A stretch of DNA of 32,925 bases. Source: Flavobacteriales bacterium. GTDB lineage: Bacteria > Bacteroidota > Bacteroidia > Flavobacteriales_D > JAHECK01. How positions within the stretch are numbered: the first letter of the stretch is position 1; each line of letters opens with the position of its first letter. The DNA lies in contig JAUVAY010000014.1 in NCBI GenBank assembly GCA_030591505.1, positions 1-32,925 on the forward strand, read 5' to 3'. Made by a program: the position numbers and the translations under genes. Under the pieces are notes generated by a model. That model was not told the DNA's origin. It searched no databases and worked only from the letters and a program-made list of their open reading frames with translations. Positions 1-32,925 of the stretch are shown piece by piece.

Positions 1-98
1 AAGTGAATGTTTCGAATCTTGAGAATGGTGTGTATACTTTCGGTCTTCGTTACGAAGATGGAAACGTAAGTAACTTTAATGTAGTTATTGCGAAATAA
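1..98 (+). CDS. C-terminal tail of a T9SS type A cargo protein (partial)
   Basis: An open frame enters from the left edge and stops at TAA 96-98. The 31 complete codons read as a short beta-rich tail (NLENGVYTFGLRYEDG, then NFNVVIAK). The pattern of a G-x-Y turn, a strand, a glycine turn, and a final strand ending in lysine is the typical end of the Por secretion system (type A) sorting domain. This tail directs outer-membrane translocation by the type IX system and is then cleaved. The catalytic or adhesive part of the protein lies outside the window, so its function cannot be said. A terminator hairpin follows 22 bases after the stop. Confidence 0.7.
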   Translation, partial: VNVSNLENGVYTFGLRYEDGNVSNFNVVIAK

Positions 99-120
99 TT
101 CATTCTTTACTACTTTATTT

Positions 121-167
121 AAAGCCGACCCAAATCCCGATATCTATCGGGACGGGACGGCTTTTTT
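121..167 (+). terminator. Intrinsic terminator after the T9SS cargo gene
   Basis: An imperfect inverted repeat pairs AAGCCG (122-127) with CGGCTT (158-163), has an inner CCC/GGG pair, and a core CCCGATATCTATCGGG (136-151). It runs into a T-rich tract (162-167). It lies just downstream of the stop codon of the preceding gene. The core is nearly identical to the one in the palindrome at 13570-13611. Confidence 0.75.
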
Positions 168-378
168 ATTGCCTTTTATCGCGGAATTCAAAAAATCCCA
201 AGTACAAAACCCTTTATTATTTTGATATTAATAGCTTTATAATCAGTGTTAATAGGGTTTGGAGTGAATTAAATTTTGTATCATTGAAAGCATCTTAGTA
301 CCTAAACCACCGTCTAAGACTTGCTGATTTTTATTTGATAGTATAATCCTTGTTTTCAGGGGTTTATTGGAAGTTGTT
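168..378. other. Intergenic leader ahead of the giant surface-protein gene
   Basis: AT-rich non-coding stretch between the terminator and the ATG at 379. I see no RNA gene or conserved structure. TATTTG- and TAATCCTTG-like strings (about 330-355) sit where a promoter for the downstream gene should be, but none matches TAnnTTTG exactly, so no promoter is called. Confidence 0.4.
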
Positions 379-3300
379 ATGAGGGGATTGTTAACTGCAA
401 TAATTCTATTATGGAATCTTTGTCTTCCATTGTTTGTAACTGGTCAAGACCTTAACGGGCAAATACTGTCATTATCACAACCAGGTTGTAGTCCTCCCTT
501 TACTGGCGAAGTTTCAGTTTTAGGAATTGATGGAGTTCCTCCTTATTTATATACGCTCGACGCGTCCATCATTCAAACTAATGGGAGTTTTTCAAACTTA
601 ATTTTAGGAGATCATTCTATCGTAATAAAGGATAACCTTGGTAGTACTTATACTTTATTCTTTACAATAGAGATAAATAATCAATTGGAGATCTCTGTTT
701 TTGATTTGTCTCACGTAAGCTGTGCCGGTGAGTCAATAGGAGAAATCTCAGTTGTTGCATTCTCTGGTGTTTCTCCTTTTTCATTCTCTATAGATGGAGG
801 TGCAAACTTTCAATCGAATGGTGATTTCACTAATCTTTCCGATGGAATATATCAAATAATAGGGCAAGATGCTTCGGGTTGTTTAGATACTGTTTCTGCA
901 GAAATAGTGGCGTTGTCTCAAATTAATCTTCTAGCGATCAATCAAGAAAACGTTGATTGTTTTGATGGAAGTAATGCCAGTATTCAACTGATTGGAGAAT
1001 TTGGTTCTTCACCTTACCAGTATTCTATGGATGGAGTAAACTTCCAATCAAGTGAGTTTTTTACAAATATTGATGCTGGAGATCATCAGTTTTGGGTAGA
1101 AGATATTAGTGCTTGTTCCGACAGTATAAGTTTAAATTTTACGCAACCTGATTCTGTAAGCGTAGAAAATCTATCAATCATAAACAATAGCTGTTTTAAT
1201 GGAAATGATGGTGAATTTACCTTTGATGTAAGTGGTGGGACAGCCCCCTATTTTTATCAGCTTAACGGCGGACTTGAAAACAACACTCCCCATTTCTCCG
1301 GATTAAGTGCAGGGAACTATGAATTGATAATTAATGATAATAGTTCATGCAGTTATTCCTATGAACTTGTCATTGATGAGCCCGATAGCCTGATTTTTAC
1401 TATTGTAAACTCGAATAGTCCACTTTGTTATGGTGAAAGTAATGGGAGTATTGAGTTTTCTTGTGTTGGTGGAATTTTTCCTTATGAGTATGCCATTGAC
1501 GGGAATGCATGGCAAGATTCTGCTCTCTTTACAACTTTGAGTGCTGGTGTGCACTCGCTACAGGTTAGAGATCAAAATGCGTGTACAAGTTCTTTTGAAT
1601 ATGAACTTTTTGATCAAATTGAACTCAATTTATCCCTAGTAACTCAAGTAAATGTATTTTGTAATATTTCTACAAATGGATCTATAGAAGTTCTTGCTTC
1701 AGGAGGTTTTGGATCTTACAGTTATTCGCTTAATAGTGAAGCATTTCAACCTTTACCCCAGTTTACTGGTTTAAGTTCTGGCCTATACACAATTGAAGTA
1801 ATGGATGATAATTCATGTGTAACAAGTTTAGATATCGAAATTACTGAAATTAATAACCTTCAGATTGATGATGTTCAAGTTGTAGATGCAGTATGTGGGA
1901 TTGCTCCTGAAGGACAAATTACCATACTAGCATCTGGCGGAGTAATACCTTATCAATATTCTATTGATGGTGGAGCACTTCAAGCATCCAATCTGTTTCT
2001 TAATGTAACCCCAGGCATTCACACTATTGAATTATCTACGAGTGACGGCTGTAGTGTTAGTACAAATGGCACTCTTTTGTCAATTTCAAATATTGGAATC
2101 TCTGTACTTGATCTAATTGAGCCTACTTGTAACGGAAGCAATGATGGATCGATTGACCTTATTGCTACAGGAGGAAGCGCTCCTTTCGAGTACTCCATCG
2201 ATTTTGGTATAAATTGGCAAGTAAATGGAAATTTCGCTGGACTTACCGATTCAACTTATCTCATAAGTATTCAAGATCAATTTTTATGTTCATTTGACAC
2301 ACTTATAACCTTTACAGAACAAAGTAATTTATTGATCGACCTGCTTTCCATAAGTGCGTTGATCTGTCCTGGTTCAAATGTTGGTTCAATCGAATTAAAT
2401 GGTATTAATGGAACAGCTCCAAGCACTTATTCAAGCGATGGAATAAATTTTAATTCAACTACACTGTATTCAGGATTGAACACAGGTGATCATTCATTTT
2501 GGTTCCAGGATGGAATGGGTTGCATTACGGATACAGTATTTACCATCGATGCCTTTGAAACACCTTCTCTCGTTACAGACTCCCTTTTAGCACCTACATG
2601 TAGTGGGATGAATGATGGTGTAATTCAGGTAAGTCCAGGTGGGAGTGCAACACCTTATCAATATGCCTTTGATGGAGGGGCTTTTCAAGCATCTTCTTAT
2701 TTCAATAATTTATTAGCCGGGACCTATACAATCGTTGCAGAGGATTATAATCTCTGTCAAACAAGTGTGGATTATACCCTTGTTGATGTTCCTGTATTTC
2801 AAGTTAGCATTGATTCTGTAAATGATATTCTTTGCAAAGGGGGAGAAGAGGGGGAGATCTTTTATAGTTTTCTTGGTGGTCAAGCTCCTTATTATGTAAG
2901 CATTAACAGTGGAAGTTGGCAAGCTGCATCAAGTTCTACGGGTACATTGTTTGCAGGCACCTATAATTTATCGTTTAAAGATGAAAACGGTTGCATCCTT
3001 TCATTAATTGAAACCATTGATGAGCCGCTACTTGATCTTGTATCGGAAATTTTATCCGTTGTAAATGTTAATTGTGTTTCAGATAGTAATGGTTCTGTTT
3101 TTGGGTTTGCAAGTGGGGGGACTTTCCCCTACGAGTTTTCGATTGACGCCATTAACTATCAAGGCTCAGGGAGTTTTGCTAATTTATGGACAGGTAATTA
3201 TACTTTGTATGTTAAAGATGGTAATGGATGTATAAGCAATGAAGATTTTTCAATTTTATCGACTTCATCTGTAAGTGCAGTTTGGGCTTCTGTGATACTA

Positions 3301-6300
3301 CCAACTTGTGAAACAGCTACAAATGGTTTTTTAAGCGTTGCAGTATTTAATGGAGCTGATCCCTACTCTTTTCAACTTAACAATGGTCCCTCACAATTAG
3401 GAGGTTCGTTTTCTAATTTGGGAGAAGATTATTACGTGGTCAGGGTAACCGATACTCTTGGTTGTGAGGTTACAATTGATACTACCTTGATTAGCAATGC
3501 AACATTGGAAATTGCTGTTGACTCAGTAATTAATATTACCTGCATGGCTGATTCTTCAGGGGAGATCTTCCTAAATGCAAGCGGAGGGATTCCAACTTAC
3601 TCTTTTTTTATTGATGGTAACCCTCTGATAGGAAATAGCAGTAATGGTTTTACAAGTGGGATCTATCAATCGTGGGTTGTTGATGCCGTTGGATGTTCAG
3701 ATTCTATTGAAGTAGCGGTTCAACAAGAGAGTTTATTACAAGGGTCTATATACTCCCAGCAAAATATAATATGTAATAATGGTGATTTAGGGAGTGTTAC
3801 AGTAAATGGAATTACAGGATCCAGTCCTTACTTTTATTCTTTTGAAGGAGGAGCATTTGATAGTATAAATACCTTTAGCGACCTGGAAGAAGGGAATTAT
3901 ACCGTAATAATTCAGGACGCTACCAATTGTGAAGCGCAAGTTGATGTTTCGATTGAAATGCTAACGCAAATCGATCTTCAGGTTCAATATACGATCGAAC
4001 CCTCATGCAATGCACTCGATGACGCTATTGCATCTTTTGAAGTCAACGGAGGAATAGGACCTTACCTTTATTCACTTGATCTTTCTGGACTGTCAATAGT
4101 TTCTCAGTATAACGACCTTTATGCTGGACCTCACACGGTGTATGCAGAGGATAGTCAGGGATGCAACGATTCTATTAGTTTTACTATAGATGAGCCTCTC
4201 GCGATTGATATGATTTTCGATTCTATTGGATTAGCAAGTTGCTTTGGGAATAATGATGCTTTTATTGCTATATCATCGATCAATAGTGCAGGAGCTCCTT
4301 CCTATAACTTATTACCCAATGATATAACCAATAGCAGTGGTTTATTCACGGATTTAACTGATGGGATTTACACTTTAAATGTGATCGATCAAAATCAATG
4401 TACTAAGGATTCGATAGTTGAAATAGTTTCTCCGTCCCTAATGGACTTGAGTATTAGCATTGTCAATTCCTTAGACTGTTATGGAGATAATAATGCTATT
4501 ATTGATGTTATCGTTAATGGTGGAACAGCCCCGTTTGAGTATTTAATTGACTCTGTAAGTAATGGAAATAATAGCTTTATAAATAACCTGTCTTTTGGAG
4601 AGTATACTGTACAAGTTATTGATCAGAATAACTGTATTGATATTGAAACCTTTAGTATTGACCAACCCGATAGTATCTCGATCAATAACATTCAGATCAA
4701 TGATATTAGTTGTTTTGCTGCAGATGATGGCCTGGCCTTTATCAACGCCTCAGGTGGAAGCGGAGAATTAAATTATCTGCTGAATACAGGGGTTAATAGC
4801 GCTAATGGCTTGTTTATAGACTTATTACCAGGTGATTATTCATTGCAAATTATGGATTCACTTGCCTGTAATGTTCAGTATGAATTTTCTATTATCGAAC
4901 CTGAATTATTGATGATTGATACAGTGCTAACTCAAAATTTAACATGTTTTGGAGATTCAAGTGGTAGCTTTATTGTGTCAGTAAGTGGTGGAAGCCCTGG
5001 TTATACCTTCGATAATCTTGTTTTAGGAACTAATAATGATGGTGTATATAATAATGTTAATATGGGAGCTTATTATATCAATGTAATTGACCAAAATAGC
5101 TGTAGTGCTACTCAGGTTATTTCTATTACTGAACCTGACCTTCTTTCTCTTGTTACCCAAGCGGTAGTTCCACCTTTATGTTATAACGACTCCTCAGCAA
5201 CAGTTCTTTTACAGGCCACTGGAGGGAACGGTAATTCCATGTATGGATTAAGCTTAGATGACCTCGGTTTTGGATCTGTGTTTCAGAACCTTTATCCGGG
5301 TATGACCTCGTTTTATGTTGCGGATAGCCTCGGTTGTAGTGATTCTGTAGATGTTTATATACCAAATAGCGATTCTTTGTCATTTGATGTTGCAATTCAA
5401 AGTGTAACATGCTATGGAGATAGTGATGGTATTGTTCAACTTATTGGAGAAGGAGGAAGTCAAGGTTATAGCTATTCAATGGATCAAAACTCATGGTTTG
5501 ATGAGGGAACATTTATTGATTTACCAGCAAACGATCATCTATTTTACTTAATGGACTCTAATGGTTGTATAAAAGACACAATTATTTCTCTTACACAACC
5601 CGACACCTTAATAGCAGAGATCCCATCCATTTATCCAGTTACATGCTCTGATCAAAATAGTGGAGTTATAAATGTATCGATTAGTGGTGGTACTGAACCT
5701 TTTGAAAGTACATTGAATACTAATTCCTTAAGTGGATCTACTGTTTCGTTTGAAGGCTTGTCTGTTGGAAGCTATCAAATTTTTATATCAGATGTTAATG
5801 GATGTGAAACACTGCTTGATACGGTTTTAGCAGAAGTAGAAAATGTGAGTGCCTCTATCGATTCTTCCTCATTAGATTGTTTCGGTGATAATAATGGGGT
5901 AGCTACTGTTAGTTATTCGGGTGGTTCAGGAGCCTATTTGTTTTTATGGAATAATTCAACGGAAGATGAATCTGCCACTACGCAAGCAAACCTTGTGGCA
6001 GACGTTTCCTATACTGTTACTGTATATGATAGCCTTGATCTTAATTGCTATACAACAGCTGAAGTTATATTGACACAACCTGAACAAATTGAATTTGAAC
6101 TCTATCCTTATTCTTCCTCTTGTGATCCTAATGAGATCTCTGTTAATATTGAATTGATTTCCGGTGGGGTTGAACCATTTCTTTTTTCAATAAATGATGA
6201 ACAGCCTGTCGAATCAAGTATTTTTTCTAATTTAACTACTGTTTCAACTCAATTTATAGTTGTCGATTCAGATGGATGTGATGAAAATGAATGGTTGACT

Positions 6301-6885
6301 CCCGAGAATCCAAATGTGATCGAAGCTTATTTTGATGTAAGTGATGATGTAGTTCCATTGGGTGAAAGTGAAGTGCTGTTCACCGACCTAAGTGGAAATT
6401 CAAGTCATCTTGAATGGAATTTTGGAGATGGTGTTGTTGTTAGTGCGAATGCAGGTGAAATGGCGATTGGAGACAATACTGTGGGACCGATCTTAGAACC
6501 AGAACATAGCTATATGAGTTTTGGTGAGTTTACTGCTCAACTCAATGTTTCAAGCGAGTTTGGATGTGAAGATTCTTATGAGAGATTAATTATAGTTGAA
6601 GAGGATCATAGAGTGTATGTCCCAAATTCTTTTTCACCTAATAATGATGGGGTTAATGATTTATTTGAAGTTAAAGGAAGCACCATAGCATCCTATGGTT
6701 TTTCAATGAGAATTTTTGATAGAAGTGGAAACGTGATATTTGAAAGCTTTGATATTAATATTGGATGGGACGGAACAGGGAAAAACGGCGTACTTTTACG
6801 ACCGGATGTTTATGTGTATATGATCTCATATAATTCAGGAGATAAATTTTTTGAAAAGAATGGGTCACTTACCTTACTTCGTTAA
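379..6885 (+). CDS. Giant SprB-repeat protein with PKD and T9SS type B sorting domain
   Basis: Secreted cell-surface protein of 2,168 residues. The ATG at 379 is preferred over the in-frame TTG at 367 because it directly begins a signal peptide (MRGLLTAIILLWNLCLPLF, cleavage near VTGQ). The body is about 25 tandem units of roughly 78 residues. Each opens with Cys and an acidic or Gly-rich turn (such as CNGSNDGSI), then a GG-x-x-PY-x-YSID strand, an F-x-NL-x-x-G-x-Y turn, and a second Cys near D-x-x-GC: the SprB repeat of gliding adhesins. A PKD-like domain follows (WNFGDG, HSY, about residues 1980-2078). The last 90 residues are the gliding-motility-associated C-terminal domain (VPNSFSPNNDGVNDLF, WDG, PDVYVYMI), the type B signal for T9SS export. 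The family suggests a surface adhesin or filament. No SprF/PorP-type partner lies next to it. The exact role is unknown. Confidence 0.92.
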   Translation: MRGLLTAIILLWNLCLPLFVTGQDLNGQILSLSQPGCSPPFTGEVSVLGIDGVPPYLYTLDASIIQTNGSFSNLILGDHSIVIKDNLGSTYTLFFTIEINNQLEISVFDLSHVSCAGESIGEISVVAFSGVSPFSFSIDGGANFQSNGDFTNLSDGIYQIIGQDASGCLDTVSAEIVALSQINLLAINQENVDCFDGSNASIQLIGEFGSSPYQYSMDGVNFQSSEFFTNIDAGDHQFWVEDISACSDSISLNFTQPDSVSVENLSIINNSCFNGNDGEFTFDVSGGTAPYFYQLNGGLENNTPHFSGLSAGNYELIINDNSSCSYSYELVIDEPDSLIFTIVNSNSPLCYGESNGSIEFSCVGGIFPYEYAIDGNAWQDSALFTTLSAGVHSLQVRDQNACTSSFEYELFDQIELNLSLVTQVNVFCNISTNGSIEVLASGGFGSYSYSLNSEAFQPLPQFTGLSSGLYTIEVMDDNSCVTSLDIEITEINNLQIDDVQVVDAVCGIAPEGQITILASGGVIPYQYSIDGGALQASNLFLNVTPGIHTIELSTSDGCSVSTNGTLLSISNIGISVLDLIEPTCNGSNDGSIDLIATGGSAPFEYSIDFGINWQVNGNFAGLTDSTYLISIQDQFLCSFDTLITFTEQSNLLIDLLSISALICPGSNVGSIELNGINGTAPSTYSSDGINFNSTTLYSGLNTGDHSFWFQDGMGCITDTVFTIDAFETPSLVTDSLLAPTCSGMNDGVIQVSPGGSATPYQYAFDGGAFQASSYFNNLLAGTYTIVAEDYNLCQTSVDYTLVDVPVFQVSIDSVNDILCKGGEEGEIFYSFLGGQAPYYVSINSGSWQAASSSTGTLFAGTYNLSFKDENGCILSLIETIDEPLLDLVSEILSVVNVNCVSDSNGSVFGFASGGTFPYEFSIDAINYQGSGSFANLWTGNYTLYVKDGNGCISNEDFSILSTSSVSAVWASVILPTCETATNGFLSVAVFNGADPYSFQLNNGPSQLGGSFSNLGEDYYVVRVTDTLGCEVTIDTTLISNATLEIAVDSVINITCMADSSGEIFLNASGGIPTYSFFIDGNPLIGNSSNGFTSGIYQSWVVDAVGCSDSIEVAVQQESLLQGSIYSQQNIICNNGDLGSVTVNGITGSSPYFYSFEGGAFDSINTFSDLEEGNYTVIIQDATNCEAQVDVSIEMLTQIDLQVQYTIEPSCNALDDAIASFEVNGGIGPYLYSLDLSGLSIVSQYNDLYAGPHTVYAEDSQGCNDSISFTIDEPLAIDMIFDSIGLASCFGNNDAFIAISSINSAGAPSYNLLPNDITNSSGLFTDLTDGIYTLNVIDQNQCTKDSIVEIVSPSLMDLSISIVNSLDCYGDNNAIIDVIVNGGTAPFEYLIDSVSNGNNSFINNLSFGEYTVQVIDQNNCIDIETFSIDQPDSISINNIQINDISCFAADDGLAFINASGGSGELNYLLNTGVNSANGLFIDLLPGDYSLQIMDSLACNVQYEFSIIEPELLMIDTVLTQNLTCFGDSSGSFIVSVSGGSPGYTFDNLVLGTNNDGVYNNVNMGAYYINVIDQNSCSATQVISITEPDLLSLVTQAVVPPLCYNDSSATVLLQATGGNGNSMYGLSLDDLGFGSVFQNLYPGMTSFYVADSLGCSDSVDVYIPNSDSLSFDVAIQSVTCYGDSDGIVQLIGEGGSQGYSYSMDQNSWFDEGTFIDLPANDHLFYLMDSNGCIKDTIISLTQPDTLIAEIPSIYPVTCSDQNSGVINVSISGGTEPFESTLNTNSLSGSTVSFEGLSVGSYQIFISDVNGCETLLDTVLAEVENVSASIDSSSLDCFGDNNGVATVSYSGGSGAYLFLWNNSTEDESATTQANLVADVSYTVTVYDSLDLNCYTTAEVILTQPEQIEFELYPYSSSCDPNEISVNIELISGGVEPFLFSINDEQPVESSIFSNLTTVSTQFIVVDSDGCDENEWLTPENPNVIEAYFDVSDDVVPLGESEVLFTDLSGNSSHLEWNFGDGVVVSANAGEMAIGDNTVGPILEPEHSYMSFGEFTAQLNVSSEFGCEDSYERLIIVEEDHRVYVPNSFSPNNDGVNDLFEVKGSTIASYGFSMRIFDRSGNVIFESFDINIGWDGTGKNGVLLRPDVYVYMISYNSGDKFFEKNGSLTLLR

Positions 6886-6903
6886 TTAAATTAGAAAAGG
6901 AAT

Positions 6904-7989
6904 ATGCCTGTTCATGATTTGCATATAGAAGACCCCATTGATGGTAAAGACGGAAGCTTGAAAAAAAAGCCTAGTTATCCCGTTACAAAAGAGCTACATA
7001 TTTACCTTAAGGAATACTTGAGAGAACAAGAACTGCCTCTTCAATACGAAGACCTTCTTAGATACGATATGTCCTTTCCTTTGCTTGATGGTGATGGCAA
7101 TGATACACTTTGGATGATCGTTTCCTATTCGCCCAGTGACCAGGAGGATATTTATAAGGGATTGCTAAAAGTATATGTTATGCTGGCGTCTGATGGGAAT
7201 ATGGATCAGCTAAAACATCTGTCTGTAGATCGTGTAGACTATTGTCTATTCGGTAATTCAAATCCTTTTCGGATCAAGATCAGAAATACAGTAAACGATA
7301 ATTACGACTATTACTATATCAAACAAGCGGATGCGTCCAGGATTTATGGTCTTGAACTAGAACACATCGTTTCGCCAAATAAGATTAATTATTTTGTATA
7401 TAAAAACACCCTGATTGAAGAGCATATCATGGGTATACCAGGAGATGTATTTATTAAAAATGACCTTCTGAATAATCATCATAATAAAGTGCGACTAGCA
7501 AAGGAATTTGTAAAGTTCAATGAACGGTGTTTTCTACGATTATTAGGCGATATGCGTTCCTATAATTTTGTAATTGATATGACGCCTGATTTTGATCAGA
7601 TCCAATACAGAATTAGAACTATCGATTTTGATCAACAATCCTATGAAGGAAAATACAGGTTTTATTTCCCGCAATTCTTTACTGAAAATTATAGCTATGT
7701 GAAGTTGTCTTTAGATTTTCTGACTACAGAATCTATTCGGCAATACCAAGCCGAAGAAAGAGCCCTGATCGCTAAACGAATATCATTATCTATTTACCAA
7801 TACAAGAGATTATTAAAAGTGATGGAAAATGATGCGATTACGACGCCTGAGAAAGGAGAACAACTAGCTGCAGAATTGGCAAGATTTCATAAGAATGATG
7901 TGTTTCTTAAGTGTAAAACAATGGGGTGTTTGGTAAGAGAAAATTTGAATTTAATGCTGAACTTAAATGTTGATTTAAACTCCTTATAA
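6904..7989 (+). CDS. Unnamed protein with kinase/phosphotransferase-like residues
   Basis: A 361-residue soluble protein with no signal peptide or membrane segment. I do not recognise a named family. The middle looks like a protein-kinase/APH/RIO-type fold: a strand with Lys (YYYIKQ, K140) followed by an acidic helix (LELE, 150-153); a hinge-like stretch (LIEEHIMGIPGD, 170-181); a catalytic-loop-like LLGDMRSYNFVID with D216 and N221 in the D-x4-N spacing; and a metal-binding-like TIDFDQ (D241). About 120 N-terminal residues and 100 C-terminal helical residues flank it. It starts 18 bases after the SprB-repeat gene and ends 9 bases before a thioredoxin-like gene, so the three could be one transcript. 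The kinase-like fold is inferred from a few residues. A non-catalytic fold of similar shape is possible. Confidence 0.6.
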   Translation: MPVHDLHIEDPIDGKDGSLKKKPSYPVTKELHIYLKEYLREQELPLQYEDLLRYDMSFPLLDGDGNDTLWMIVSYSPSDQEDIYKGLLKVYVMLASDGNMDQLKHLSVDRVDYCLFGNSNPFRIKIRNTVNDNYDYYYIKQADASRIYGLELEHIVSPNKINYFVYKNTLIEEHIMGIPGDVFIKNDLLNNHHNKVRLAKEFVKFNERCFLRLLGDMRSYNFVIDMTPDFDQIQYRIRTIDFDQQSYEGKYRFYFPQFFTENYSYVKLSLDFLTTESIRQYQAEERALIAKRISLSIYQYKRLLKVMENDAITTPEKGEQLAAELARFHKNDVFLKCKTMGCLVRENLNLMLNLNVDLNSL

Positions 7990-7998
7990 AATTGAATA

Positions 7999-8328
7999 AT
8001 GGCAAATGACAATGTTGTAGTGAAACTGGAGAGTAAAGAAGAGTATGAAAACTACCTTTCTAATGAAGAGTTGACCGCTGTATATTATTCAAGTGAAAAT
8101 TGTGGTGTTTGTCAAAGTATGAAACCTAGAGTAGTGGATATTGCAGAAACAAATGGACTTCCTATTCGTGAAATATCAATAAACGATTTACGAGAAATTG
8201 CAGCACAGCAATTAATACTAAAATCACCCACTATTGTTATTTATGATAGAGGTCGTGAGATTCTTAGAAGCAGTGGATTCATTGATCTTAATCGTTTGAA
8301 TGAACAAATAGGAAGAATGATTTCTTAG
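7999..8328 (+). CDS. Small thioredoxin-like protein with CGVC active site
   Basis: A 109-residue cytoplasmic protein with a single thioredoxin fold. The redox motif is YYSSENCGVCQSMKP (C35 and C38), in place of the usual WCGPC. The cis-proline loop is KSPTIVIYDRGRE, followed by a last strand and helix that end the fold. There is no signal peptide, so it probably acts in the cytoplasm as a thiol-disulfide reductase or a bacilliredoxin-like factor. The loss of the active-site Trp and Pro points to a specialised partner rather than general thioredoxin duty. It begins 9 bases after the kinase-like gene, which suggests co-expression. The fold call is firm; the substrate is unknown. Confidence 0.82.
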   Translation: MANDNVVVKLESKEEYENYLSNEELTAVYYSSENCGVCQSMKPRVVDIAETNGLPIREISINDLREIAAQQLILKSPTIVIYDRGREILRSSGFIDLNRLNEQIGRMIS

Positions 8329-8431
8329 AATAGAGGGAAATAATCTGTGTCAATCTGTGGTGAACATAGAGTAATTAAAAATAAGAGATAAGTTGATTCA
8401 CAAAAAATATCATTTTCATAATATTATACAG

Positions 8432-8439
8432 TAATTTTG
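8432..8439 (+). promoter_or_regulatory. Likely -7 box of the mnmA promoter
   Basis: TAATTTTG matches the Bacteroidota -7 consensus TAnnTTTG and ends 10 bases before the mnmA ATG, implying a very short leader. No TTG occurs at the expected -33 spacing. Confidence 0.5.
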
Positions 8440-8449
8440 CCTTATAGAA

Positions 8450-9637
8450 ATGAAACGAGTCGTAGTAGGATTATCAGGTGGAGTAGATTCTTCAGTAGCT
8501 GCTTATTTGTTGAAAGAACAAGGCTATGAAGTGATTGCTATGTTTATGAAAAACTGGCACGATACCTCTGTTACTATTTCTGACGAATGCCCATGGATAG
8601 ATGATAGCAATGATGCTATGCTAGTGGCTCAAAAATTAGGCATTCCTTTTCAAACGATCGATCTGAGCAAACAATATAAAGAACGCATTGTCGATTATAT
8701 GTTTGCAGAATATAAAGCAGGTAGAACACCTAACCCAGATGTATTGTGTAATCGAGAGATAAAGTTTGATGTATTTATGGATGCCGCGAAACAGCTAAAT
8801 GCTGATTACGTAGCAACAGGACATTATTGCCGTAAAGATTCAATCGAAAAAGACGGAAAAACAATTTATCGATTATTAGCCGGGAAGGATAAAAACAAAG
8901 ATCAGAGTTATTTCTTATGTCAACTTAATCAAAAACAATTGAGTAAAGCATTATTCCCAATTGGCGATATGGAGAAATCTGAAGTTAGGAAGGTTGCTTC
9001 AGAACTTGATCTTGTAACTGCCGACAAAAAGGATTCCCAGGGTCTCTGTTTTATAGGAAAAGTTAAGCTACCGGATTTCTTGCAACAGCAATTAAAGCCA
9101 AAACAAGGAAACATCGTAGAAATAGGACGTGATAATTTACTCTTTAACAAAGGCAATGGAGTAGAGGTGTCAGAAGAGCATAATTTAATGTCGATCACTG
9201 ATAAGTACCACTATGCTGAAGAGGAAGGTAAAATTGTTGGAACACATCAGGGAGCTCATTATTTTACAATAGGACAGCGTAAAGGTTTGAATGTTGGTGG
9301 AACTCCTAAGCCACTTTTTGTATTGGAAACAGACACGGATAATAATGTTATTTATACAGGCCAAGGAGGGGACCACCCTGGTTTAAACCGATTTGGATTA
9401 CGCGTCCTAAAAAAGGATGTTCATTGGCTGCGAAATGATCTGAAAATGGAAGTGGGTGAAAAACACGATTATTTAGCCCGTATTCGTTATCGTCAAGAAC
9501 TACAGAAGGCTCACTTAATAATGGGAGACGAGTATTTGTTTGTCATTTTTGAAGAGGAGCAAACAGGCATTGCATCTGGTCAATTTGTTGCTTGGTACGA
9601 TAATGATGAACTTATTGGTTCAGGAGTAATCCAGTAA
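8450..9637 (+). CDS. mnmA: tRNA-specific 2-thiouridylase MnmA
   Basis: Installs the 2-thio group on the wobble uridine of tRNA-Lys, -Glu and -Gln, using ATP and persulfide sulfur. The 395-residue protein starts with the PP-loop ATP-binding motif GLSGGVDSS (7-15). The two catalytic cysteines sit in [13 protein letters not shown] (C100) and [11 protein letters not shown] (C200). ATGHYCR (122-128), the [13 protein letters not shown] loop and the C-terminal beta-barrel complete the family pattern. It is longer than the usual 360-370 residues because of an insert around residues 225-265, which I recall as common in Bacteroidota versions. It has its own likely promoter box just upstream and appears to be monocistronic. 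Confidence 0.96.
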
Positions 9638-9651
9638 AGCTTCAAACATAG

Positions 9652-9686
9652 TTGTGTTTAAAATCTTTAACACAATAGTTGTTTTT
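9652..9686 (+). terminator. Possible weak terminator after mnmA
   Basis: TTGTGTTTAAA (9652-9662) can pair with TTTAACACAA (9666-9675) with one bulged base, and a T-rich run follows (9682-9686). The stem is AT-rich and weak, so this is a tentative call. Confidence 0.3.
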
Positions 9687-9726
9687 GATATGACTTTCTA
9701 GCTATTTTCATTCAAAGGAATACAGA

Positions 9727-10836
9727 ATGCTAGAGCCCATTATTATCGTAATATTTTTTATTGTTGCCTGTATTTTATACTTAGTTGAGTTAGCCTGGAT
9801 CTGGGGAGGCTTAGCCCAAAGCAAATCAATTACAGAACCTGATTTTACTACCCCATTGACCTTGATAATTGCGGCGAGAGATGAGGAAGAGAATTTAAGA
9901 GAGCACTTGGATATATGGCTTACACAAAATCATAGATCCTATGAAGTTTTAGTGGTCAATGATTGTTCAGATGATGATACAGAGTATGTTTTAGCAGAGT
10001 ACCAACGAAAATTCCCTCATTTACAAGTAGTGAATTTGAAAGAAACTGCAGTTTTTAAAGGAGGAAAGAAATATGCTCTTACACTTGGAATCAAGGGTGC
10101 TCAATTCGATAGGTTGGTTTTTACAGATGCAGATTGCCTACCGAGTGGTCCCAATTGGTTGGCCATGATCAGTACACAATTTACAGATCAAAAAGAAATT
10201 GTTTTAGGAGTTGGACAGTATATAAAGAAAAAAGGCTTTCTGAATTATTTGATCAGAATGGATACGATTCAAATAGCAATACAATACCTTGGCTTAGCTT
10301 CCGTAGGTTTTCCTTATATGGGTGTAGGAAGAAACCTAGCCTATACCCGAGATATTTTTTTCGAAGCAGGTGGGTTTAAAAAACATCAGGAATTTAAATG
10401 GGGAGATGATGATCTTTTTATTAATCAGGTTGCAAATAAGACTAATACTGCTATCTGTGCTTTACCCGAAGCGCTAACCTTAAGCAAAGCTAAGGAGGAC
10501 TATTTATCTTGGATCGGTCAAAAAAGAAGACACATGAGCACATCCATTAAATACAATAGAAGCACGAAATTATTTTTAATGATAAAGCCGTTTAGAATAG
10601 TACTTTATAATTCATTTTTAATAGTCGGACTTTTTCAAGCTGAATTGCTCATATCATTCTTAATAAGTGCTTTCATATTATACTTGACCCATGCATTAAT
10701 TTTTATAGTTTTAAACAAAAAATTAGGGAAGGTTGAAAATGCAGCATTATTCCCATTAATTGAAGTATTTTTATTTATAGTTAACTTTTTGATCTATATA
10801 ACTACATGGCTAAAGAAACCGACAAAGTGGATATAA
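9727..10836 (+). CDS. Membrane-anchored family 2 glycosyltransferase
   Basis: A 369-residue processive-type GT2 enzyme. It has an N-terminal membrane helix (about 5-28), then the GT-A domain: LIIAARDEEENLREHL (47-62), VVNDCSDDD (76-84), the metal-binding FTDADC (D134, D136), the acceptor-side KWGDDDLF (D227-D229), and QKRRH (265-269) in the position of QxxRW. Two or three hydrophobic helices (about 290-330 and 340-362) end the protein. It probably transfers a sugar at the inner face of the cytoplasmic membrane to a lipid or polysaccharide acceptor; donor and acceptor cannot be read from the sequence. Its last 31 bases overlap the start of the sigma-factor gene, implying translational coupling. 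Confidence 0.88.
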   Translation: MLEPIIIVIFFIVACILYLVELAWIWGGLAQSKSITEPDFTTPLTLIIAARDEEENLREHLDIWLTQNHRSYEVLVVNDCSDDDTEYVLAEYQRKFPHLQVVNLKETAVFKGGKKYALTLGIKGAQFDRLVFTDADCLPSGPNWLAMISTQFTDQKEIVLGVGQYIKKKGFLNYLIRMDTIQIAIQYLGLASVGFPYMGVGRNLAYTRDIFFEAGGFKKHQEFKWGDDDLFINQVANKTNTAICALPEALTLSKAKEDYLSWIGQKRRHMSTSIKYNRSTKLFLMIKPFRIVLYNSFLIVGLFQAELLISFLISAFILYLTHALIFIVLNKKLGKVENAALFPLIEVFLFIVNFLIYITTWLKKPTKWI

Positions 10837-11432
10837 AAAATCGGTTATCTGAAAAAGGACAACGGGATTTTGCAATAATTGAACGCGCTGTAAAGGGGGA
10901 TCAAGGTGCTTATGCTGAATTGCTTGATCTATATCGCGAGTCGATATACTATCTCGTTTTAAAAATGGTTAATTCAAATGAATTTGCAGAGGATTTGACC
11001 ATTGAAGTTTTTGGAAAGGCTTTTAGTAACCTGAAACAATATCAACCGAATTACGCTTTTAGTACGTGGTTGTATCGAATTGCCACAAATAATTGCATCG
11101 ATTTTATTCGAAAGCAAAGAATATCTACAACTTCTATCGACAGTACTTTTGATGATGGAGAAGGAGATAAAATGCATATTCAGATTAAAGATCATGGGCT
11201 AAATCCTGAAGAAAAGGCCATGAAGAAGCAAAAAGCTAAGTATTTGCGGGAAGTGGTCAAAAAATTGAAACCTCATTATAGTAAACTTATAGAGCTTCGC
11301 TACTTTAAAGAGCTTAGTTACGAAGAGATTGCTGATGAAATGGAGATGCCATTAGGAACAGTGAAGGCTCAATTATTTAGAGCAAGAGAGTTTTTAGCGA
11401 AATTACTATCGAATGATGAAGGTCATTTATAA
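10806..11432 (+). CDS. ECF-type RNA polymerase sigma factor
   Basis: A 208-residue sigma-70 family protein with only regions 2 and 4. Region 2 spans about residues 30-100 (AYAELLDLYRE, EDLTIEVFGKAF, FSTWLYRIATNNCIDFIRK). A charged linker follows, then region 4 at about 152-203 (LIELRYFKELSYEEIADEM, GTVKAQLFRAREFLAKLL), the helix-turn-helix that reads the -35 element. The ATG at 10806 lies inside the end of the glycosyltransferase gene, and no later Met leaves region 2 intact. The stop overlaps the rsmG start by one base (TAATG). No anti-sigma gene lies nearby, so control is not of the usual paired type. The regulon is unknown. Confidence 0.93.
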   Translation: MAKETDKVDIKNRLSEKGQRDFAIIERAVKGDQGAYAELLDLYRESIYYLVLKMVNSNEFAEDLTIEVFGKAFSNLKQYQPNYAFSTWLYRIATNNCIDFIRKQRISTTSIDSTFDDGEGDKMHIQIKDHGLNPEEKAMKKQKAKYLREVVKKLKPHYSKLIELRYFKELSYEEIADEMEMPLGTVKAQLFRAREFLAKLLSNDEGHL

Positions 11433-12064
11433 TGGATAGTTTAGACCTTGTAAAACAATATTTTCCTTTACTTACTGAAGAACAAGAACGTAATTTGCTT
11501 AAGTTTTCTGAATTGTTTAAAGATTGGAATACGATGGTAAATTTGATTTCAAGAAAGGATATGGACTACCTTTTTGAGCGCCATATTCTTCATTCTCTGG
11601 CTATTGCAAAATTTATCCAATTTAAAAAAGGGACAAAAATCCTTGATATTGGAACAGGTGGTGGCTTCCCAGGTTTACCACTGGCAATTTTATTTCCGGA
11701 TGTTCATTTCACACTAGTAGATTCAATAGGAAAAAAAATAAAAGTAGTCAATGATATTGCACATGAGCTGTCACTTACCAACGTTATTGGTATTCATGAT
11801 AGAGCAGAAAATATAAAAGGTAAGTTTGATTTTATTATTTCTCGCGCAGTTACTAGATTGGTGAATTTTTTACCATGGGTAAAGGGTAAAATACAATCAA
11901 AGAATGGGAATGTAATTAAAAATGGACTTATTTATCTTAAAGGAGGTGATTTAAAAGAGGAGTTGGCTGAAGTGAAGGTCAAAGCGAAACTTGTAAATTT
12001 GCAAGACTACTTTAATGAATCTTTTTTTGAAACGAAGAAGATCGTCTATATCCCGCTACGTTAA
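11432..12064 (+). CDS. rsmG: 16S rRNA (guanine527-N7)-methyltransferase RsmG
   Basis: Methylates N7 of G527 in 16S rRNA using S-adenosylmethionine. The 210 residues match the family length. The helical N-terminus has the typical FKDWNTMVNLISRKD (29-43) and ERHILHSLAI (49-58). The SAM-binding Rossmann motif is LDIGTGGGFPGLPLAI (71-86), followed by FTLVDSIGKKIKVV and the later SRAVTRLVNF, characteristic of GidB/RsmG. Its ATG overlaps the stop codon of the sigma-factor gene by one base, so translation is probably coupled and the gene is the end of the GT2-sigma-rsmG cluster. In many bacteria rsmG sits near gidA or parAB; here it does not. Confidence 0.96.
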   Translation: MDSLDLVKQYFPLLTEEQERNLLKFSELFKDWNTMVNLISRKDMDYLFERHILHSLAIAKFIQFKKGTKILDIGTGGGFPGLPLAILFPDVHFTLVDSIGKKIKVVNDIAHELSLTNVIGIHDRAENIKGKFDFIISRAVTRLVNFLPWVKGKIQSKNGNVIKNGLIYLKGGDLKEELAEVKVKAKLVNLQDYFNESFFETKKIVYIPLR

Positions 12065-12126
12065 GTTCTTCTTTGTCTTATCTTTTAATCAAGCAAAGTT
12101 CCGCAATAAAAAGCCGTGAATTTTAC

Positions 12127-12134
12127 TAATTTTG
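12127..12134 (+). promoter_or_regulatory. Likely -7 box of the lpdA promoter
   Basis: TAATTTTG fits TAnnTTTG and lies 22 bases before the lpdA ATG. A TTG at the standard -33 distance is not visible. Confidence 0.5.
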
Positions 12135-12156
12135 TAGCCACTAAAATAGAATAGAA

Positions 12157-13545
12157 ATGAAATATGATGTAATCGTAGTAGGAAGTGGACCCGGCGGATA
12201 TGTTACCGCAATTCGTGCTTCTCAATTAGGTTTCAAAACTGCTGTTGTAGAAAAGGAAAACCTTGGAGGAGTATGCCTGAATTGGGGCTGTATTCCTACG
12301 AAAGCGCTGATTAAAAGTGCAAATGTGTTTGAGTATATTCAACATGCTAATGATTATGGAATAGAGGTTGAAAAGGCCACTCCTAATTTTTCTGCGATCG
12401 TAAATCGAAGCAGAGACGTTGCTGGTGGGATGAGTAAGGGCGTTCAATTTTTAATGAAAAAGAACAAAATTGATGTTATAGAAGGCGTTGGGAAACTAAA
12501 GGCAGGAAAGAAAGTAGATGTTACTGATGCTGAAGGAAAAGTGAGTGAATACTCTGCTGACCATATTATTATTGCAACTGGAGCACGATCAAGAGAATTA
12601 CCAAATTTACCATTGGATGGTGAAAAGGTATTCGGTTATCGTAAAGCAATGACACTTGAGAAGCTTCCAAAGAAAATGATCATTGTTGGGTCTGGGGCAA
12701 TAGGTATTGAATTTGCGTATGTTTATAATGCACTTGGTACAGAAGTTACTGTAGTAGAGTTTTTACCTACAATAGTTCCCTTAGAAGATGAAGAAGTTTC
12801 TAAGCAATTAGGGAGGTCTTTGAAAAAACAAGGGATCAAAATAATGACAAACTCGTCTGTTGAAAAAGTTGATATTTCAGGCAAAGGGGTTAAGGCTACT
12901 GTAAAGACAAAGAGGGGCGAAGAGATTATTGAAGCGGATGTTGTTCTTTCGGCAGTTGGAATTACTTCTAATATAGAAAACATAGGTTTAGAAGACGTCG
13001 GCATTGTTACTGATAAGGGAAAGGTATTGGTAAATGATTTTTATGAAACCAATATCCCTGGTTACTATGCGATCGGTGATCTTATTCCTGGACCTGCTTT
13101 GGCACATGTTGCATCAGCAGAAGGGATTACATGTATCGAAAAGATCAAAGGAATGGATGTTGAAACTATCGACTATTCTAATATACCGGGCTGTACTTAT
13201 TGTTCACCTGAAGTTGCTTCTGTTGGAATGACAGAGAAAGCAGCTAAAGAAGCAGGATATGAAGTGAAAGTTGGTAAGTTTCCGTTTAGTGCATCAGGTA
13301 AGGCAAGTGCCGCTGGAGCAAAAGAAGGCTTTGTTAAGTTGATTTTTGATGCTAAATATGGTGAGCTATTAGGAGGTCACATGATCGGTGCTAATGTAAC
13401 CGAAATGGTAGCAGAATTAGTGGCTGTTCGTAAATTAGAAACAACCGGCCATGAGATCATAAAAGCGATTCATCCTCACCCTACAATGAGTGAAGCTATA
13501 ATGGAAGCAGCTGCAGCTGCTTATGGTGAAGTGATCCATATTTAA
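12157..13545 (+). CDS. lpdA: Dihydrolipoyl dehydrogenase (E3)
   Basis: FAD enzyme that reoxidises dihydrolipoamide with NAD+ in the pyruvate, 2-oxoglutarate and branched-chain keto-acid dehydrogenase complexes and the glycine cleavage system. The 462 residues carry the N-terminal FAD motif VVGSGPGGY (7-15), the redox-active disulfide GGVCLNWGCIPTKAL (C40 and C45), the NAD-binding IIVGSGAIGIEFAYVY (about 176-191), the second FAD motif YYAIGDLIPGPALAH, and the C-terminal HPHPTMSE with the catalytic His-Glu pair (H441, E446). The gene stands alone, away from the E1/E2 genes, with a likely -7 box upstream and a strong palindromic terminator downstream. Confidence 0.97.
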   Translation: MKYDVIVVGSGPGGYVTAIRASQLGFKTAVVEKENLGGVCLNWGCIPTKALIKSANVFEYIQHANDYGIEVEKATPNFSAIVNRSRDVAGGMSKGVQFLMKKNKIDVIEGVGKLKAGKKVDVTDAEGKVSEYSADHIIIATGARSRELPNLPLDGEKVFGYRKAMTLEKLPKKMIIVGSGAIGIEFAYVYNALGTEVTVVEFLPTIVPLEDEEVSKQLGRSLKKQGIKIMTNSSVEKVDISGKGVKATVKTKRGEEIIEADVVLSAVGITSNIENIGLEDVGIVTDKGKVLVNDFYETNIPGYYAIGDLIPGPALAHVASAEGITCIEKIKGMDVETIDYSNIPGCTYCSPEVASVGMTEKAAKEAGYEVKVGKFPFSASGKASAAGAKEGFVKLIFDAKYGELLGGHMIGANVTEMVAELVAVRKLETTGHEIIKAIHPHPTMSEAIMEAAAAAYGEVIHI

Positions 13546-13569
13546 ACGATAAAGATCTTAGATATAAAA

Positions 13570-13611
13570 AAAGGGTCCCGACCCCGATAGCTATCGGGGT
13601 CGGGACCCTTT
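13570..13611. terminator. Perfect 42-bp palindrome, bidirectional terminator
   Basis: Both 21-base arms pair without mismatch about the centre between 13590 and 13591; the outer bases are AAAGGGTCCCGACC and the core is CCCGATAGCTATCGGG. Flanking A (13566-13572) and T runs give a terminator on both strands. It sits between the convergent ends of lpdA and the DUF6089 gene, as expected for a shared bidirectional terminator. Confidence 0.85.
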
Positions 13612-13632
13612 CCATTTGCAATATTATTTAGA

Positions 13633-14550
13633 TTAGAATTTCGCTCTGGATTTTCTTCTCTTTTTGTTCTTTCTGTGCAAGAAGTTATAATGTCCTTTTT
13701 TGTAAAAGCTTGACTTCCCTTTAATAACGCGACTGTAATAAAAATTGATGATCATGTATCCGTCATTATTAGCGACGTTACCTCTTTTATTTCCTACTGT
13801 ATAATTTTCTGGCGCAGGTACAATGTCATCCGGGTTGTCTGGAACAAATTCGCCTCTTCTGTTGGCTAAAGTTCTTGATATATCATTAGGTAATAGATCA
13901 GGGTCTGCATAAATATCTGATATATCGTCAAGGTAATCAGAAGATGAGAGAGAATACTGAACCTCCATTCCAAAACGATTTATTCTACTAAAAGTAAAGA
14001 AAGCACCTGCTCCAAAAGGAACAACAAGATGAATAGGTGAGTATTCTACAAGTTCGGTTGTTAACTCTCGTAATTTATAATAGGTTCCTTCATATTCAGC
14101 TCTTGGGTTAGAATATAAGGCACCAACACCAGCAAAAATATATAGTTTAAAGTCAGGATTATAATATCCTTTACCTCCAAGATCATAAATATTTAAAACA
14201 GCGAAATCAGCACGCAATGACAATTCCAACATGTCATTTTTAAAACTTAAATTCCTACCTCTTCTTGAAGGGTTGGGTGAGTGATGGTCATCACCAGCAA
14301 TTTGTAAATAATTCAAAAATGCTCCAGCCGACCAACGATTAGTAAAACGATACCTTCCAAAGACCCCAACTGAATATTTCGTATCTTCAAGCTTCATATC
14401 CATAAGCCACCCTCTAGCGCTTCCATCACCTCCACCAATATCTCCAAGATAATTTGAACCACCTATTTTTCCTCCGATCTCCCAATTGTATTGGCTTTCG
14501 GCAGTATGCATAAGGAATACTAAGGCTATTAGTAGTGTTATTCTCTTCAT
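13633..14550 (-). CDS. DUF6089-type outer-membrane beta-barrel protein
   Basis: A 305-residue envelope protein. The ATG at 14550 gives a signal peptide (MKRITLLIALVFLMHTAESQ); a GTG nine bases upstream is less likely. The mature start YNWEIGGKIGGSNYLGDIGG, followed by alternating hydrophobic strands (VGVFGRYRFTNRWSAGAFL, LYIFAGVGALY, PFGAGAFFTF, FGMEVQYSLSSSDYLDDI), is the DUF6089 pattern, thought to be a small outer-membrane barrel. The basic C-terminal tail (RKNKKRRKSRAKF) is unusual for a barrel, since most end in an aromatic residue. It is transcribed toward lpdA and shares its palindromic terminator. The function of the family is unknown. Confidence 0.82.
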   Translation of the reverse strand: MKRITLLIALVFLMHTAESQYNWEIGGKIGGSNYLGDIGGGDGSARGWLMDMKLEDTKYSVGVFGRYRFTNRWSAGAFLNYLQIAGDDHHSPNPSRRGRNLSFKNDMLELSLRADFAVLNIYDLGGKGYYNPDFKLYIFAGVGALYSNPRAEYEGTYYKLRELTTELVEYSPIHLVVPFGAGAFFTFSRINRFGMEVQYSLSSSDYLDDISDIYADPDLLPNDISRTLANRRGEFVPDNPDDIVPAPENYTVGNKRGNVANNDGYMIINFYYSRVIKGKSSFYKKGHYNFLHRKNKKRRKSRAKF

Positions 14551-14655
14551 AGTTGACACATCAATATCAAGCTAAAATATAAAAATTCCATAAATCGCTT
14601 ATACTGAAGAGCATTTATTATTATAAATTAATTTTTTCACTAATTTACACAGCTG

Positions 14656-15276
14656 ATGAAACAGACAAAAACTGTATATATATCTGCTTTTTATATTGCT
14701 CTTTTCTTTGTGTCGATGAATGTGAATTCCCAAGAAATAAAGGATAGCATAATTTATGATCTAATTGTAGATGAGGAAGTGATAGGTGATTTATTTGCTG
14801 TTAAAAGTTATAACACAGATTCTACATTTAATTATAAGATAATCAGTAATGTAGATTATAGATTTCTTTTTTCTTTCCACATTACTTTTTTATATGAGTC
14901 GATGTTTTCATCAAAAGGAGTTTATACTTCCTCGCAATTTAAATACACTATGAATGAGGATGTTAAGGAATATAAATGGGTCAATTATATTGGAGGCAAG
15001 TGGTATGTTTATGAGGAGAACGAAGTAATAAATATCATTGATGAAAAGATCAACCAAACGGCAGTTCAACTCTATTTTGAAGAGCCTGATGATGCCTTAG
15101 TTGTTTTTTCAGAACGGTTTTGTGATTTTTATACAATTGAAAAAGGCCAGGATAACGGCTACAAAATTGAGTTTCCTGGTGGAACAAATAAGTACTACTA
15201 CGAAAATGGAATTTGCAATAAGGTAGAAATTAATACAATCTTTTCTGATATGGAATTTCGTAAAAGACCTTATTGA
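14656..15276 (+). CDS. DUF6134-family secreted protein
   Basis: A 206-residue protein with a signal peptide (ISAFYIALFFVSMNVNSQ, ending near residue 26). The remainder is beta-rich. It opens with IIYDLIVDEEVIGDLFAV, continues with the YRFLFSFHITFLYESMF strand pair, then LYFEEPDDALVVFSERF and KYYYENGICNKVEI near the end, which is how I recognise the DUF6134 family. The probable location is periplasmic or outer-membrane-associated; the role is unknown. It is transcribed divergently from the DUF6089 gene with 105 bases between the two start codons. Its last 7 bases overlap, tail to tail, the end of the membrane-protein gene on the other strand. Confidence 0.75.
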   Translation: MKQTKTVYISAFYIALFFVSMNVNSQEIKDSIIYDLIVDEEVIGDLFAVKSYNTDSTFNYKIISNVDYRFLFSFHITFLYESMFSSKGVYTSSQFKYTMNEDVKEYKWVNYIGGKWYVYEENEVINIIDEKINQTAVQLYFEEPDDALVVFSERFCDFYTIEKGQDNGYKIEFPGGTNKYYYENGICNKVEINTIFSDMEFRKRPY

Positions 15277-16541
15277 TCCAATTGTTTAGAGAAGTACTTG
15301 TTTTTTAAAAAGTCCCAATCGATAAAAGAAAAAATAAAGATCAATAAAAAAGGTTGAGCTAATGATTTATATCGTGAAATTGCGCCTTGTACTGGCACTG
15401 TTAACCCAATGATCCAACTACTTAAAAAGTAAATTATAAAAACACTCGCTAAAAAGGGGAAATACTCTTTTGGTGGTTTTTTTGTAAACCTTATCGCTAA
15501 AAAGCAGAAAAACAGGATATCGATGTTTTCAATAACTGGAAATAGATAGAGCCAGCTATCAAAAGTGAATAATTGAGGTTGCAGAAAAACATTTATAAAA
15601 GATTCCGGAAAGTAAAGAAAGACGTCATATGCATCCACAACAGAAGGAATGCTAAAAAATGAATTCGCTTTTTGTCCAATGAAAATGAAATCTTGCTGTT
15701 TTTGAATAATTATATCAAGAATATTAGTGGGAAGTATATAGAGAATAAGTGCCATTAATAAAGTAATGATCAGTATTGGACGTATTCCTTTTCTTAGTTG
15801 TTTATGACTGAGGATTAATAAAATAAGAGAAGAAGCGTATATTATTATAGCAAAATAACTTCTTACAAGAAGTAGAAGAAATGCGAAAAGTAAAAAGGTC
15901 AGTGCTTTTTTTAATGTAAAGCTTGATAGTACCCTATTAAAATAGAACATGTAAAGTCCTATAATTACAATAGTATGCGTTTCTTTTAAAATTCCGGAAG
16001 TCCAAAATAATATACTAGGGCTAAGAAAAACAGCAGTAAAAACAGCTAAAGGAAATAGTTTTGGAAGCCAGAGACTAATGCTTTTGTATAATGCTGTTAG
16101 CCCTATTATACTTAAGAAATTTAGTAATACAATATGGACACCCAAATTCCTGAAGCTAAATAGATTGATCAGAGAGTTAAAGCGAATTGCATTTCTATTG
16201 TCATTAATGAAATTAAAAGTCGACTTGCTATCCCAGTATATTATTTGTGTGTAAATAGATTCCCACTCAGGAAGACCTCGATTCATATTGAAGAATAGCT
16301 TTATAAATACTAAAGGGTTTCCATCACTGAACCGAAGGAGGTCTTTACCTCCTTGTAAATAAATGGCTCCATCACCCCCGGCAAAATAAATACTATGGTA
16401 TTTAAAAGAAATGTAACCCGCTATGGACTTTAAAAGGAAAACAATGATTAAAGCACTTATGGGTATGTCCTTTAAATGAAAAAATGACCATCTAAAGATG
16501 ATAAAGGAAAATATAATTATTGCAACTATAGTTGTAATCAA
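15270..16541 (-). CDS. Multi-pass membrane protein, possibly GT-C-like
   Basis: A 423-residue protein with about ten hydrophobic helices spread through its length. I do not recognise a named family. Conserved-looking polar points are FAGGDGAIYLQGG (about 53-65, with an acidic residue in the first large loop), SPSILFWTSGILKETH (helix boundary with Lys-Glu), and an RSYFAI loop. This layout resembles GT-C glycosyltransferases and polysaccharide polymerases of Bacteroidota that use polyprenyl-linked sugars, but that is inference from topology. No in-frame ATG occurs upstream before a stop, so translation seems to begin at the TTG at 16541 (or an ATT just upstream). It follows the TPR gene by 72 bases on the same strand. 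Confidence 0.7.
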   Translation of the reverse strand: MITTIVAIIIFSFIIFRWSFFHLKDIPISALIIVFLLKSIAGYISFKYHSIYFAGGDGAIYLQGGKDLLRFSDGNPLVFIKLFFNMNRGLPEWESIYTQIIYWDSKSTFNFINDNRNAIRFNSLINLFSFRNLGVHIVLLNFLSIIGLTALYKSISLWLPKLFPLAVFTAVFLSPSILFWTSGILKETHTIVIIGLYMFYFNRVLSSFTLKKALTFLLFAFLLLLVRSYFAIIIYASSLILLILSHKQLRKGIRPILIITLLMALILYILPTNILDIIIQKQQDFIFIGQKANSFFSIPSVVDAYDVFLYFPESFINVFLQPQLFTFDSWLYLFPVIENIDILFFCFLAIRFTKKPPKEYFPFLASVFIIYFLSSWIIGLTVPVQGAISRYKSLAQPFLLIFIFSFIDWDFLKNKYFSKQLDQ

Positions 16542-16613
16542 AAATTCTAAAATATTAATACAAACTTTTATAAAGAAAAAGACCTACCTACAATTCCGGC
16601 CTATTGTTCTAAA

Positions 16614-18563
16614 TTATTTCTTATTACAAAAACGTTTCAATACAGAGTAAGCTTCCTCAATACCTAATTCACCGGCTTTGCTCACATAATGACAACCATT
16701 ATCCGAATCGCCTAGAAAAATCATTGTTATTCCCTTGTTGTAATAAACTTCACCTAAGCCAGGATTAATCTCTATCGCCTTGTCATAATACTCAAATCCC
16801 TGATTGTATTTTTGTTGTTTACAATATATGTTTCCGAGATTATAATAGGCATAAGGAAGGTCTGGCAACAATTGAAGCGCGGCATTAAAATTATCTTCAA
16901 TGGATTCCATATTTGTACCATAACTCGAATATTCCGGTTGATCCTCAAGTACGAATGATCCTGTTTGTGTACTGTTAAAAGCACTATACATCAATGATAA
17001 TTTTGCTTGAATAACTCCTTTATTAATAAATGCAGGAGCAAAGGTTGAGTCGAGTTTGATCAGTTGGTCATAATCTGAGATCGCTGCATGATAGTTTTTA
17101 ATGTTAGTGTTTAATACAGCTCTCTTAAATATTGCATTAATTGATGTTGGATCTGAAGTGATCACTTGATCTAAGCTGTCTATGACTTCCCTAATTTTGT
17201 TTTCAGATTGACGGTCAGGATTAAAACTTGCGATTAGATCAATACCTAATTCTTCTCCAATTAAAGCCAATTTATAGTCATAATATTCAGGTAAACCTTC
17301 TTCGATATTACAAACGATACTGATATCCCCCAAAAGATCGATGTCAAGATCCTTGTTTTGCAGTTGTTCTTTGTCTTTTTCCGATTGAAAAAATTGTGCT
17401 TCAAATTCGATCAAACTCTCTATTTTCTCTTCTTCAGCAATCAATTCTTTATGGGTTTTAGAATAATGCTCTTCTTTTAAACGACGTGAAGTATCATAAT
17501 CTATTGTAGCTAGTTTTTTCTTGTTTAGTTGTGAATTGGCAATTGCTCGATTAGCGTATGCATCAGCAAAATCTGGGTAAATTAAAATAGCATTACTGAA
17601 ATCTTGTTTCGCTTTCTTATACTCTTTCATTTGCATATATAAGTTTCCACGATTAAAAAATACCATAAGGTTGTTAGGATTAATAGAAACAACAACGGAG
17701 TAATCATTAATAGCTTTATCAAGTTCACCCATTTCCGAATAAACCATGGCGCGATGAAAATAGGTTAGGGAATTATTAGGGTCAATCAATAATACTTGAT
17801 TCATATCCGCCAAGGAAGAATCAAACTTATTCTGCTTTGCATATACAAAAGCACGATTAAAATAGGCAAATGAATTTTCGGGGTTAATTACGATAGCCTC
17901 ATTAAAATCAATAAGGGCGCCATCTAAGTCTTCCAACTCAAACCGAACCATCCCACGACGTAAAAAGGCATTTCCATTAAAACGATTAAGCTTTATCGCT
18001 TTATTATAATCTTCCAATGCTTCAATAAAATTATCTAAGCCCGTTTTTGCAGCTCCGCGGATCATATAAGTATTTTCCATTTTTGGGTCTATACGAATAG
18101 CGAGATTGCAATTTCCTATCGCATCGTAATATTGCTTTAGGTATAAATACGTAACCGCTCGGTTCACATAAAGTTGTGGGTCATTTGGATCTTGCCTTAT
18201 GGCCTCTCCAAAATCTTGAATAGCTCCATCGAAATCGTAGATTCTTTCGCGAGATAATGCTCTATAATGAAAAGCGTTGGGACTATTTGGTTTTAAGTCA
18301 ATGGCTCTACTCAAATCTAGTATTGAACCATTAAAGTCTTCCAAATAAAATTTAGATACGCCTCTTAAAAAATAAGGCTCATACAAATGAGGTTTCAATG
18401 TAATAATTTCATTGGCACTTTTTATAGCACCTATAAAATCATCATTCATGATCGATCGTTGTGTTTGCGCGATCATCAATTCTACATTTCGTTGTGCAGA
18501 AATATTCTTTGATGAAAGAAACAATACAAGCAATACAATTAAAATAGATTTGATTTTGCTCAT
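16614..18563 (-). CDS. Secreted tetratricopeptide-repeat protein
   Basis: A 649-residue protein with a signal peptide (SILIVLLVLFLSSKNISAQ). Ten consecutive 34-residue TPR units follow (about 27-370), each with the small and large residues of the consensus, such as GNAFLRRGMVRFELEDLDGA and a closing DFNEAIVINPEN. A charged, probably helical linker (about 370-460; KTHKELIAEEEKIESL) separates these from a second group of about four or five TPRs (465-640). One of these is split by an insert around residues 530-555, and the last (MIFLGDSDNGCHYVSKAGEL) is Sel1-like. TPR arrays are protein-binding scaffolds; the signal peptide puts this one in the periplasm. Partner unknown. It probably shares a transcript with the downstream membrane protein. 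Confidence 0.9.
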   Translation of the reverse strand: MSKIKSILIVLLVLFLSSKNISAQRNVELMIAQTQRSIMNDDFIGAIKSANEIITLKPHLYEPYFLRGVSKFYLEDFNGSILDLSRAIDLKPNSPNAFHYRALSRERIYDFDGAIQDFGEAIRQDPNDPQLYVNRAVTYLYLKQYYDAIGNCNLAIRIDPKMENTYMIRGAAKTGLDNFIEALEDYNKAIKLNRFNGNAFLRRGMVRFELEDLDGALIDFNEAIVINPENSFAYFNRAFVYAKQNKFDSSLADMNQVLLIDPNNSLTYFHRAMVYSEMGELDKAINDYSVVVSINPNNLMVFFNRGNLYMQMKEYKKAKQDFSNAILIYPDFADAYANRAIANSQLNKKKLATIDYDTSRRLKEEHYSKTHKELIAEEEKIESLIEFEAQFFQSEKDKEQLQNKDLDIDLLGDISIVCNIEEGLPEYYDYKLALIGEELGIDLIASFNPDRQSENKIREVIDSLDQVITSDPTSINAIFKRAVLNTNIKNYHAAISDYDQLIKLDSTFAPAFINKGVIQAKLSLMYSAFNSTQTGSFVLEDQPEYSSYGTNMESIEDNFNAALQLLPDLPYAYYNLGNIYCKQQKYNQGFEYYDKAIEINPGLGEVYYNKGITMIFLGDSDNGCHYVSKAGELGIEEAYSVLKRFCNKK

Positions 18564-18616
18564 TAATTTTTAATAATTGTCAAAGAACGGGAAATTTTGA
18601 ATTATTTTTACCTAGA

Positions 18617-19420
18617 ATGATGCATTTAACGAACTTTAATAAAATAGAATTATTTATATCGCCAATTTTACTTTTTGGACTGTTTTATTTAACATCCTGT
18701 TCGGGTGATATTAATGATAAATTTAATCCGAAACAGTTTTCATCTCATATTGAGAAAGTGAGTCGTTCGTATAATGATTGTGATATTGGAGATGATACAT
18801 GCTCATATATTGTAATAAATACCATTGTTTTTGATCAACTTAATGAATTTGAGAACCTTCAAAATATTAGTGAACAGATGGATGCTATTATGTTAGGGAG
18901 GGAAACAGATGATGTTGACAGTGCTTGTGCTGATTTTATTAAAGGCTATGATCGTATAATAAATGATTCGCTCATGAAAATTGAAGAGTATTCTTTGGCT
19001 TGGTACGACATAAGAGAAGCTGAAATGGTATCCGTTAAAAAAAGAGTGGTGTCAATTAAATGCAGCATTAGAAGTTTTTATGGGGGTGCTCATCCAAATG
19101 AATATGTTTATTTGAGAAATTTTATACCGGAAACAGGAGATTCTCTTGGTATTGGAATGATATTTAACCCGAAGTCACTCGAAGAATTACGTGTTTTAGC
19201 TGAGTATATTTTCAGGAAAAAACATGACCTTTCGGAAAGTATTAGCTATGAAGAAGAAGGGTATTGGTTTGAGAATAACACTTTTGAGCTAAGTTCAAAT
19301 TTTGCCTTTACTGAACATGGATTATGGTTTTATTATAATAATTATGAAATTGCACCTTATTCGATGGGAGCCAGCGAAATAGTTGTCCCTTATTCGATAA
19401 TAATGCACTTATTTGAATGA
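18617..19420 (+). CDS. DUF3298/RsiV-like lipoprotein
   Basis: A 267-residue protein with a lipoprotein signal (hydrophobic stretch, then LTSC with lipidated Cys at about residue 28), so it is probably anchored in the envelope. The C-terminal half (FAFTEHGLWFYYNNYEIAPY, then the end of the protein at SIIMHLFE) is the DUF3298 module found in RsiV and PdaC-like proteins. The preceding SIRSFYGGAHPNEYVYLRNF fits the paired DUF4163 region. Homologous modules bind lysozyme in RsiV or sit next to deacetylase domains, but no catalytic domain is present here. The stop overlaps the epimerase start by four bases (ATGA), so the two genes are translated together. Confidence 0.83.
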   Translation: MMHLTNFNKIELFISPILLFGLFYLTSCSGDINDKFNPKQFSSHIEKVSRSYNDCDIGDDTCSYIVINTIVFDQLNEFENLQNISEQMDAIMLGRETDDVDSACADFIKGYDRIINDSLMKIEEYSLAWYDIREAEMVSVKKRVVSIKCSIRSFYGGAHPNEYVYLRNFIPETGDSLGIGMIFNPKSLEELRVLAEYIFRKKHDLSESISYEEEGYWFENNTFELSSNFAFTEHGLWFYYNNYEIAPYSMGASEIVVPYSIIMHLFE

Positions 19421-20367
19421 AAAAAGAGAAAATACTCATAAGCGGAGGCGCTGGAAATATTGGAAGTGCATTGGTCGATCGATTGATTCGATCTGATAAA
19501 TATGAAGTGGTCATTCTTGATAATTTATTGACGGGTTCAATGCGAAAATTACCAAACGATCTAAAAGGTAATTGGTCGTTTATAAAAGGCGATGTAAATA
19601 AGAAAAGCGACATTTCTGAAGTGATGTTATCGAATCAATTTGATTATGTTTATCATTATGCAGCAATGGTTGGGGTGCAGCGCACCCAAGAGAATCCAGT
19701 AGCCGTATTAAGAGACATTGATGGAATTAAAAACATTCTTGATCTATCAAAAAATACAGGCGTAAAAAGGGTGATTTATTCCTCCTCTTCTGAAGTTTAT
19801 GGAGAACCCGTTCACGTTCCGCAAAATGAAATCGATACACCACTGAATTCGAGAGTTCCTTATGCTGTTGTGAAAAATGTAGGGGAATCATTTTTACGAT
19901 CATATCAACAGGAATTTGGACTGAATTATTCGATCTATCGATTTTTTAATACCTACGGGCCACGACAAAGTAGGGATTTTGTTGTTTCAAAATTTATAGC
20001 TTCTGCATTAAAAAATGAAATGATCTCTATTTATGGAGAAGGTAGACAGACGAGAACTTTTTGTTATATAGATGATAATATTGATACAACTATAAAATGC
20101 CTGGAAGAAGACTTGATGGTAAATGATGTTGTTAATATTGGGAGTTCTGAAGTGATTACTATTCTTGATTTAGCGAAGTTGATCATTGAGTTGACAAATT
20201 CTAAATCTGAAATTTCATTTCTACCTCCTTTAAAAGATGGGGATATGAACCGAAGACAGCCGGATAATAGTAAAATGAAAAACATCCTTGGAAGAGAATT
20301 GATAAGCCTTCGTCAAGGGATTCTCAAAATGCTTGAGCTTCCTGAGATGATTTTATACGATAATTAA
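19417..20367 (+). CDS. NAD-dependent sugar-nucleotide epimerase/dehydratase
   Basis: Extended short-chain dehydrogenase of 316 residues acting on nucleotide sugars. It has the N-terminal Rossmann motif ILISGGAGNIGSALVDRL (7-23 region), the cofactor-binding DNLLTG, the HYAAMVG loop, the catalytic triad in VIYSSSSEVYGE (S124 area) and YAVVK (Y149, K153), and RFFNTYGPRQ (175-184), which is typical of the UDP-glucose 4-epimerase and GDP/dTDP-sugar 4,6-dehydratase group. The exact substrate is not clear. Length and motifs are complete. It overlaps the lipoprotein gene by four bases and precedes the RidA gene by one base, so it is the middle gene of a three-gene operon. Confidence 0.92.
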   Translation: MKKEKILISGGAGNIGSALVDRLIRSDKYEVVILDNLLTGSMRKLPNDLKGNWSFIKGDVNKKSDISEVMLSNQFDYVYHYAAMVGVQRTQENPVAVLRDIDGIKNILDLSKNTGVKRVIYSSSSEVYGEPVHVPQNEIDTPLNSRVPYAVVKNVGESFLRSYQQEFGLNYSIYRFFNTYGPRQSRDFVVSKFIASALKNEMISIYGEGRQTRTFCYIDDNIDTTIKCLEEDLMVNDVVNIGSSEVITILDLAKLIIELTNSKSEISFLPPLKDGDMNRRQPDNSKMKNILGRELISLRQGILKMLELPEMILYDN

Positions 20368-20368
20368 G

Positions 20369-20749
20369 ATGAGTAAAAGAATTATTCAAAGTGAAAAGGC
20401 ACCCTTACCCTTGGGGCCTTATAGTCAAGCTGTTTTAGTTGATAACACCTTGTATTGTAGCGGTCAGGTGGCGATTGATCCGCAAAATGGGAATCTGAAT
20501 ATGCCTGATCTAGCAACGGAAGCGCACCAGGTAATGAAAAACCTTGAAGCGATATTAAATGCTGCAGATATGGGTTTTTCTAACGTTGTTAAGTGTTCAA
20601 TATTTTTAAAGAACATGGACGATTTTGCAGAGGTAAATGGAATTTATGGAGGCTACTTCGATGAAAACCCACCGGCAAGAGAAACAGTCCAAGTTGGAAA
20701 GTTGCCATTGGATGTTAATGTAGAGATTTCACTAATTGCAGTGAAATAG
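20369..20749 (+). CDS. ridA: RidA-family reactive imine/enamine deaminase
   Basis: Hydrolyses reactive 2-aminoacrylate and related enamines released by PLP enzymes, forming a small trimeric cytosolic protein. The 126 residues contain all the signature elements: LPLGPYSQAVLV (13-24), LYCSGQVAIDP (28-38), NLEAILNAADMGFSNVVKC (58-76), NPPARETVQVGKLP with the substrate-binding Arg at 104, and the final VNVEISLIAVK with Glu119. The start is one base after the epimerase stop, so it is the last gene of the lipoprotein-epimerase-RidA operon. The link to the other two genes is not obvious from known chemistry. Confidence 0.95.
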   Translation: MSKRIIQSEKAPLPLGPYSQAVLVDNTLYCSGQVAIDPQNGNLNMPDLATEAHQVMKNLEAILNAADMGFSNVVKCSIFLKNMDDFAEVNGIYGGYFDENPPARETVQVGKLPLDVNVEISLIAVK

Positions 20750-20798
20750 CAATTTCATTTAATGTACTGTATTATAATTTGAAGCCTAAGAGTTTTTA

Positions 20799-21758
20799 TT
20801 AAAGGTTTACCTTTTCTGAAATATCATATTGGTTACGGTCAGGAGCGTTTCGACTAACCAATTCAGCTAAGAAGCCTGTAAGAAAAAGCTGTGTACCAAT
20901 TATCATAATAAATAAAGAAAAATAGAAGCCTGGTTCTTCAGTGATCAATCTATTTGGATTACCTTGAAACAAACTGATGGCTTTCGAGGTCACAAGCCAA
21001 GCTGTCACCGCAAAACCTATAAAAAACATTAAGGTTCCAAAAGCACCGAAAAAGTGCATCGGTTTCTTGCTAAACCTTGAAACAAATGTGATGGTTAAAA
21101 GATCAAGAAAACCATTAATAAAACGCTCAATTCCAAATTTCGTAGTCCCGTATTTCCTTGCTTGGTGACTAACCACTTTTTCGCCAATTTTATTAAATCC
21201 TATACTTTTAGCAATTACAGGGATATAGCGATGCATTTCACCATATACTTCAATACTCTTCGTAACACGACTGTCATAGGCCTTTAAGCCGCAATTCATA
21301 TCATGCAATTGTATCCCCGACATCCAACGGTTAACCCCATTAAATAATTTAGTAGGAATAGTTTTTGTCAGCGGATCGTAGCGTTTTTTCTTCCATCCGG
21401 AAACCAGGTCAAAGCCATCATCCCTTATCATCTTATAAAGTTCGGGGATCTCATCTGGAGAATCCTGAAGATCAGCATCCATAGTGATTACAACAGCGCC
21501 TGAAGTATATTGAAAACCAGTATTTAATGCAGCTGATTTTCCGTAATTACGTTTAAATCGAATTCCTTTAACGTTTTCTGCACTCGATAGGTCTGAAATA
21601 ACTTTCCAGGAACTATCAGTGCTTCCATCATCAATTAAAATAATTTCGCCGGTTAATTTATTTTCATTCAATACCTTATTGATCCATTGGACTAATTCGG
21701 GTAAGGATTCCTCTTCGTTTAAAAGAGGAATTACAACTGATATATCAAGTGTATTCAA
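20799..21758 (-). CDS. Family 2 glycosyltransferase, DPM1/GtrB type
   Basis: A 319-residue polyprenyl-phosphate-type glycosyltransferase. The GT-A domain shows ISVVIPLLNEEESLPELV (6-23), IILIDDGSTDSSW (39-51), FKRNYGKSAALNTGF (68-82) and the metal-binding TMDADLQDSPDEIP (D94 and D96), followed by NCGLKAYDSRV and HRYIPVIAKSIGF. Two C-terminal membrane helices (about 233-257 and 277-300) anchor it. By family it moves a sugar from a nucleotide donor to undecaprenyl phosphate for envelope glycan building; the sugar is unknown. It begins one base after the end of the DUF4199 gene, a pairing I recall as common in Bacteroidota. Confidence 0.93.
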   Translation of the reverse strand: MNTLDISVVIPLLNEEESLPELVQWINKVLNENKLTGEIILIDDGSTDSSWKVISDLSSAENVKGIRFKRNYGKSAALNTGFQYTSGAVVITMDADLQDSPDEIPELYKMIRDDGFDLVSGWKKKRYDPLTKTIPTKLFNGVNRWMSGIQLHDMNCGLKAYDSRVTKSIEVYGEMHRYIPVIAKSIGFNKIGEKVVSHQARKYGTTKFGIERFINGFLDLLTITFVSRFSKKPMHFFGAFGTLMFFIGFAVTAWLVTSKAISLFQGNPNRLITEEPGFYFSLFIMIIGTQLFLTGFLAELVSRNAPDRNQYDISEKVNL

Positions 21759-21759
21759 A

Positions 21760-22299
21760 TTAATCTATAGTTTCTATATTTCCTTCATTTTTACGTTTTA
21801 AAACAGCTGAAACAATCGCTCCAACCACGAGAAAAAACGCCAATATTTTTCCCATACTCGTTATTACCCCAATGAATGTAGATTTAGACTCAAATTCAGC
21901 TTCCATATCTACTAAGGCTTTTTCTATTTCTGATTCAGGTGCACCAAAATTCTCCATCATCCCTATCGCTTTTTCGATGATCACATCATTAACAGCTATA
22001 CCAAATTCAGGGTCGATAACATTAACGATGAGAAAATAAAAAAGTTGAGAAATAACAACATAAACCAAAGACATGATAAAAAAGTTAGCAAGTCCTTCAG
22101 TAAATGACATATATCCTCCCAGGATTGTCCTAACTTTTTTCAAGGAAATTATAAGGTAAACAATGATCCCAATTGCTATAACTGATGGGATCCACAAGTT
22201 TGTAAATAAGTCAATACCAACAATGTAGGACACTAAGGTGTGTGCAACGGAAATTGCTGCTGCTATTAGGCCGGCGCGGTAAGAATAGGCATTAATCAT
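21760..22299 (-). CDS. DUF4199-family membrane protein
   Basis: A 179-residue inner-membrane protein. The ATG at 22299 (MINAYSYRAGLIAAAISV) is chosen because a TATATTTG box lies 25 bases upstream; it overlaps the alternative upstream TTG start and would put that start outside the transcript. Hydrophobic helices lie near residues 8-28, 32-50, 70-95 and at the C-terminus (GVITSMGKILAFFLVVGAIV). Typical family features are the LGGYMSFTEGL segment between helices 2 and 3 and an acidic cytoplasmic or periplasmic helix before the last helix (ESEIEKALVDMEAEFE). The function of DUF4199 is unknown; tight linkage to the GT2 gene downstream suggests a role with that enzyme. Confidence 0.88.
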   Translation of the reverse strand: MINAYSYRAGLIAAAISVAHTLVSYIVGIDLFTNLWIPSVIAIGIIVYLIISLKKVRTILGGYMSFTEGLANFFIMSLVYVVISQLFYFLIVNVIDPEFGIAVNDVIIEKAIGMMENFGAPESEIEKALVDMEAEFESKSTFIGVITSMGKILAFFLVVGAIVSAVLKRKNEGNIETID

Positions 22300-22323
22300 A
22301 GTTGAAAAACATTTGGTGTAGAA

Positions 22324-22331
22324 CAAATATA
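22324..22331 (-). promoter_or_regulatory. -7 box for the DUF4199-GT2 operon
   Basis: The minus strand reads TATATTTG, an exact TAnnTTTG match, with the ATG 25 bases downstream. It supports the start at 22299. No clear -33 TTG at 19 bases. Confidence 0.55.
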
Positions 22332-22361
22332 GCAAGGTAAGTAAAATTCCTGCTATTTGAG

Positions 22362-22391
22362 TTGCTAATTCTTATTGCTTTTATACTTTTG
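22362..22391 (+). promoter_or_regulatory. Canonical Bacteroidota promoter of the SRP RNA gene
   Basis: TTG (22362-22364), a 19-base spacer, then TACTTTTG (22384-22391): an exact match to the TTG-N19-TAnnTTTG consensus of the primary Bacteroidota sigma factor. The RNA would start about 3-5 bases downstream, at the GGGGG run. Confidence 0.85.
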
Positions 22392-22393
22392 CA

Positions 22394-22499
22394 GGGGGTA
22401 AGTCTTTATCGACCAGCTCCCCATGAATCCCCCAGGTTCGGAAGAAAGCAAGGGTATTGGGTTGTAGCGGTGCGAATGAAGTAACTTACCCTTTTTTTT
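22394..22499 (+). ncRNA. ffs: Small signal recognition particle RNA (4.5S type)
   Basis: About 100 nucleotides forming one long hairpin, as in the small bacterial SRP RNA that binds Ffh. The ends pair: GGGTAAGT (22396-22403) with ACTTACCC (22484-22491), followed by eight T residues as a terminator. The apical part carries the conserved domain IV: CCAGGTTCGGAAGAAAGC (22432-22449), in which a GGAA tetraloop is closed by TTC/GAA, and the flanking CAGG and AGCA internal-loop strands match the Ffh-binding site. No Alu domain is present, as expected outside Firmicutes. A perfect promoter lies immediately upstream. Confidence 0.93.
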
Positions 22500-22527
22500 G
22501 TACTTTTATTTCTGCAAAGTAACAACT

Positions 22528-23871
22528 ATGAAAACCGACTTTAAACATACTTCAGAGGCTTCTTTTAGTATCAGAAATTTTATTGGAGAAGAGTCTATCG
22601 GGGGCGTTATCCTTATAATCGTATCTATAATTGCTATTATTTGGGCAAATTCACCTTGGTATGATGCTTATCATTTTGTTTGGCATGAATTTGAACTTTC
22701 CTTAAAATTTGGAAATATTGACCTAACTGCGAATTTACATCATTGGATCAACGACGGGTTGATGGCCTTGTTTTTCTTTGTAATCGGACTGGAAATAAAA
22801 CGAGAAGTGATGGCAGGTGAGCTTTCAACTCGACAGAAAGCGTTTTTACCTATTATGGCTGCCGTTGGAGGGATGTTTATTCCCGCTCTTTTTTATGTTG
22901 TCTTAAATTATAATGATCCGGTAAGTATTAAGGGTTGGGGTGTTCCGATGGCAACAGACATTGCTTTTGCCTTAGGCTTACTTTCTCTGTTTGGTGATAG
23001 AGTACCGATTAAATTGAAAATATTTTTAACGGCACTTGCTATTGCTGATGATTTAGGTGCCATTTTAGTGATAGCCATTTTCTATACAGATTCAATTGAT
23101 TACTCTGAATTGATAAATGCAGGGATATTTATCGCTGTTTTAGTAATAGCGAATCGAATGCGTGTAAGAAGCACTACTTTTTATGGTGTTGTTGGTCTTT
23201 TGGGTGTATGGATCTCATTTATCTATTCAGGAGTCCATGCCACCTTAGCGGGTGTATTAATTGCATTTACTATTCCTGTCCATACTAAAATCACCAAAGA
23301 AGAATACATAGGGAAATTGGAAAAATTGATAGAGCGTTTTAAAAAGAATGTAAAGGATGTTGGTGTGCTTCATACAAAAGAGCAAGCACATTTAATTGAT
23401 GAAGCCTTAAGCTTAAGTAAGGACGCACACACCCCACTTCAAAAATTAGAACATTCTCTTCACCCTGTGGTAATATATTTTATTTTACCTCTTTTTGCAC
23501 TTTCTAATGCAGGTGTACACATAGAAGGAAATATTTTGAATATGTTATTTCACCCCATTTCATTAGGAATAATTTTTGGTCTTGTAGGAGGAAAATTTGT
23601 TGGGATTACCTTGATAACAAAACTCCTTGTTCATTTCAAAATGGCTAGCCTTCCGGAAGGCGTAAATTGGAAAATGATGTATGGTATGGCAATGTTGGCA
23701 GGTATAGGATTTACAATGTCGATGTTTATTTCTGATCTTGCTTTTGTTGATGATAAAAACATTCAAATAGCTAAAGTGGGAATCATGGTTGCCTCATTCT
23801 TAGCAGCTGTTTTAGGAATGTTACTATTATCATTGGGCTTGAAAAAGAATGAATCTTCAGTTGATTCTTAA
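22528..23871 (+). CDS. nhaA: Na+/H+ antiporter NhaA
   Basis: Inner-membrane electrogenic antiporter that expels sodium in exchange for protons and controls internal pH. The ATG at 22528 is chosen; a TTG 30 bases upstream would begin inside the SRP RNA terminator. The 447 residues hold about twelve membrane helices. Signature segments: WINDGLMALFFFVIGLEIKRE (73-93), GVPMATDIAFALGLLSLFG (D144), and ALAIADDLGAILVIAIFYT with the ion-binding pair D174-D175 (D163-D164 in the E. coli protein). A hydrophilic loop of about 60 residues (roughly 255-315) is longer than in the E. coli enzyme. HPVVIYFILPLFALSNAGV and MLAGIGFTMSMFISDLAF complete the family pattern. Confidence 0.96.
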   Translation: MKTDFKHTSEASFSIRNFIGEESIGGVILIIVSIIAIIWANSPWYDAYHFVWHEFELSLKFGNIDLTANLHHWINDGLMALFFFVIGLEIKREVMAGELSTRQKAFLPIMAAVGGMFIPALFYVVLNYNDPVSIKGWGVPMATDIAFALGLLSLFGDRVPIKLKIFLTALAIADDLGAILVIAIFYTDSIDYSELINAGIFIAVLVIANRMRVRSTTFYGVVGLLGVWISFIYSGVHATLAGVLIAFTIPVHTKITKEEYIGKLEKLIERFKKNVKDVGVLHTKEQAHLIDEALSLSKDAHTPLQKLEHSLHPVVIYFILPLFALSNAGVHIEGNILNMLFHPISLGIIFGLVGGKFVGITLITKLLVHFKMASLPEGVNWKMMYGMAMLAGIGFTMSMFISDLAFVDDKNIQIAKVGIMVASFLAAVLGMLLLSLGLKKNESSVDS

Positions 23872-23884
23872 AAAGAGTAATCGC

Positions 23885-24583
23885 TTATTTGGGAATACTC
23901 ATTTTGTATCCAACTCCTCGAATACTAAAGAAGAAGCTTGGATTTTTAGGGTCTTTTTCAAATTGTTTCCTGAATGCTAAAATGTAATTATCGATTGTTC
24001 GTGTAGAAGGGAAAACATCATAACCCCATACTTTTTCAAGTATCTCATTTCTTGAAACCACCTCATTTTCTCTGTCAGACAGTAATTTTAATAATAAGAT
24101 CTCTTTTTTTGAAAGGCGTTTATATTCTCCAGCGAAATTCTGACTTTCAAAGGTCTTGAAATTAACAGAGTTCTCACCAAAATTTAAAATGTTCTTTTCA
24201 GGAATACTAACTTCATTCCGACTTCTGATAAGTAATTTTTGTATACGTAGAAGAACCTCTTCTAAATGAAACGGTTTAGTGATGTAATCATCTGCTCCAA
24301 TTTTTAAACCTTCAATAATATCACTAGATGTGCTTTTTGCTGTCAGAAAAAGTACAGGTATTGTAGTGTTTTCTAAGCGAATAATTTTTAAAAGATCGAA
24401 ACCGTTTATTTCCGGTAACATTACATCAAGAAGGATCAGGTCGAATTTTTCATGTTTAAAACGTTCCAAAGCCTCATTACCTCGTTCTACAGCAACAACT
24501 TTGTAATTTTCTAGTTCAAGATTGAGTTTTAAGTTATCTCTCAATACTTCCTCGTCCTCTACAAGTAAAATTCGATGTTTCAT
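23885..24583 (-). CDS. OmpR-family response regulator (orphan)
   Basis: A 232-residue two-component transcription factor. The receiver domain has the acidic pocket LLVEDEE (D10, E11), phospho-acceptor D53 in LILLDVMLPEINGFD, the switch residue T81 (VLFLTAKS) and K103 in DDYITKPF. After a linker, the C-terminal winged helix (about 135-232) shows LSKKEILLLKLLSDRENEVV, the recognition-helix region FPSTRTIDNYILAFRKQFE, and the closing hairpin IRGVGYKM. No histidine kinase gene is adjacent: the upstream neighbour (SMUG2-type glycosylase) ends 85 bases away and the downstream one is nhaA, convergent with a gap of 13 bases. The target genes are unknown. Confidence 0.95.
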   Translation of the reverse strand: MKHRILLVEDEEVLRDNLKLNLELENYKVVAVERGNEALERFKHEKFDLILLDVMLPEINGFDLLKIIRLENTTIPVLFLTAKSTSSDIIEGLKIGADDYITKPFHLEEVLLRIQKLLIRSRNEVSIPEKNILNFGENSVNFKTFESQNFAGEYKRLSKKEILLLKLLSDRENEVVSRNEILEKVWGYDVFPSTRTIDNYILAFRKQFEKDPKNPSFFFSIRGVGYKMSIPK

Positions 24584-24668
24584 TTCTTAAGGTTGTGGCA
24601 ATATTAGAAATATTATGCGGTATTAACAGATAATATTGAATTTATGAAAGGAAAATTAAATGCTTTAT

Positions 24669-25358
24669 TTAATATTTAATCTCCGTCATTAGTTTTTTTT
24701 GATATTCAAGAATAAATTCTTCCTTTCGTTTTAATCTGTACTGCATAACCCACCTAGGATGTGGCAATGGAATGATCTCCTTAAAAAAACCTTCTTTTTC
24801 ATTTAGCTTATTCAAGTACTTGAAGTTTTTACCCATTCCTAAACAAAAGGCCGTTTCCTGATTGCTTGGAAGTGTCTTTATCTGCTTCCATAAATTATCA
24901 ATTATATAATCCTGTAGCGCTTTTTCTAAGTCTTTTTGATCGTAATAATTTAAGTTCCTTCCCTCTTTTATGTATCCAATAGGTGAGACAGAAGTGATAT
25001 AAAAATTGGCAAAGAAAGTATCGCTACCACCTAGAGATTCAATAACATCAAAGATAAATTTTGAGCTTAATTCTGCTTTTTTTGGGAAATCATTTTTAAT
25101 TTTCAATACGCTTTCCAGACGTACTGGATCAGTAAATGGTATTCCAGTTACTCCAGCCCCTAATCTCCCCGGATTTATTCCAATTAAATACGACCTTGGA
25201 TTTCTATCAGAGTAAAAGCGCTCGTAGAATGTTTTATTTAGCTCCCAAACAGTTTTATCAGAAAATGGATATAATGACCCAACACCCGTAGGGAGATCAT
25301 CAGGTATTTTAAGATGTGAATAAAAATCAAGGACGCTTGAGGCGAAAGAAGACTTCAT
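24669..25358 (-). CDS. SMUG2-type uracil-DNA glycosylase-like protein (DUF4918)
   Basis: A 229-residue member of the uracil-DNA glycosylase superfamily. The active-site strand reads YLIGINPGRLGAGVTGIPF (57-75), where the GINPG motif with Asn replaces the Asp-containing motif of UNG, as in SMUG-like enzymes. The second motif is PLPHPRWVMQYR (about 194-205), the His-Pro loop that inserts into DNA. The segment FANFYITSVSPIGYIKEG fits the family. It probably removes damaged uracil-type bases from DNA, though the exact substrate is unproven for this subfamily. The start codon directly abuts the stop codon of the proline dehydrogenase gene with no gap, so it is the second gene of that transcript. 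Confidence 0.82.
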   Translation of the reverse strand: MKSSFASSVLDFYSHLKIPDDLPTGVGSLYPFSDKTVWELNKTFYERFYSDRNPRSYLIGINPGRLGAGVTGIPFTDPVRLESVLKIKNDFPKKAELSSKFIFDVIESLGGSDTFFANFYITSVSPIGYIKEGRNLNYYDQKDLEKALQDYIIDNLWKQIKTLPSNQETAFCLGMGKNFKYLNKLNEKEGFFKEIIPLPHPRWVMQYRLKRKEEFILEYQKKLMTEIKY

Positions 25359-26525
25359 TTATATAACTCTTCGCTCTATTTCTTCATTTAATAAGCGAAG
25401 TTCTCGACCGACCTGACCTGCAACAGCCGTATTTTCTTCTGCTCTTCTCATCAAGTAAGGCATTACTTCTTTAACCGGGCCATAAGGAACATATTTTACA
25501 ACATTATATTCTTCATTAGCAAGGTTAAAACTGATGTGATCACTCATTCCTAAAAGTTGAGCAAAGTAAACACGTTTGTCATTCTTATCGATATTATGCT
25601 TTTTCATCAATTCGACCAATTCATACATCGACTCTTCATTATGTGTTCCGGAAAGCAAAGCAATATCATTAATATTCTCAATGCAATATTGTTGGGCTTC
25701 ATTATATCCAGCATCGGTAGCCGGTTTATCAGGGTATATAGGAGATGGATATCCCATTTTTTCAGCTCTATCCCTTTCTTTTTCCATATAGGCTCCGCGG
25801 ACTAATTTCATTCCCAACTTATAGCCATTATTTTTCGCTTTCTGATGGGCTTTCTTTAAAAATTCGATCCTATCATGACGGTACATTTGTAGTGTGTTGA
25901 ATACGATAAAATCTTCTTTATTATACTTAGCCATCATAGCGTCTACAACATCGTCAACAGGTTGTTGTATCCACACTTCTTCTGCATCAACGAGTAGGGG
26001 AGTTCCACTTTCATAGGCCGCCTTGCAGCATGTATCTACTCTTTGAACATAGCGTTGAAACTCCGCTTTATCATCACTTGTCATGTTCTCAGGTTTCTCT
26101 GCCATTTTTTCTATCAAGGCAAAACGAACCATACCAGTAGGCTTAAAAACACAAAAAGGAATTTTAGGATTGTCTTTGGCTTGTACAATGGTAGCGAGTA
26201 TTTCATCCCTAGTTTTATCTAATTCAGCTTCTTCATCCTGTCCTTCTCGTGAAAAGTCTAAAATTGTTCCAATTTTGAATTTGTACAATAGATCGATGGT
26301 TGACTCACACTCTTTTATATCCTCTCCTCCAACAAATTGTCGATAAATGGTTTTTTTAACGATTGAAGAAATAGGTAAGTGGAGTTTTAATGCTAGATTC
26401 GAAAAAAACGCTCCGAGTTTAACCATTGTTGGGTTACCCATTATGGTGTACATTAATTTGGCGTGTTTAAGATCTGAATTGGATTTAGATCTAAAAGCAA
26501 TTTGCGTATTTTGAAATGAGATCAT
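25359..26525 (-). CDS. Proline dehydrogenase (single-domain, FAD)
   Basis: Oxidises L-proline to pyrroline-5-carboxylate, passing electrons to the quinone pool; first step of proline use as carbon and nitrogen source. The 388 residues from the ATG at 26525 (MISFQNTQIAFRSKS) form a TIM-barrel PRODH. Visible motifs: TILDFSREGQ, FCVFKPTGMVRF, LLVDAEEVWIQQPVDD, FNTLQMYRHDR, MKLVRGAYMEKERDRA (FAD and substrate site), LSGTHNEES, and the C-terminal YLMRRAEENTAVAGQ, where the paired Arg bind the substrate carboxylate. The enzyme lacks the aldehyde dehydrogenase half of PutA, so pyrroline-5-carboxylate dehydrogenase must be encoded elsewhere. A TATATTTG box 20 bases upstream supports this start over the in-frame TTG at 26543. 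Confidence 0.94.
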   Translation of the reverse strand: MISFQNTQIAFRSKSNSDLKHAKLMYTIMGNPTMVKLGAFFSNLALKLHLPISSIVKKTIYRQFVGGEDIKECESTIDLLYKFKIGTILDFSREGQDEEAELDKTRDEILATIVQAKDNPKIPFCVFKPTGMVRFALIEKMAEKPENMTSDDKAEFQRYVQRVDTCCKAAYESGTPLLVDAEEVWIQQPVDDVVDAMMAKYNKEDFIVFNTLQMYRHDRIEFLKKAHQKAKNNGYKLGMKLVRGAYMEKERDRAEKMGYPSPIYPDKPATDAGYNEAQQYCIENINDIALLSGTHNEESMYELVELMKKHNIDKNDKRVYFAQLLGMSDHISFNLANEEYNVVKYVPYGPVKEVMPYLMRRAEENTAVAGQVGRELRLLNEEIERRVI

Positions 26526-26545
26526 TGTAGGCTTTTTTATCAATG

Positions 26546-26553
26546 CAAATATA
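26546..26553 (-). promoter_or_regulatory. -7 box for the proline dehydrogenase gene
   Basis: The minus strand reads TATATTTG, matching TAnnTTTG, 20 bases before the ATG at 26525. It decides against the upstream TTG start. The -33 element is not evident. Confidence 0.5.
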
Positions 26554-26648
26554 ATAGAAACTACTATCCTAAATTAATGATCATAATCATAAGATTTAGC
26601 TATTTTCGTTCTTCTCAGTAATTGCTTAATTATGTGTCACATAAATCA

Positions 26649-27716
26649 ATGGGATTGAATACAAAGTTCATATATACTGAAGACAGTAATGATTTAGATC
26701 AGTTTTTTAAGGAACAAACCAAAAAATGGTCTTCTATTTATATTCTTGTTGACTCAAATACGCATGAACATTGTCTGCCGAGTTTTTTAAACAGTGTGAA
26801 ATTTGAAAGTGATGTCGAAATATTGGAAATTGAAGCAGGGGAAGAATCTAAAGATATTGAAATAGCTACAGGATTATGGATGGCGCTTGCAGAGTTAAAG
26901 GCAGATAGAAAATCACTCATTATAAATCTTGGTGGTGGTGTAGTATGCGATATCGGGGCGTGGGTAGCTGCCAATTATAAAAGAGGAATTGATTTTGTGC
27001 ATGTTCCTACTACTTTATTGGCTATGGTAGATGCCTCAATTGGAGGGAAAACAGGCATAGATATGGGGGGAATTAAAAACTTGGTTGGAAGTTTTACCTT
27101 ACCGTTTTCCACATTAAACTATTCCCCTTTTTTAGAAACACTCCCAGATGAAGAATGGAGATCCGGTTTTGCAGAAATGATCAAGCATGGATTGATTTCA
27201 GATGCTGGTCTTTGGAGTAAAATAAGAAACATTTCGCCAAAAGATCATGAAGAAATAAAGAGCTTAATTCATGAAACAGCAGGGATCAAGATCAATATTG
27301 TAAAAGATGATTTTAAAGAGAAAGGAGAGCGTAAAAAGCTAAATTTTGGACATACTGTCGGTCATGCAATTGAAACCGTATGTATAGAAAAAGGAGATGC
27401 CATTTCGCATGGCCATGCTGTAGCATTAGGAATGGTGCTGGCAACGATCATTTCTGTTAAAAAAGGATTGTTATCATCTTCAATAATGAATCTGATTAAT
27501 GATTATATCCTAGCATATTATTCAATTCCTACTTGCTTAGGAAATGAGATCCAATTAGTTATAGAAAAAGCACGACACGATAAAAAAAATATTGGCGATA
27601 GGATCTTAATGGTACTTTTAAATGATATTGGAGAAGCTGTTATTGATATAGAAGTAGATGAAGAGCTTGTAAAAGAGGCGCTTATTGAATTTTGTAGTCA
27701 AAAATCAGAATCTTGA
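26649..27716 (+). CDS. aroB: 3-dehydroquinate synthase
   Basis: Second step of the shikimate pathway: converts DAHP to 3-dehydroquinate with NAD+ and a divalent metal. The 355 residues from the ATG at 26649 (MGLNTKFIY) include the NAD-binding GGGVVCDIGAWVAANYKRGI, VPTTLLAMVDASIGGKTGID, the metal-ligand Glu in EEWRSGFAEMIKHGL, and the metal-binding His in KLNFGHTVGHAIE and ISHGHAVALGM. An in-frame TTG at 26622 and GTG at 26634 are possible earlier starts, but the family N-terminus begins near the ATG. aroA follows after three bases, giving a two-gene shikimate operon divergent from proline dehydrogenase. Confidence 0.95.
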   Translation: MGLNTKFIYTEDSNDLDQFFKEQTKKWSSIYILVDSNTHEHCLPSFLNSVKFESDVEILEIEAGEESKDIEIATGLWMALAELKADRKSLIINLGGGVVCDIGAWVAANYKRGIDFVHVPTTLLAMVDASIGGKTGIDMGGIKNLVGSFTLPFSTLNYSPFLETLPDEEWRSGFAEMIKHGLISDAGLWSKIRNISPKDHEEIKSLIHETAGIKINIVKDDFKEKGERKKLNFGHTVGHAIETVCIEKGDAISHGHAVALGMVLATIISVKKGLLSSSIMNLINDYILAYYSIPTCLGNEIQLVIEKARHDKKNIGDRILMVLLNDIGEAVIDIEVDEELVKEALIEFCSQKSES

Positions 27717-27719
27717 TCT

Positions 27720-28949
27720 ATGGATGTCCAGCGATTAAAACCATCGGATTTTGTGTCGTTTTCAGGTGAGATCCAATTAGAAAAATCGAAAAGTATAGCA
27801 AATAGAGCTTTACTTCTGCAGGCACTTTCATTTTTTTCATTTTCAATTGACGATGTAGGGAAATCGGATGATGTATTGATCATGAAAGAAGCACTTTTAT
27901 CAAGCAATTCTATGGTGAATGTTGGAATGGCAGGCACTGCTCTTCGTTTCCTGACAGCAGGTTATAGTGTTCTTCCAGGAAAAAGAGTTGTTGATGGTCA
28001 TCCTCGTTTGAAAGATCGTCCAATCGTGCCATTACTCGATGCACTTAAGGTCTTGGGAGCAAAAATTTCATTTCCAAGTATAGATGATAAATTACCTTTT
28101 GAAATTGAAGGTGGTTTTGTAAAAGGAAATGAAGTTGACATAGAACAATTGCTTTCTTCTCAATTTATCTCTGCTTTAATGATGATAGGTCCTTTTCTTC
28201 CCAATGGTTTAAGGATTAAAAGAAAGGAAAATAGAACTTCTGATTCTTATGTTCTGCTTACTAAACGAATTTTGGAGGATATGGGCTTAGTCGTTGAATT
28301 AACTCAAGATGAGATCTATCTGCCAAGCAAATTACCAACAATTAAAAGCTATATTATCGAAAGTGATTGGTCGGCGGCTGGATATTGGATGGCCTTTGCA
28401 GTCCTTGTTCCTGAATCCAATATAATACTTAAAGGACTTAGAGAAGATAGTGCTCAAGGTGATAAGGAAATGCTGACTATACTTAAGCGTTTTGGATTGC
28501 ATTATAAATGGGATGATGAAAAATTGATTCTCTCTCGGAATACTGAGTTTTCAATGCCTGAAAGTTTTCAATACGATTGTTCTGAGATTCCTGATCAGGC
28601 TCAAACTCTAGCCTTTTTATGTGCGACTTTAGGAATAGAAGCAAAATTAACGGGGCTTGAAACGCTTTTTCATAAAGAGACAGACAGAATTGATGCCTTA
28701 AAAAGAGAAATTGAAAAGCTTGGTTACAATGTGGAAACAGCTAATGATTTTCTGTCGTTTAGTGGGGAATTAACGGTTGATAATACACATCTTAGCACAT
28801 ATAAGGATCATCGGATGGCAATGGCAGGAGCATTATTGGCCTGTCGAATTAAAGTTGAAATTGAAAACCCTAAAGTAGTGAGTAAATCATACCCTTCTTT
28901 TTGGGATGATCTAGAAATGCTTACCAACGCATCCGCAACTGAAAAGTAA
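27720..28949 (+). CDS. aroA: 3-phosphoshikimate 1-carboxyvinyltransferase (EPSP synthase)
   Basis: Joins shikimate-3-phosphate and phosphoenolpyruvate to give EPSP, the sixth shikimate step. The 409 residues include IQLEKSKSIANRALLLQAL (substrate Lys-Ser), VGMAGTALRFLTAG, VDGHPRLKDRPIVPLLDAL (the Arg-rich PEP site), SSQFISALMMIGPFL, SDWSAAGYWMAF, IPDQAQTLAF with the catalytic Asp, LFHKETDRIDALKREIEKLG with the catalytic Glu, and YKDHRMAMAGALLAC. The usual LTGD/LTGS before the Arg motif is replaced by VDGHP. It sits three bases after aroB. The last 29 bases overlap the end of the convergent helix-hairpin-helix protein gene. Confidence 0.95.
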   Translation: MDVQRLKPSDFVSFSGEIQLEKSKSIANRALLLQALSFFSFSIDDVGKSDDVLIMKEALLSSNSMVNVGMAGTALRFLTAGYSVLPGKRVVDGHPRLKDRPIVPLLDALKVLGAKISFPSIDDKLPFEIEGGFVKGNEVDIEQLLSSQFISALMMIGPFLPNGLRIKRKENRTSDSYVLLTKRILEDMGLVVELTQDEIYLPSKLPTIKSYIIESDWSAAGYWMAFAVLVPESNIILKGLREDSAQGDKEMLTILKRFGLHYKWDDEKLILSRNTEFSMPESFQYDCSEIPDQAQTLAFLCATLGIEAKLTGLETLFHKETDRIDALKREIEKLGYNVETANDFLSFSGELTVDNTHLSTYKDHRMAMAGALLACRIKVEIENPKVVSKSYPSFWDDLEMLTNASATEK

Positions 28950-30954
28950 GATCCGTTTTTTGATTTCCTTCAATGAGATCATTAGATGATCCAATGGTCG
29001 ATTTATAAGGATATCGGGTATGACTTATTCTGAAAACTAGACTAAAAAGACGGTTCAGCCTCCATTTTGCGAGTAGATAAATTTTTTGTCCTCTGTAGAA
29101 ATAGGGTTTTATAGAGTAGGTAAAATAGGCATCCCTTTCATAGGCATAAATTCTACTACTATAATCATCAGTATTAAAAATGGCATAGCGAAGACTTATG
29201 GAAAGAGGTTTTTCCGGAGCTTGAATAATTACATCAGTATAAAAAAGATAGCCGGCACTTTTTTCAATGATTTCTAAAAAGTGCAACTCAAGACGGTATC
29301 GAATTTTTATTGAAGGGTGCGTGTTGTGCTCATTTTGAATACGTATACGATGCCGTTTCCTTCCTTTTATTTGATTAAATCCTGAGATTTTGATCTCATC
29401 TTTTTCAAATCGATATTGAAAACTTGTTATGAGCTTTTTATTGCTCTTGTGTGTGATCTTAACTAATAGATCATGTCCCATAGTTGGAGAAGGTGCATTG
29501 CTTTTTATCCAGGGAAATTGGTATAGATCTATATAAGAATTGATCAAAGTTTTCCGAGAGATTTTATATTCAAAACCACTGTAGATTCCTTTCTCGTTTG
29601 AGTTTTTATTTCTTTCTCCAAAGGCATTAGAAGAAATTGATTGATAGTTAGCCGGGTAATTGCGGTGTAAAATTGAAAGCGAAAATGAGGGGTCAAGGGT
29701 AATTACAGTGCCAACTAAATAGGCCACGCTTCCGTTTGCACTTCGACTTATTTCTGTAAAGATGTGTGCATTGTTGAAAGAGAAATCTGTATTTATTCCT
29801 AATGTGAAATTTTCTTTACCTGAAAAGTATTGCAGGGCATATAAATTCTCTTTTGGTAGTAGATTGGAAGATAAAAGTTGGTGTGCATAAGAGAAGCCAA
29901 ATAATAAGTTTGATGATTTGTATTTTAAATGATTTCCCCATGTAATATCATTTAGGGATGATGAATAACTCAATTCCAAAGTGCTTCGATGGTATCCGGA
30001 GATCAAGATCGATTGAAACGCTGTTAAGCTTGAGTCAATGGGAATAGCATCTAATTTTCGGAATGAGAAGAATGAAGTGTTTTGAATTTTGTTTTTCCCC
30101 ATTTGAATTCCAATTCCCCTCAAAAAGTTTATTTCGTCTAATCCTGTATGAGGTCGAATGCCATAAGCAATTTTTCGAATGGGAACCGTTGATGATGATT
30201 TTCCAAATGAGAGGCCTTTCCAATAGCTTAATCCCTGTCCGAAAGCGACTTGAAAATCGCCAAGAGTGAAAGATTGTATAAATCCTTTACCAACATAGCG
30301 TAGGTAAGCCGAAACGTGATCAAAGCCAATTTTGGAGCGTTTTGGACTCCAAATAAATTGTTCCCCAGCATCTTTTTCGAGGTTTAAACCAAAACTCCAT
30401 TTTTTATAAAGACGAGTAGAAAATTTAACTAATATTCTTGTAGGATCGCCTAGATATGCGGGTTCAGGGCCCTTATAAGCATTTATTTGTTGTGTTGTTC
30501 TTTGATAGTGTATGGTAAGGTCTTTTCTACTTTCTTTAACAAGGTTTCCAGTGAAAATAGTCTTCATATCAGCTATTCCGTTGAAAGAAATAAAGGGCTT
30601 TAGGTTTTTTATTAGCTCCTTATCAATTTCCGGTATTTGTTGCAATTCTTCAATGGCCAAAATTTGACCAAATTCTTCGATGTGTTTTCTAATTGCTGAA
30701 AATTGGTTGCTGCTTAGAATTCCTAATCTTAGAAATAAATCAAAATCATTAGAATTTATATTGATCGGGCTTTGTTGAAGTCTTTCTAACTCGCTTTGTA
30801 ACTGTGCAATGTCAATGAGATTATCTTTCTCATCATTCATATTCTGATTAACGATGATCTCTATAATATTTTCAACTTCATTCTCTTGTGAAAAGAGGTG
30901 ACTACTGCTTATCAAGAATATAGTCAGCAATATGTTTTTAAAGATTCTTATCAT
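28921..30954 (-). CDS. Outer-membrane beta-barrel protein with ComEA-like HhH region
   Basis: A 677-residue envelope protein. A signal peptide (ILLTIFLISSSHLFSQ, cleavage near 23) is followed by a helical region (about 45-123) that reads as helix-hairpin-helix units of ComEA type: NINSNDFDLFLRLGILS, QFSAIRKHIEEFGQILAIEE, LQQIPEIDKELIKNLKPF. From about residue 140 to the end, alternating strands with aromatic ends (SFGLNLEKDAG, AYLRYVGKGFIQSFTLGDFQ, LTFQLRMRW at the C-terminus) predict a large outer-membrane barrel. The family is annotated in Bacteroidota only as HhH domain-containing. HhH motifs usually bind DNA; a periplasmic HhH region fused to a barrel suggests DNA or other polymer contact at the outer membrane, but this is inference. 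It overlaps the upstream barrel gene by 17 bases. Confidence 0.8.
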   Translation of the reverse strand: MIRIFKNILLTIFLISSSHLFSQENEVENIIEIIVNQNMNDEKDNLIDIAQLQSELERLQQSPININSNDFDLFLRLGILSSNQFSAIRKHIEEFGQILAIEELQQIPEIDKELIKNLKPFISFNGIADMKTIFTGNLVKESRKDLTIHYQRTTQQINAYKGPEPAYLGDPTRILVKFSTRLYKKWSFGLNLEKDAGEQFIWSPKRSKIGFDHVSAYLRYVGKGFIQSFTLGDFQVAFGQGLSYWKGLSFGKSSSTVPIRKIAYGIRPHTGLDEINFLRGIGIQMGKNKIQNTSFFSFRKLDAIPIDSSLTAFQSILISGYHRSTLELSYSSSLNDITWGNHLKYKSSNLLFGFSYAHQLLSSNLLPKENLYALQYFSGKENFTLGINTDFSFNNAHIFTEISRSANGSVAYLVGTVITLDPSFSLSILHRNYPANYQSISSNAFGERNKNSNEKGIYSGFEYKISRKTLINSYIDLYQFPWIKSNAPSPTMGHDLLVKITHKSNKKLITSFQYRFEKDEIKISGFNQIKGRKRHRIRIQNEHNTHPSIKIRYRLELHFLEIIEKSAGYLFYTDVIIQAPEKPLSISLRYAIFNTDDYSSRIYAYERDAYFTYSIKPYFYRGQKIYLLAKWRLNRLFSLVFRISHTRYPYKSTIGSSNDLIEGNQKTDLTFQLRMRW

Positions 30955-31747
30955 AGCTAAGAGAAATTGCAGGACTAAATCCGAATGTAGATTGATAAGA
31001 AGTAGCGAAATCTATTTTGAATTTCTTTAATAACAAGCCAAAACCAAATGTGAATGATGCCGGGTGGCTATTTATCCCTGTTCGAAGAATAAGTAGTGAA
31101 TGAATTTGATATTCAACACCATAGCGAAAAGATAAAGCCTGCTCTAGTTCAATCGCATTTTCCAAATACATTTGAACACGCTTATTTACATTTATCTTTA
31201 TGCCTACGATCGATGTGATGGGCCAAAATTGCTCCCATTCATTGTGTTTTTTAGAAAGTGTAATGTTTTTGAATAAGACACCTAACTCTATTTTATCATT
31301 GAAGCGATAATTGCTTCCTATGTCAGGGTAAAAAGACCCGCTAGTTCCTAAATTTTCACCAACGATCAATTGGTGGTAATTGAGTTTTATTCCTAAGGAT
31401 AACTGTGGACTAAAATTCATTGAATAAGCTAATCCTACTCTAATTTCACGATATAGACTAAAACCAAATGTATACAGGTCGAAAGCAATTGTGTTTTTAA
31501 ATAGAGGTAAGCTCATAGCAATTAATGAGTGTTGGACCTCTTTTAAAGTGTATTGATTTAGTGATGCGATTCCAAATGCAAAAGATGGCATTAAGTTTAA
31601 TTTTGCAATATTTTGACTTGCAGAAAGTATGTCATTTTGAGTTAATTGAGTACTTCCAAGAGCTATGTTTCGGGCTCCTATTCCCTGTGAAAACAGGTTG
31701 GAATGAATGATTATTAGCGCTATAATAAAGGTACAGAAGCTTCTCAT
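30938..31747 (-). CDS. PorV/FadL-like outer-membrane protein
   Basis: A 269-residue protein with a signal peptide (FIIALIIIHSNLFSQ, ending at about 21). The mature N-terminus GIGARNIALGSTQLTQND resembles the GARxxALG start of PorV, PorQ and related FadL-type barrels, followed by amphipathic strands (FGFSLYREIRVGLAYSM, LSLGIKLNYHQLIVGENLG, PDIGSNYRFNDKIELGVLF, ASFTFGFGLLLKKFKIDFA). The usual NPA motif after the ALG turn is replaced by SASQNIAK. It is shorter than PorV (about 380 residues), so it is a reduced or divergent relative. Its last 17 bases overlap the HhH-barrel gene on the same strand, so the two are almost certainly co-translated and may form one envelope complex. Confidence 0.72.
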   Translation of the reverse strand: MRSFCTFIIALIIIHSNLFSQGIGARNIALGSTQLTQNDILSASQNIAKLNLMPSFAFGIASLNQYTLKEVQHSLIAMSLPLFKNTIAFDLYTFGFSLYREIRVGLAYSMNFSPQLSLGIKLNYHQLIVGENLGTSGSFYPDIGSNYRFNDKIELGVLFKNITLSKKHNEWEQFWPITSIVGIKINVNKRVQMYLENAIELEQALSFRYGVEYQIHSLLILRTGINSHPASFTFGFGLLLKKFKIDFATSYQSTFGFSPAISLSYDKNL

Positions 31748-31858
31748 AGTTAAGCTTAAATATGGAAATTTTTATAAGCCCAGGGTATCGGTTAATAATG
31801 GGATTTATTCTAGGTATAATCCTTTAGTGAAAAAGCAGAAAAGCTTACAAATGATCGC

Positions 31859-31888
31859 TTGAATCATCAAGTTGATTCCTTATCTTTG
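31859..31888 (+). promoter_or_regulatory. asnB promoter with inverted repeat in the spacer
   Basis: TTG (31859-31861), 19 bases, then TATCTTTG (31881-31888): an exact TTG-N19-TAnnTTTG promoter, 21 bases before the asnB ATG. The spacer and the G of TTG hold an inverted repeat, GAATCA (31861-31866) and TGATTC (31873-31878), separated by six bases. It is a possible operator placed to block polymerase. Confidence 0.75.
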
Positions 31889-31909
31889 GACGATTTTTTA
31901 CTACGATGT

Positions 31910-32925
31910 ATGTGCGGAATTAATGGTATTTATTCTAGTGTTATAAGTGATCGGCAAGGGATTCTTGAAAAGATGAATTCGGCGATAAAACATCGGGGCC
32001 CGGATGCAGATGATGTTTATTTGGATGATGATGTTGCATTAGGGCATACTCGCCTTAAGATAATTGATCTTTCAGACAGTGCTAATCAACCGATTCACTG
32101 TGCGTTTGATAGATATGTATTGATCTTTAATGGTGAAATATATAATTACAAAGAATTACGTGCGGAACTAAAAGATTACCCATATAAAACCAATAGTGAT
32201 ACTGAAGTAATACTTGCAGCTTATCATGCTTATGGGGAGGACGCTATTTCTAAACTAGACGGACAATTTGCTTTTTCCTTATGGGATAAGGAAAAGAGAG
32301 AATTGATTTTAGGAAGAGATCGAGTTGGTATTAAATCGATATACTATTACTTATCTCAAGATTACCTTCTTTTTTCGTCCGAGATTCGTCCTTTGATCAA
32401 ATCAAAAGTGTTTCCTGTAAAATTGGATGATGATTCATTGGTTGATTATTTACGTTATCAAACTGTACATGCTCCAAAAACGATCATTGAGGGAGTTAAA
32501 CAATTAATGCCCGGCTTTTATTTTAAAATAAGTGATGATGAGTCGAAATTAGTTCAGTATTGGGATATTCGAGGTGATTTTGATCAACTTGGTGAAAACC
32601 GCTCACGTCAGGAAGCACATAAAAAGATAAGGACTTTATTTACAGAAGCAGTTCAAAAAAGGTTGATCGCTGACGTTCCTTTTGGCGCGTTTTTATCGGG
32701 TGGAATTGACTCTAGTTTAGTTGTTGGAGTAATGAGTCAAATTATGGAAAGTCCAGTCAAAACCTTTAATGTTAGTTTTGATGAAACGGATTTTTCTGAA
32801 GCTAAATATGCTCGATTAATAAGTAAGAAATTCGCTACTGATCATACTGAGATAAAATTGACACCCAATGATTTTTTAGAAAACATTCCGGATGCTATGC
32901 GTGATATGGATCATCCAAGTGGAGA
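31910..32925 (+). CDS. asnB: Asparagine synthetase, glutamine-hydrolysing (5' part)
   Basis: Makes asparagine, or a related amide, from aspartate, ATP and glutamine. The gene runs off the right edge with 338 codons present of about 550-630 expected. Met is followed by the catalytic Cys of the Ntn glutaminase domain (MCGINGIY, C2), then KHRGPDADDV (28-37), LGHTRLKIIDLS (44-55), FNGEIYNYKELR (73-84) and SDTEVILAAYHAYGED. The synthetase domain starts near residue 235 and has the PP-loop FLSGGIDSSLVVG (261-273). The family also includes enzymes that amidate other molecules in surface polysaccharide clusters, so the amino-acid role is likely but not certain. The promoter lies 21 bases upstream. 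The gene is divergent from the PorV-like gene. Confidence 0.93.
   Translation, partial: MCGINGIYSSVISDRQGILEKMNSAIKHRGPDADDVYLDDDVALGHTRLKIIDLSDSANQPIHCAFDRYVLIFNGEIYNYKELRAELKDYPYKTNSDTEVILAAYHAYGEDAISKLDGQFAFSLWDKEKRELILGRDRVGIKSIYYYLSQDYLLFSSEIRPLIKSKVFPVKLDDDSLVDYLRYQTVHAPKTIIEGVKQLMPGFYFKISDDESKLVQYWDIRGDFDQLGENRSRQEAHKKIRTLFTEAVQKRLIADVPFGAFLSGGIDSSLVVGVMSQIMESPVKTFNVSFDETDFSEAKYARLISKKFATDHTEIKLTPNDFLENIPDAMRDMDHPSG

Follow-up and report, generated by a model that had tools for sequence, protein, structure and literature searches.

A single-copy outer-membrane barrel of Bacteroidota with a ComEA-like (HhH)2 domain and a PorV-like partner

In Riemerella anatipestifer, loss of the HhH/ComEA protein RA0C_RS02645 abolishes transformation (PMC8459023), as does loss of PGN_0421, also an HhH/ComEA protein, in Porphyromonas gingivalis (PMC11532111), and both proteins are thought to be periplasmic. 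The passage of DNA across the outer membrane has been called unclear in P. gingivalis (PMC11532111), and in Riemerella this step has been assigned to other proteins in a speculative model (PMC8459023). The outer-membrane step of transforming DNA is therefore a gap in the Bacteroidota (here the phylum in the GTDB sense), for which the gene described below, referred to as the HhH-barrel gene, provides a named candidate. Our literature searches returned no publication on the pair that this gene forms with a PorV-like gene.

A gene pair encoding two predicted outer-membrane barrels

The pair lies in a stretch of 32,925 nucleotides from a Flavobacteriales genome, which was analysed as a whole and is called the window throughout. 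A first-pass annotation, made from the letters of the window, had described two open reading frames overlapping by 17 bases, in exact agreement with the 677-aa and 269-aa frames given here, of which the latter is upstream:

30938..31747, (-) strand: first gene of the pair, for a PorV/PorQ-FadL-like outer-membrane barrel of 14 strands and 269 aa
28921..30954, (-) strand: HhH-barrel protein, 677 aa, with a signal peptide (about residues 1-22), a helical linker, an (HhH)2 domain and an outer-membrane barrel of about 26 strands
30589..30774, (-) strand: ComEA-like (HhH)2 domain of the 677-aa protein (residues 61-122; HHH_3 and family profile), with substituted hairpin glycines
28927..30528, (-) strand: barrel region of the 677-aa protein, residues 143-676, about 26 predicted strands (AlphaFold2, Foldseek)

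The neighbours of the pair in the window are aroA and asnB, and comEC is not adjacent there. At its 3' end, the HhH-barrel gene shares 29 bp (28921-28949) with the convergent aroA-like gene (27720-28949), and an aroA-like neighbour is also present in the closest relative, L045. Elsewhere in the window, positions 367-6885 of the (+) strand encode a protein of 2172 aa that carries a PKD domain and a CHU_C type IX sorting domain besides about 20 SprB repeats; by its predicted domains it is a gliding-adhesin-like T9SS substrate.

The 677-aa protein has no NCBIfam match, and its match to the Pfam family HHH_3 (PF12836) is weak (residues 61-122, E 0.0068, 16.9 bits), so that the window copy alone falls below the 27-bit cut-off of that family. 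A profile of 78 members of the HhH-barrel family matched, across the same stretch of residues, the solved ComEA structures 8dss (E 1.2e-5) and 8dfk (E 1.6e-4) as well as EEPD1 (E 1.8e-7), and the deep-branching member L159 scored 54.6 bits against HHH_3, above the cut-off. Because the family profile and L159 score well, we attribute the weak score of the window protein to a divergent copy. Four HhH helices were predicted by AlphaFold2 in the window protein (69-76/82-95 and 101-106/112-121), which, together with the family profile, bears out the earlier reading of HhH units behind a signal peptide as a ComEA-like (HhH)2 domain at about residues 61-122. The domain is discernible by eye in most divergent members inspected, such as L163 and L165, which indicates that the fusion of HhH domain and barrel is old.

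The hairpins of ComEA carry G-h-G motifs (LPGIGP and TGIGEK in the aligned structure), whereas the HhH-barrel family lacks both. In the family alignment, glycine occurs in 0 of 78 sequences at the two motif positions of hairpin 1, where L/F/I/M/V and N/S/T are found instead, and hairpin 2 reads G, F/W, D (Gly in 61 of 78, then Asp in 58 of 78). Since both GhG hairpins are lost, canonical contact of this domain with the DNA backbone appears unlikely from the sequence, and protein docking or loose guidance would be the more likely role; the DNA contact through the HhH units that had been proposed earlier is weakened accordingly. The net charge of the HhH region, which averages -2.5 in the family, was dropped as a sign against DNA binding, the aligned ComEA segment being similarly acidic by hand count.

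The AlphaFold2 model of the 677-aa protein (pLDDT 88.7, pTM 0.85, from an alignment of 78 sequences) has about 26 strands, as counted by hand from the listed strands of the model, across residues 143-676, with pLDDT mostly above 85. Its best Foldseek matches were outer-membrane barrels only, with the Mtr complex barrel 6r2q_B at the top (E 6.2e-12, TM 0.41, 9% identity), followed by AlgE, TonB-dependent receptors and ushers. The strand-rich remainder of the protein, which the first-pass annotation had taken for a barrel, is thus predicted to be a real one, and among solved structures it has no close relative. The lumen-facing positions, assigned by strand parity so that the charges are rough estimates, are charge-rich and net basic (about +8 as the family mean, +12 in the window protein), and the lumen charge of the PorV-like partner is about 0 (neutral); as a feature of the model, the basic lumen of the HhH-barrel is suggestive only in favour of DNA uptake. 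A Pfam scan placed no secretin domain (PF00263) in either protein of the pair.

The 269-aa partner was modelled as a 14-strand barrel (AlphaFold2, pLDDT 92.9). Its closest PDB match by Foldseek is 8gl6_F (TM 0.79), a 367-residue chain of a T9SS translocon structure, which we infer to be PorV from the chain size and the NCBIfam matches; further matches were FadL, TodX and CymD, and one matched chain belongs to the BAM complex of F. johnsoniae. Against the NCBIfam PorV/PorQ family (NF033709), the partner gave an E value of 7.5e-13 and 48.8 bits, below the family cut-off of 90 bits, and 68 of 70 partner homologues match this model at E <= 0.01. The neighbour had been called a PorV-like barrel, a description that agrees with its fold and closest structural match, at a family score below the cut-off. 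The scores against the equivalog models, 16.4 bits for PorV and 29 bits for PorQ, are far from the respective cut-offs of 250 and 220 bits, and membership of the partner in the T9SS was rejected on this ground.

Distribution, linkage and comEC adjacency

Of 60 relatives, 57 carry a homologue of the HhH-barrel, as do 157 of the 198 genomes of a phylum-wide sample, green sulfur bacteria among them, and 247 of the 296 genomes of a class-wide sample, nearly always as one copy per genome. The HhH-barrel was not found in 41 of the 198 phylum genomes and 49 of the 296 class genomes, and is absent from every sampled member of some families (for example f17 and f16 in the phylum sample, f84 in the class sample). 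We take it to be a barrel of the outer membrane that is ancient in the Bacteroidota, kept in single copy and equipped with a ComEA-like (HhH)2 domain. Assignment of one of the families carrying it, f27, to Bacteroides was rejected, as f27 carries the FMO protein (7 of 7 genomes tested) and corresponds to Chlorobiaceae. In the Chlorobiaceae loci L174-L178, the HhH-barrel is present and the PorV-like gene is not adjacent.

Within the order, the PorV-like gene lies directly 5' of the HhH-barrel gene in 30 of 30 loci (the window included), and the two are adjacent in 76 of 80 named loci, of which 73 pass a strict script and three overlap via a longer predicted start. The remaining named loci comprise one with an intervening gene, two truncated at the edge of a contig and one without a PorV-like gene. 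The earlier expectation that adjacency would be conserved was therefore borne out in these loci. Phylum-wide, the link is kept in 36 of 60 loci (counting L156 and L161, in which the ORF starts overlap); in the other 24 the PorV-like gene is either not linked or absent, with a good homologue elsewhere in some genomes, for example G121 and G215. From these counts and the distant homologues, the gene pair is, on sequence grounds, ancestral within much of the phylum, with a partner that was separated or lost in places. An apparent fusion of the two genes in family f58 and in G089 and G236 was rejected, the long ORFs being start-site artefacts in GC-rich genomes. Recurrent neighbours of the HhH-barrel gene are the housekeeping genes purE, adk, hpt and obg, named by eye from the sequence.

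In nine loci of Sphingobacteriaceae-type genomes, comEC follows the HhH-barrel ORF in the same orientation, its start lying between -10 and +6 bp relative to the end of that ORF. According to their titles, L067 and L108 come from Sphingobacteriaceae and L095 (a partial locus) from Pedobacter, and L125-L128, L187 and L188 belong to family f14, where comEC is adjacent in 6 of 6 examined genomes with an intact barrel gene. The identity of comEC was checked on one copy (Pfam Competence, 204 bits). The genes flanking the barrel-comEC cluster differ among most of the nine loci while the cluster is kept. The order PorV-like gene, HhH-barrel, comEC is found in six loci, and the PorV-like gene is missing beside barrel and comEC in the other three (L128 in G061, L187 in G486 and L188 in G500); in L127 (G195) it is split into two frames, with the HhH-barrel gene still directly before comEC. 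Because the partner was lost or broken while barrel and comEC stayed together, the barrel-comEC unit is the more durable association in these genomes. A small MerR-like gene lies upstream of the HhH-barrel gene in L187 and L188. Since comEC adjacency was seen in one lineage only, it probably reflects a single evolutionary event. Given the number of neighbours inspected, a chance origin has, by a rough estimate, a probability of up to a few percent.

Competence genes and possible functions

Among the 198 genomes of the phylum sample, 197 have comEC, 196 have dprA and 197 have an HHH_3 protein of some kind, and this near-universality of comEC and dprA deprives a presence-absence correlation with the HhH-barrel of power. 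The sole genome without comEC, G224, is also without dprA, HHH_3 and the HhH-barrel. In G172 (family f15, a 2.0-Mb genome), comEC (C1:162198-162944) contains two in-frame stops and is accompanied by a weak dprA and a weak HhH-barrel match, so that joint decay of the three genes is possible there; these two genomes are two anecdotes only.

The genome of the window encodes comEC and dprA, and a search with PF00263 gave no secretin match in it. A secretin was likewise not found in 22 of 24 sampled genomes of the order and class, and was present in 56 of 99 genomes phylum-wide; the earlier remark about a phylum without a clear PilQ route thus fits the class of the window and fails for the phylum as a whole. 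The window's genome also encodes a second HhH protein:

L186:5984-6919, (-) strand: 311-aa multi-HhH protein, on contig C113 of the window's genome (G000), with three HHH_3 matches

The N-terminal part of this protein includes a hydrophobic stretch, and of its three HhH units one has kept the GIG hairpin intact, features that make it the likely ComEA-equivalent of the genome.

Strong matches to DUF5689, the family of the Riemerella protein RA0C_RS04920, which is essential for transformation, were found for the window's class in 22 of 24 barrel-less versus 5 of 25 barrel-bearing genomes of the phylum sample. In the class sample, where a few families dominate, the counts were 28 of 49 versus 46 of 247. 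A complementary distribution of DUF5689 and HhH-barrel is thereby weakened and is confounded by phylogeny, and the enrichment in barrel-less genomes of the class is only a hint.

We tentatively favour a reading in which the HhH-barrel is an outer-membrane component of DNA uptake and uses its HhH domain for docking or guidance, not for gripping DNA. The protein would form the outer-membrane part of a secretin-independent route, its large barrel letting DNA pass or holding it. On what is most likely the periplasmic side, the HhH domain would dock to or guide the substrate toward the separate multi-HhH ComEA-like protein, and ComEC would then carry a single strand across the inner membrane. A capping, stabilising or gating role, like that of PorV at the T9SS translocon, may fall to the PorV/FadL-like partner, which is presumably in physical contact with the large barrel and would be dispensable in some lineages.

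DNA transport by the barrel and the direction of transport are inferred; the reading draws on the relationship to ComEA, on comEC lying next to the barrel gene in one lineage, and on the lack of a secretin in most of the class. The DNA-uptake reading is further favoured by the inventory of the window's genome (comEC, dprA and the 311-aa HhH protein, without a secretin), by the lack of the barrel in the genome that lacks comEC, and by the net basic lumen. It is weakened by the loss of the DNA-contacting hairpins, by lineages which have comEC and dprA without the barrel, by the restriction of comEC adjacency to one lineage, and by the assignment of the outer-membrane step to other proteins in Riemerella (PMC8459023). 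The first-pass annotation had suggested that the pair may form an outer-membrane device contacting DNA or another polymer, for example a DNA-uptake channel: the idea of DNA uptake gains from the nine comEC-adjacent loci and the lack of a secretin in the window's genome, but a strict two-protein device is hard to reconcile with a partner that is so often unlinked or missing across the phylum and that was lost in three loci beside comEC itself. We regard as doubtful a bolder version, in which the HhH-barrel would be the missing outer-membrane DNA channel of Bacteroidota and Chlorobia, monomeric, replacing PilQ, feeding ComEC and capped by the PorV-like protein; if true, DNA would have a second means of crossing an outer membrane, one that needs no secretin.

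It is also quite possible that the pair belongs to a general outer-membrane complex for the export or insertion of proteins, lipids or polysaccharides, with the barrel as channel, the PorV/FadL-like protein as cap, the HhH domain as a protein-docking element and the comEC adjacency as an accident of one lineage. Such a role would suit a near-ubiquitous single-copy protein without GhG motifs, whose neighbours in other lineages are mostly housekeeping genes and whose structural matches include AlgE and usher barrels, and it would also suit a partner that matches a BAM chain of F. johnsoniae and resembles the PorV-like proteins serving T9SS protein traffic. However, (HhH)2 domains of the ComEA type otherwise typically serve the handling of DNA, the flanks of the comEC cluster changed while the cluster itself was kept, and absence from whole sampled families (f17 and f84) would be unexpected for a general assembly device.

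An accessory role in the T9SS, with a shuttle resembling PorV and a barrel working alongside it in the manner of PorV-SprA, seems improbable. The PorV-like partner does match the PorV/PorQ family and is closest in the PDB to a T9SS translocon chain, and the SprB-repeat protein with its type IX sorting domain lies in the same window, but the equivalog scores are far too low, and the HhH-barrel is missing from many genomes of the class and present in Chlorobiaceae, which are not known for a T9SS. Uptake of extracellular DNA or nucleotides as a nutrient is very improbable, since, although it shares all the evidence for DNA uptake, which does not distinguish the fate of the cargo, comEC adjacency ties the barrel to a route into the cytoplasm.

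If the HhH-barrel is required for transformation, it would define a new way for DNA to cross the outer membrane in a phylum that is very abundant; if it is not, a phylum-wide, unstudied large barrel is still without a function.

Comparison with described systems

Among solved barrels, the 26-strand sheath barrel of the MtrB type (6r2q_B) is the best structural match and is similarly large, but it has no HhH domain, and we saw no sign of a cytochrome partner for the HhH-barrel. The PorV-like partner has the 14-strand fold common to PorV and PorQ of the T9SS and to FadL-type barrels, and differs from PorV/PorQ in being shorter (about 270 aa) and in scoring below the family cut-off. The PilQ secretin would serve the same step, that is, the passage of DNA across the outer membrane, whereas the HhH-barrel has no secretin domain and its predicted fold is a single-chain barrel.

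The (HhH)2 domain of the HhH-barrel aligns to ComEA over the full domain length. ComEA itself is a small, DNA-binding protein, soluble or membrane-anchored and without a barrel; in the HhH-barrel, the domain and an outer-membrane barrel share one chain. In the comE operon of Bacillus, comEA precedes comEC, and the HhH-barrel gene directly before comEC in one lineage repeats this arrangement. RA0C_RS02645 and PGN_0421 are HhH proteins from the same phylum as the HhH-barrel, but no barrel has been reported for them and the 311-aa protein resembles both better than the HhH-barrel does, which suggests that the HhH-barrel is an additional component and not the ComEA of the phylum.
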